DNA of 64,000 nucleotides. It comes from Micropterix aruncella (taxonomy: Eukaryota > Arthropoda > Insecta > Lepidoptera > Micropterigidae). Of the stretch, positions 1 to 64,000 are shown piece by piece (the stretch's first letter is position 1; the number at the start of each line of letters is the position of its first letter). The stretch lies in NCBI GenBank assembly GCA_944548615.1, contig OX155955.1, positions 3,703,643-3,767,642 of the forward strand, read 5' to 3'. The translations under genes and the position numbers were made by a program. The notes beneath the pieces were generated by a model. The model was not told the DNA's origin, made no database searches, and worked only from the letters and a program-made list of their open reading frames with translations.

Positions 1-535
1 GCCCTTAAGAATATATATTTTATTTAGAATATAGCTGAATTGTAATCTGAGTTTACTCATTCTTGTTTCAAAATATTTTTAGTGTTTCTTTCGAAGTAAT
101 TGAGTAACTCCATGTCTCAAAATTAAAAATACCCACAAGTGTTATATTGGGCTTAGATCAGGAGACTGGGCTGGCTAGTCCAAAACATCCACATGATATT
201 ACCGAAAGTACTTTTTTCTGAAAGTACGTCTTCCCGAAAATTTTAAAAATGGTGGCTGTAGAGCAGTATCCAATACATTTATATACTTGGTAGAATCCAT
301 ACGACCTTCACATACGAGCATTTCAGCAACATCATCGACCGCCAGGTAACTCCAGATCATTACTACTGATTTCTACCTTGAGGACAACCCACTCGGAAAG
401 GCATTCTTCACCCACTCTTTGCCTTGCATATATTACACCAGGAGTACCCAAATCCTGAAATTTTGAAGAAAGTTCTACTGTAATAAAAACGATTTTATTT
501 ACAGTTAACCACTCTTTTATTATGATACAACCCAT
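1..535 (-). pseudogene. Decayed Tc1/mariner-type transposase, runs off the window edge
   Basis: Read on the minus strand, two frames joined by a frameshift near 370 give a recognisable Tc1-family DDE transposase catalytic region. The first part contains SSKFQDLG and YARQRVGEECL, corresponding to the region after the first catalytic aspartate. The second reads VMIWSYLAV, then STKYINVLDTALQP, then VDVLD and PAQSPDLSPI followed by HLW. In the family, PAQSPDLNPIE-NLW carries the last catalytic glutamate; here that codon is a stop (TAA), and the W of DWPAQSP is also a stop. The first aspartate is not visible either. The enzyme would cut and join transposon ends, but this copy is clearly dead. It continues past position 1, so the 3' terminal repeat is not in view. 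Confidence 0.85.
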
Positions 536-577
536 GTTTATAGGAAAAAAATATTAGTCTAATTCTCCTCTTGTCCA

Positions 578-815
578 ACGTTTATGCTTCACAGCCTAAT
601 ATACTGGGATTTCAGTGTCCAGACGGTTATCATTCCTAATCTCACTGCCAAGGTAGCGAAAGTGAGATACTACCTCTAAGACACCGTTGCCCAGGAAAAT
701 GTTAGGTTCTTCAGGTGGGCTGATTGGTCTTGGAAGTGCTGATTGTCAAACCGAATTTATTGCAGGATTCGTAAAGATGGTTAAGGTACGACTGGAGTAG
801 GCTAGAACTGTCTGT
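578..815 (-). pseudogene. Fragment of a LINE reverse transcriptase (same family as 3740-4850)
   Basis: The reverse complement matches the LINE at about 3836-4080 almost base for base, from 'CTTAACCATCTTTACGAATC' through 'CACTTTCGCTACCTTGGCAG' to the segment encoding NRLDTEIPV. Relative to that copy it lacks about 30 bp after the TSKT codons, so the two copies differ by an internal deletion as well as orientation. It covers only the part just after the YADD catalytic motif. It lies between the Tc1 catalytic remnant (1-535) and an HTH-like segment (820-1030) on the same strand, so it may be an insertion into that element. Confidence 0.9.
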
Positions 816-843
816 AGAGCTAGCATCTACTAGCTCTACAGAC
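810..843. repeat. Perfect short inverted repeat (14-bp arms, 6-nt loop)
   Basis: GTCTGTAGAGCTAG at 810-823 is exactly complementary to CTAGCTCTACAGAC at 830-843, with loop CATCTA. It lies exactly at the edge of the LINE fragment. Confidence 0.9.
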
Positions 844-1029
844 TAAGTGGTCTCCCAATTTCTTCAACCAATGGAATGAGCTCGAAAGAAGCTTGTACTG
901 ATTTTTCAAAGACTCTCGAATCAATATCCGGTCCTTACAGTCCGGAGTAATATTTTTCCTACTTGCTATTTGTCTGTTGTCATAAGACTTGAGAAGCGTG
1001 ACAAAAATCAAATGTAATGAAATCACCAT
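820..1029 (-). pseudogene. Possible transposase N-terminal (HTH-like) remnant
   Basis: A 69-codon open frame on the minus strand contains ASRKNITPDCKDRILIRESL, which resembles the start of Tc1-type helix-turn-helix domains. It is on the same strand as the transposase remnant at 1-535 and in the expected order, with the LINE fragment between them. The resemblance is weak and I would not assign it without a profile search. Confidence 0.3.
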
Positions 1030-1870
1030 TGAGCCCGTATTTCGCTATGTACACTAATGCAGAATAGTTAATTTAGTTAGTCTGAAAAGATGCTTTTGCG
1101 CCGGAAACAAGTGACCCAGTTACTTATGACAGTTATGTAACGAGGGTGATTTACGCTTTGTTTATGTACAGGCCATTTCGCCACTATCCGCCCGAAGCGT
1201 AGGTCTGATAATAGAACAGTCATCTGCCAACTAATGCGGGGTAATACAGCGAGATAAGGGATAAATTCGGGTCCCACGCTATGACTAAATTAACAGTATT
1301 AAACGTTTTAATTTTATAGGGTAGAACTAACAAGTTATAGAGGCGATTAAAGGAGGCGTAAATATTTACTACAACAGTGTTAAGTTGCTTATTTATTTAT
1401 TTATGGGTGCATCGAAATATAGAAATACAGCGTGAGCTGAATTTCTATTTCTAGAAATAACCCTGTATTTTGTTACTAGGCATGGTGGGCTTCCTTCCGC
1501 TTTTTATTCATTTCAGAATACGATCGACTGATTTATGCTTTAAGCATTCTGTTTTGTTCTTTTTTCTTTATGCCTGTACTTGCATATTTTAAGCTTAGTT
1601 AATCCTTATTATGTTTAGCATATTTTTTTTTGTTTATTCCCAAACATGTATATGTTTATAATATATATCAAAGGCTTGGTGTAACTGTAATGTTCTTTTG
1701 TTTAGTAAATAAATGTATGTAAAAAAGACAAATCATTTGGCTTTAATTAAATTGACGAAATGTTTAATTAGATTTCTAAATAGTCCATTTTATATTTACC
1801 TTATATACATATTTATCATATTGTCGACAGACAGACTGTCCACAACAGAAAAAAAACGGTTGTCCCTTTC
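1030..1870. other. AT-rich interval without recognised gene
   Basis: No coding signal that I recognise. Around 1560-1735 the sequence resembles a LINE 3' untranslated tail (T-rich, ending AGTAAATAAATGTATG). The rest is unremarkable. Confidence 0.5.
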
Positions 1871-1877
1871 CTGGCAA

Positions 1878-2410
1878 GTAGTCAAGGACTGATTTCATCT
1901 GAATAATAATTTCATAAATAAATATGAGCGCCCTCTCTCGGCCGGCGGACAAACCTGGACGAACGATGCTTTAGGCGGCGCGATTCATTTCTCGGCTGGG
2001 TATGGGCAAGGGCGGGTATGGGCCAAGCACCAACAGATGGAGTTAATATTTCATTAAAATTTATTGTACAATTTAAATATTATTAGTGAAGCTTGTATAT
2101 GAGATATTGCAACAAAAAAATCACATTATAACTTCGGCACAATAGGTTGTGTTACACCAAGACTTCCCGACAAGCATCCAAAGACTGATATCATCTGAAT
2201 ATTGATTTCATAAATAAAATCGGTGAGCGCCCTCTCTCGGCCGATGGACAAAACCAATTCAATTGTCTCGGGCGGGGCGGTTCGTTTCTTGGCTAGTCTC
2301 GGGCGTCTGGCCACTAATATTAGAATAAAATGTATGGCGGAATTTAAATATTATAAATACAGCTTGTATATCAGATATTCGGACCAAAATTTACCAATGT
2401 GATTTCGGCC
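1878..2410. repeat. Diverged tandem duplication, unit about 270 bp
   Basis: Two units start near 1889 (GACTGATTTCATCTGAATAA) and 2183 (GACTGATATCATCTGAATAT). Each continues through TTTCATAAATAAA, GAGCGCCCTCTCTCGGCCG and an AATTTAAATATTAT block to a CTTGTATAT.AGATATT end. Similarity is obvious but with many substitutions and small indels, so the duplication is old. The open frame at 2126-2314 on the minus strand is a by-product. Confidence 0.8.
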
Positions 2411-2650
2411 GAACTAAGTACCAAATTTCAACTACCTAAGCTCAAGATTTCGAGATCGATATATAATTCGTGAGCCTCCTGGTGGACCGATTTCAACCAC
2501 AATCTTTTCAACTCTTGCCCTGACCAAATGATGCCTGCATACCGAATTTTAGCTCAATCGGATACTCGTTTGAGCGCTGTCGTGAAGGAGTACACACATA
2601 GACATAGAGACAGATTTTAAACTGGAAATGGTTTTAAGTGTCTCAAGGGG
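2400..2650 (-). repeat. Dispersed repeat family A, copy 1
   Basis: Core TGGTGGACCGATTTCAACCA followed by CAATCTTTTCAACTCTTGCC and ATGATGCCTGCATACC. The reverse complement of this core occurs at 6520-6640 and 43000-43080. Probably a SINE or LINE 3' end; family not identified. Confidence 0.8.
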
Positions 2651-3300
2651 CTCAAAATGGATATTTCTGTCGTCATCTCAATTTTTTTTGTCGCATTCAT
2701 GACACTTTGGCCGGGAATGTAATTGTCGTTATACCATCTCTATAAATTATTTACGTAATTGTTCATATTAATGTATCGTTTACATTCCAAGGTAACAGCG
2801 AAACGGGACGTGGAAACAACAGGGAAATGGGACGCCGAAAACACAAATTACGCGAGTTCCCCAAACTTCCATTATTAGGTATTTGATAACAAATAATATA
2901 TCAAGGAAAAGGTTTAACCACACCTGTGATTACTTTAATAGCCCATTGTTCGTTATTTATAGGTGGCTACCCCCGTGGGAGTCGCGGTGCGGCGACCCAC
3001 CACAATATCAGCCATTTGCCACTCGTAATTTGTCAAGGGGTGCCCCCTATTACAATATAAATGACTTTTGTATGAGTTCCCATTTACTGTATGAGTGGTG
3101 TCATATCGTCGATCTATATATGAGACCTCGTACGCGCCAAAAAATCGAATACGCGTTTTTCTTTCCCAGCAGAGAGAAAGTATTGTACGCTCATTTTGTC
3201 AATATGGAGATGGATATAAAAATAGTAATAATAATAATAAAATGCTTTATTAGTAAAATAAATTAATAGTTAAAAAAGAAACACTTAAAACACGCTTTTG
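2651..3300. other. No recognised gene; weak 127-codon open frame
   Basis: An open frame at 2883-3266 (+) gives a protein rich in aromatic residues with no motif I recognise. It ends in an AT-rich (AATAAT)n stretch that encodes a run of Ile and Val, which argues against a real protein. A GC-richer patch at 2960-3050 may be part of an unidentified repeat. Confidence 0.4.
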
Positions 3301-3301
3301 G

Positions 3302-3560
3302 GCTATGATACGATATTCACATACACACGGCTATGATACGATATTCTATCGTGGAATGCCAGTGCCTATCTTCCGACTTCATCATCAGACCTTGATACCT
3401 AATCGTGGTCAAAGTTCATTCCAAGACTTTTCTAACAAGTTCAAACACAGCTATGATACGATTTTCCATCATGAAGTTCCAGTTCATATCTTCCGACTCC
3501 ATCATCAGATCAGTTCGACAGTACCATATTATTGTATTGTCATCAAAACTACATAAAGCT
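3302..3560 (+). repeat. Imperfect tandem repeat, period about 122 bp
   Basis: GCTATGATACGATATTC (3330 region) recurs as GCTATGATACGATTTTC (3450 region); CATCTTCCGACTTCATCATC recurs as CATCTTCCGACTCCATCATC. Two units plus a short extra start at 3302. The open frames here repeat as a result. Confidence 0.85.
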
Positions 3561-3739
3561 GCCAATTTTCATGACGCTACGATCCTTGGAAGATGGTTAA
3601 ATTAGTTACCTTAGATTCCATTACATAGTTACATACAGGTCGACCTAATAAAAGCGTGTTAAAAAGGCGAGCTTATTGCCAAATTCAATATATCCAAATG
3701 TTCATTGATGACATATACTAGATCGACCGCACCTCTGAT

Positions 3740-4850
3740 GTATGATTACTCCATCACTCCATCCGCGCAAAGACTAAATCCCGTCAACTTAGAATCCTCG
3801 ATGCCCTATATGCTGACGACGCCTGCTTCATGGCTGACAGTTCTAGCGCACTCCAGTCATACCTTAACCATCTTTACGAATCCTGCAATAAATTCGGTTT
3901 GACAATCAGCACTTCCAAGACCCAGGTAATGGCTCAGCCTCCGCGAGGAAGCCCACCTGAAGAACCTAACATTTTCCTCGGTAACGGTGTCTTAGAGGTA
4001 GTATCTCACTTTCGCTACCTTGGCAGTGAGATTAGGAATGATAACCGTCTGGACACTGAAATCCCAGTACGCATAGCCAGAGCTGCTTTCGCCTTCGGCA
4101 AACTAAACCAACGTGTCTGGAAATCGCATGATCTAAAACTGAAAACAAAGCTGGCCGTCTACAAAGCGATTGTCCTACCCATATTGTTATATGCCTCCGA
4201 AACGTGGTGCCTCTACAGGAAAGAGATTAAGAAATTAGACGTCTTCCACATGAGGTGCCTCCGAAACATCCTGAGGATAACATGGGAAGACCGTGTGTCA
4301 AACACAGAAGTGTTACGAAGGACGAAAATGCAGGGCATGGAAGCTATGCTTATGAAAGCTCAGCTGAGGTGGTGTGGGCATATAGTGCGTATGAAAGACG
4401 ACCGCCTCCCGAAAGCCGTGTTTTATGCCCAACTCTCAAAAGGCGCACGCAAAGTCGGCGGACAGCACCTACGCTACAAAGATGTATTAAAAAGGCACCT
4501 AACCGCCAGTGGTATTCCACCTGAGAGCTGGGAGAGGGCTGCTCACAAACGCAGCGAGTGGCGCTCCACGGTGACCACAAAAATTAAAGAGTTTGAGGAA
4601 GCCCGGCTGAAAAACCTCGACTCGAACCGCCAACAGCGCAAAACTCGTCCGAAGCCCAATTACACATATACTTACAACGACTGCGGGGAACTCTACTGTA
4701 GTCGTTGTAATCGGACCTTCAAAAACAAACTGGGATTCACGAGTCACTTCCGCGCGCATATTCGAAGAAGTCCTGTCAACGAAGAGGTCGCCGTCGTCGG
4801 ATCACGATGAGGAGGACATCATCATCATCATCATCATCATCACTCCATCA
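3740..4850 (+). pseudogene. 5'-truncated LINE: reverse transcriptase C-terminal half with C2H2 finger
   Basis: The frame containing the ATG at 3830 extends upstream and includes YADD (3809-3820), the metal-binding motif C of reverse transcriptase, preceded by IRAKTKSRQLRILDAL. Downstream are GLTISTSKTQVM, FRYLGSEI, AVYKAIVLPILLYASETW, LRWCGHIVRM and a terminal C2H2 finger CSRCNRTF...HFRAH. This is the end of the RT and C-terminal region of a non-LTR retrotransposon; the endonuclease and first RT motifs are missing. The frame runs intact for about 330 codons to TGA at 4810, and the element ends in a (CAT)n run at 4819-4842. This order, with a zinc finger at the very end, is typical of an arthropod RTE- or CR1-related group; I cannot fix the clade by eye. 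Confidence 0.92.
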
Positions 4851-4862
4851 CTAATGAGGTGC

Positions 4863-5530
4863 TAACTAGGGTTGATAAGGTAAAGGATCAAGGAGTTCTC
4901 TTTGATTCCCTGCTTACATTCAAGGAGCACATTGCTGATTTGTCCAAGTCCTCTTAAAAACTACTAGGGTTTATTATTCGCACCGTAAAACATTTTCACA
5001 ATGTACGGGTTATGCATACGTTGTATAATTCAATTGTGAGAAATAGATTGCAAACGAATGCAGATATATGGAATGAGGATCATTATATCACCATGATGGA
5101 AAAAAATCAAAAAAGTTTCTTACGCTTTATATATTTCAAGCAGTACGGATATTATCCGTACTTATACCCTACTATAAAAAATAAAAAAAATAGTTTTCTA
5201 CTAGGAATAGTGGGCTATACCTCTCTTAAGTTGCGTAGAGAAATGCTCGCCATGGCCTACGTCTTTAAGCTGATCCGGGGAAGAGTTGATAATCCTAGCA
5301 TGCTAGCGAAGGTTTGTCTCTTTGTTCCGGACAATTATAATCGTGCTCGCACTCATAATCTATTTGCGGAGCCGTCCTCGCGCACCAACCTAAGTCGATG
5401 GATTCTGCTTACCCGTGCTTTGCGTCACATAAATGCGCTATGTTTGAAAGCGTCAGACTTTGATATTTTTACAGCGAGCCCGCATTTCTTCAAGGTGTGG
5501 GCATTGCGCTACTTATTTATGCCAGAATAA
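4863..5530 (+). pseudogene. 5'-truncated Jockey-like LINE reverse transcriptase end
   Basis: The frame that ends at 5530 is open from about 4866 except for one TAA near 4955. It begins VDKVKDQGVLFDSLLTFKEH, a hallmark of Jockey/I-type RT C-terminal domains, and continues through LYNSIVRNRL, IWNEDHY, EKNQKSFLRFI and RREMLAMAYVFKLIRG. Only the last 220 codons of ORF2 remain. It starts directly after the ATC tail of the upstream LINE and is followed by a 3' untranslated region with an (AAAT)n tail at about 5720-5757. Dead because of the stop and truncation. Confidence 0.9.
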
Positions 5531-5757
5531 AATAAATTGTTTTCACTCTTTATCTACCGTAAGTATGTAAGTTTTAAAAAAAATTATTAATGCGTGTATT
5601 TGTATTTAATGCTTATTTAAACATGTTGTGTATGTACTTGTAAGAATTCTATTTTTTTATATTTATGTGTATATTGCCTATCAATGGATTGGTATAAACT
5701 GTTAAATTGATTTTCTAATGAAATAAATAAATAAATAAATTAATAAATAAATAAAAA
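5531..5757 (+). other. 3' untranslated region and (AAAT)n tail of the Jockey-like LINE
   Basis: AT-rich, non-coding, ending in GAAATAAATAAATAAATAAA and further AAAT units, the usual 3' tail of such elements. Confidence 0.7.
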
Positions 5758-5984
5758 ATATTTTAGAGTTTACCTACATGAACATTATTTGCGAGTAGAT
5801 GATACATACAAACCTAAATAAAGAGTGTGACAAATATAAAAAAAGAAGATAGAAAGAAATATATATTTAACTCTTTGTGGATGGGCCACAGCAAAATAAT
5901 CGAACACCTAAAAGCATGCTAAGGTTAAAAAATGAGGATTTTGGGAATGGAAAGGGAATTTATGTGGAATATTTCAAATGTTCT

Positions 5985-6410
5985 CCGAGTCTGTTTTTAA
6001 AACTTGTTATGCTTGGCGCTGTTCTCAGACTTTTTAGCAAAGCATTCTAAAGACGGGCTCCATACACGGTGAAAGAGAAGTGATAAAGAGTAGCAGGTTC
6101 TATTTTGATCTCAGCGGACGTCCATGAGCCGATAGTGCAGTAAATCTGCCGGTAAGATAATTAGGAGCGACGCCATCCAAGATCTTGAAAAGCATACAAA
6201 GAACTCTCATGTCTCTTTTCTCCTAGGTCGACAGCTAGTGAAGCTTCCCTCTGTACTCCGTGATGGGGTAAAATTTTCTGAGGCCATGGATATAACGAAT
6301 GCAAACATTTTGGAGACGCTCAACTTTGGTCGATAACTCCTCTGTGAGGTCGAGAAATGCGACATCTCCATAATCCAGAAGGGGAAGGAGAGCAGACTGA
6401 CAAATCGTAT
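5985..6410 (-). pseudogene. Heavily mutated LINE reverse transcriptase C-terminus
   Basis: In one minus-strand frame, interrupted by several stops, the translation reads LLPLLDYGDVAFLDL, KVERLQNVCIRYIHGLRKF, EKRDMRVLCMLFKILDGVAP, NYLTGRFTALSAHGRPLRS. This is the end region of a Jockey/CR1-type reverse transcriptase: the 'DYG(D/S).....L...LQN..(I/L)R.I..L' block and the 'RR......LY.IL....P.YL' block are both present. The frame is nearly continuous over 130 codons with four or more stops, so it is an old relic. It has no open reading frame of useful length. Confidence 0.85.
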
Positions 6411-6730
6411 ATTTTGAGTATATACATTTTGACCACTCTGAGGCGATTAAGAGTATTTCCAGACTGCAGTCCGTCTGTGAGTGTGTGTGTGCCTGTGTGT
6501 GTTTATGTCGGTCTGTATTCCTCCACGATAGCGTTTCATCCTATTGAGCTGAAACTTGGCATGCAGGCATCATGTTGTCATGGCAATAGTTGAAAAGATT
6601 GTGGTTGCAATCGGTCCACCAGAGGGCGCGCTAGTTTTACTTCACTTTCGAAATATTGAAGTCAGAGACTTTAAATTCAGTACACAGATGCCTTGTTGGA
6701 CCAAAACCACTCTGTGAATTTTTTGTTGAA
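6411..6730 (+). repeat. Dispersed repeat family A, copy 2
   Basis: Aligns with 42855-43185: shared CGATTAAGA.TATTTCCAG, a GT-rich stretch, GAGCTGAAACTTGGCATGCA versus GGGCTGAAATTTTGTATGTA, and ATTGTGGTTGCAATCGGTCC with GGGCGCGCTAGT. The inverse of its core is at 2400-2650. The 78-codon frame here is not a gene. Confidence 0.85.
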
Positions 6731-6889
6731 ATATCTCGTATACAAACGAAGCAAAAAAAAAACGTATTTAAGAAAATACTACATAATTTTTGGAAAAATA
6801 CCATTTTAATAACACGGAAACAATACAAAATACTACTTTTGCTATCATAGTCACAGACATAATCATTATCGAGTGTGGAGTGGATTGGT

Positions 6890-6988
6890 CTGAGAGATGG
6901 CGAGGGAGGGGAGGGGGGGCGGGGGTTGGCGAGGAAGAGGGGTCAGGTGGGGTAGGGAGGGGGTGAGATGTCTGCTTCTAACTCGCCA
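6890..6988 (+). repeat. G-rich tract ending in GTCTGCTT
   Basis: Runs of 3-7 G separated by short spacers, ending GATGTCTGCTT. Similar to the tracts at 48.9 and 52.7 kb. Potential G-quadruplex DNA. Confidence 0.6.
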
Positions 6989-8640
6989 GCGATGGGCGAG
7001 TTTGATTTATAAACTAAATTTTGCATTATTTTCTTGCTAATGTCTCTGGGTATATAGCCAATTTCGTATGGGTATGTAGCCAAATCGCTAGAGTAACATC
7101 CCTTCTGCATCTATACCAAGCGGTTTTACTTCATAAAAAACGCATTGGTAATTATTTTAACAAACCAACTATATGTACAAATGTGTTTTTAGCAACATCA
7201 GCACTCGACTTAAATGCACCGCATCAAAGTCCGACCTCTAAAAGCCAGGAAGTGGGAAGCTATCATCACAAAATGTGAGACGAAGCCCATTCTTGTCAAC
7301 CGAGATGACAAAAAACTTTAGATGTCAACACCATTCAGGGTATGTATCCATGTATCTCGCATTACATTTCCCCAATGATTGAAGCTGCTTTCACGATTTA
7401 AGAGAAGAATATTACCAAAGGTGGAATGACACTCGAAGAATGAGACTTCAATAAAATCCGTTTAGCCAGAGTTCTGTTTTCCTCATACTTTTCGATACAT
7501 AACTTGTAATTAATACATTCGCAAACGTACTCGTATATATATATCCTCTCATTAAATAAATAGTCCAGATTCATTACTTTAAGACAACAGTCCTAATTGT
7601 GAATGTTTATTCAAGTTTGTCTTTTCTCTAGGTTTTCTAAGTTTTACATTTTGGTGGTAGTATTTTCAAATATGTCCCTTATACATTAATTAAACACACA
7701 GAGTAAGTAATTTTTAAGAAAAAAGGTTATAACCATAAAGAATTCGCGCGCGGTAGAAAGACCGAGCAGAATTTTCAAGGTATAACTTAAACCGATCCGA
7801 TTTGGAATAAAGCCAAGCATTTTGTCCGTTCAATAAGTTTCCGGGGCGAAAGTTTGTTCGTAGTTAACAAGGCAGAATTTAAGAAAGTCCAAACGACCCG
7901 ACTACTATTCATCTGGCAGACTTGTAAGCTTATTTTTTTCGTATTTCAATACTCTGATTTTTGAATATTTTAACTACCGATTTCATAAATTAAAAAGTTT
8001 TTGCACCTATTTTTTAAGGGGACTAGAGGAAACATTAGACACAATTAGCGTCACTATATTGACAACTCTGTAGACGTATTGTCCTGCATCAATTACCAAA
8101 GAAAGAGTAATTTTGTTATGATGTTATGGCGAATATAATATGGTTACCTACCCCCTACTAGGACTGTTTAAGCCCCGCCCACTACGCGTCGCCGCGCCTT
8201 CCCCCTCCTCTACAACTCGGCTGGCAGACGCGTGTGGATTAGTCGAAACGAATCAATATTTTGGCACAAAAAGGTCTCATATCGGTCGTTTCATTTAATC
8301 CTTAGACGTTTTATTTTGAACAGCGATAACATGTTTGTTATCGGATCGGTCGGATCTTCTTTCATAGGACAATGTACATACGTATATCTAAAATAAAATT
8401 ATTCAGAAAAATTTATGCCTACTAGGAAAACAATTATTTTAGCTTTGTATTAAAGACCTATATTGTTAAATAGATTAAAGGCTACTTTCAGATTCATTTC
8501 GCTACATATATAATTCTACGAAAACTAAAGTTCCTTTGTGACCTTAACTATATTTATGTTATTTACTTACTCTATTCTGTGTGTATACCTGACGTTAGGT
8601 TTGCTCTGTCTCCCGTGAGTTGAGCGTTTACGACTTTGGA
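6989..8640. other. No recognised gene
   Basis: AT-rich, with only short frames (for example 7021-7278 +, 85 codons, no motif). A GC-rich patch at 8175-8240 looks different in composition but carries nothing I can name. Confidence 0.5.
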
Positions 8641-8760
8641 ACGAAACAGTCCAAGGAGGTGTTGAACTCAGCTTTCAATGGCTTCACCGAACATATCCGG
8701 GCCCATTGGCAATAAAGGAGGGTGTCGGACGAGGTGGGACTAGTGAGCGGCCGCTCTACA

Positions 8761-8838
8761 GTTCTCCAGCGCGCGTGACGTTTCGGCTCGCTACAAGCCC
8801 TCATCAGCTAGTCTGCGATGACTAGGACGCGGAGAACC
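8761..8838 (-). ncRNA. Hammerhead-ribozyme-like fold at the LINE 3' end
   Basis: On the minus strand the parts occur in type III hammerhead order. Stem III 5' strand GUUCUCC (8837-8831) plus GCG is followed by cleavage triplet GUC (8828-8826). Stem I is CUAGUC (8825-8820), loop AUCGCA, GACUAG (8813-8808). Then come core CUGAUGA (8807-8801), stem II GG(G)CU...AGCC (8800-8785, one bulged G), core GAAA (8784-8781), CG pairing back to the triplet, and stem III 3' strand GGAGAAC (8767-8761). Every conserved core base is present. The fold overlaps the last 15 codons of the LINE ORF and its stop. Weak points are the bulge in stem II and an internal loop in stem III. Such ribozymes are known in Penelope-like elements and retrozymes; activity here is inference. 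Confidence 0.6.
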
Positions 8839-11358
8839 ACCAGTCCCGCCCTCGACCTCCCTCTCTCTACCTATCCATATTCTGTAGGATGCCTCCAGTG
8901 CCGCTTTCGAGGCTCTCTCCATGTATGAGCTCAGCGCCGCTCTTGGCAGGCCTAAATTCTTGAAGAGGCTGTAGAGTGACTTCGCCGGTAGTCCTCTTGC
9001 TCCGACTTCCACGGCGAAGAGATCAGTCTTAAATCCGTTTCTCACTATCCGGTCTACTAAATTGCAGTACTTGTTTACTTTGAAGTTGTGGTCCTTCGGT
9101 ATGTTGCTTTCCCATGGGACTGTAAGTTCGACAAGTACAACATGCTTTGTCGCCATTGAGAATATGAGAATATCCGGTCTGTAAGCTGTGGTACAGATTT
9201 CTGAAGGCATTTGGTAATGCTTCTCATGTGTGTCCATCAGCAATTGCCAGTCCTTTGCTGCTCCCAAAATTGAGGACGGTTTAGTCCTATCTTTAGGCAG
9301 CTTATTCGCTCCGGGTTTTACAAAGTTGACCTTCTTGAAGCCATTGCTCGTTTGCCCTTTTCTGGTCCGTGCAATAGATAGGCTGATAGCCTCTCTGATG
9401 ATTTGGAGGACTTTATCATGGCGATAGGAATAATGGCCTCGCTCAAGCAGTATTTTGCAACCACATAGCAAATGTTTGGTAGTGCCTATGAACTCCTTAC
9501 ACGTCGGGCATACTTTATTTGTAGATTTCCCCCATCGAACTAGGTTACTCGGGTCAGGCAGAGTAAGTTGGAACGCATTTAGGTAGAACTTAAGCAGTTC
9601 AGGGGACCAGTTGTATATTAGGGATTTCCACTTCAATGCAGGGGGGATGCAGAAGTCACCCACAGTCAACCAGTCATTCTGCATTTCTAAGTTCAAGGCG
9701 TGCAGTTTGAAACCTTGCTCCATGTCTTGCTGGGCAAAATCTTTCAGTACTTCTTTGTCAGACTTAGCTGTTTCCATACCCAGTCCAGCTCTATTAGTGC
9801 GGATACCAGCTTGGAATAATTTGTAGAAGTCGAGTCTTGATTCCATTTTATCTGATAGCGATGTGTTGGGTAGGGCTCGAATGGCACTATCATTGGAGTC
9901 TTTGAGTATACATCGTTTGGCTATTCTCGCCTTTTGATAAAACGTTGACGGTTTCTTAATGTTTAGTCCAAAGTTGTTGTGAGATCTGAATAGAGTTGAT
10001 GGGTCAGCTGGGTGAGCCAGGCCAAACCATGATTTCAGGGATCTGGTCACTTTAGAGTCTAATTTATTAAGATTTTGCTTAGAGAAGTCATAGACAAGAA
10101 ATGGCCATGAAAGTTTTGATGTCAAGTAGTTATCGTATATCCATGCCTTATGTGTACCAAGGAGGGGAAGATTGTCAGTTCGGCAAAGGTACTCATCAAC
10201 AAGTTTGACAATGTCCTCGGTGGGATGCTCCTTTCCTCTGCTAGTGATTTTTTTCCCTAGAAACTTGAAAGGAGCTTCATCAGTCACTGTTGCGATTGTT
10301 TTACCAGACACTGTCAGACCCGGGTCGTTTGAGATAAATTTTGTACCCTTCCTTACTAAGTTCAAACAGTAGCACTTTGCCGGTTTAATCTTCATTCCAT
10401 TGGTCCATTCGCAATAGTCATCTACTACTTTGAGAAGTGCTTGGTTTTGTTTTGGATTGCGGGTTAATAGTGTTATGTCGTCCGCAAATGCCAGGATAGC
10501 CGCCATGTATTTGTCTCCGTATTTGAACCTGTATCCCCATTTACTTTCTTTTACGACAAGGGTATCAATTAGAATGTTGATAACAATGTTAAATGCCACA
10601 GGAGAGAGGCAGCAACCCTGGAAGAGTCCTACGCCATAGTGAATTTCAGGTGTCCTCTCCGTTTCATCTTTTAATTGTATTACGAAGGAAAGCTTTTTGT
10701 AATAGGATGCTATTATATTGCAGATCAAAGGTGGCACATTATACCATTCAAGCGCCTTTAATAGTAATTCGTGGCGCACCGAACCAAAGGCATTTTCAAA
10801 ATCCAACCACGTGGCAGTTATTTGTCTCTCGTTCTTTCTTGCATCTTTAAGGCATTCAGTTAGCAAGGAATTATGTTCGAGACATCCTGAAACTCTTGGG
10901 AGAAAACCTTTCTGATATTTTTTCGGTAAATAGTCATTGGTACACATGTGTTTGAGTAATCTGGCTTGTATAATGGAGAAGAATATTTTGGAAATTGTGT
11001 TTGTAAGGGCTATAGGTCTAATATCCTTGGGATCAGTAACTTCTTTTGTTTTAGGTATAAGAACAAACTTACCGTTACCTAGGCAATCTGGCACATCTCT
11101 GTTAGTCCATATTCTTTTGAAGATGTTCAACATATGTTTACGCACCGATGGACATTTTTTGTAAACAATATATGGTATGCCATCTGGCCCTGGGGCGGAA
11201 CTATTTGGTTTCCTTTTTATGTGACATTCCAGCTCCTCCATTGTTGGTGAATCAGTATCGAATGCTAGAACAGGTTCTTTTGGCTTCGGAGCTGGTGGAT
11301 CCCTGTAAGTTATATGTTCCTCCGGGGCGGTATATGTGGACTTAAAATAGTTGAACAC
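8791..11358 (-). CDS. Reverse transcriptase with zinc knuckle and restriction-like endonuclease
   Basis: An 855-codon frame for a single-polypeptide retrotransposase that would nick its target and copy its RNA there. RT is residues ~50-450: PGPDGIPY (56-63), motif A WLDFENAFGS with D186, QGCCLSPVAFN, and motif C FADD (291-294). A CCHC knuckle follows (C617, C620, H629, C634). The endonuclease core is RPDI (D729) with E744 in VELTV 15 residues later, the R2-type PD-X14-E pattern, then GARGLPAKSL and a SKAALEAS tail. The listed start is a GTG inside the coding sequence. Continuous coding exists upstream in another frame (RVTSREARDIWPKLVVKARV, about 11405-11505), so a one-base frameshift near 11405 breaks the real protein, and any N-terminal DNA-binding domain is missing. 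RT and endonuclease residues are intact, so the copy is young. It is probably not active because of the frameshift and truncation. Confidence 0.92.
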   Translation of the reverse strand: MFNYFKSTYTAPEEHITYRDPPAPKPKEPVLAFDTDSPTMEELECHIKRKPNSSAPGPDGIPYIVYKKCPSVRKHMLNIFKRIWTNRDVPDCLGNGKFVLIPKTKEVTDPKDIRPIALTNTISKIFFSIIQARLLKHMCTNDYLPKKYQKGFLPRVSGCLEHNSLLTECLKDARKNERQITATWLDFENAFGSVRHELLLKALEWYNVPPLICNIIASYYKKLSFVIQLKDETERTPEIHYGVGLFQGCCLSPVAFNIVINILIDTLVVKESKWGYRFKYGDKYMAAILAFADDITLLTRNPKQNQALLKVVDDYCEWTNGMKIKPAKCYCLNLVRKGTKFISNDPGLTVSGKTIATVTDEAPFKFLGKKITSRGKEHPTEDIVKLVDEYLCRTDNLPLLGTHKAWIYDNYLTSKLSWPFLVYDFSKQNLNKLDSKVTRSLKSWFGLAHPADPSTLFRSHNNFGLNIKKPSTFYQKARIAKRCILKDSNDSAIRALPNTSLSDKMESRLDFYKLFQAGIRTNRAGLGMETAKSDKEVLKDFAQQDMEQGFKLHALNLEMQNDWLTVGDFCIPPALKWKSLIYNWSPELLKFYLNAFQLTLPDPSNLVRWGKSTNKVCPTCKEFIGTTKHLLCGCKILLERGHYSYRHDKVLQIIREAISLSIARTRKGQTSNGFKKVNFVKPGANKLPKDRTKPSSILGAAKDWQLLMDTHEKHYQMPSEICTTAYRPDILIFSMATKHVVLVELTVPWESNIPKDHNFKVNKYCNLVDRIVRNGFKTDLFAVEVGARGLPAKSLYSLFKNLGLPRAALSSYMERASKAALEASYRIWIGREREVEGGTGGSPRPSHRRLADEGL

Positions 11359-11520
11359 CTCATCTGAGTTTATCTTGATTATACCCTGCTCCTCTTTGAA
11401 AGCTTACGCCACTCGCCCGTAAGAACTCGCGCCTTTACTACCAGTTTCGGCCAGATGTCTCTGGCCTCCCGACTGGTTACACGTTCGAGGTCGCTGGTGC
11501 TGTCCTCTGCCTTATGTTTT

Positions 11521-12522
<1,002 letters not shown>

Positions 12523-13800
12523 TTAATTTTGCCTATTCAGACCGGGACCCTTGCAAGCGCCTAAAATATTTATAAAAGCCAACTCCCAAGATTTAACGTC
12601 TCTTTCTTTAGCGTTATCGCCAAGGCACTTAATAATTTTTACTTTAAAACAATTATCAAAAGTTAAATTGTGTGCCTTAGCATGCAATGCTATTGGAAGT
12701 TGACTTTCATTGCCTACGCTGGCCCTGTGATTATTTAACCTAATGCTAAGAGGTGTAGTTGTTTCCCCAATATAAAATGCATTGCAGGTCTGGCAAAGTA
12801 ATTGATATACAATATTTTTTGAAATGCAACTACTATTAAAAGGAACTCTGTAACTGTTGGGAGTGTTAGGACTAGTAAAATAAATGCTTCGATCTAATAA
12901 AGGACATGTTTTACAACGTGATCGACCGCAAGGCTGTAGGCCCAAATTTTTGTTAGTACTAAGATAATTTCGATTATTTTTATTAAGTATTGATTTTAAA
13001 TTAGGAGGTTTTCGAAATGATAAAATTGGTGGTATATCTAATAAACCTTTGGTTGATGGGTCGTTAGCTATAATAGGGAATAAATCTGCTAAAATTGGTC
13101 GCAATTTCTCAGTGCCAGGAAAATAAGTAGTACTTAGAAAGATTTTATTTTGATTTAAATTTGACACCAATTTAGGTTTAGGTGAAAATTTTGTTTCGGA
13201 ATTTATTATATTTTTATCTAACAAAGAGGCAGGATAATTTCTTTCTATTAGTGATTTTTTAAGATTAGAAAGGTACTTATCTAGATTTTCTTTATTATTA
13301 ATTAAACGGTGTCCGCGAATGGACATTGAATATGGAATTGACTTTTTGGTATGAAACGGATGACAGCTATCGAAATGTAGGTATTGCTCTTTGTTTGTAG
13401 GTTTTATATGAATTGCAGTTTTAATGGTGCCTTCGGATAGAGTTAGATCAACGTCTAAGAATGTAATTTGATTTTCTGATATAGTGTATGTAAAATCTAA
13501 GGGTCCGAAATTATTTAAATCTGTAAGGAAGTCAGTGAGTGTGTCATGTCCATGTGGCCAAAACAATATAATATCATCAATAAACCTATACCACATTAGT
13601 GGTTGTAAATTTTGAGTAAGAAGAAATTTATTTTCTAATAACCCCATGAAAAGATTCGCATAAGAAGGAGCCATTCTTGTTCCCATTGCTGTACCTTTAA
13701 TTTGGAGATAAAATTCATCCTCAAAAGAAAAAGCATTCTTAGTGAGGACGAATTCAGCCAACTTACAAAGAAAATTTGTAGAAGGAATTTGGGGGCTGGG
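12523..13800 (-). CDS. Penelope-like element: reverse transcriptase plus GIY-YIG endonuclease (partial)
   Basis: The minus-strand frame is intact for about 425 codons from the N gap to the stop. RT motifs include GTAMGTRMAPSYANLFMG and WYRFIDDIILFW with the catalytic DD, then QITFLDVDLTL. The linker carries a cysteine cluster CGRSRCKTCP that is characteristic of Penelope-like elements. The C-terminal GIY-YIG nuclease is VYQLLCQTCNAFYIGETT followed by SIRLNNHR. Together these identify a Penelope-like retroelement, which copies its RNA at a nick made by the GIY-YIG domain. The N-terminal RT motifs are hidden or lost in the 200-N gap. The short stretch beyond the gap (14001-14064) belongs to the open frame only by chance. 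No stop or frameshift is visible in the part seen, so the copy is young. Confidence 0.93.
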   Translation of the reverse strand, partial: PSPQIPSTNFLCKLAEFVLTKNAFSFEDEFYLQIKGTAMGTRMAPSYANLFMGLLENKFLLTQNLQPLMWYRFIDDIILFWPHGHDTLTDFLTDLNNFGPLDFTYTISENQITFLDVDLTLSEGTIKTAIHIKPTNKEQYLHFDSCHPFHTKKSIPYSMSIRGHRLINNKENLDKYLSNLKKSLIERNYPASLLDKNIINSETKFSPKPKLVSNLNQNKIFLSTTYFPGTEKLRPILADLFPIIANDPSTKGLLDIPPILSFRKPPNLKSILNKNNRNYLSTNKNLGLQPCGRSRCKTCPLLDRSIYFTSPNTPNSYRVPFNSSCISKNIVYQLLCQTCNAFYIGETTTPLSIRLNNHRASVGNESQLPIALHAKAHNLTFDNCFKVKIIKCLGDNAKERDVKSWELAFINILGACKGPGLNRQN

Positions 13801-14000
13801 NNNNNNNNNNNNNNNNNNNNNNNNNNNNNNNNNNNNNNNNNNNNNNNNNNNNNNNNNNNNNNNNNNNNNNNNNNNNNNNNNNNNNNNNNNNNNNNNNNNN
13901 NNNNNNNNNNNNNNNNNNNNNNNNNNNNNNNNNNNNNNNNNNNNNNNNNNNNNNNNNNNNNNNNNNNNNNNNNNNNNNNNNNNNNNNNNNNNNNNNNNNN
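13801..14000. other. Assembly gap (200 N)
   Basis: Exactly 200 N, so probably a fixed-size placeholder of unknown true length. It truncates the Penelope-like ORF. Confidence 1.
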
Positions 14001-14609
14001 AACGGTTTGCCGGATTTCCTTGGCCCTGGTACCTCAAAGAGGAGAAAACAACATTAACTAACATTTCTTTTACACTTTTTATAAATAATTGTTTAATAAA
14101 TTTTGTATTTCCATTTTAGTTGTTCGTTTGTGAACAGGGACATCCCTCCACCTATCCCACCCTTTTCCCTCCTCTCTGACCCCCTTCAAAATTTTAAATT
14201 GAATAAATGATTACTTCACTGACTCATGTTAGACAGGTTATTGAAGATATAAAGACAAATGTATACGATGATATATGAAAATTACCATAAAATTTTCAAG
14301 TTTGGAGATTTTCAGTCTGATCTTAAATTATAGCTAAGGTATGTAGTTTAAAAATATGTAAAATAGTTTTCGTCGCAAACGTGCTGGGCATGTCGCAAAG
14401 TTTTTGTCAAAAAGTGAAAACATTTAGCAGCTTTTGAGATATTTTAAAGTGTTCCGGAGGGCTGCCGAGGTCGAAAACTTGGATTTAGCATCTCAGGCAC
14501 ATCCCTTACAAAAAAAAATTAAACCTTCTACCCCCCACTTGATGCAACTTATGATGTACTAGGTTACTGGACTAAATGGGAATAATAATTTATTTATTTA
14601 TTTATTTAT
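14001..14609. other. Unassigned flank between gap and LTR array
   Basis: A short plus-strand frame right after the gap ends GLPDFLGPGTSKRRKQH then stop; it looks coding but is too short to assign. The rest is AT-rich, ending in a (TTTA)n run at 14588-14609 into which the LTR element inserted. Confidence 0.4.
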
Positions 14610-14613
14610 AGTA
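14610..14613. repeat. Left target-site duplication AGTA of E1
   Basis: AGTA directly abuts TGTTATG of LTR1 and recurs directly after TAACA of LTR3 at 37251-37254. Confidence 0.8.
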
Positions 14614-15519
14614 TGTTATGTGTCTAATTAAAATTAGATATAAAGTTGTATTTAAGGCTGCTTGTGTAACGATATAAGTTTATTTATTTGTAGAGGCGCC
14701 AGCTACACATGCGAGAAATAGATGATAGACCACATAAACAAATGCAAAGGGCCTCCCTCCGCCTGGGAAGTTACCTTTGTGCGTGGGAGTGGAGCGACGC
14801 CAAGGATACCACGGTAGCTCAGTCGTGCTCAGGGGTGGTTAAAATCCTGTATTGACGTCGTCCTAAAGTCGAGAGCATTCAAATTGAATGGACGGTCAAG
14901 TACCCTAGTTATGCTTTATTATAAAATGAATTTCGATATATCTTGTGAGAGGACTAAAAGAAGAAGAAGAAGCGATATCAAGTTTAGTGCGCTGCGGCGA
15001 CGAGATCGAATATTATGATTTACTCACCGCGCCCTCTATCGGTGTACCGACGAGGTACTGCGCCGGCGCGCGTCGATCGCGCCCGCTTGGAGCGCTCGGC
15101 CCCGGTCCCGGTCCGCGCTCTTACATAAATCAATGGCTAAATCGTCTAATGAATTTATTGGAAATAATAGCTAGACAATTATATTTAAAAAACGAGAAAA
15201 TACTATTTGAATCTAGGTACGCTCTAAACCAGCAGATGCTGCTATAATTAAATAATGTACTGCGGTTCTTTTCTCCGCTAAATGATAAAATTAAAATATA
15301 TAATTTCAAAGTTTCTTTTATAAAATTCTCTTTTCTAAGTAAAAATATTCTACCTTACTGATTAAAATTGATTAGGGATGTGCGCGACTTGTCGTCTACA
15401 TACGGTAAGACGTATCCGCTCGGTGTATCGCGTCTATGGCGCGATGGATAAAGTTAACTGATTAATTATTAAAATGATTTAGGTTAAAGTTTGTATACTA
15501 TAAAAACTAGGCCCTAACA
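14614..15519 (-). repeat. E1 LTR1 (906 bp, internally deleted)
   Basis: Starts TGTTATGTG and ends CCCTAACA. Aligns with LTR2 and LTR3 but lacks 977 bp, with the junction at AAAATT/CTCTTTTC near 15326. Four of its first 28 bases differ from LTR2 and LTR3; everywhere else that I compared it is identical. It contains a GC-rich block at 15055-15120 and a tRNA-like stretch at 14810-14850. The 100-codon frame at 14945 recurs in all three LTRs and is not a gene. Confidence 0.88.
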
Positions 15520-18500
15520 TTGCCGGATAGAGACCTAGTCACCGTCCCCGGTGACCTACATAAGCAATCAATGTTAAAGATATAATGCTACGAGTGTTGT
15601 ACACTAACCCCTACTTGCTACGATGCGTAGCCGCTAATACAATAAATATTGGTAACAGTAAGAAAAATAAGAATAAGTACGTAACGGTAATGAAGAAATT
15701 TGCCCTGTTTGCAAGGGTTGATACAAATCAAGATATTTTAAAAAAATATAAAAAAAAAATAAATAACACCTAAACGAGAGAAGATGATTTTTGACAAAGT
15801 ATTTTTTGATCCCAAAAAGTGCATAAGAGTTTCTTTGACTGCAGTATATGACGCTTATTCATATCAGGATTGGAGTTAAGAAAGTCAGGAACTGAAAATA
15901 GGGAAAGAATTCAGCCGTGAAAGATGTCGCCTGTCCGTAACAGGGTTAGCATGATTGACGGGTTGATCTTCTCCTGGGGCGTAGCGCGTGGCGTATCGTC
16001 TGGTTGCTGCGTCGCTCTCTCGGTGGGGTCGCTGCTTGGAGATCGACGTATGCGCGTCGTAGGGCCTTGGGTAAGGCCACAGCGTGTCTCGTGGTGGTCG
16101 ATTGATGAGCCGTACCTTGGAATTGCGGAAAAAATAGGCGAGCATTAGTAGGTTGCCTAGTTTTCTGATGTTGTGTCGTGATGATCTTAATCGAGGCAAC
16201 TCGAAGAACATAATAAGTGGGCTGCTGCTTGGCAAATTGCGTCACTTTGCTTGTTTAAAAAAAAAAGTCCGGTGGAAAATTTTTGCAGAGCTTCTACTTG
16301 GGACAAAATCGTGGTGCTACACTAGCTGTTTCAAGTCTGTGTGCACGGAAGAAATTCAGATTTTTACACGTCGCTTGTTTGAAAAGTCCGGTGCGTTGTG
16401 GCTAGCGGGTGTAATAAGGAAGGTGATTTTCGTGCCTAAATGCCCTGTCCATTCCAGAGAACACTACTTCACTTCACTGGGTACACACTACGCTGATGCT
16501 AAAATGGCACTTAAAGCGTCCTTATTTGCATGTTGATGGTAATAGTATATGTGGAGGTTACTTGCGGTCTGGTTTGTGTGACTTCGCATCCTGGTCCACC
16601 TGGTTTAGTGATAAATGTTCCTATTGATAGGGAACGCTCCTGCGGTCCTCGCCTATCGGATGTCGTCTATCGTGAATGCCGTCCTGGTTGTCATATAGAG
16701 ATAGGAAAATGTATCTTTACCTCTAGACTGGAGTAGGTATCCTGGTTTCGGATGTCCATACTGGTTGGCTGGCAGAATTATGGTCCGTGGATTTATGGGC
16801 TGGTTAATTCGGTCAGCATTGCCTTCATTATGGTATCTAGCAGCTTGGCTCGACGTTTGAGGTTTTGCTTCCCGCCTTGCCGAATGTCACTGGACATGTC
16901 TGGTTGGTGTGTTCAATTCTCCAAATATTGTCTGGAACGTGAAAAGTTATGCGGCATCATCTCGTTCGATTTTCTAGTTGAGTTTTTTACTGGAGTACTA
17001 GGATGGGTGGTGAGAGAAGGAGAGGCTCTAATATATGTAACCATGTGTGTGTTATCATATCTTCGCTTTACAATTCAGTTCGAAACTTGTTTTTATTCTT
17101 TAAGAAAAGTAAATGTATTTTCCGACTTCTTAAATTTCCTATGTGATTGGGGTCAAAAACTGGTGCTTATGTTCTGTCTGTATGCTACATTTTAAGCGGG
17201 ATAAGAAAGATTGGTACATAACAAAAAAAAACTTAAATTATTATAAATTACAAGTATTGTGAGACGCGTAGGTACACAATGTGGTATATTATTAATCCAA
17301 CAAGGCATCTTAAAATCTATTCAACATATGATATTATTTTTTAAATTAGGAATATGCAGCTAAACTGTGCTGCCTAACGTGTATACTTACATATTGTAAT
17401 GTAGTAGTAGAACAAAGAACAAGAAAAATTATTATAAACAATGGCAGTGCTCATACTGTGCAGCCTTACACATGAAATTCCATGGTTGAAAAACAAACAA
17501 AAAGAAATAAATAAATTAGAAATGTTGCTACTTTTTGTAGCTACATTCTTTGAAAAAAAATTAGAAGAAAGGAAGGGGAAAGGAAAAAACTAAACTCATT
17601 TTTATCTCGGTCTATAAGCATCCATTCCGGCGGGTTATATTTTTGATTATATTCAGGCTTTATTAAATGAACGTATAGATAATTAATCCAACGGGGAACA
17701 GAAAAATTAATTGTTTATTAGAATGGTGAAAGGGGTGTAGTAGGTGTGGGAGAGCAGGTGCCAAATGTTTCCGGATAATTTATAAAAACAAAAAAAAATA
17801 TGAAGGGTTCCGGATTTAAAAAAAATTATATTAAATTTTAATTTTAAGTTTTGAAATTATGAAATGCATTTGCAAGAATGGTATTTCGGGTAGCGGTGTT
17901 TCCTATTGATTTTGTGCCCTGTTAATTACTGGTTGTTTTGATATAGTGTTTTAATATTTGTTTATTTTCTGTATTTATGATGTGTTTTATCGTGAAACCG
18001 GCCTTAACTAACGAAAGCAAGACTACCAATAAATGTCTGCTAATACGTTTATTAAAAAAAATAATAATAATATATTTTGCATCAATGTGCAGTGTGTAGA
18101 AGCGTTCGAGCTTATTTTATCAAATAATTGTTAACATAATGTGAAAGGCGAGATGAAAATTGTAGGCCGGCTCTGTAATTTTGTATTGACCATTTGACGA
18201 CTTATCTGAAATATACAGAAGCGAATTACGTAATTTTAATTTGCGTGAATTCTGGTCGTATTGGTATTCAAATTTAAAAAAAAAATGAAGTTATAAAAAA
18301 TATTGTATATTTGTGTTTTTAAAAAAAAATTGAGCGTGTGTGTTTATTGTTTGTTTGTGGACGGGATTAGAACGGCAGTGTGATTTTCTTTTACACGAAA
18401 TAACCAGTTCTGGATGTTTATAGACCTCGCGGTCTTTCACTCGTGATGGTATGAAGTTAAATTTTAGAGTTCCTCTATGCGTTGTTCCGCAGGCAACTCC

Positions 18501-18825
18501 CTAACTTCCAGGATTTTTGAGGTCCTTAGTATGTGATGTTTCTATTGCATATAAATTTTGTCAGATGTAAGTTTGTAGTCGTGGTGTTAAATAATAATTT
18601 TCAGTATTTGACATAAGTGCTTTCCTTTCGCGCTCATTCGCGCTCCTGTCTTCCCTCCTCATGCGATAGCTTCCTTTCATACCATCCTTTCATACCAAAA
18701 CCTTTGCCTAGTACCTATTTTAATATTTTGACTTTGGAAATGCATTTGTGACATTTATAAGATAATATTTTACAAATATTTATATCCAATTAAGATCTTT
18801 GTTTTTATATTTTAAATGAGTATTC

Positions 18826-18984
18826 ATGGACAAACTAAACGGAGCTTATTATTTATTAGAAAATAACGTTGCGGGAAATCAATGGGGGTTTTTTATCTTA
18901 CAACGAAGAAATTATGGTATGGAAAATTCCATATCTTGGCAAAATCCAAGACCGAACAAAGAGCTTTCTGTAGCTTATGACTAA
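18826..18984 (+). other. 52-codon open frame in E1 internal region
   Basis: Plus-strand ATG frame beginning MDKLNGAYYLLENN and ending KELSVAYD. Composition looks protein-like, and the underlying DNA is among the best conserved between E1 and E2, but the E2 version has indels and stops. It is antisense to the element. Second copy at 26487-26645. No family recognised. Confidence 0.25.
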
Positions 18985-20109
18985 TCTACAACGGTTTTTG
19001 AAGGGGTTCCTAGTCGCTACTTAGTACTAACGATCTACTTGCCGCGTGATTGTATGTCAAAAAAAATATAAAATAATTGATAGAAAAATATAAAAGTACT
19101 TTTACAACAGAGCTGAGCATGTAGATTTTACTTCGACGATGACAGTTGATGCATTAAATACCCGGAACATAATAGTCCCTTGCGTTTTTTACCTTAATGG
19201 AAGGATGAACACTAAACCCAGTAAATATATAATAAAAAAAATCCAGAGCTTGTCCGGCGGTGTTTCTCTCGCAAGCGAACGGTTAAGCACCGAACCGTTT
19301 TAAAAATCGCATAATTGCGTATAAATATAATTAAGGTAGAGAAATATCTTTGTTCTTTGATTTTTTTGCCGCAACGGCCCATGCAAAGGGAAATGTTGTG
19401 TTTAAATTGTGTGTAAATGCGCTCGATTTTATCTCTATATTATGATTTATCATACCTACTGCCGTGTACGTTGATCGGTCGGATCTATTTATAAATACAT
19501 AATCGCTTAACGCAGGTGTTGTGTAAGTGCGTTTGATTGCATTGACTCGAAATCTTGTTTGTTTTTAAATTTGGGAATGAAAATACATTAATGATATTTA
19601 TTATATTTTTAAGAATTTGGGGCTAAATTTGCCCACATGGTAGGGTACCGAATCCGGCGGCCTTCTTGCCGGATGAGAGTACCTTTCAAAAAAAAAATTT
19701 TATATTTTATAAAAATTTTTTTTTGTATAAACTATTTGTACTTGTGTTCGATTTTTTGTTCTGTAGGTACTTTAGACCGTGTGTTCTGTTGTGTAATGTG
19801 TTTTGTGTGTGTGAATTTAGCTTATCTGTTGCGCTTTGTTTTGGATTTTGTATCTTGATAAAGTGCGTTAGGTTGTATACAATTAATTGTTTAATTTGTT
19901 TGTCTTATATCAAAGGGAATTATAATTTTGAATCTTTGTTTTTTCTGTTGAATAGCTTATTTTATGCCTTATAGACGCAATAGTTAATACCTTTTTGTGT
20001 ACCTTGTGCGATTTATAACCGGAATCCGCAGTTTCACGATGGAGACCGTGACGACGCGATCGACTTCACTTCGGCGACGCCACGCTAGACCAAATGTTGT
20101 TATAGGGTA

Positions 20110-20313
20110 TTAGTTACTCGCAATGTCCTTAATATGGAAAAGACCCCGCGGTTTTCCGTTCTCGTCGGCTAACTCGTACGCGACTGGGGACTTTTTCGCA
20201 ATGACTTTGCACTTTATGTACCTAGGGCTGAGTTTGCTACAAAAGAAATCTGCTTTTCTTGACAATGTATGGTTTTTGGCCCAGACCTAATCTCCTGTTT
20301 TAAATTAAACGTG
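20110..20313 (-). pseudogene. Gypsy integrase C-terminal remnant (E1 copy 1)
   Basis: The minus-strand translation contains VWAKNHTLSRKADFFCSKL, SPRYIKCKV, KKSPVAYELADENG and GLFHIKDIASN before the terminal TAA. This matches the end of gypsy-type pol, where 'GD.VW..N...S.....F.AKLAP.(F/Y)..' leads to 'YEL.D..G...G.(W/F)H(V/I)KD(L/I)'. Two internal stops fall at the start, one of them in the GD-VW motif. Only this tail of integrase remains. The same two stops occur in copy 2 (34180-34383), so decay preceded duplication. Confidence 0.88.
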
Positions 20314-21154
20314 TTTCCTTTATTATTATTTTTTAAATATTTGTAAACAGCGGATGATGAAGTGTGTAAGGAAGTTAATCGTATTTATTTAAACGTGAAA
20401 GTGTTGATCCTAGTGTGTAGATGTAGATGAGTGTGTACTTGATTAGAGTGTATTATGAGTTTATTAAGTTGACGTCCCATATGCAATAAGGCAAATGGGA
20501 AAGGAAATGAAAAAAAAAACAAAATTGATGAAGTTAAATGAAAACAAAAAAAAAATAAAATAAAAATGAAAAAATAAAATTAAAAAAAATTGTAACACCC
20601 TGTAGGGTTGTGAATGTTTGCTAAGTATTTATTATCAGTGTGAATAGTAGTATTAATTGCGGATATTTTTTTTGCATAAACGTCTTAAGGTTCGTTTGTT
20701 GTAACTGTATAACTAGATCTGTGTCCAACGTGTCGTCGCAGAAGCAAAATCTCACGCAATCGTTGCTGATTCCGAAGTCAAATCCCCAAGATACCTTGGT
20801 TATTACTTACGCTTATGGCTGAAAGGCTATTGTACATGTAGTATATTATTTTAAAAATTTAAAATGTAAGGCACTTTATAAAGCTTGAAAAAAAATATTT
20901 TGTTAGTTTTGTAACAACCTGTAAAATAAATTGGCAGTAGGTACGTTGTGTAGAGAAAGCAATAGAAGATAAAATAAAAATAATAAAAAGAAAAAATTTT
21001 GGGCGGGTTGGGTGGGAAATTTTATGGTGTCCTATATGTCGGACGATATATGAGAGAAGACACAAAAATAAAATTGTAAAATTGTTATAATAAAGGCGTA
21101 TTGAAAAAAAAGTTTGAATCCTAAAAAAATCTGTAAACGTATTTAAAAAAAATT

Positions 21155-21173
21155 CGCCCCCGTTGGGCGGCCA
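21155..21173 (-). promoter_or_regulatory. Primer-binding-site-like sequence 1 of E1 (inner)
   Basis: Reverse complement TGGCCGCCCAACGGGGGCG, preceded by an LTR-end-like ATAACA. Resembles the tRNA-Lys(CTT) type site TGGCGCCCAACGTGGGGC. It duplicates the true site at 21276-21293. Confidence 0.6.
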
Positions 21174-21275
21174 ATTTTGTTATAATTTCAAATGAATTTG
21201 TAAAAAAAAAATGATATAAAAGATGATATGGGCGGGTCGCGGTGGGAAAATACTGTAGTTTATTTTTAAAAAATT

Positions 21276-21293
21276 GCCCCGCGGTGGACGCCA
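21276..21293 (-). promoter_or_regulatory. Primer-binding site of E1, next to LTR2
   Basis: Reverse complement TGGCGTCCACCGCGGGGC matches TGGCGCCCAACGTGGGGC at 15 of 18 positions, the complement of the 3' end of insect tRNA-Lys(CTT) with CCA as I recall it. It lies 4 nt from the LTR2 edge, the correct place for priming minus-strand DNA. Confidence 0.72.
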
Positions 21294-21297
21294 GATT

Positions 21298-23180
21298 TGT
21301 TATGAGTCTAAATAAAATAAAATATAAAGTTGTATTTAAGGCTGCTTGTGTAACGATATAAGTTTATTTATTTGTAGAGGCGCCAGCTACACATGCGAGA
21401 AATAGATGATAGACCACATAAACAAATGCAAAGGGCCTCCCTCCGCCTGGGAAGTTACCTTTGTGCGTGGGAGTGGAGCGACGCCAAGGATACCACGGTA
21501 GCTCAGTCGTGCTCAGGGGTGGTTAAAATCCTGTATTGACGTCGTCCTAAAGTCGAGAGCATTCAAATTGAATGGACGGTCAAGTACCCTAGTTATGCTT
21601 TATTATAAAATGAATTTCGATATATCTTGTGAGAGGACTAAAAGAAGAAGAAGAAGCGATATCAAGTTTAGTGCGCTGCGGCGACGAGATCGAATATTAT
21701 GATTTACTCACCGCGCCCTCTATCGGTGTACCGACGAGGTACTGCGCCGGCGCGCGTCGATCGCGCCCGCTTGGAGCGCTCGGCCCCGGTCCCGGTCCGC
21801 GCTCTTACATAAATCAATGGCTAAATCGTCTAATGAATTTATTGGAAATAATAGCTAGACAATTATATTTAAAAAACGAGAAAATACTATTTGAATCTAG
21901 GTACGCTCTAAACCAGCAGATGCTGCTATAATTAAATAATGTACTGCGGTTCTTTTCTCCGCTAAATGATAAAATTAAAATATATAATTTCAAAGTTTCT
22001 TTTATAAAATTATTCTTTATTTATTCCTTGCCCTGAAACATTACCCTGTCCAGTGCTAGTCGGGTACCTACGAGACTGTAGCTCGCTCTGACCCGGCGGT
22101 ATTTTTAGGTACCGTCTCGATTTCTTTAATTCGCTAAATAATGATTAATTAACCAAAATGAAAGGTTTATTTGACAGAGTAACATATTTTATTTTAATTA
22201 TAATAAATGAAAGCTAGGCCATAGCATATGGCGAATGCGAGTACATAGTTTGAATTAACAAAATTCTAAAATTAAATTCGTGGAAAATTGAACGTTACAG
22301 CCTTTCAATTTTCAGGGCTTAATTCGGCGAAGAGGGATTTTGGACAGGTACTTCGGGTTCTGGAATAGAGAAGGAAGGCACTGCTACCCGCGGGAGTTAT
22401 TGGAAGGTTGCTTCTAGATTTTTTAGCGCCTGCTCCCCGGATGCGATTTTTAAATTTTAAATTATATTTTCCGAAATCGACCTTTAGATGATAGTAGAAA
22501 AATTAGTTGAGGCGAGGAGACGGAAGGCGATGCTCAGACACCGGGAATTATGACTGACCCGACGTACTACCTACTTCTATTTTGACACACTCAAATTACT
22601 AAATTTTGATTTTACTTGACTCTAATTATTCACCAACGAAGATATGGCAACGGTAATTTACAGGGGACTTGGCTTTTAAAACAATCTTATTAATTTAAAC
22701 TATTATTTTTGAAATCTGATTTTATGGGGAGAAGCTAATGGTTACAGATAGTAGACTTGCCTGTATGAAGGTATGAGATCCGATGAGGGCCTGCCCGATG
22801 CGCTGAACTGAGTTTAATTATAGATTTTAGATATTCACAGAATTTAAGTTCTAGACTGTGTTGGCTGGTGTGCAAATGAATAATTAAATGGGCGGTAGTC
22901 GGCCCGCTCCGCCAACGGCGGAGCGGCCGGTCTCTTCTCGACCGTCTTGCTCGGTCGTTGCCAGCCAAAAAAAAAAAAGAAGAAAGATCTCTTTTCTAAG
23001 TAAAAATATTCTACCTTACTGATTAAAATTGATTAGGGATGTGCGCGACTTGTCGTCTACATACGGTAAGACGTATCCGCTCGGTGTATCGCGTCTATGG
23101 CGCGATGGATAAAGTTAACTGATTAATTATTAAAATGATTTAGGTTAAAGTTTGTATACTATAAAAACTAGGCCCTAACA
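21298..23180 (-). repeat. E1 LTR2 (full length, 1883 bp)
   Basis: TGTTATGAG...CCCTAACA, shared by both internal copies. Contains the 977-bp segment missing from LTR1, including a 10-bp GC hairpin (CCGCTCCGCC / GGCGGAGCGG, 22904-22926) and an A-run at 22967-22978. Same length as LTR3 and identical wherever I compared them. Confidence 0.9.
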
Positions 23181-26100
23181 TTGCCGGATAGAGACCTAGT
23201 CACCGTCCCCGGTGACCTACATAAGCAATCAATGTTAAAGATATAATGCTACGAGTGTTGTACACTAACCCCTACTTGCTACGATGCGTAGCCGCTAATA
23301 CAATAAATATTGGTAACAGTAAGAAAAATAAGAATAAGTACGTAACGGTAATGAAGAAATTTGCCCTGTTTGCAAGGGTTGATACAAATCAAGATATTTT
23401 AAAAAAATATAAAAAAAAAATAAATAACACCTAAACGAGAGAAGATGATTTTTGACAAAGTATTTTTTGATCCCAAAAAGTGCATAAGAGTTTCTTTGAC
23501 TGCAGTATATGACGCTTATTCATATCAGGATTGGAGTTAAGAAAGTCAGGAACTGAAAATAGGGAAAGAATTCAGCCGTGAAAGATGTCGCCTGTCCGTA
23601 ACAGGGTTAGCATGATTGACGGGTTGATCTTCTCCTGGGGCGTAGCGCGTGGCGTATCGTCTGGTTGCTGCGTCGCTCTCTCGGTGGGGTCGCTGCTTGG
23701 AGATCGACGTATGCGCGTCGTAGGGCCTTGGGTAAGGCCACAGCGTGTCTCGTGGTGGTCGATTGATGAGCCGTACCTTGGAATTGCGGAAAAAATAGGC
23801 GAGCATTAGTAGGTTGCCTAGTTTTCTGATGTTGTGTCGTGATGATCTTAATCGAGGCAACTCGAAGAACATAATAAGTGGGCTGCTGCTTGGCAAATTG
23901 CGTCACTTTGCTTGTTTAAAAAAAAAAGTCCGGTGGAAAATTTTTGCAGAGCTTCTACTTGGGACAAAATCGTGGTGCTACACTAGCTGTTTCAAGTCTG
24001 TGTGCACGGAAGAAATTCAGATTTTTACACGTCGCTTGTTTGAAAAGTCCGGTGCGTTGTGGCTAGCGGGTGTAATAAGGAAGGTGATTTTCGTGCCTAA
24101 ATGCCCTGTCCATTCCAGAGAACACTACTTCACTTCACTGGGTACACACTACGCTGATGCTAAAATGGCACTTAAAGCGTCCTTATTTGCATGTTGATGG
24201 TAATAGTATATGTGGAGGTTACTTGCGGTCTGGTTTGTGTGACTTCGCATCCTGGTCCACCTGGTTTAGTGATAAATGTTCCTATTGATAGGGAACGCTC
24301 CTGCGGTCCTCGCCTATCGGATGTCGTCTATCGTGAATGCCGTCCTGGTTGTCATATAGAGATAGGAAAATGTATCTTTACCTCTAGACTGGAGTAGGTA
24401 TCCTGGTTTCGGATGTCCATACTGGTTGGCTGGCAGAATTATGGTCCGTGGATTTATGGGCTGGTTAATTCGGTCAGCATTGCCTTCATTATGGTATCTA
24501 GCAGCTTGGCTCGACGTTTGAGGTTTTGCTTCCCGCCTTGCCGAATGTCACTGGACATGTCTGGTTGGTGTGTTCAATTCTCCAAATATTGTCTGGAACG
24601 TGAAAAGTTATGCGGCATCATCTCGTTCGATTTTCTAGTTGAGTTTTTTACTGGAGTACTAGGATGGGTGGTGAGAGAAGGAGAGGCTCTAATATATGTA
24701 ACCATGTGTGTGTTATCATATCTTCGCTTTACAATTCAGTTCGAAACTTGTTTTTATTCTTTAAGAAAAGTAAATGTATTTTCCGACTTCTTAAATTTCC
24801 TATGTGATTGGGGTCAAAAACTGGTGCTTATGTTCTGTCTGTATGCTACATTTTAAGCGGGATAAGAAAGATTGGTACATAACAAAAAAAAACTTAAATT
24901 ATTATAAATTACAAGTATTGTGAGACGCGTAGGTACACAATGTGGTATATTATTAATCCAACAAGGCATCTTAAAATCTATTCAACATATGATATTATTT
25001 TTTAAATTAGGAATATGCAGCTAAACTGTGCTGCCTAACGTGTATACTTACATATTGTAATGTAGTAGTAGAACAAAGAACAAGAAAAATTATTATAAAC
25101 AATGGCAGTGCTCATACTGTGCAGCCTTACACATGAAATTCCATGGTTGAAAAACAAACAAAAAGAAATAAATAAATTAGAAATGTTGCTACTTTTTGTA
25201 GCTACATTCTTTGAAAAAAAATTAGAAGAAAGGAAGGGGAAAGGAAAAAACTAAACTCATTTTTATCTCGGTCTATAAGCATCCATTCCGGCGGGTTATA
25301 TTTTTGATTATATTCAGGCTTTATTAAATGAACGTATAGATAATTAATCCAACGGGGAACAGAAAAATTAATTGTTTATTAGAATGGTGAAAGGGGTGTA
25401 GTAGGTGTGGGAGAGCAGGTGCCAAATGTTTCCGGATAATTTATAAAAACAAAAAAAAATATGAAGGGTTCCGGATTTAAAAAAAATTATATTAAATTTT
25501 AATTTTAAGTTTTGAAATTATGAAATGCATTTGCAAGAATGGTATTTCGGGTAGCGGTGTTTCCTATTGATTTTGTGCCCTGTTAATTACTGGTTGTTTT
25601 GATATAGTGTTTTAATATTTGTTTATTTTCTGTATTTATGATGTGTTTTATCGTGAAACCGGCCTTAACTAACGAAAGCAAGACTACCAATAAATGTCTG
25701 CTAATACGTTTATTAAAAAAAATAATAATAATATATTTTGCATCAATGTGCAGTGTGTAGAAGCGTTCGAGCTTATTTTATCAAATAATTGTTAACATAA
25801 TGTGAAAGGCGAGATGAAAATTGTAGGCCGGCTCTGTAATTTTGTATTGACCATTTGACGACTTATCTGAAATATACAGAAGCGAATTACGTAATTTTAA
25901 TTTGCGTGAATTCTGGTCGTATTGGTATTCAAATTTAAAAAAAAAATGAAGTTATAAAAAATATTGTATATTTGTGTTTTTAAAAAAAAATTGAGCGTGT
26001 GTGTTTATTGTTTGTTTGTGGACGGGATTAGAACGGCAGTGTGATTTTCTTTTACACGAAATAACCAGTTCTGGATGTTTATAGACCTCGCGGTCTTTCA

Positions 26101-26744
26101 CTCGTGATGGTATGAAGTTAAATTTTAGAGTTCCTCTATGCGTTGTTCCGCAGGCAACTCCCTAACTTCCAGGATTTTTGAGGTCCTTAGTATGTGATGT
26201 TTCTATTGCATATAAATTTTGTCAGATGTAAGTTTGTAGTCGTGGTGTTAAATAATAATTTTCAGTATTTGACATAAGTGCTTTCCTTTCGCGCTCATTC
26301 GCGCTCCTGTCTTCCCTCCTCATGCGATAGCTTCCTTTCATACCATCCTTTCATACCAAAACCTTTGCCTAGTACCTATTTTAATATTTTGACTTTGGAA
26401 ATGCATTTGTGACATTTATAAGATAATATTTTACAAATATTTATATCCAATTAAGATCTTTGTTTTTATATTTTAAATGAGTATTCATGGACAAACTAAA
26501 CGGAGCTTATTATTTATTAGAAAATAACGTTGCGGGAAATCAATGGGGGTTTTTTATCTTACAACGAAGAAATTATGGTATGGAAAATTCCATATCTTGG
26601 CAAAATCCAAGACCGAACAAAGAGCTTTCTGTAGCTTATGACTAATCTACAACGGTTTTTGAAGGGGTTCCTAGTCGCTACTTAGTACTAACGATCTACT
26701 TGCCGCGTGATTGTATGTCAAAAAAAATATAAAATAATTGATAG
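23181..26744 (-). mobile_element. E1 internal region, copy 2, 3' (left) part
   Basis: Repeats 15520-19083 at a constant offset of 7661 bp with no net indel. It ends at ATAG (26741-26744), the target duplicated by E2. Frames of 116, 127 and 147 codons recur here with identical translations. Confidence 0.9.
26741..26744. repeat. Left target-site duplication ATAG of E2
   Basis: ATAG abuts TGTCATG of E2 and recurs at 33150-33153 after TTGCA. The uninterrupted target, with one ATAG, is at 19080-19083. Confidence 0.9.
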
Positions 26745-27257
26745 TGTCATGAGCTCCGTTTATTTAATATTTAAACGTCATCGTCAGGATGGGAAAAGAT
26801 GCTGTCTCACGGGCCGAAGGAACACGAAAGATGAAATACTGATTTTTGTAATTCCTCTTGTATCGAGGTTTGGGCGCCAGTGGCCTTCGGTACGTGGGGA
26901 ACAGCCGGAGCCTATGCAAAACTGCAAGCACAACTGGCCATCGTCTAGCGCAGCTGGCAATGGGGATGCAAGTCAATCCTTTGAGGAACCCAGCACTCAG
27001 CCGACGAGCCTTAATAACGGGTCGTGGGTTTGGGGTTTTTACCGCTTTTGCAGCGCGCGTGAGCGCTGTAGCTAAAATTATGAAAATATATTATAATATA
27101 AAGAAAGAAAAGGTTACACTTTTGGATCCGTGCGGGTATGCCGCTCGGGATCCCTGCGGGACGGAATTTACCGCGTGTCCCGGGTTATATTTTTACAAGT
27201 TATATTACAAATGTGCTGATTCTAAAAATACGGCCCTCGTCTAATGTTAATGGTGAG
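26745..27257 (-). repeat. E2 left (3') LTR, deleted and truncated
   Basis: Aligns to 31358-32494 of the right LTR with a 624-bp internal deletion at about 27029 (with a few filler bases). It then stops matching at ATGGTGAG, so the last 655 bp of the LTR are missing. Where both exist they are nearly identical (one T/A difference seen near 26861). Open frames here are not genes. Confidence 0.85.
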
Positions 27258-29906
27258 TGGCCTAGCGGCGCTTATCTCATACCCATCGCACTGACGTTGC
27301 TGCATGTCTGCGCCGAGTTTGTTGTCACGTTCGGTTTTGACTGGGAGGCCTGTTGGCGTCGCTGCAGTCTTGGTTTCCAGCGTTGGTGGTAGACTCGTTG
27401 GAGGTACAGCACTTCACGTGGTATAATGTCTGGAATAGCATTTTTACGCAGCATCACTATTTATATTGAGGTCGCATACTTTGGAGGATTTGGGGAAGAC
27501 GGAAGGCAGAATGTTCAAACCTTTGTTAAGTGTTCTTTTTCTATTATTCTTAATATTTCAAATGTATTAAGAGTTACTTAGGCTTATTTCTGTCGTTATT
27601 AGCAAATATTCTCTTTATAGCAATGTGAAACAATGAAAATTTTGAGTAAAACTCGTATAGATATGACATAATGCAATTATATATAGAGAAAAGAATTATT
27701 TTTTTTTTTGCTTTGCAAGTGGTCGGGCTATATATATAGAAAATTTTCCTAAAATGAAGGAATTTTGAGAAAAAATAATATAAATGAAGAAAATGAACAT
27801 GTATTTTATGATTAAACTTGTCTACGCCTGCCTGTAATTCCTGATTTTAAAAATAATAAATGAACCTTTGGTGGTTATGAAAAGTTTTGTAATGAGCTTG
27901 AGGTTGTTCAATATTTGATTGAACGGAGTATGGGGTGAACGGTTATTTGTTGAATAGTAAAAATAAAGATAGTAAGAAGACTTCAGTAATCGGTAAGAAA
28001 ATAGTAACCGTTAGGATGCTGTAAAGAACAAAAAAATACATAGTAGAGGTTATTCCGGGAATCGCAACGATCTGCATCATCAAGGAATAGAATGATATTC
28101 GATTAGTACCCATATATAATATAATATGATACAAACGCTAGCGATCGCTAGTACCTTGCTCACCGATTGTGAGCTATAAATATATATAATAAAGTATTTA
28201 TCAATAAAGTAGGAAAAATATGGCGTCTCTGGAGAATAATGTCGTTGTAATATAAATGAATAAATCAATATAATAATAAATAAAACTGTAAGAAAAAAAG
28301 AAGTGTTGCCTGATATCGGACTGTTTTTAATCGGACTGCTTCTCGTATTGGATGAACTTTGGGAAATCGTGATTTTAATTCTCGAATTTTCCTGTGTCTT
28401 CCCTCTCGAAGTGCCGTTAATATGAAGATAAAGATTTTTTTTTTACATGATCGTATGGTATATGATTATAATATAAATTAAATATTTGAAGAACCTGTAA
28501 TTTAACTGGGAGTGAGAGTGGCAGCTGTATACGCTTTTAATGTCGTTACGCTGGTTCTGGAGTTTGAAGACATCCTGGTCTATGCCCTTGTTGGTTTTGT
28601 TAAGATAATTTCTCTTCCAAGAGTTGGCTAGGATCTACCTGCTTCTGTTTTACTTGTTGAAAGAAAGTATTTAACTTGGAATGGTGAGTTCCTTTGAGCA
28701 CAGAGTTTCTGCTGTATCTACCATTTGTTAAGTTGGGAAAAATTTTTGACTGTGTGAGATTAATATTTTCGGTTTTTGTCATTGAGTTTTCCTTTCGCCT
28801 CCCATGCATACTACTTTCTTACTTCAACGTTCATGGAGTTCCTTTCATTCTTTCATTCATTCTAAAACGGAATGTCTCGTACCTATTTATTTACCTTGTC
28901 ATGGTGGATTATATTTTAATTATTATACTTAATAATGGAACGAATCGGTTGATACGGCTAATTCTGGTTCGTTTATAGTTTTCTAGGGTTCGAATGGACA
29001 AACTAAGGAGCTTATTTAAATAAAAATTTCTTGCGAATGCCTATTGGGAGTTCATGGTAATGGACAATGTCCATCGGGCCCTAACCTCGGTTAGGGTGAA
29101 ACGAAGTTTTTCTGTAGCTAATTAAATGTTCAGCGACGGTTTATGCTTACGATGGTTCCTGTTCGCTAATTAGGCCTGTCGACTGCATTCCGTGCGAAAA
29201 ATATAAACAATATCTCCCTATCAAAATCATCAAGTGGAAGCAAGCGGAATTGTAACATTTTACTTGAACTTCCCGGTGTTTTTCTATTTTATAGAAAGGC
29301 TAATACCACCGAACCTTTCTCAATATATAAATAAATTGTACGCAAAATATGGTACTGATAAAAAATAGTTTAGGTAAAGAATGACTTCGCTTCGTAGGCT
29401 GCTATTTTAGCTTATCCGCAAGCGCTCTTGCTAAGGGAATCGGTCGAGAAAAAAATATATGGTTAAATGTATATAGAAAAATGAACAATATGTTGCTATT
29501 AAAAAATTTTAAAGGAGTCCAACCGGTTTTTAGCCAGGTTGGATAATATTTATTTTTATAAAAATAAATTATATATAATTTATTTTTATAAAAATATATG
29601 CGCAGTTGACCGTTTTTAATTTGCTGTGGTTCTTCGATATGTAATTTTTATATAAGGTTTTGGGTACTAATCTGGGATTTATATTTAATTTATATTTTGG
29701 GTTTTTAAGGGGATTTTTATTTTATAATTTACTCATTTACTTGTTACTATCGTTTGGTCTTTCTTTATGGCTGTTTGACTTTCTTACCCTGTTCCTTATT
29801 GCTTTTTTATTTTAAATTTAATTTTTACCTCTGAACAAATGCGCTCTCCTCCCTTGCTCAGCGACCACAGGGTGTTTATTACTATTTTTACTTCCGATTT
29901 CGGCTA
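27258..29906 (-). other. E2 non-coding region downstream of pol remnant
   Basis: AT-rich with short frames only. 28990-29560 can be aligned by eye to E1 18825-19690 (for example ATGGACAAACTAA, TTTTTCTGTAGCT and the paired CCGGT... hairpins), so this non-coding part is shared by both elements. The first ~250 bp (27258-27500) have no counterpart in E1. Confidence 0.6.
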
Positions 29907-30290
29907 TCAATTCCAGGCTAAGTCTTTAATATGGAATAAACCTTTATTAACTCCGTTCTCATCCATAATCTCATAAGCAACAGGTGACTTTTTGACACTA
30001 TTGTGCATTTTATGTACCGTGGTGCCAGCTTACTTGAGAAAAAATCAATTTTTCTTGACTGCTGGTGGTTTTTGGCCCAAATCGTATCACCTATTTTGAA
30101 CTCTACGTGCTTGCGCCTCAAGTTATATCGTGTAGCGTTGTTTCGGAAAGCTTCCATTAACCTATCTCTTACTATGTCGTATGTATCTGCTAACGTTTCG
30201 AGGCCTTTGGCGAATTCTTGCGTCTGCTCTATAAATCTGTTTTGATTTGATGTACCGACTCGTGTGTGTCCGTGTTACGTTAATGAATGT
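29907..30290 (-). pseudogene. Gypsy integrase C-terminal remnant (E2)
   Basis: Minus strand: NRFIEQTQEFAKGLETLAD, DIVRDRLMEAFRNNATRYNL, RRKHVEFKIGDTIWAKNH, SRKIDFFSSKLAPRYIKC. After a one-base frameshift it continues KKSPVAYEIMDENG and GLFHIKDLAWN to a stop. This is the end of gypsy pol, longer than the E1 relic because it includes the helix before the GD-x-VW motif. Gag, protease, RT and the integrase core are absent. Confidence 0.92.
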
Positions 30291-31334
30291 GATATGTGAG
30301 TGTTCTTAGACGAATAGAAAATTAAAAAAAACTATAGTAAAGAAAAATTTAATAAGTGATAAAAAAAGAAGAAGATATCTTAGGTGAAAACTTGATGTGT
30401 TGTGTTTATTTGTTTATTTTAAATTTTTGTGTGCAAGACTTGTTTTGAAATGTATTTTAATGGCTTTTAATTTGTATTTGAAGTGTGTGTGTATTGATAT
30501 GTAATTTGAATTTATGTGTATGTTGAGTGGTACTCAAATGTTTTGATAGTATGTTGAAATCTGCTTGAACTGTGTGATATGCTTTATTTTCTTTAACTTG
30601 TTGTAGTTGGAAGTGAAAGTAGAAAATTCAAAATATTTTTATGGGAAAGTCTGTCCGAGTTGTGCTTTGAGTTATGATTCCGAGATGCGAATATTTATTG
30701 ATTTATTTTACATTTAATTTTTAAAGTCGATCGTCCTGTATATCTGATAAATGCTATCGTTGTATCTTGTAGAATTTCCTGTGTCGGTGAGCTGGGAGAA
30801 AGCGTAAGTGTCTTCAGTCTAAACTAATTTGTTTTAGCTATTTGAGGGTTAAGTGTCAAAGACATAATGTACAAATTTATCAAAAAAAAAAAATATATAA
30901 AACAATGAAAAAATAAGATTAAATGTATATCCTTGTAGAAAGCTGTAATAAAATATATTAAATGCAGTGCCAAACGAGTAACAAGTATTATTTATATATA
31001 TAATAAAGTACCTAAGGGTTAGGCTGCTGAAAGTAAAATCTATAAAAATGTATTAAGGGTTGGTGGGTGAGGATGGTAAGAAGCTGTGCCTTTCTGGTTG
31101 AGGATGTGTATTATGAGTTTATAAATATTCAAGGGTAAATAGTATTGAAAATGAAATAATTATAGTATTGAACAAAAACAAAAAGGTTAACCTGCAATTT
31201 CGGGTTAAAACAAGTAAGTAAATAATAATAATAATGATAGGGAGGGTTGGGTGGGAAAATTATACGTTATGTATTGTATTTAGAAAAAGATAATTTAAAA
31301 AATATCAACTTAGGAAAAATGTAATTGTATGGCC
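30291..31334 (-). other. E2 leader region
   Basis: Non-coding, AT-rich, between the primer site and the pol remnant. Contains GGGAGGGTTGGGTGGGAAAA at 31238-31257, matching GGGCGGGTTGGGTGGGAAAT at 21001 in E1: a conserved leader motif (TTTCCCACCCAACCC on the element strand) that might serve packaging or priming. Confidence 0.6.
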
Positions 31335-31351
31335 CGACACGTTGGGCGCTA
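31335..31351 (-). promoter_or_regulatory. Primer-binding site of E2
   Basis: Reverse complement TAGCGCCCAACGTGTCG matches the tRNA-Lys(CTT)-type TGGCGCCCAACGTGGGG at 14 of 17 positions, with the first 14 nt nearly perfect. It lies 6 nt from the LTR edge at 31358. Confidence 0.8.
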
Positions 31352-31357
31352 GAATTT

Positions 31358-33149
31358 TGTCATGAGCTCCGTTTATTTAATATTTAAACGTCATCGTCAG
31401 GATGGGAAAAGATGCTGTCTCACGGGCCGAAGGAACACGAAAGATGAAATACTGATTTTTGTAATTCCTCTTGAATCGAGGTTTGGGCGCCAGTGGCCTT
31501 CGGTACGTGGGGAACAGCCGGAGCCTATGCAAAACTGCAAGCACAACTGGCCATCGTCTAGCGCAGCTGGCAATGGGGATGCAAGTCAATCCTTTGAGGA
31601 ACCCAGCACTCAGCCGACGAGCCTTAATAACGGGTCGTGGGGAGTAAATCCTCAGGGCAAGGATCGACCTACGGACGCGAGAGCACTCCGGGGAGCGGAC
31701 GACATTGATTTTACTTTGGGAGGATTGAAAGAAACACCGCTTCTTAAGGTGGGGATATAGGGATCTGGCAAGGACGAGGGTCTCCGCCCGTGTGTTTTAT
31801 ACTTATATAAATGGCCACTAAACTTGTTAATTACCTCTGAGGTTCTTCCTGAGTGCCCTTGAGCGCGAATTTAGCAATATTCCTTGGTTCCCGTGAAAGA
31901 TGTCAATCTCCGCGTATCAACGTTCTGACGTCTACGCTCACGCCCTCTGACGGCCGTCTGTCGCACTGCCTGCGTGAACGATAATCGACCCGTTCCGCGT
32001 CGGTTCGGAACCTTGCTAAACCCCTGCTATATTTTCTAAATTCTTCCTTGACGAGATGCGAATTTCGCCAGATATTAAATAATGAAATAAATATATATTT
32101 TGATTCTATGTAATTCCTCAGGCTGGAACCCCGCCTTTTCTTAATTTATTAACACCTGATTTTATGTCCTTTTTATCCCTGTTTTCGTGGTAATAAGATG
32201 AAAGAAAAATAAAGAGTTATAAGTGAAATGAGGTTTTATTCCAAAAAAAACGTGGCGGTTCTACAATATGGGTTTTTACCGCTTTTGCAGCGCGCGTGAG
32301 CGCTGTAGCTAAAATTATGAAAATATATTATAATATAAAGAAAGAAAAGGTTACACTTTTGGATCCGTGCGGGTATGCCGCTCGGGATCCCTGCGGGACG
32401 GAATTTACCGCGTGTCCCGGGTTATATTTTTACAAGTTATATTACAAATGTGCTGATTCTAAAAATACGGCCCTCGTCTAATGTTAATGGTGAGCGGAGT
32501 GGAAAGGAGAGTACGTTTGAAAGGAATGAGTACGGATCGCTGTGATTGAGACCGATTTTGCCGAGCCGCGTAATGGCGGTCGGCGCAAACATTTGCAAAA
32601 GAAAAAAATATATATACGGAATCTAATTTGCGCTTGGCGGCGCGGAATTACGGCCTAAGCGTTTAAGTGAGGATCTGAATATTATTATGGCATACTAGAA
32701 ATTTAGAAAAACGTGGCTGCGCAGAGCGCGTGGAAAGAACGACCTTAACATACGTTTGTTCACACTTGCCTGGGTAATGGGAGATGTAGAAAGATGCCAG
32801 CGACCACTGCTGCTAGTTAAAAGTATTTACACTGATTTTACTACTGATTAATGAATAATGCTTTCTCATTGAGATATGGCTGAATAGTGACCAGCCGGCC
32901 CGCGGCCGGAAGCCGCGGACCGCCGCTTCGATGACCGTTCCCCTCTGTGGTCCGTGCAAGAAGGAAGACCGTCCAAAATCGCCCGTTAAATTCGGTGCGT
33001 GAGAATTATCAAATCAATAGGGAGGGTCGTTGACCAATTCGCCGTGTACGGTTAATTGCTTATCGCATTATCGTAACACGGTGAATGGCGAATATAAAAT
33101 ATTTATTTAAATAGAAAATAATAACAAGCAATGAACCTTGGGCATTGCA
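31358..33149 (-). repeat. E2 right (5') LTR, full length 1792 bp
   Basis: TGTCATGAGC...GGGCATTGCA (TG...CA ends). The terminal third is GC-rich around 32890-32950 with self-complementary CCGGCCCGCGGCCGG. No ORF of note. ATAG follows at 33150. Confidence 0.9.
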
Positions 33150-34179
33150 ATAGAAAAATATAAAAGTACTTTTACAACAGAGCTGAGCATGTAGATTTTA
33201 CTTCGACGATGACAGTTGATGCATTAAATACCCGGAACATAATAGTCCCTTGCGTTTTTTACCTTAATGGAAGGATGAACACTAAACCCAGTAAATATAT
33301 AATAAAAAAAATCCAGAGCTTGTCCGGCGGTGTTTCTCTCGCAAGCGAACGGTTAAGCACCGAACCGTTTTAAAAATCGCATAATTGCGTATAAATATAA
33401 TTAAGGTAGAGAAATATCTTTGTTCTTTGATTTTTTTGCCGCAACGGCCCATGCAAAGGGAAATGTTGTGTTTAAATTGTGTGTAAATGCGCTCGATTTT
33501 ATCTCTATATTATGATTTATCATACCTACTGCCGTGTACGTTGATCGGTCGGATCTATTTATAAATACATAATCGCTTAACGCAGGTGTTGTGTAAGTGC
33601 GTTTGATTGCATTGACTCGAAATCTTGTTTGTTTTTAAATTTGGGAATGAAAATACATTAATGATATTTATTATATTTTTAAGAATTTGGGGCTAAATTT
33701 GCCCACATGGTAGGGTACCGAATCCGGCGGCCTTCTTGCCGGATGAGAGTACCTTTCAAAAAAAAAATTTTATATTTTATAAAAATTTTTTTTTGTATAA
33801 ACTATTTGTACTTGTGTTCGATTTTTTGTTCTGTAGGTACTTTAGACCGTGTGTTCTGTTGTGTAATGTGTTTTGTGTGTGTGAATTTAGCTTATCTGTT
33901 GCGCTTTGTTTTGGATTTTGTATCTTGATAAAGTGCGTTAGGTTGTATACAATTAATTGTTTAATTTGTTTGTCTTATATCAAAGGGAATTATAATTTTG
34001 AATCTTTGTTTTTTCTGTTGAATAGCTTATTTTATGCCTTATAGACGCAATAGTTAATACCTTTTTGTGTACCTTGTGCGATTTATAACCGGAATCCGCA
34101 GTTTCACGATGGAGACCGTGACGACGCGATCGACTTCACTTCGGCGACGCCACGCTAGACCAAATGTTGTTATAGGGTA

Positions 34180-34383
34180 TTAGTTACTCGCAATGTCCTT
34201 AATATGGAAAAGACCCCGCGGTTTTCCGTTCTCGTCGGCTAACTCGTACGCGACTGGGGACTTTTTCGCAATGACTTTGCACTTTATGTACCTAGGGCTG
34301 AGTTTGCTACAAAAGAAATCTGCTTTTCTTGACAATGTATGGTTTTTGGCCCAGACCTAATCTCCTGTTTTAAATTAAACGTG
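34180..34383 (-). pseudogene. Gypsy integrase C-terminal remnant (E1 copy 2)
   Basis: Same sequence as 20110-20313, including both in-frame stops. Confidence 0.88.
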
Positions 34384-35224
34384 TTTCCTTTATTATTATT
34401 TTTTAAATATTTGTAAACAGCGGATGATGAAGTGTGTAAGGAAGTTAATCGTATTTATTTAAACGTGAAAGTGTTGATCCTAGTGTGTAGATGTAGATGA
34501 GTGTGTACTTGATTAGAGTGTATTATGAGTTTATTAAGTTGACGTCCCATATGCAATAAGGCAAATGGGAAAGGAAATGAAAAAAAAAACAAAATTGATG
34601 AAGTTAAATGAAAACAAAAAAAAAATAAAATAAAAATGAAAAAATAAAATTAAAAAAAATTGTAACACCCTGTAGGGTTGTGAATGTTTGCTAAGTATTT
34701 ATTATCAGTGTGAATAGTAGTATTAATTGCGGATATTTTTTTTGCATAAACGTCTTAAGGTTCGTTTGTTGTAACTGTATAACTAGATCTGTGTCCAACG
34801 TGTCGTCGCAGAAGCAAAATCTCACGCAATCGTTGCTGATTCCGAAGTCAAATCCCCAAGATACCTTGGTTATTACTTACGCTTATGGCTGAAAGGCTAT
34901 TGTACATGTAGTATATTATTTTAAAAATTTAAAATGTAAGGCACTTTATAAAGCTTGAAAAAAAATATTTTGTTAGTTTTGTAACAACCTGTAAAATAAA
35001 TTGGCAGTAGGTACGTTGTGTAGAGAAAGCAATAGAAGATAAAATAAAAATAATAAAAAGAAAAAATTTTGGGCGGGTTGGGTGGGAAATTTTATGGTGT
35101 CCTATATGTCGGACGATATATGAGAGAAGACACAAAAATAAAATTGTAAAATTGTTATAATAAAGGCGTATTGAAAAAAAAGTTTGAATCCTAAAAAAAT
35201 CTGTAAACGTATTTAAAAAAAATT

Positions 35225-35243
35225 CGCCCCCGTTGGGCGGCCA
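35225..35243 (-). promoter_or_regulatory. Inner primer-site-like sequence, E1 copy 2
   Basis: Copy of 21155-21173. Confidence 0.55.
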
Positions 35244-35345
35244 ATTTTGTTATAATTTCAAATGAATTTGTAAAAAAAAAATGATATAAAAGATGATATG
35301 GGCGGGTCGCGGTGGGAAAATACTGTAGTTTATTTTTAAAAAATT

Positions 35346-35363
35346 GCCCCGCGGTGGACGCCA
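35346..35363 (-). promoter_or_regulatory. Primer-binding site of E1 copy 2, next to LTR3
   Basis: Copy of 21276-21293, 4 nt from LTR3. Confidence 0.7.
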
Positions 35364-35367
35364 GATT

Positions 35368-37250
35368 TGTTATGAGTCTAAATAAAATAAAATATAAAGT
35401 TGTATTTAAGGCTGCTTGTGTAACGATATAAGTTTATTTATTTGTAGAGGCGCCAGCTACACATGCGAGAAATAGATGATAGACCACATAAACAAATGCA
35501 AAGGGCCTCCCTCCGCCTGGGAAGTTACCTTTGTGCGTGGGAGTGGAGCGACGCCAAGGATACCACGGTAGCTCAGTCGTGCTCAGGGGTGGTTAAAATC
35601 CTGTATTGACGTCGTCCTAAAGTCGAGAGCATTCAAATTGAATGGACGGTCAAGTACCCTAGTTATGCTTTATTATAAAATGAATTTCGATATATCTTGT
35701 GAGAGGACTAAAAGAAGAAGAAGAAGCGATATCAAGTTTAGTGCGCTGCGGCGACGAGATCGAATATTATGATTTACTCACCGCGCCCTCTATCGGTGTA
35801 CCGACGAGGTACTGCGCCGGCGCGCGTCGATCGCGCCCGCTTGGAGCGCTCGGCCCCGGTCCCGGTCCGCGCTCTTACATAAATCAATGGCTAAATCGTC
35901 TAATGAATTTATTGGAAATAATAGCTAGACAATTATATTTAAAAAACGAGAAAATACTATTTGAATCTAGGTACGCTCTAAACCAGCAGATGCTGCTATA
36001 ATTAAATAATGTACTGCGGTTCTTTTCTCCGCTAAATGATAAAATTAAAATATATAATTTCAAAGTTTCTTTTATAAAATTATTCTTTATTTATTCCTTG
36101 CCCTGAAACATTACCCTGTCCAGTGCTAGTCGGGTACCTACGAGACTGTAGCTCGCTCTGACCCGGCGGTATTTTTAGGTACCGTCTCGATTTCTTTAAT
36201 TCGCTAAATAATGATTAATTAACCAAAATGAAAGGTTTATTTGACAGAGTAACATATTTTATTTTAATTATAATAAATGAAAGCTAGGCCATAGCATATG
36301 GCGAATGCGAGTACATAGTTTGAATTAACAAAATTCTAAAATTAAATTCGTGGAAAATTGAACGTTACAGCCTTTCAATTTTCAGGGCTTAATTCGGCGA
36401 AGAGGGATTTTGGACAGGTACTTCGGGTTCTGGAATAGAGAAGGAAGGCACTGCTACCCGCGGGAGTTATTGGAAGGTTGCTTCTAGATTTTTTAGCGCC
36501 TGCTCCCCGGATGCGATTTTTAAATTTTAAATTATATTTTCCGAAATCGACCTTTAGATGATAGTAGAAAAATTAGTTGAGGCGAGGAGACGGAAGGCGA
36601 TGCTCAGACACCGGGAATTATGACTGACCCGACGTACTACCTACTTCTATTTTGACACACTCAAATTACTAAATTTTGATTTTACTTGACTCTAATTATT
36701 CACCAACGAAGATATGGCAACGGTAATTTACAGGGGACTTGGCTTTTAAAACAATCTTATTAATTTAAACTATTATTTTTGAAATCTGATTTTATGGGGA
36801 GAAGCTAATGGTTACAGATAGTAGACTTGCCTGTATGAAGGTATGAGATCCGATGAGGGCCTGCCCGATGCGCTGAACTGAGTTTAATTATAGATTTTAG
36901 ATATTCACAGAATTTAAGTTCTAGACTGTGTTGGCTGGTGTGCAAATGAATAATTAAATGGGCGGTAGTCGGCCCGCTCCGCCAACGGCGGAGCGGCCGG
37001 TCTCTTCTCGACCGTCTTGCTCGGTCGTTGCCAGCCAAAAAAAAAAAAGAAGAAAGATCTCTTTTCTAAGTAAAAATATTCTACCTTACTGATTAAAATT
37101 GATTAGGGATGTGCGCGACTTGTCGTCTACATACGGTAAGACGTATCCGCTCGGTGTATCGCGTCTATGGCGCGATGGATAAAGTTAACTGATTAATTAT
37201 TAAAATGATTTAGGTTAAAGTTTGTATACTATAAAAACTAGGCCCTAACA
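35368..37250 (-). repeat. E1 LTR3 (1883 bp, outer 5' LTR)
   Basis: Same length and ends as LTR2. It is followed by AGTA (37251-37254) and unique DNA, which marks the right edge of the whole array. Confidence 0.9.
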
Positions 37251-37254
37251 AGTA

Positions 37255-37950
37255 ATGTACATAATATGCAACAAGCGTAGCAAATCATACTTAACATCTA
37301 GTTTAAAATAAAACCCACAGCAAGTTGTGTCACGCTTATAGTGAAGATCGGTCCTATGTCGCCCAACTAAGTATAAACTTGTTCTAGGGCAAACATATTA
37401 AACAAATACTAGTTTAAAAAAGAAAACATATTCAAAAGAAAAAAAGTAGTTTAAACAAAAAGAGAAAAAGCGAAAATAAAAAATAAACCGTGAATTAAAA
37501 AAAATATGTATAAAAATAAAATATGTAAATATATAATTATAATAAAATAAAATAATGAAGTTAATAGATAATTAAATACACTTATCCTTCGGTTAATAAT
37601 AAACTATATAGTCATAACTTAAATTATAAATAAAATTTGTAATATTAAGTTACTCCGTATTGTAAAATTAATATTATATGAACGTTTAAAGACCTTTTTA
37701 TTTGAAATTCGAACATATTGCTACAAGAATAGGAATAATGATAATATACGTAATACGAATAATAAACATAATACGAATAATATACATAATACGAATAATA
37801 AACATAATACGAACATTTATCGAACTTTCTACCAAAATCGAAATATCGTTATTCTATATAAAACCGTAATAACAAAATGGTAATTTTATTACTAAGTGTG
37901 GGATACCTGGTTTATTTACAAATAGTAATTCTCACAAACAAAAAAATCGG
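37255..37950. other. AT-rich flank with an 18-20-bp minisatellite
   Basis: About 80% A+T, no gene. At 37735-37815 the unit AATACGAATAATAAACAT is repeated about four times with small changes. Confidence 0.7.
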
Positions 37951-38260
37951 CCACCCCAAGACTTTCCCGGCAAGCAGAAAACCCACCCCGCGTGTTAAAC
38001 CCTTCAACCCCCTAAACTTCCTCCAAGCCCAGCCCCCCCAACCCCACCTATCAAAGCTACCCCCAACCCCACTAACGCATCCCCCCGAACTTCCCCCCAC
38101 CAAGGCCCCTCTTAAACCCCTTTCTTTTACCCCTCCCTCCTCCTAAACCCTCCCATACCAAACAAACGACCCCTTCCCATGCAAATCCCCAACCCCCTAA
38201 ACTTCAAACTTCTACACACCCAACCCCCCCCCCCCCCCCAAACACCACCTTCACAAAATC
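37950..38260 (-). repeat. Polypyrimidine (G-rich on minus) repeat with TCTGCTTGCCGG motif
   Basis: The minus strand is G-rich and ends TCTGCTTGCCGGGAAAGTCT-TGGGGTGG, matching 49050-49085 and 52845-52862. The plus strand has a C17 run at 38226-38240. The Pro-rich 89-codon frame (37877-38146) is a composition artefact. Confidence 0.8.
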
Positions 38261-38740
38261 CCTTTTGCATCCTAAACACTTGGATATCTATTATACTCTA
38301 GATAAGGCAGGCTAAGGAAGAAGATGAATATCAAAAGAAGAAGAATACCTTCGTCCGGAATTTTATACATCCTGAGTACCTACTTGGTTTATCTTCTTCA
38401 AAATTAAAGCACTCGTAAATCCCTCCACATACCCTCTTAGACCCTCAGACACTTTCACTTCCTGCCCCCCCACCGATAGTGATTGATTATGATAGCAAAT
38501 CTAGTATAGTATTTTTGTAGCATTTCCGTAGTATTAAAATGGCTATTTTCCAATATGTAACGTTTAAATAATTTATTGTAATATTGGAGCCTTGTCCACC
38601 CTCGAACGGGTTTAGTCACAGTTGGGTGACAGAATCAAATAAGAATGAGGTCAAGGTTTTTTTTCTAGCCAAAATCAATGTTTTATAGATATTATTTTTT
38701 AAAAGTAAATAAAAAAAATAGAATTGAATAAAATTACCTA
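38261..38740. other. No recognised gene
   Basis: AT-rich, short frames only. Confidence 0.5.
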
Positions 38741-38742
38741 GT

Positions 38743-39093
38743 ATGTTTAAAACAGATGCAGTGGTGCTGAATAATTCATGGCGCGTAGCAGGTGACATAA
38801 ATCCCTGCCGGAGGAGGCTATTTATTCAGCAGCCGTCTGTCACCGGGGCAGTTTATCAGAGCTGGGACGTTTCGCGGCTGAATGCACTTTACCCCACTTT
38901 GCCACTTCAGCCAACTTGCAAACTATTTCGGATATGCGACACACATCAGCACTTGATACGGAAGAATGGGCAGATAACATGAGAGACGCCAGACAGTGTG
39001 TTGTGAATATACATATTCCGAAACTATCTACAAACAGAGAGCTGGCGAGACAAGAGAATGACATTTATAAAATAAAACATACCCGTGCATAAA
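38743..39093 (+). pseudogene. Coding-like relic, family unknown
   Basis: A 79-codon frame (38743-38982) is followed in another frame by an open stretch reading SALDTEEWADNMRDARQ, CVVNIHIPKLSTNREL and ARQENDIYKIKH to a stop near 39093. The two overlap around 38935, as expected for one broken ORF with a frameshift. Amino-acid composition is protein-like, but I recognise no domain. Confidence 0.35.
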
Positions 39094-39177
39094 TATTCGA
39101 ATATACATTTTCTGTTGTTGGTCGAAATAGCAGTATCGTGTAGAATAGGCCTCTCGCCAGAATGTCTTGTGCTTTTT

Positions 39178-39240
39178 AACCGACTTCAAAAAAAGGAGGA
39201 GGTTATCTATTCGGTTGTCAAGTATCTTTAACATTTAAAT
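39178..39240. repeat. Fragment of the common lepidopteran 'AACCGACTTC' repeat
   Basis: AACCGACTTCAAAAAAAGGA followed by GGAGGTTAT, a sequence I know as widespread in lepidopteran genomes. Confidence 0.6.
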
Positions 39241-39249
39241 CATTTAAAA

Positions 39250-39885
39250 AAAAATACGCGAGGCACTCGGGGACTGCCGCAGTAAAGCTATTGCATAGCA
39301 TTTTTTAACAACTTATGCAATTATAATTATATTTTTTTTAATTTATTTTATTTTTTCTGATATCAGATAACTGCGCTCTATTGGAATACGTTGAAATTAA
39401 TCCGAATCATTTGCAGCTGCGGAAGCAAATGATTCGGAATAATTTAAACTTCTTCCGATAGAGCGCCGCGCACGAATTTTTTATTCGATAAAGCAAAAAA
39501 ACCGGATATTGTTCGAAACAACTACTATTCGAAAAAAATCGTAGATAAAAAGATAGATAATTAAATTATCTTTAAAATGGTGCAGGTTTCATAATAATAA
39601 GCCAGATAGTATTTGCGTAGTAGTCGTTTTTGTATTCGGCTAGACCTTATTTCACAAATTAATTACACTAGTAATATAAACAAAATCTAAAATATTCAAA
39701 GCTAAGAATATTAGGAAAATGTTCTTGTTTAATATATATTTTTTTCGAATCGTAAGCAGTACTCGTTTAGACGTAATTATCAGTTTAAAATCATTAATAT
39801 TCGTTAAGAAATTTCTTCATTCGGTCGCCGCGCTGGCCTAGCTAGGCACGCGATAAAAGCTATGCAATAGCTTAAAATGTTTGTT
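39250..39885. mobile_element. Probable foldback/MITE element with inner palindrome
   Basis: Outer inverted pair AAGCTATTGCATAGC (39285-39300 region) and GCTATGCAATAGCTT (39861-39876 region). Inner pair at 39373-39466: GCGCTCTATTGGAA...TCCGAATCATTTGC against GCAAATGATTCGGA...TTCCGATAGAGCGC, the central 14 bp perfect. No transposase. Target duplication not found. Confidence 0.55.
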
Positions 39886-39904
39886 ACTTCAGAACTGAGC
39901 CATT

Positions 39905-40661
39905 TAATAAAATAATAATAATAAAAACTCTTTATTGACCACAACGAGTACAAATGGCGACTAATTATAAATTTAATATAAATTGATTATTTAATATATT
40001 TTTATATAAAAAAAAATAATAATTATAAATTTAAATAATTATTAATTATTTATAATTAAATATAAAAATATATTATAAAATTTATATAATGAATTGAATA
40101 AAAAATTTTATTGCCATAAACTTATTGCCATAAACGGCAATATCCTCCAGCCAACCAGCAGGTAGTAGTTACGTTTGTTCATGGTAGAACATTTTTTTTT
40201 CAAATTTTCATTTTTAAATTTTTCTTTGATTCAAAGAATACATATACATACACGTACATACACATACACATACATATATACATACAATACATAAATTATA
40301 TAAATGATACATAATATCCATATTATACATATACATAATAAATAAAATATATACGTAGGATCAGCTTATATTATTTTGAGAGCAGATATATATATAGCTT
40401 CAGCCGGGAGCGAAACGCACTCGAACTAATGGTATCCCGTATATTGGAAGGCAGGTTATTCCATAATCTTGCGGCATATACAGCAAAGGAATAGGTAACG
40501 AAAGCTGTGTGATGCTGAGGTATACATAGAGTATTCGTTGTCTGAGACCATAATGGCAGCCCGTGGGAAGATAACACCCGGAATTCCGATTTATTCCATT
40601 TATCAACCGATTTGATACATTTCTTTTTATTTGAAAGTATATACTCGCAGATTGGTTCCAT
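39905..40661 (-). pseudogene. LINE reverse transcriptase C-terminus and 3' tail
   Basis: The minus-strand frame 40661-40371 ends HHTAFVTYSFAVYAARLWNN-LPSNIRDTISSSAFRSRLK, the standard terminal block of Jockey/CR1/L2-type ORF2 (RLWN.LP..I.......F...L). Downstream are ACAT/CATA-rich microsatellite and an AT-rich 3' region finishing near 39905 with CAATAAAGAGTTTTTATTAT on the minus strand. Truncated at its 5' side 45 bp before the palindromic MITE. Confidence 0.85.
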
Positions 40662-40702
40662 TTTTATTAAGATCCAGTTCTGATGATGGGATCCATGAGG
40701 AA

Positions 40703-41143
40703 TTAAGGTGATTCGTCGCGGTCCGAGGAAACTATTCTGATAATAGATGGCGTTGTAAGCAATATTAACAGAAAAATACGATTTTTAGCTCTCTCAGTGC
40801 AGTAAAAATTACGAAATAAATTTACCGGGAACTTTACATATACACGGTTCGATGTACTTCGTATCACCGCGATAATCAACCGAATTACGAAATTAATGGG
40901 GAAAACAGACCAATTTCGGTTCTGAACCGAAATTGGTCTGTTTTCCCCATTAATTTCGTAATGCGGTTGATTATCGCGGTGATACGAAGTACATCGAACC
41001 GTGTATATGTAAAGTTCCCGGTAAATTTATTTCGTAATTTTTACTGCACTGAGAGAGCTAAAAATCGTATTTTTCTGTTAATATTGCTTACATCGCCATC
41101 TATTATCAGAATAGTTTCCTCGGACCGCGACGAATCACCTTAA
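40703..41143. mobile_element. TTAA-flanked palindromic MITE (433 bp, near-perfect)
   Basis: TTAA (40703-40706), GGTGATTCGTCGCGGTCCGA..., centre at 40923, ...CGGACCGCGACGAATCACC, TTAA (41140-41143). The 216-bp arms are complementary with only two mismatches seen (near 40756 and 40891). TTAA duplication is a piggyBac-type signature; the ends are not the CCC type of classical piggyBac, so the mobilising family is uncertain. The 60-codon frame on the right arm is an artefact. Confidence 0.93.
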
Positions 41144-41244
41144 GGGAACTCCTCAAATATTACCATATGAAGACGAAAATTTAGATGTTGCTTCAATTCC
41201 GATGACAATGCATTCTTTTTATGGCAAGCATGACCTGATTCTAT

Positions 41245-41580
41245 ACCCTGAGTTGGCTCCCGACGAGGGGACTCCTCAACGGTCAACAGCACAGACACGA
41301 AATTTTGTAAACTCATTCAGTTATGATAGCCCGTTCTAAGTATTACCATGACATACCTGCTGCAGCCAGCGTTGGCTCCCAACGAGCGGACTCCACAACG
41401 TTGACCGTTAACGAAACACAGACACAAAATTTTGAATATGCATTCAATTACGACAGCCCGCGTTCTAAGTTTCACAAAGACAGAACTGCGGCACCCAGGG
41501 TTGGCTTTCAACGAAGTAACTCCTCAACGGTCAACAGCACAGACACAAAATTCAATTATGACAGCCCGTTCTAAGCATCA
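41245..41580 (+). repeat. Coding-like tandem repeat, unit 119-129 bp, three units
   Basis: GTTGGCTCCCGACGAG, GTTGGCTCCCAACGAG and GTTGGCTTTCAACGAA start units at 41252, 41371 and 41500; GCCCGTTCTAAG recurs between them. The frame 41323-41574 encodes two protein repeats with FNYDSP ends and a shared VGSQR..SST..VNST.T core; unit one is frameshifted. Could be an exon of a repetitive protein or a decayed TE ORF. Confidence 0.6.
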
Positions 41581-42850
41581 CCATGGTATGTCTGATGTAC
41601 TTATAAACAATTTTGTAGTCGTTTTTAGACGTGACAACGTCTTATAATTCGATGGGCCGGCTGCACGCACGAAAAAACATGACTCATGCGGCGTTACCTC
41701 GCTCTGAGGCGTTCCATTTATTATATTTATTATTCAATATAAATGCTGCCATCTACCGGTTGCGACAAGAATTATTTACTAACCTCAGTCTAAAATAGTA
41801 CGAATGAAAATCACTAGATTGATTTAAATTCTTGACATAATTTTATATGTATTCTTGATATACGGAATGTTATTACTGAACGGACAATTTTCTTGTGGGT
41901 ACAACAAAGTGCAACGAAGTAAGCAACTTTTATATATATATATATAAAAAAAAAAGTATGAAAAGCTATCATTACGATGCGCTATCTAGCGGTTGGTAAA
42001 ATGTCGCTGATATTGTTTATTTACGACGTATTACCTACCGCTAGATGGCGCAGCCTGCTCAAACGCTTCTCAAACCGTTATTTAACAGTTTGAGATTTCA
42101 AACTTTCAAATAAAAAAAAAAACAATAACTTTAAACAATAAACAATTATACAATTATACTGCTATACCTACAATAATACATTTACATGTTGTAGTCAAAT
42201 CGGTGAGTATAAAAGCATATATTTTTGGATGTGTGTAATAAACAATATCAGAATCTTAAATGAAACTGCTTCAAATGCAACCATTCCATCAGTATTTTCT
42301 TATGACGTTGTCACGTTCAACTATCGTCAGTAAACCGACTTTACAGACAACCGATTTTTTTTGGAAAAATTTTGTCTAACATTACTTATGATACCACATG
42401 AAACGGATTAGAGATATTTAATGAATGCATGACTTTAATTTAAAATATTAAAGTGATATTTGATTACGGCTATTTTATAAGTCTGACTATTATGCATATT
42501 TTAATTCTTCTAAACTTTATATTAGAAGAAACTTATTTTTTTGTCCTTTTGAATTATTTTATAACTGATTATTTTATTATTATGATGACTAGCTGATGAC
42601 TACAATAATTATGTTTATTTTAATTGCTTTTATTTTTATATTGATCAAATTTGATTTATGAATATTGATCAAATTTATGTGTTTTATATTTTATAATTAT
42701 TTGATTATAACTATGATTATTTAATAAATAAAATATATTTTTTTCTATTATTATTTTCTATAATGTAACCTAATTATTCGTGATTTTATATTACTTTCCC
42801 GGCCCACCAACCGACCAGAAGCGAAAGTATTGTGAACGCGTTAAAAAAAT
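41581..42850. other. AT-rich interval; inverted CTCF-like pair at 41976-42055
   Basis: No gene seen. GCGCTATCTAGCGG (41980 region) and CCGCTAGATGGCGC (42038 region) face each other about 45 bp apart within longer imperfect arms. The remainder is about 75% A+T. Confidence 0.5.
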
Positions 42851-42854
42851 CCAG

Positions 42855-43185
42855 ATGAAGATGGAAATATCTATTTTGAGCCCCATCTAGACGATTAAGA
42901 CCATTTCCAGGCTGAAGTTTATTTATGTGGCTGTCTGTCTGTGCCTGCCTGTGCGTGCGTGTGTATATGTATTCATCCACGCCCTAACGCTTAATCCGAT
43001 GGGGCTGAAATTTTGTATGTAGGCATTATTTGGCCATCGCAAGAGATGAAAATATTGTGGTTGAAATCGGTCTACCATGGGGCGCGCTAGTCATAAATCA
43101 ATCTCGAAATGTTAGATTTTTAGAGACTTGAAATTTGGTACAAATTTGGTACATCATGTGATTTTGGCCCAACAGGGCCAAAATC
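42855..43185 (+). repeat. Dispersed repeat family A, copy 3
   Basis: Homologous to 6411-6730 along its length, with GGGGCTGAAATTTTGTATGT and TTGTGGTTGAAATCGGTC. Old, about 25-30% different by eye. Confidence 0.85.
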
Positions 43186-43960
43186 ACATTTGGCGTCCGC
43201 AGCGTCAGGGCTCGGGAGCCGGTCCTGATATGTATCTTACGCCATCAGCGATAAATAATTATTCGTCTTTCACTACCACGAACCCTACATTTTGATATAC
43301 TTCGAACATTTTGACATCATAATGTGACTCTAAAAACGCTGATGTTTTACGAATAAAATCACTCTTTTCACTCGACCCAACTACGACGTTAATCGTCTCT
43401 ATATACTTTAATTAATGGATAATAAATTATCTAAATACTAATGTTTGTCTGTACTTTGCTCTCTGGTCGGCTGAGGTAAAACCGACTCAAGATTGGAAAC
43501 CTGGTCTTCGCACAGCATCATAAACGGGAGACCAGGCCACTCTCAATAAGATCATCGTGAGAGTCCCACAGGTCGGACACCTAGGAAGCTACAATGCTTC
43601 TCTTCAGACTATGGAACCATCAGGTGATGCTTATACTATCAGCCGTCCCCAGGACACAAAAAGGACAAGAAGAAGAATCGCAGAGAAAACACAAATATGG
43701 CCAGAATTATTGCTACACAGAAATGTCGCAAGGATAAAGGGCGGAAACATTCAACTTGTAGCGAAGTCGCGTCTACAGTTGCGCCGGGTCATGGGGGATG
43801 CGGTCGCGTGACGTCATCAACAGTAGTCATAGTCATGCATAGCGCCGTAAATACCACTTACGGGGTTCTTTTTAATGGGGGCAGGATAGATTTAAACACC
43901 GTTTGACCCATTACAATGAAAAGTGGCTTTTTGCTATTCACTTTGTTGTACGTCACTTCA
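43186..43960. other. No recognised gene
   Basis: 84-codon frame at 43557-43811 (+) without recognised motif; the neighbourhood at 43440-43800 is GC-richer than average and may be a TE fragment. Confidence 0.4.
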
Positions 43961-43969
43961 CGTCACTTC

Positions 43970-44205
43970 GAACTCACCACTAGATGGTGCTGCAGCACAT
44001 CAACTTCTATGCCGCTCAACAGGTCCTCATGAAAATTAGTATAAATAGATATTTGAGCCCGCGAAATATTTTCGCGATATCTATTTTGTTGTAACTCGCC
44101 ACTGGATGGCACTGCAGCACATCAACTTCTATACCGCTCAACCGATCGCCTTGAAAATTGGTATACATAGGTATTTCAAAACCGCATATAACTTGGGCAA
44201 TGCCG
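43970..44205 (-). repeat. Tandem dimer, period about 121 bp
   Basis: AACTCACCACTAGATGGTGC + TGCAGCACATCAACTTCTAT at 43973 recurs as AACTCGCCACTGGATGGCAC + TGCAGCACATCAACTTCTAT at 44094, then GCCGCTCAA..., TGAAAATT.GTATA. Likely a repeated SINE/LINE end. Confidence 0.85.
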
Positions 44206-46870
44206 GCTAATACCATTAGTATTATATAATGTTTTTAGAGCTAATTTCTCATTATTTTCTGCCCCAGGCCTTTGTCTGAGAATTTCCATTTTTATTCCTA
44301 TTTTATAGTTTCCTTTTCAGAATCAGTAATAATAAACTCTTTATTCTGCCATACTTCCTGTCGCTGTCTTCCCGTCGTCATTGAATTTTACGGTTTCTCC
44401 ACTAAAACTTTTATTTTTGTTATGATTTTCGTGGACGTTGACTGCGATGGGGAATTTCCATCGACTACGACGCGATGCGGGCGAGATGCATTTTATGTTG
44501 ACAACGAAAAGGAAACAATAATAAAAATACGACTTTCAAGTGAAGGCATTGTGGTGCTCGCGTCTTAATATATTTTATTTGTGGAGCTAGCAAGTGGATA
44601 TGAATTCACTATGAAAGGACATATACATACAAGAAATACTTGTATAGAAGAATTTATAATTTTTTTAGTGTGTTACATTTTCTACGGCGCGGCGTTCAAT
44701 ATAAAGTGATAATGAGTATGATGAAGTTAACATTTATGTATTTCATTTATTTATTTAAAAAAAACGTATTTTATTAACAGCAGTACATTATTACATTATA
44801 TTACTTTGACAAATATTTTATACTTATATAATTACTATTTTATTAATATTAATACTTTAACCATTCAATAGCGACATAATTTCATGGTAGACCGCGGCAA
44901 TTTATTGGAATTTCTTGCAATATCCCCGCGCTCGACAAAAAGTACTATAACTATGGAACTACTATAGCAATCATAAAAAGAATAACTGTACAATGTTTCT
45001 ATTGAAATTTCGTATATAGAATATTGAAATGTCATTTTGTAAAACAATTAGATGAATATGAATAAATATGAGAAAATCGAAAAAGTGAAAAAAACTCGGT
45101 ATTTCTAACTTGTACTTGTCTAATGAAAAAATACGGAACGCTATTTAAAATTGTAAATATTATCGTGATCTTTATTAGATTCCCTTTTAAATATAATATT
45201 TCGTTTTGCTTATTTACATACAAAAATATTTAGATATTAGCTCATAAATCCAATAAAATTTTTAATGATTTCTCGAAAAAAAAAAAATTATGATGTTTGA
45301 CAATGGAATTTTACCAGAAATATTCGCGAAATGACGCACGAAATTATTCTAATGCCCGTCTATGTATGTATGGTAATAATGAGATATTTGGTATGGATTT
45401 TAGGATGCGTTCAAATTAGAAAATAATATTACTGTGCGCTCCGGCAGCAAGCATATTGGTCGTTAAAACGTCAACGGTGTTCTGATGTGCAACAAATTTA
45501 GTCGTTACGTAGCCGAAGGGTAATATTATTCTTTTCTTATTACATAGATATAATAATAAATTAATATTATAATTTTTTATTTTATTATATTATTATTATC
45601 ATAACTATTATTTTATTATTACATATAATATTATTTTATTATTATACATAATATTAAATTATTATTATTAATAATATTTATTACATAAATATTAATAATT
45701 TTACGAATAATATTACATTATCTTACTTTTTACACGACTGCCCAAAAATAGGAGTGTTAAGTTTTTAGGGTTTATGTACCTATGTATGTTTTCCGTATTA
45801 AAAAAAAATATTTTAAGAAAAGCGCTTTGTTTTAACTACAGTGCATTACAACATTATCACTAGAGGCTCCGTTGTAAACAGTAGAAAAAAGGGAGTACCG
45901 CAGCCCAGTATTTATTCAGATCAACTCCGCCTAGCTAGGCCTAGGCCCGTACTATGGCAAGCGTGCCAAGTAAACGGTGGCATTGATCGTTTAAAAATAA
46001 AATTAAGTATCTAATAATAATAAAAAAAAGTAACTAATGATAACAAACAGAGTACGTACCAAATAATCAATAATCTAAATACTAGGTCATTGCTATGTTA
46101 ATGCGTCTGTCAGTCTAAGCCAGTCTGCTAATAATATTTTAGAAATACCTATCGTAAAATAAATAGCAAAGGAATTTCAACAACACGAGAAAAAGATAAA
46201 TAATAATTAAGGGCGGAAAAATAACATCGCAATAAACAGTAAAAAAATCAAATTGAAATAGCCAGAGGATACAATTCTACATAAAATGTGCATGATGCTA
46301 GTTATAATTGTCATATCTTTAAAAAATATATATTTCTGCATAATTTTACTATTATACTACATATATAATATTATATAAGATATTACACAAAATGTACTAT
46401 TTTGTAATATAATGCAAAAGAAAAATACTATAATATATTTAGATCGTTATATTTATATATTTGTGTATGTATGTATATGTATGTGTGTATGTGTATATGT
46501 ATCTATATGAGTACCTATGTCAGTTAGGCTTCTTCATCTAAGTCAGAAAATAAGTCGTATGCCCAGATACAGGCTATATTTGGCCTAGTTGGGTATGCGC
46601 TGAGCATGGTCATGTGAATGTGGGCCGTTGTTGCTTCGCACCATTACTTGGTATGACCATTTTTATGTGTTATATAATTATGTTTGAAACAAATAAATAA
46701 ATAAATATATATAACTTTGAATGTAATGTAAATAAAGAAGAATAAAAACACAAGGACCGCAATATAAACAAAAATAAAATAATATAAATATGTTATATCG
46801 AATGTTCTATTATTTTTTTGGAATAGTCACATTTAGGTTTATAAACTTGATATATTTTTTCTAAACATAA
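44206..46870. other. AT-rich, gene-poor interval
   Basis: Low-complexity (TAATAT)n at 45545-45725. TTTTTACACGACTGCCCAAA at 45729 matches the start of the repeat at 55818. A LINE-like 3' region with (AAAT)n tail spans about 46450-46710. The 98-codon frame 44272-44568 has no recognised motif. Confidence 0.5.
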
Positions 46871-47089
46871 AATACCCTTTTTAAAACTATTCACCCCGAT
46901 CCCCTAAAAAATACTGCGACTACTACCGCGCTATCATGGGAGAATGATATTGCTGCTGGATGCAAAGCCACAGAAGCTGGCTTTGTAGTACTGAAAGGTA
47001 CTACCGGAGGATGTTCCAGTACTTCAAAGCCAGATCCTTCAATATCAGCCATCGCATTTCTAAACTTGTTTGCTGTGGCGGTATTTTGA
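46871..47089 (+). other. Open frame without ATG, coding-like
   Basis: A 72-codon stretch between stops containing ALSWENDIAAGCKATEAG and SKPDPSISAIAFLN. The opposite strand is also open (46891-47097), so direction is uncertain. No family recognised. Confidence 0.25.
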
Positions 47090-47900
47090 TAAAACAAACA
47101 ATTGTAGCGAGTTTGCCTCTTCGTTTTTCACTTACTATTTCGTATCATGTATCATCGGGACGCCTTGACTGCGGGCCAGTCTCCCCCGGAGTCAACCTTC
47201 GGGCGCTCCTGGACGGTTTGCGCGCCGTGCGGAGTCAGCCAATCGATTGTGCACTCTGACTAACAGCCGGGGGAGTCTGCGGACAGTAATGTTTCCTATA
47301 TAGCAAGGGTGGTTGTTAACCTTAAAACTGCTCTTGAATCGAGCATTCGGCCACCCGATTCCGGGTGAATAAGCCGGGCAAAGGATGCCGTGATCCGCGA
47401 TCGATTCGGTTGACACCCTATCACCGCTTCATAACGGAGAGGTCTGCGCAAGCGACATCGATCCTGTAACCAGTCAGGAGGTAGGAGGTATCCTGAAGGT
47501 TAATTCCAGACGGAGATATCCTTCCAAACTTGTAGTCAGGGGGCGAGGTTGCCCGCTGTGTACCTTTCCCGGTGCCTCGCCGTAAGGCGTTGGCCTCTGA
47601 CGGGCAGGTGTCGTAGCTAGACAGTGGATTGTTTTTCGTCCCAAGTCTTCTATGCTCACCTCACGGGAGACAGAACTATATATTTCATCAAAACCTCCTG
47701 AGGTGACTGGTTCGCCTGTTGTAGTTGACAGCTCTAGTTGTATTCGGTATCAGGCTGATATCCGGTTTGCGAACCAAATATTCGGTTGTCTAAAAATCGT
47801 ATGCTCAGTACACACTCGACAGATCTATACACCAGTACAAAGCCGTCCAATAATATATATAGCCCCGACCTCTTACGGTATACGACCATATTGATTTATT
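47090..47900. other. GC-richer unassigned block, probably TE-derived
   Basis: 47130-47660 has clearly higher G+C than its surroundings and several medium frames on both strands (47192-47416 -, 47474-47659 -, 47652-47894 +) with no domain I recognise. A decayed LINE 5' region is one possibility. Confidence 0.3.
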
Positions 47901-48640
47901 TATAAGCGTTTAGAGATTTAGCGATTTTTAGCGGTTTAACAGCATAGTATATTCGCCCATTTAGCCGAATGTATGAACGCCGTATTATGTCTGCTATTAG
48001 CAGTAGCAATCATTTTCGATACGCTATAATAGATGTGATGAGATATGTCTATTCTGCAGTATACACACATTTACCATTTAAAGCACTTATTAGTGATCTT
48101 CCAGCATAATTTACGTGTCTATAATGATATCGCTAATTATATTATCCTTGTCCGTTGAGAGTTCATGCAAATTTTCATTGTCCATTTTAGTTGCGGAAAC
48201 GTGGACACTCGTCGCATTATGAAACCACATTTCAATGAAATTATGTGCGGCGAAAAGCTGACACTCTAAACCGCTTGCCATTTGTATGTACCTACTACTG
48301 ATATACCCATATTTCTAGAAACTACAGCGATATAGAGGAGGAGTGTTTTTCCATAAATAAATAATAACATAATTTTAACGGGACGTTGCTAAAACTGTAA
48401 TCATCGATAATAATCGCCAAATAAGCAACGCTGTGATATTATTAGTAGGCATTAACTAATTGAGTGGCTCCATATTGGACGACATCGGGATTTTCACATA
48501 CTCTTTCATCCTACTCTTTCGTGCCCTCTATTCATATATGCCTTTTTATTTGTTTATACAAATAACGCCATGTTTATCTCTTAACGCCACTTTCACACCA
48601 TATGCTTCAATAGAGCGTAATAACGCTCTAATTAAAAAAA
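47901..48640. other. No recognised gene
   Basis: AT-rich; only short frames. Confidence 0.5.
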
Positions 48641-48644
48641 CTAT

Positions 48645-48790
48645 TGCCCGCTCCACACGTTGGCCAATATTGGTCAATACTGCTAAGATGGAAGCGAGTA
48701 AGCACCACTGTGACGAATGAAAAATGTATAAAAAAGAGTGAGAGCGACTTAGGCGATACGGCCAACGTTGGCCAACGTGTGAAGGCGCCA
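48645..48790. mobile_element. MITE-like inverted repeat
   Basis: CACACGTTGGCCAATATTGG (48654 region) is complementary in large part to CCAACGTTGGCCAACGTGTG (48762-48781), with further matches outward (CCGCTC / GGCGCC) and inward (GCTAAG / CTTAGG). About 145 bp, no ORF. Confidence 0.6.
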
Positions 48791-48889
48791 TATTAATAGA
48801 TAAAGTTTGTTTGGGGCGGAAGGGCGTTTGAAGGGTACGGTATAGAATACAGCTATAGTACTATTACTTTCCTGGCAAGGAAAGTACAG

Positions 48890-49090
48890 CTTGGGGAGTG
48901 ATGGGGGGTGGGGGGAGTGGGGGGGGGGGGGGTTAGAGGGGGTGGGAGAGGGGTTGGTTGGTTGGGGGAGGTAGGGTGAGAGGGAGGAGAAAAGGGGGGC
49001 GGATTTAGGAGGAAGGGTGTTTGAAGGGGGTTTTAAGGGGGTTTGACGAGCGGGGGATTGTCTGCTTGCCGGGAACGTCTTGGGGTGATA
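48890..49090 (+). repeat. G-rich tract ending in GTCTGCTTGCCGGGAACGTC
   Basis: Many G runs including a 15-G run at 48920-48934, ending in GTCTGCTTGCCGGGAACGTC then TTGGGGTG. Same family as 37950-38260 and 52655-52862. Confidence 0.85.
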
Positions 49091-49192
49091 ACCGTTTTTT
49101 TTGAAATGTTGAGGCATTACCAAAATTAAAAAATTGTGCATGTAAAGCGGTTTTACGTTTCGGCAGTTAACCCAGAGCGCGCAGATGCGCGT

Positions 49193-49230
49193 GAGTAGCA
49201 GCGTGACGCAGACGCATCACGCTGCTACTC
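49193..49230. repeat. Perfect 14-bp inverted repeat
   Basis: GAGTAGCAGCGTGA (49193-49206), loop of 10, TCACGCTGCTACTC (49217-49230). Confidence 0.9.
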
Positions 49231-49732
49231 GCCTTCAAATGCTAATCGTAAATCTTGCGCAGCAATACCTCGACATTCTCAGTAGGTATAGTAGAACCAT
49301 GTCTACGTATTCTATAGAATTGAAAGGGGTCTGCCGCCTGGGCATAGTCAACGTGCTATCACTGCGTTGTATCTAAACACACACTCAACATTTTCAATAT
49401 AACAATTACAATCACACGCGCTTTATCAAAGTTGCTTAAACGTGTGCAATATGAGAGTTTAAAGCTGTCACGGGACCGTTTCGCAACTAAGCCAGTTTTT
49501 TCCGCAACCTAACCTAACCTCCCCCCCGTAACAAGGCTTGCGGCCCGCACGGGTTGGCAGGACCGGTTGTACTTGAACTATCGAATATCGGTCGACAGGC
49601 CTTATATAGAGGCCTGTGACTTCTTCCACTAGGCATGTTCGCCATTTCGTGGGGACTTCATGTGAGCCGGGTCCATTAACCCAGCTTTCGAGAATATGGC
49701 GTCTCAGGGCTGTTGTCCCTGAGACAGGCTTC

Positions 49733-49906
49733 TTAGGAGGAGCTTCTTAAGACATTTAGCAGCGCGATGTTTTCTTCTTTGGTGCCGATTTGGCACTCGT
49801 GAATCAGTTCCAGCAACTGCATCACCGTGATCGCTACCTGCTCGTCTTCCTCGAGGAAGCTCATCTCATCCAGCGGTTGTCCTTGAGCGCCCTCTATCCG
49901 TGTCAT
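49733..49906 (-). pseudogene. Small coding-like frame, possible TE ORF1 remnant (part 2)
   Basis: 57-codon minus frame containing DEMSFLEEDEQVAITVMQLL then ELIHECQIGTKEENIALL. Acidic, helix-like and protein-like in composition. Lies 28 bp downstream of a coding-like frame ending at 49935, so both may be parts of one broken ORF. Not recognised. Confidence 0.35.
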
Positions 49907-49934
49907 AGACGGGTGTTACACGTTCAATCTGGCA

Positions 49935-50180
49935 TCAGTTCAGTCCGTGACCTTTGTCAGACTGACTGGAAACTGGTCGTTTATTGCGTTGACTGGTGGA
50001 CTCATTGGCTGACGCCGCACGGTGCGCACAGTCCAGTAGCGCCAGAGGGCAATCCCCATTGGGAAACTGATCCACCAGCCGTGAGACCTGAGACACGAGC
50101 GTCCTTGTTGGAGTAGTCCCTAACACGAGGAGGTTACTGATAGGAGCTGAATCTTGAGTTGGGCCGACCCGAGAACACAT
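49935..50180 (-). pseudogene. Small coding-like frame, possible TE ORF1 remnant (part 1)
   Basis: 81-codon minus frame with QVSRLVDQFPNGDCPLALLD then CAHRAASANESTSQRNKRP. Composition and the adjoining frame suggest the start of a gag-like or ORF1 protein. GC-rich block 49520-50130 differs from the AT-rich surroundings. (CCTAA)-like CCTAACCTAACCT lies at 49506-49518. Confidence 0.35.
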
Positions 50181-51215
50181 AAGATCTTATGGCCCAAGCT
50201 GCATGAAACCATTCCCTACTACTGTTATACCTACAGTTTGAACATTGGCACCGTGCAAATGCGTGCAAACAAGAGGAAGGAGAGCAAGTTATTTGGCAAT
50301 CTGGTAGCTGTGGGCTTTCAGCCACTCTTTTGTCCCACGCAGCGTACACGACCCACCCGAGTAATTTATACCAGCAGTAATAAAGCGAACAGTATTTTCT
50401 CGAGCAGCCGAAAACGAGCAATAACGGCGCTCATAAAAGATTCCGCTTTTCACTGCGCGAGCCAATGCCCGCCGTTTTAACAAAAACTAATTGATGACTT
50501 CCGCGCCAACTTTGCTAGCTTCCTCTTAACCCTCTGCTGACCAATTGGAGTCCAGAAATATTATCGAAATCTACCGAGCATTTGTTCTCCAAAAGCAGGC
50601 GATGATTACGATAGCCAGTGTACGGAGGGGCACACATTACGCGCATCATTTGTAGAAATACAAAGTTGTTACTATGGCGTATATTCTCGGTTGTTTAGTG
50701 CATCCTAAAACAATATACACGAGTGTACACTTAACATGCACGTACATGAATACTACACTCAAAGCAAAGCCAGATAGCCCCTCCCCAAAGTCCGTATGAC
50801 AATAATCCAGAAGTCATTTGTATATTTGGCCTTTAAAATCATAAATAAATAATCTTGCAAAATCAATACGACACTTAGAACCAAAAATGTTGAAATATTG
50901 AGTTAAACACATTGCTATTTATAAGGTAGGCAACCTCGAAAAAATATTACAATTCCTTTTATTTAAAATTATTATAAAAATATTATTATCTATCTAAGAT
51001 ACCTCTATTATTCTTATATTAAAACGTAACAGGTAAACCTCGTAGAAATAATTTGAAAATGTTTGATTTTGTCGTTTTACATTTTGTTTTTTAATTAATT
51101 CAAATATTTTGTTAATTTTGGGACACCCGATATACCGATTGGGGACACACCGGTTTGGGACAACTTCTCCTGCGTTGTCTTTGAGGACTCAATAATTCAT
51201 TTTACTATGATCTAT
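50181..51215. other. No recognised gene
   Basis: Frames up to 108 codons on both strands overlap each other (50134-50483), none with a known motif. AT-rich from 50800. Confidence 0.45.
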
Positions 51216-51220
51216 CTATA

Positions 51221-51760
51221 CCAGCGGTTCACAACGTATGAACGTAGAGTAAGGCAGATAGACGACGAGATAGATTAACGAGTCTAAGTGTATTTAGGAT
51301 ACCTACAGACAATATAATAAAATAAAATAAATAAACAAAATAAAGATAGCACTTGAAAAGAATAGAATACAAAACTAGCAACCTTGTAACAGCACGGGAA
51401 GATGAAATAGTCGCGCGAAGAGACAGCGCCGCGTCTCAAGCCTCGTCTCGCTCTCATCAGTCACCCATCGAGTGGTCCATCGCACCGTTCCTGTCGGCTT
51501 TACGCATCGCATTTATTTATTCTCGCTATTTGCTAAATACGATGGATAAGTGTTCTGCAGAAATTTCTATTTTTTATGTTGTCGCACCTTACAATTTCTT
51601 ACAAAATAATGACACAGTTATGATACTTACAAATAAATTGTATATTTTTTACATCAAAACACTCACTAAATTTTCCGAAAAAGTTCTCGCTGGGTCGCAA
51701 AATATTGTGATTTTAAAAAGTGGTGGGAGTATACTATAAGCTTAGGTGTATTTTCAGATC
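51221..51760. mobile_element. Possible degraded hAT-related element
   Basis: Begins CCAGCGGTTCACAACGTATG, like hAT ends (CAGCGGTTC.CAAC). Near the right side, GCTGGGTCGCAAAATATTGT + GATTTTAAAAAGTGG resembles the subterminal part of such elements, but the terminal repeat is missing. The 128-codon frame 51353-51739 lies inside and has no known domain. Confidence 0.35.
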
Positions 51761-52278
51761 ATAAAATTAAAAAATATTAGGAAACGCTAACTTTAAAAAA
51801 TCTATTGGGGTTTATACGACCCCACTCTACTAGTCGAGTGTTAACTTTCGCGATAGCGCCCTTACGGATGGTCTCTCGACTGATAGCAGCGCTTTGTCTA
51901 ACGAAAAATTGGATCGAATCCAATAGGATGCTCAATCCCCATTAGTGAGGCTCATATCAAACCAGTATATTTAGCCACAAACTAATAATACACTCGGGAA
52001 CAATGAATCCGGGTCACTAACATACACCACTGTACCACGGAAACTAAGAATGCTCGCTTATTGAATAAAAACCACATTTTAAAATTAAATATTGAATACC
52101 AGGAACGCTTTTATATTTTTCTGTGACAGTTATATTTTTCTGTGCTTTTATATTTTTCTGTTTTATTTGCCACAACAAATGCAGTGATTCTCCGTTTGAT
52201 TCATTTGTTTTAGCATTTTTGATGGTATTAATTTACAGTACATAACCAAAAAGATTTATTCATAAAACATATTGGTTA
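51761..52278. other. No recognised gene
   Basis: Unremarkable mixed-composition DNA. Confidence 0.5.
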
Positions 52279-52556
52279 CTGTAAAGCAGTGGTTCCCAAT
52301 TATTTTTTCCTGCGTATCTCTTCACGAAAGACCTTGAACTGGCGTACCGCAATAAAAAATGCAATCAGCTTTTTTTACACTTAGTACTATCAAAATTCAG
52401 TTGATGACGGTGAAAATCAGTTTAATGTGACAAACGTTTTTATTGGCACAGCTCTAGAAACAACTTAGTCAAGAGATTGCAACGCGTACCCCTCGATGCA
52501 ACTTCGCGTACCCCTGGGGGTATGCGTACCACTAATGGGGAAACACTGCTGTAAAG
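52279..52556. mobile_element. hAT MITE with intact 8-bp target duplication
   Basis: CTGTAAAG (52279-52286) | CAGTGGTTCCCAATTATTTT ... CTAATGGGGAAACACTG | CTGTAAAG (52549-52556). 262 bp, terminal inverted repeats about 12 bp (CAGTGGTTCCC / GGGAAACACTG). The 8-bp duplication is diagnostic of hAT. Non-autonomous. Confidence 0.93.
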
Positions 52557-52654
52557 TAATACCATCAAGAAAGCCAAAACAAATAAATGGTTTTTAGAAA
52601 ATCGAATTACAATTTTACTGCATTTGTTTTAGATTTTTTTCTGTTCTTGTTTGG

Positions 52655-52862
52655 TTTAGAGGAGGTAAAGGGGGGGGAGGGGCGTTGCGAAGGGTACCGT
52701 TATGTGGGCTGGGAGGGGGGGGTAACATTAGGAAGGGGGGGCTTGAGGGTGGGGAGTGGCTGCGTTAGGAGGGTTAGAGGAAAGCTTTGGGGGAGGTGGT
52801 TGGGGGTAGTTGGAAGTTGGGGATTTAGTGCGGGGGGGGGGGGGGGGTGTCTGCTTGCCGGC
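52655..52862 (+). repeat. G-rich tract ending in GTCTGCTTGCCGG
   Basis: Starts AAAGGGGGGGGAGGGGCGTT and shares GAAGGGTAC with 48830. It ends in a 17-G run, T, GTCTGCTTGCCGG. The Gly-rich 98-codon frame is an artefact. Confidence 0.85.
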
Positions 52863-53329
52863 TTATTATTTCTGATTCGGTAACAGATTTTTTCCGAAAA
52901 AGGACTATCTATTTTAATATAATCTAATTTATCTTTTTATCTATTTTATTCTATTACAATACAGATATCAATCGAGTTACGCGGCTAATTGGGTTCTCGT
53001 AAGTCGAGACTCAGGATTAGTCCAAACTACATTACGTAACTATTATCTTTTATATGTAAAAATATTCATCTATAACTATCAATTTAAAAAAAAATAAAAA
53101 TTGCTCTAAAACTGCGTAACTCAAGTACCGCATTAATCGAACGTTGCCGCATTTTTTCCGCGTTACTCGAAATTCGCGTAACTTATTTGCCTCGTAACTC
53201 GAAGGATACCTATATGTAAATTAAACTTACGTAACATTGGAGGCGCATGTTCCCGATTGAGTCAATATTATAATGATATGGTCTATCTGAGTAACTTCCG
53301 GAGGTATACAACGATTTGAATTCGAGGCG
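52863..53329. other. No recognised gene
   Basis: AT-rich. Near 53110-53210 several near-repeats of (C)GTAACTCGAA / GCGTAACT occur but are too irregular to call an array. Confidence 0.4.
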
Positions 53330-53334
53330 CCTCA

Positions 53335-53757
53335 AATAAATAAGGATTATTTCCTATATAATTGTATTCTGGGCACGTATACTGATCTGAATTCTTGCGA
53401 AAGTCAGGTCGGGTGGTGAGGGTGGTATTCTGCCGCCGCCCAATAGATAGGCGTATACTGGGTAGGCCGACAAAGCCGTCATCAATCTGGCAGAGAATCG
53501 TTCATAGATCGGCGTTCGATGCTGCCGCATCTGTGTCGGACGTGCCGGCACACCCAACCCACCCTACCCTCACCCACTTTACCTCAAATTCCCGGGTTCT
53601 TTGTAACCGCATCGCCATTAATGTAATGCCCTAATTAAATCCGTGTTAGACGTCATCTTCTCCCTTTAATTTTCTAAAGGTAGAAACGAGGGGGGATAGG
53701 GGAGGGAGGAGTAGAGCAGGGACGCTGAATCAATGAAATGATAAATATCCATGTCAG
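53335..53757 (+). repeat. 420-bp duplicated segment, copy 1
   Basis: Aligns with 56280-56732 from TTCTGGGCACGTATACT through GGCGTTCGATGCTGCCGCA, GACGTGCCGGCACACCC, CCGTGTTAGACGTCATCT to GTCAGTGGCT. A dispersed repeat of unknown class. Confidence 0.9.
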
Positions 53758-53839
53758 TGGCTGGTATCTCTCACTAAATTCCAGAGCGAGTTAAGAAATT
53801 ACCAGAAAAGCCAGCAGACTCGTGTGACAAGAATATCAA

Positions 53840-53962
53840 ACGGAGCTAACTTTGAAATTCTTCTTAAAAGATCCGCTTTTATCCAGCTACTCGTATCTTG
53901 CTCGCAAATTGTACAACACCCTACCACTGTATATCACACATATTTGAAAAGATATTGACTGA
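53840..53962 (+). pseudogene. Possible LINE RT C-terminal scrap
   Basis: SYSYLARKLYNTLPLYITHI fits the terminal '(F/Y)...(A/P)KLYN.LP..I' block of Jockey-type RTs. Very short, then a stop. Confidence 0.4.
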
Positions 53963-53968
53963 ATAGGG

Positions 53969-54176
53969 GGAAGTCCCCTAAATCCGGACTGCACCTAGCG
54001 TCGGACAATAATAGTATCTCGGCAAGTCGCGGAGCGATCGATACAAAGACGTAGAAAAAGGAAAAGCGTACGCTTCCCCGCACCCTTTTCACCCGTCTTT
54101 GTATCGATTGCGCCGCGACTTGTTGAGGTAGTATTAGTGTCCGACGCTAGGTGCCGTCCGGCGTAAGGGGACTTCC
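53969..54176. mobile_element. MITE with long terminal inverted repeats (208 bp)
   Basis: GGAAGTCCCCTAAATCCGGA + CTGCACCTAGCGTCGGACA at left; TGTCCGACGCTAGGTGCCGT + CCGGCGTAAGGGGACTTCC at right. Arms of about 90 bp pair through GTCGCGG and CGATACAAAGACG to near the centre, roughly 80% complementary. Target duplication unclear. Confidence 0.85.
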
Positions 54177-54804
54177 TCATGCCTTTAAAATGGTGCCTCT
54201 GCAGATATCCATGATTAGATAATTAAATATTAAAATGAAAACATTGGTATAAGTAGGTATAAATAGAATTAGTTTTTTTAAAAAGTTTTAGTGATTGAAT
54301 AATGTACTGACTATGTATTATAATATTATCCCTGTATGTATTATCATTATTATATATTTTTAATTCCTCATAACTATTCTCAGGATTATTATTTTATTAT
54401 CATTTGTTACCTTCATTAAATCTGGAATTTTCTTGACAATTCATTAAATAATATTTGTAAGGATATTTTGACTATTTTTGATGTATTTTAATATATTTGA
54501 AATTATTTGCTTACTACTGATAGTTTATATTTTTAATGACATTTTGTCTTGAATTATATGTAGGCTATAGGGTAGTTTTATTAAGTACGATGATGTCAAA
54601 AGAAATTCTAAAATGTTAACGATGAAAATAAATTGACTACCTTAGAAAAGGCGGCCGCCTAGTTTACTACTCAAAATTGTAAAAAAAATAAATTGAAATT
54701 GAATAAATTAATTTAAATTTGAATATAAGTGGCTAGAAGCTAGTTGTTAAAAGGACAAAAGACAATGAGTAATTTCGTACCTACTTACGAAGTTTATAAC
54801 ATAT
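54177..54804. other. No recognised gene
   Basis: AT-rich DNA. Confidence 0.5.
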
Positions 54805-55667
54805 CATATACAAACGAAAGCTTATTACAAGTGTAACATTTTATTATATACATTTATGATAATAATAATAATAATAGATTATATTATTAATATATAACCT
54901 AAGTATTAATAACATACCTAACAAAATATTTTTCAAATTATTTGCACACCGTAAGTTATAATTGGCATAAGAACATGTTTTTTTAGGGATTTTGTATCTA
55001 GTTATAAGATCATGCTGTTACCTTTCCTAAATAAATAAATAAAAAAATAAAATAGAAATTATTATTCAGATGAAATCAGCGCTTTGAAATGTCTCAATTG
55101 CTTATTTAATTTGCTATTCACATTTCAATACGTAATAATTAACCACTTTAATTTTTAGTTAGTCATATAGATGGCATTCTATCTCTCCGTATTATTTATG
55201 GGATAAAATCAGCATATATAAAAATTGCAATAGATGACACTAATATTTGAATGCTATTATTGTATCATTGGTTAAACTATTTAGTTTTTATAATCAATCA
55301 GTCCTTTATTAAAAAAAACATTCACTTTCAATATTTGTATAGAGGTAGATGACCAAATAAATTGCTATTAGTCTCGCCCTTAGTGCTATCGGCGCCACCT
55401 TCATGTCACCGGCACAGAAGGGTTGCCAAAACATACTATATCATATATGGTTACCAAAACATACTTATCATAAATGTATGATAAGTTATACTATGTATAC
55501 ATCGTACGTATATATCGTACATATATGATAAACATACTTATCATAAATTTACGTTTAGTTATACTTAAATGTATGATAAGATATACTATATCATATAGGG
55601 TTGCTATACTTATCATAAATGTATATAATAAAATGTTACACTTGTAATAAGCTTTCGTTTGTATATG
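54805..55667. mobile_element. Foldback element with perfect 58-bp arms
   Basis: 54805-54862 (CATATACAAACGAAAGCTTA...) is the exact reverse complement of 55610-55667. The interior has an (AAAT)n stretch at 55027-55050 and a cluster of self-complementary ATACTTATCATAAATGTATG units at 55440-55625. No ORF. Target duplication not found. Confidence 0.88.
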
Positions 55668-55817
55668 TATTTCATCATGTGAAGGGCGGGTCGCATACAG
55701 ATTAAAATCTGGTACATACGAGTATTGACGTCTTGGTTATTTGAATGAAGCCTTATTTTCCCTCATGTAGTCGGTAGCTTTTAAATCTATTATATATTCG
55801 TCTTGACAATTCATACC

Positions 55818-56225
55818 TTTTTACACGACTGCCCAACACAACAAAAAAGAAGTGTCATGGGTGAAAACATTCAGGGTCCATCTATGTATATTTTCAGTTT
55901 CTTTATTCCACCATAACTTCTAAACGCTTGTATCGATTTACAAGTATGTGTTATCGTTAGAATAGTTATGAGATCCGAGTATTAAAGAATACCTTAACTA
56001 TCCAAATATTATGTTAGTAGATGTCTAAATGTCCAAATCTCAATAAATTAACATACATAAATCGTGTTTAGTGGGAAATGAAAGGTCTGAATGAGTACAT
56101 TCCGGAAATATACATGTATTTATATGGATATATACATAAACCACAAAAATTTCCTAAAGGACACCGTAGTAAAAATAATTATCAATACAGTAGTTCAATT
56201 TCTGTAATTCGTATTTTTATTTTTT
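55818..56225 (+). repeat. Dispersed repeat family B, copy 1
   Basis: TTTTTACACGACTGCCCAAC start (also at 45729); CCATAACTTCTAAACGCTTG and GGAAATATACATGTAT are shared with 63415-63655. Confidence 0.8.
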
Positions 56226-56279
56226 TTTGTTGATATATTTACTTGTGGAAATATAGAATTGAACTGATAGATAATGATT

Positions 56280-56732
56280 ACTTCCTATCCAATGGTATTC
56301 TGGGCACGTATACTCGTACCAATCTGAATTCTTACGAAAGTCAGCCGGGGGTAGTGGGTGGTATTCTGCCCCCGCTCAATAGATAGGCGTATGCTGGATG
56401 GGTCGACAAAGCGGTCATCAATCTAGCATAGAATCGTTCATAGATCGGCGTTCGATGCTGCCGCACCTGTGGCGGACGTGCCGGCACACCCCTTTCACCC
56501 TACCCTCACCATTTTACTTCACGATCCCGGGCCCTTTGTAGCCGCATCGCCCTTAATGTAATGCCCGAATTAAATCCGTGTTAGACGTCATCTGCTCCCT
56601 TTAATTTCCTAAAGGTAGGGATGAGGGGGCGAGGGAGGGGAGAAGTAGAGTAGGGAATCTTTGAGGTTGGATTGTTTGGAATGGCTTTTGAGGTGGTGCT
56701 GAATCAATGAATTGATTTAATATTTATGTCAG
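56280..56732 (+). repeat. 420-bp duplicated segment, copy 2
   Basis: Same order of blocks as 53335-53757 with about 12-15% differences by eye and small indels. Extra 50 bp (TTTGAGGTTGGATTGTTTGG...) near the right end. Confidence 0.9.
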
Positions 56733-57414
56733 TGGCTTGTAAATGACAAAATATAGAAATAACATTTCAGGGTGTTGCAAACCGCTCTGGGGCTCTTATT
56801 AATTATGCGGTAGTTATTAATAGGCAGATCAAAGCGCAATCTTCGTATCCGTAATCGCACTGCGAGGATCGAGGATGTTAATCCAATGGAGGTGCGAAGG
56901 TGTGGAACAGGGGCCGATCGACATGCGACATGCGACAGATCTTGGTTATATCTATCCGTTCATCATCCATCAGTGCAAATCCCGTTATTTCTCTCGGATG
57001 GGTGTTATATGATGCTCAAAACTCGAGGCAACCGAGCGACTTATCATGCGTGTCGACCCTCTCATTCGTCGACGTGGCTAGTGACCACATGCGGCCCGCG
57101 CTACAATTCATCTACTAGCTAGACGGATTGCCTTATCCTTTCTCTGCCCACGTCGTTAGCTAAATGAGTTGTTTCTGTTTTATCAGAGAAAAATGGCATA
57201 CCATTTATTTTTGTACTATATGTAACAGTTGATAAAGTCAAATCAGTTGTCAACCCAAAACAAATAATAATAATACTAATAATAATTTATCGAGAAATGT
57301 GTCTATATAAGTTAAAAAACGAATTGACCGCGTCGTCGCCGAAACGTCGGGTGTTACAAACTTCATGTGGGGTAGTAAAATCGAGCGTTAACAAAAAGCG
57401 TTATCCTACTATAA
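56733..57414. other. No recognised gene
   Basis: Two overlapping frames (56886-57122 and 56900-57118) lack motifs. GCCGAAACGTCGGGTG at 57342 resembles the arm of hammerhead-bearing elements but has no CTGATGA partner nearby. Confidence 0.45.
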
Positions 57415-58100
57415 TCCTACTAATATTATAAACGCGAAAGTTTGTATGTATGTATGGATGTTTGTTACTCTTTCACGCAAAAACTACTAAATGGATTTTG
57501 ATGAAACTTTACAATAATATAGCTTACACATCAGAATAACACATCGGCTATAATTTATGAAGATATATGGTTTTCTATCATCATTATCGCAATTTTCCAT
57601 CACCACGCGGCTGAAACCGCTGGGCGCAGCTAGTAATATTATAAACGCGAAAGTTTGTATGTATGTATGGATGTTTGTTACTCTTTCACGCAAAAACTAC
57701 TGAATGGATTTTGATGAAACTTTACAATAATATAGCTTACACATCAGAATAACACATAGGCTATAATTTATAAAGATATAGCGTGAATTATCTAAAATAT
57801 AACGATAACTGTCAAGTAAGTAGGAAAAAAATCTAAGAAATTGACATTCGAAATTTAAATTCTATCCTACTATCCTACTAATCCTACTAATATTATAAAC
57901 GCGAAAGTTTGTATGTATGTATGGATGTTTGTTACTCTTTCACGCAAAAACTACTGAATGGATTTTGATGAAACTTTACAATAATATAGCTTACACATCA
58001 GAAAAACACATAGGCTATAATTTATAAAGATATATGGTTTTCTATCATTATTATCACAATTTTCCATCACCACGCGGGTGAAACCGCTGGGCGCAGCTAG
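57415..58100 (+). mobile_element. Tandem array of non-autonomous Helitrons (three copies)
   Basis: Copy 1 (57415-57633) and copy 3 (57882-58100) are each 219 bp, start TCCTACTAATATTATAAACG and end in CTAG. The end is preceded by a stem-loop (GCGG-CTGAAA-CCGC, GCGG-GTGAAA-CCGC) 9-10 nt before CTAG. Both lie between A and T, the Helitron target. Copy 2 (57634-57790) abuts copy 1 and is truncated at its 3' end. Each has (GTAT)n near the 5' end. No Rep/helicase; moved in trans. Common lepidopteran family. Confidence 0.9.
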
Positions 58101-58187
58101 TGTTTTTATAAATGAATTAATGTTAGCGCCATTTAAGGAGAATATTTCGAAATGAAATACCTTTTCATAGCATAGTAATAGTAATAC

Positions 58188-58420
58188 TTACCCGACAATA
58201 GAAGGCAGCACATGTATTATTCTGTTATCGCCATCTAAGAAGATAATTTCAAAATTAAATAAATTTTCGTAACATAGTATGCTGAGTATTGCTCTCTCCA
58301 TCGCCCTTTGGCATATTCTGACGCGGTTGGCACTGCTCTGCATTAGGGGCACTGTTTCAAGGCCGTACATTTCATAAACTTTCCGCTTTAGGTTGAAATT
58401 ATCATAAAACACATCCACTG
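58188..58420 (-). pseudogene. LINE reverse transcriptase fragment
   Basis: Minus frame with YEMYGLETVPLMQSSANRVR then ICQRAMERAILSI, matching the 'YG.ETW.LT.....L...QRAMERAMLG(V/I)' block after the RT fingers of an RTE/CR1-related LINE. The catalytic part is absent and the W of ETW is lost. Confidence 0.75.
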
Positions 58421-59980
58421 CTTACATTGTAGGAGTAAACGCGCCTGAAAGTTTTCAAAATCAGTTTAAAGCCTTAATGTCCAAGGTAATTAGCAACTTT
58501 ATTAAGTCCAAATTAAAATTGGTTCCTTATCGAGGGATTCGCTTAAAAACTTTTTTAATTATAGTTCATATTTTTCAAATAAAAAATCATAAAATTAAAA
58601 TTCTTCAGATATGGTCGTTCCCAGGTATCCTATCGGAGCTGACACGCACATTTTTGAAAATTTCATTCTATTTTTATAAATTATTAAGCTTATTGTCTAG
58701 CGTTTCTTGAAGGACTAAAGCATTGTATATGTGTATTTATTGTTAATCTAATTTCGTAACATCGTAATTCTATATTTAATGATTATTAGCAATGACTTAT
58801 TAATTTGTCATTCCCCTTAATTTTATTTATTTTATTTTATTTTTATTTTTCGGAAAACTTACAGCGTTTTATACTTAATTCTAACACATATTATACAAAT
58901 CTAAGGCTAATTAAAAGTTTTCACAATTAAACTAAATCTATTGTTACAGCGCAATGAGCTATGAAAAAAATGCAGATTTAAGTAAGGGGAAAAGGATAGG
59001 GAAGCCAAATTATGAGTTATGTAGATGTATTTAATATATAGGATGTTATATAACATACATACATATATACATACATACACGTGCATAAATAATAAATTAA
59101 TATAAATAATACGATAAGGTAACAATAAAATGTAAAAGTATAGTTAATATAAATATATATAATCATCACAATGTATTTATAAAGTTAATAAACATATGAA
59201 CTTTTATAGAAAATATTATACTGGCTAGAAAGCATTGTTATAGTGTAGCAACCATTACCACAGCCAAAGTACCTAGCGGACGAAGAAATACCGATCAAAC
59301 CCGAAGGCTGTTTATCGTATTTCTAATTTCTTCGAAGCAAGTATTTGAAGATAAATTAAAAATATCCAAACATTGAAAGTTTAGGTTATATGAATGTGAT
59401 ATTCGAAATGTTTCCTAATAATTACTTATAGAGATAAATTTCAACTAAGCTGCTGTGCAATGGGTCTAATAATATAGGAGGGTCACCCACCATCCTAATT
59501 AGGGTAAATTTGCGCGAATATTAAATGGGTCATAAATGGAAAATGAATGACCCTACGATAGGGTAGGGCCAATGAGATGGCCCAAGCCAGCAGAGCGGCT
59601 GTTATCTTTATAAATTAGGCAAGCAGCGCGACGCTTTGCGGTCGGCAGCCCGCCGTCTGCTCTATCGTACCTTGCCATTACCCCAAAAGTCTGAATATCA
59701 AATTTTAATTAATATTTAATTGAGAAATTACCATGGGGTCATTGGGGAGCGCCAATATATACACGATTTTAACTTTGCCTTTTTTTCTGAGTATTTAAAC
59801 ATACGAGTTCGATTATTTGTAAATCGTACATACAGATGGCGCTGCCGGTGTTTTAGAGTGCGCTGTTCTTTTTGTTTTTGTTACTAAATACACATGAAAT
59901 ATGTGATTTTAATAAATTAGTAATACGACAGCAATAGTGTTTTTCCTTCAACGCATTTGCAGAGACACTGAGATTAAAGA
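58421..59980. other. No recognised gene
   Basis: AT-rich. TTTTATTTATTTTATTTTAT at 58820-58850 looks like a reverse-strand LINE tail. 59060-59090 is (ACAT)n. Confidence 0.45.
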
Positions 59981-59982
59981 CT

Positions 59983-61273
59983 AATTTACATTGAGTCAAT
60001 TAGTCTAGGGATGGATTTCAAAGAAATACATCGATGTTAGCATCGATACCAGCATCGTAGCGAGAACAACGATTATCGAAAAATATCGTTTTCAAAACAT
60101 CGATATTTAGATCGTATAAACATCGATATTTCTTTTAAAAAACATTGTTCGTTAGACTCATTTTGCTGACAATCTCTATGAGTTTTTTTTTGATATAACC
60201 AATAATAGAGATGAACACAGTAATATATAATATATAATTAAACAGACGTTAAAATAAAATAATAATATAAGTAACTCAATGGGAATTAACAATAGGAAAC
60301 GGCTATGTTTAATCAATTAATTTCCGAAATTCGTCGTTTAAGCGTCGCACTTTTTGTTGGTCAATTTTGTATAAAAATACTGACAATATCGTTTTTTTTA
60401 TGAATTATCTCTCATTGCCTAATAATTCTTATTGTTACACATGTAATATATAATATAATATATATGGAGACCAGCCGAAATTGCTACATGCACATCTGTC
60501 AACCACTGCAACACGCCGCTCGGCCTTGTGTTGTACGTGGTTGAACGTGTTAACTAAAGTGTTGAAAATATCAACTTCCATAAAATATTATTTCTCATAT
60601 ATGGAGCAAAAGAAAATATAATGTATAGATGAGAAATATCGACGGAGGAACATCGATGGTGCCAAAATATCGATAAGGAACCATCGATGTAAAAAACCTC
60701 GAATATCGATCTCTAACCCTCGATGTTTTCGATATATCGGACATCGATTTCCATCCCTATCAATTACTGATTTCAAACTCAAAACAAGTCGGCGCTAACC
60801 CGGCACTGTCATCGTGTAAATTGATTTCAAGTCAGTATAGCGCTGTCACGACAGTGTTGACTTTAAGACCCCATCCCCCACCACACATGCCAGTCGCTAG
60901 CACTGCGCTGTAGGGAGACGCCGCGTCGTGTGAAAAAAATACTAGGGAAAATGACGCATTTTCTCGACTGACTTCAATAACTTGCGTACAGCCTGAAGGA
61001 ATACCTGCAAGTGACTAACTGCATGTAAACTGTATGTCAGTTCTCGGCGCTAGCACTGACGACTAAAACGTACTCAATGTAAATGTATACTAATTGCAGA
61101 TTTACACTGAGTCAGTTACAGGCGTCAGTGATGGCGCCGAGAACTAAATTTAAAATATATAGCGGTGACAGCGCTGTACTGATTTAAAATCAATTTAAAC
61201 GATGGCAGTATCCGGCCAACGCCGACTTTTTTTGAATTTGAAGTCAGTAGCTGACTCAATGTCAGATTTACTT
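59983..61273. mobile_element. Foldback element interrupted by a hAT-like insertion
   Basis: With 60006-60759 removed, TTTACATTGAGTCAATTA + CTGATTTCAAACTCAAAACA + AGTCGGCGCTAAC ... TAGCGCTGTCAC is complementary to 61165-61268. Nested inside is a second inverted pair AGTTCTCGGCGCTAGCACTG (61037) and CAGTGATGGCGCCGAGAACT (61126). No ORF. Confidence 0.75.
60006..60759. mobile_element. hAT-like non-autonomous element inserted in the foldback
   Basis: Ends TAGGGATGGATTTC and GATTTCCATCCCTA; subterminal regions are full of ATCGAT / CATCGATG. Flanks TCAATTAG (59996-60003, two bases away) and TCAATTAC (60760-60767) look like an 8-bp target duplication. 754 bp, no transposase. Confidence 0.7.
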
Positions 61274-62867
61274 CTTTTTCATTTAGATTTCTTCACATTG
61301 CAATAAATCTACCGATTATCACAATAACAAAATGCTGCACGTTTCTAAAACTTGTGGGTAGACATTATATGCAGGATCTAAAATCCATCTTGCACGTAAG
61401 TTTGTGTGTAAGGTACAGTAATGGAAAACACAAGTGAATCACCAGACACGCCCGTATACGTAACCAATCATAACCCGGTGACTATGTTTTTTTTTCAATT
61501 GATCAGGAAACATACAGCTGTTTCAATAAATTAAATACAAATGTATTAAATGTCAAGGACAAGGCTAATTAAAAGCGTCCATTAAAACATTTTATTTTAT
61601 TTTATAAATAAACACTAAGGAGGAGGGGTGAGGAAAGGGAGCAGTCATAATAAGTAAAAGAAATGTGTATACACGCTTTATAATATAGTTATATATACAT
61701 ATATAATGTAGTTTATTTTTATAACTATGATTATTTTCACCTCCTCTTATTTTTATTAATTATTAAGGATTTTCATTTGGTATTTTGAATTTTTCAGGTC
61801 TCTACTGTCATTTTTTATTATTTTTCAGTTTTGCCTGCGTATAATAAAAATGACACGTAGCCATTAAAATTTCTTTTTCATTAACTTAACAAAAAAGAAA
61901 AAATGTTTTTTTTAACGTATTTACATGTATTTTTCTCTACGTATTTAACGACCCTATGTTTATGGAATATCCGCCCAAGCACAAGCTTTGATTAATTGGG
62001 CGACATATGACAGAGGGTATAATTTATCAATTAGGTTTAATTTCTTGTTGTGGTTTAGTTAAATGGTATTTTATTTGATGTCTCCTAATTGTATTTTTGT
62101 AACATTTTTGTGGAAATTGCTCAAATAAATAAAAAAATAAAATACATCAATACATGTTATTTAAATATATTCATGAATACATATCATTTACATTATATTC
62201 CAATTACAAAGACATTTCAACACCGTAATTAATCATTGCTTTCTAGAGAGCGATATATGACGTGTTAAATACGTCAATATCGCCGTACTAAGTATCACAA
62301 ATTTCACCTACCCTATAATTGTAACAGTTTAGTGAATAATTTGTGATAACGTGCGAAAGGTGGAAGTCGCGATTATACACGGACAGATACTATTCTAAGC
62401 AGATCAGAACAATCGATGCAACCCAATCCTCTCCGAATAGGTTGCTACTCCGATGAAAAAGGACCTTATTGCTGCCATCTTAGTTTTCCATTTGATAACT
62501 AAACAAACTACTCTCAAATTCGAGGAAAACGTAAAATAAATTCATGGTATTATCAAAAAAAAAAATAAAACCAACCATAAATGAGTCCTGTTAGAAGAAA
62601 ATTCTGAAGCGTAACCTTTTGTAAAATCACTCCGAACGAAGCGTCTCAGATTTCTCTTAAATTAAAAAGTAAACGTTTTCATTACGCAAATATAATTGAA
62701 GGCTTAAATATCGGACTTTAAAATAATCCTCCTGGAAAATTAGCCCGTGAAATAAAATAAAAAAGGCAATGTCCCGCGAGGGTGCCGCTGAAGAGGCGGA
62801 AGGGTTGAACAGAAGAGTCAAGTGAGCGGCGCTCGGTGGAGTCGCTTTCCCTTTGTTTTTCAGCGAC
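61274..62867. other. No recognised gene
   Basis: AT-rich, with a LINE-like tail CAAATAAATAAAAAAATAAA at 62122-62142 following a T-rich 3' region. Confidence 0.5.
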
Positions 62868-62945
62868 TGGGGTAAGTGAATGGGTCGAGTGAGGTGGGGA
62901 TGGTGGGAGGGGAGGAGAACAGGTGGGGGTAAGTACACGGGGTAG
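62868..62945 (+). repeat. Short G-rich tract
   Basis: GTGGGGATGGTGGGAGGGGA followed by GGAGAACAGGTGGGGGT. Lacks the GTCTGCTT terminus. Two overlapping minus frames (62657-62938, 62718-63158) cross it and are not supported. Confidence 0.5.
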
Positions 62946-63380
62946 GCGTACCGTGTGATATTTAAAAAAAAAATATTTAGACAATATTATTTTACTATTT
63001 CCTGCACGATTCTTAAAAAAACTACAGGGAAACCCTATTATAATTTTGCAGTCTAACGCCGCTTTTATGCTTTCGACAAACTTTGTCTTATGATACAATT
63101 TATTTTGTTCAGAAAATACAAAGGCAGAATATTTATCCAAATACATAATAATTAGCATATTATACGTTATATATTTTGGTTAATACATATATTTGTAATA
63201 ATAAAATTAATACGTTAATTATATGTGTGCAACTGGAACGATTAAAATAAAAGAGAATTTACTCGTAAGAGCATCTGTTAAAATTGGTTAACGGTGCGTG
63301 TTGAATTATCTTTGTTTGTATATGTGAGCATTACTCGTACTGTGTATTTAGACGTTTTTTAACTCAAAGTATAAACGATA
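62946..63380. other. No recognised gene
   Basis: AT-rich, featureless. Confidence 0.5.
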
Positions 63381-63394
63381 CTTGGATAAGGATG

Positions 63395-63765
63395 GGTATG
63401 TTTCCGTTCCTTTATTCCGCCATAACTTCTAAACGCTTGAAGCAATATAAAAGTGTGTGATATTGTTAGAATCGTTATGTCATCCCGAGTGTCGTAGAGA
63501 TGACATGGCGATTCTAACAATATCACCTTGACAGTCTAAATATCAAGTATCTAGTTGTCTAAATGTCGAAATGTCAATGAATCAATATAAATATATCGTA
63601 TTTAGTGTCAAATGAAAGTTTTAATTGACTACCTACCGGAAATATACATGTATCTATATGAATAAATACATAAACTAAAAATATTTCATAAACAGCGGTA
63701 ATAAAAATAATTATAAATACAGTACTTCACTCGGTAATTCGTGTTTTTCTTATTGTTTAGTAAAT
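63395..63765 (+). repeat. Dispersed repeat family B, copy 2
   Basis: Aligns with 55900-56225: CATAACTTCTAAACGCTTGA, TCTAAATGTC, GGAAATATACATGTATCTAT, CAGTACTTCA. Contains the long hairpin at 63457-63526. Confidence 0.8.
63457..63526 (+). repeat. 70-nt hairpin with fully paired 28-bp stem
   Basis: GTGATATTGTTAGAATCGTT + ATGTCATC pairs with GATGACATGGCGATTCTAAC + AATATCAC; the only two non-Watson-Crick positions are U-G wobbles on the plus strand. The 14-nt loop is CCGAGTGTCGTAGA. It looks like a small-RNA precursor, but lies in a repeat. Confidence 0.6.
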
Positions 63766-64000
63766 ATTATTAGATAACAGTATTGCCCAATTTACATAAG
63801 TCATTCGCGATGAAAAGACAGTTCTCTATCGATTTGACCTTCCGATAAATTAAGAATCATTCGATAAAATCCGATTCTATTGTTCTAATGTTATTTTAAA
63901 AAAAACTTTAAGATAAGTTTCAGTCAATAAATTAAACATTATGTATTCTCTTAGGTACTTTTACCGTTGAGCAGACATTATTTTACAGGAAAAATTACGT
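63766..64000. other. No feature seen at the right edge
   Basis: AT-rich sequence without motif. Confidence 0.5.

What the first reader, a model, noticed from the sequence alone, without database searches (positions are those of the whole stretch)
8761..8838. Hammerhead-ribozyme-like fold overlapping the end of an R2-like LINE ORF
All conserved hammerhead core elements (GUC, CUGAUGA, GAAA) occur on the minus strand in the right order, joined by a perfect 6-bp stem I, a 4-5-bp stem II and a distal 7-bp stem III. I know of hammerheads in Penelope-like elements and retrozymes, and of HDV-like ribozymes at the 5' end of R2. A hammerhead at the 3' end of an endonuclease-type LINE, overlapping its last codons, would be a different arrangement and might set RNA 3' ends or process read-through transcripts. 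A bulged G in stem II and an internal loop in stem III leave activity uncertain.
Basis: partly seen in the sequence, partly recalled or inferred. Interest (0 to 1): 0.78.

Follow-up and report, generated by a model that had tools for sequence, protein, structure and literature searches.

The report
Hammerhead-like knot in transposon tail
Near its 3' end, a young jumping gene in an unnamed, probably insect, genome carries every conserved base of a self-cutting hammerhead RNA, but the same stretch is predicted to fold more stably in another way, so self-cutting is possible but unproven.

Summary
On the minus strand, 8838-8761 holds the full hammerhead core (GUC^, CUGAUGA, GAAA) in type III order, with stems of 6, 6 (one extra G after A9) and 4 bp. 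A looser descriptor hit once in 600 Mb of random sequence. The host is a young R2-like LINE (62 copies sampled) ending near 8657.

The predicted dominant fold is a rod (8730-8854, z -2.87) that pairs core bases; the hammerhead fold costs 3.9 to 9.4 kcal/mol more. Eleven 3' regions of a sister family (about 50% protein identity) show no hammerhead core; a similar rod is predicted for two of the four I folded. Copies of this family are too alike to test covariation. Rfam gave no hit, weak evidence, because a convincing phage hammerhead also stayed below threshold. I put a working hammerhead at about one chance in three. The likeliest reading is a structured 3' RNA of an R2-like LINE containing a cryptic or minority hammerhead.

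The parts
8657..11403 (-). R2-like LINE copy (family 1), 3' end near 8657; 11403 is only the start of the open frame, this copy's own 5' end was not determined
8791..11403 (-). 870-aa frame (stop to stop): reverse transcriptase, Cys-Cys-His-Cys motif, C-terminal region that I take to be the endonuclease (from memory of the pattern); stop TAG 8793-8791
8761..8838 (-). hammerhead-like stretch, type III order (termini in stem III)
8825..8826 (-). predicted cleavage site, between C17 (8826) and 8825
   Evidence: sequence read against the hammerhead consensus (recalled); inference
8808..8825 (-). stem I, CUAGUC/GACUAG with loop AUCGCA
8801..8807 (-). CUGAUGA core
8785..8800 (-). extra G (8800) plus stem II GGCUUG-UAG-CGAGCC
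8778..8784 (-). GAA, A15.1 and 3' strand of inner stem III (ACGU)
8730..8854 (-). predicted dominant rod, -62.4 kcal/mol and z -2.87 for 8725-8855
8657..8708 (-). 3'-terminal part (CAATGGGCCCG..CGGTGAAGCCATTG..), partly shared with family 2 by eye

Best explanation
The stretch is the apical junction of a strongly structured 3' RNA of a young R2-like LINE (family 1). The RNA folds mainly into a rod: outer stem, side hairpin, 12-bp P1 with one bulge, hairpin P2 (= stem I), and bulged hairpin P3 (= stem II lengthened by UGAUG:CGUCA). With the 3'-terminal part it probably marks or protects the template for the element's own reverse transcriptase, as the R2 3' UTR does. The hammerhead core inside it is then cryptic: a coincidence in a junction-rich RNA, or a minority conformer with little activity. 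Shown: element, copies, 3' end, motif, predicted folds. Inferred: the function of the rod and the weakness of the hammerhead.
For: Predicted fold well defined and better than dinucleotide shuffles (z -2.87, 2 of 200 shuffles as good; z -1.85, 8 of 200, for 8755-8842 alone). Hammerhead fold -15.4 vs -19.3 (61 nt, ensemble share 8e-4) and -25.6 vs -35.0 (86 nt, 1.3e-7). In six phage hammerheads the gap is 0-1.8 kcal/mol at both flank lengths for four loci, 1.5 and 5.6 for L107, 5.4 and 6.8 for L013. Family 2, about 50% identical in protein, has at the same place 3' regions without the core (11 of 11 read); for L140 and L152 an outer stem, inner stem and side hairpin like those of family 1 are predicted, and L140 lacks much of the apical piece. 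Both families share a similar terminal ATGGGCCCG..CGGTGAA..CCAT (by eye).
Against: The full core with three helices is rare by chance (1 looser hit in 600 Mb). The energy model ignores tertiary contacts, and L013, a convincing hammerhead by eye, also looks unfavourable (3.9e-5 and 7.8e-6). Of four family 2 copies folded, two (L188 with other inner pairing, and the decayed L153) do not show the same rod, and no shuffle test was made for family 2. No compensatory changes support the rod. RT binding of the rod is untested; in R2Tg it is the last 67 nt that are ordered.
Confidence: 0.52

Rival explanations
1. A genuine type III hammerhead with one extra residue after A9. It cuts LINE transcripts 35 nt before the end of the stop codon, perhaps only co-transcriptionally, in read-through or tandem transcripts, or when the LINE protein remodels the rod.
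For: All core residues present, stems 6/6/4 bp. A Penelope-like element of Anolis has a hammerhead overlapping its ORF start that showed cleavage only with protein added (PMC11167929, passages). In the short 61-nt transcript its ensemble share lies within the range of the controls. Two of 67 3'-end matches run straight into a further family 1 5' end, where cleavage would separate units.
Against: Competing fold better by 3.9-9.4 kcal/mol; the hammerhead was not the best fold at any of eight transcript lengths. No Rfam hit at E<=10. Core absent from family 2. Cleavage would remove the stop codon and 3' end from the element's mRNA. Metazoan hammerheads are mostly type I (PMC7229834, passages).
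Confidence: 0.34
2. No RNA function: GC-rich end of a coding sequence plus 3' UTR that happens to fold; the motif is chance found by scanning many windows.
For: The number of windows scanned is unknown. The 8755-8842 stretch alone has only z -1.85. No covariation could be tested. The rod is not predicted in all family 2 copies folded.
Against: Rod z -2.87. Similar rods predicted in L140 and L152. Rarity of the descriptor.
Confidence: 0.14

Closest known systems
Type III hammerhead ribozyme (Rfam RF00008; plant satellite RNAs and plant retrozymes)
   Same: Same order of stems, complete core, NUH cleavage site, closed loops on stems I and II
   Different: Extra G after A9, short inner stem III followed by an internal loop, strong competing fold, no covariance-model hit, sits in an animal-type LINE
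Hammerheads of Penelope-like elements (minimal type I)
   Same: In a target-primed retroelement and overlapping its ORF (PMC11167929)
   Different: Type I, at the ORF start; here type III order at the ORF end
R2 3' UTR RNA (R2Bm, R2Tg)
   Same: Structured RNA after the ORF of an R2-like LINE; the RT's best solved matches are R2
   Different: In R2Tg the protein orders the last 67 nt (PMC12222951, passages); this rod lies upstream of the terminal part and its binding is untested
R2 5' HDV-like ribozyme
   Same: A ribozyme in an R2-type element
   Different: Other ribozyme class and other end; no HDV-like hit in 401 nt at this family's 5' end, a search of limited sensitivity
Twister sister-like ribozyme of human LINE-1
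   Same: A self-cleaving RNA proposed in a LINE
   Different: Other ribozyme class and other LINE; seen as listing and abstract start only (PMC11620745)

Membership tests
Hammerhead ribozyme | Core CUGAUGA ... GAAA with A15.1-U16.1 pair and NUH cleavage site | tested here: met
Hammerhead ribozyme | Three helices joined at the core without extra core residues | tested here: inconclusive
   Stems 6/6/4 bp, but one extra G after A9 in the best pairing. I recall, from no call, natural hammerheads with an extra residue there.
Hammerhead ribozyme | Score against curated covariance models | tested here: not met
   No match at gathering score or at E<=10. The six phage control loci also had none at gathering, and L107 reached 17.5-19 bits, so sensitivity is low.
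Hammerhead ribozyme | Predicted fold competitive in the ensemble | tested here: inconclusive
   8e-4 (61 nt) and 1.3e-7 (86 nt). Six controls 0.4 to 3.9e-5 (8-nt flanks) and 0.079 to 7.8e-6 (25-nt flanks): the short window form is inside that range, the long form below all twelve values. Different numbers of pairs were forced in window and controls.
Hammerhead ribozyme | Compensatory changes in stems among relatives | tested here: inconclusive
   62 copies, 50 identical over 82 nt, 58 with site, stem I, core and GAGCCGAAACG intact; no divergent member found
Hammerhead ribozyme | Self-cleavage at the predicted site | not testable with these tools
   needs in vitro transcription
R2-like LINE | Reverse transcriptase nearest to R2 proteins | tested here: met
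   the best matches among solved structures are R2 proteins; few LINE RTs are solved and no tree was built. PF00078.
R2-like LINE | Cys-Cys-His-Cys motif and C-terminal endonuclease | tested here: inconclusive
   C632, C635, H644, C649 invariant in 10 aligned proteins; endonuclease assigned from memory of its pattern, no domain hit
R2 proper | Insertion into one fixed 28S rDNA site | tested here: not met
   3' flanks differ from copy to copy; no direct comparison with 28S was made

The most novel reading that the evidence does not exclude
A type III hammerhead built into the last codons and 3' UTR of an R2-like animal LINE, with the stop codon as its stem II loop. It toggles between an inactive rod and an active fold, so that translation, binding of the LINE protein or read-through from an upstream tandem copy decides whether the RNA is kept as a template or cut.
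Probability: 0.25. Interest if true: 0.75.

Novelty: new member of a known kind. Interest (0 to 1): 0.42.

Why it matters
If active, it would be an uncommon hammerhead type for animals and would put one at the 3' end of a LINE, where it could set the template's end or switch between mRNA and template. One cleavage assay can test it, because the sampled copies are young and mostly keep the motif. If inactive, it is a caution that a complete hammerhead core can sit inside another structured retroelement RNA.

Tried and rejected
Rfam at gathering score and at E<=10: no hit; the phage controls showed that this search is insensitive. Relatives in phage records, viral contigs and prokaryote genomes: none. 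Literature: the listings (22, 14, 8 and 8 papers) show no title or abstract start that describes a hammerhead in an R2-like LINE; two searches returned no papers. No HDV-like hit at the family 1 5' end (401 nt); given the sensitivity this does not exclude one. Insertion at one fixed site is not supported. Recalled only, from no call: a widespread TGAWGA-N-stem-GAAACGTC / GAAATATT motif in animal retroelements. The Penelope-like element in this window has a vaguely similar hairpin downstream of its ORF; I could not test this. I wanted divergent family 1 relatives; the two searches meant for that (a core pattern and protein P0018) did not complete.

Full report
What is there. On the minus strand, 8837-8761 reads GUUCUCC-GCGU-C^-CUAGUC-AUCGCA-GACUAG-CUGAUGA-G-GGCUUG-UAG-CGAGCC-GAA-ACGU-(internal loop)-GGAGAAC. 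This is a complete hammerhead core in type III order. The best stem II is 6 bp with an extra G after A9 (whole hammerhead -24.2 kcal/mol, against -17.1 for a 4-bp bulged version); inner stem III is 4 bp. The stop codon of the LINE is the loop of stem II.

Chance. A descriptor looser than the site (stem I >=5, II >=4 with 0 or 1 insert, III >=3) gave one type III-order hit in 600 million random bases on one strand (even base composition), none in 1,088,284 bases of viral loci on both strands, and only this site in the window. The type I version of the script found five hits in four of the 120 viral loci (L013, L025, L107, L089 twice). The motif is therefore unlikely by chance in one window; how many windows were scanned before it was chosen is unknown to me.

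The host. The 870-aa frame 8791-11403 has an RVT_1 domain, and its best matches among solved structures are R2 proteins; no tree was built. The top of the protein search is Danaus chrysippus, about 55% identical (only the 7,990 candidates sharing most words were scored), hence my guess of an insect. The genome, unnamed, has 1.08 Gb; a 201-bp probe gave 233 candidates, 40 scored, all matching at about 100%. Of 30 fetched loci, 29 aligned (L145 was lost to an orientation error in that script). The 28 other than the window's own copy are 98.7-99.8% identical to it, their matches stop at window 8657 or within 13 nt beyond, and 23 of the 28 are 5'-truncated within the stretch compared. 3' flanks differ from copy to copy and show no poly(A) tail. 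So this is an ordinary, recently active LINE; the hammerhead-like stretch lies about 105-180 nt before its end.

Does it fold as a hammerhead? The predicted dominant fold is different: 8730-8854 makes a rod (-62.4 kcal/mol for 131 nt, z -2.87, 2 of 200 shuffles as good). It keeps stem I (5 of its 6 pairs) and stem II as hairpins but pairs UGAUG with CGUCA and lengthens P1, burying the core. The hammerhead fold is 3.9 kcal/mol worse in a 61-nt transcript (ensemble share 8e-4) and 9.4 worse in an 86-nt one (1.3e-7), and was not the best fold at any of eight lengths. Six phage type I hammerheads, picked by eye from the 30 best rows of 120, had shares of 0.4, 0.091, 0.052, 0.032, 0.019 and 3.9e-5 with 8-nt flanks, and 0.079 to 7.8e-6 with 25-nt flanks. 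The short window form is lower than five of six controls with 8-nt flanks but inside the range; the long form is below all twelve values. Caveats: the numbers of forced pairs differ (two controls, L028 and L008, had only one stem II pair forced), and the energy model ignores tertiary contacts.

Rfam. No match at gathering score in the window or at E<=10 in 8600-9000. The six control loci also had no match at gathering score, and L107 scored 19 and 17.5 bits at E 0.96 and 0.5. The negative is therefore weak.

Relatives. The D. chrysippus protein P0012 against the genome gave 29,351 first-look candidates, 83 scored, 166 matches, not all listed; I see two families in the list, family 1 (the window's, mostly 51-54% to the query) and family 2 (mostly 49-53%). 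Eleven family 2 3' regions were read (L140, L152, L153, L155; L186-L189; L194, L195, L199), plus one deletion variant (L142). By eye on the printed sequences none has CUGAUGA...GAAA. Four of the eleven were folded: L140 and L152 show an outer stem, an inner stem and a side hairpin like family 1; L188 keeps the outer stem and side hairpin with other inner pairing; the decayed L153 folds otherwise. No shuffle test was made for family 2. Its apical part carries two palindromes and is largely missing in L140. Both families end in a similar sequence (ATGGGCCCG ... CGGTGAA ... CCAT; by eye). Thus the place seems structured in both families, while the apical part, which in family 1 is the hammerhead-like one, is not conserved.

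Within family 1, 62 copies, distinct by their 3' flank, cover the stretch; 50 are identical over 82 nt and 58 keep site, stem I, core and GAGCCGAAACG. The changes look like neutral decay (L197, for example, has CCGATGA), so neither structure can be tested by covariation. Searches for more divergent relatives did not complete by the genome tool.

Mechanism. Most likely (0.52) the rod and terminal part form the 3' RNA that the LINE's reverse transcriptase recognises or that protects the template, by analogy with R2, and the hammerhead is cryptic. The rival (0.34) is a real, possibly protein-assisted hammerhead; the precedent is the Anolis Penelope-like element whose hammerhead overlaps the ORF start, showed cleavage only with protein added, and was not needed for insertion in vitro (PMC11167929, passages). 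A hammerhead here would cut the mRNA before its stop codon, so it would have to be inefficient or regulated. Head-to-tail family 1 copies exist (L190 and L193, nearly the same junction, possibly one duplicated locus), a setting in which cleavage would free units. A third reading, no RNA function, gets 0.14.

Novelty. As best explained it is a new member of a known kind, a structured 3' RNA of an R2-like LINE. If active as a hammerhead it would be a new arrangement; the listings show no such report in titles or abstract starts. Of papers I saw only passages of PMC7229834, PMC11167929, PMC12222951 and PMC6155905.

Noticed in passing
L190 about 308-360 and L193 about 745-797: Family 1 LINE copies joined head to tail: the 3' end of one runs through ACCTTCAAAATAAGACARCCCGG into the 5' end of the next. 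Two of 67 3'-end matches, the 67 including repeats of the same locus; perhaps one locus duplicated.
   Followed up: partly
G000:C3:40313621-40325350: Four family 2 matches spaced exactly 3594 bp apart, as in a tandem array.
   Followed up: no
L190 from about 340: The 5' end of family 1 is a row of about six roughly 20-nt hairpins with GARAGA-type loops; function unknown; no HDV-like Rfam hit.
   Followed up: partly
window 12523-14115 minus; hairpin near 12322-12291: Penelope-like element (RVT_1 and GIY-YIG matches, both below Pfam's cut-off) with a small hairpin followed by AAATATTC downstream of its ORF.
   Followed up: no
window about 11750-12104: Long (TA)n run between the LINE and the Penelope-like element.
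   Followed up: no
L107, L025, L013, L028, L008, L089: Viral contigs with type I hammerheads convincing by eye that have no Rfam match at gathering score; four of the six meet my type I descriptor.
   Followed up: partly
window 3746-4810 plus: Fragment of another reverse transcriptase frame (RVT_1).
   Followed up: no
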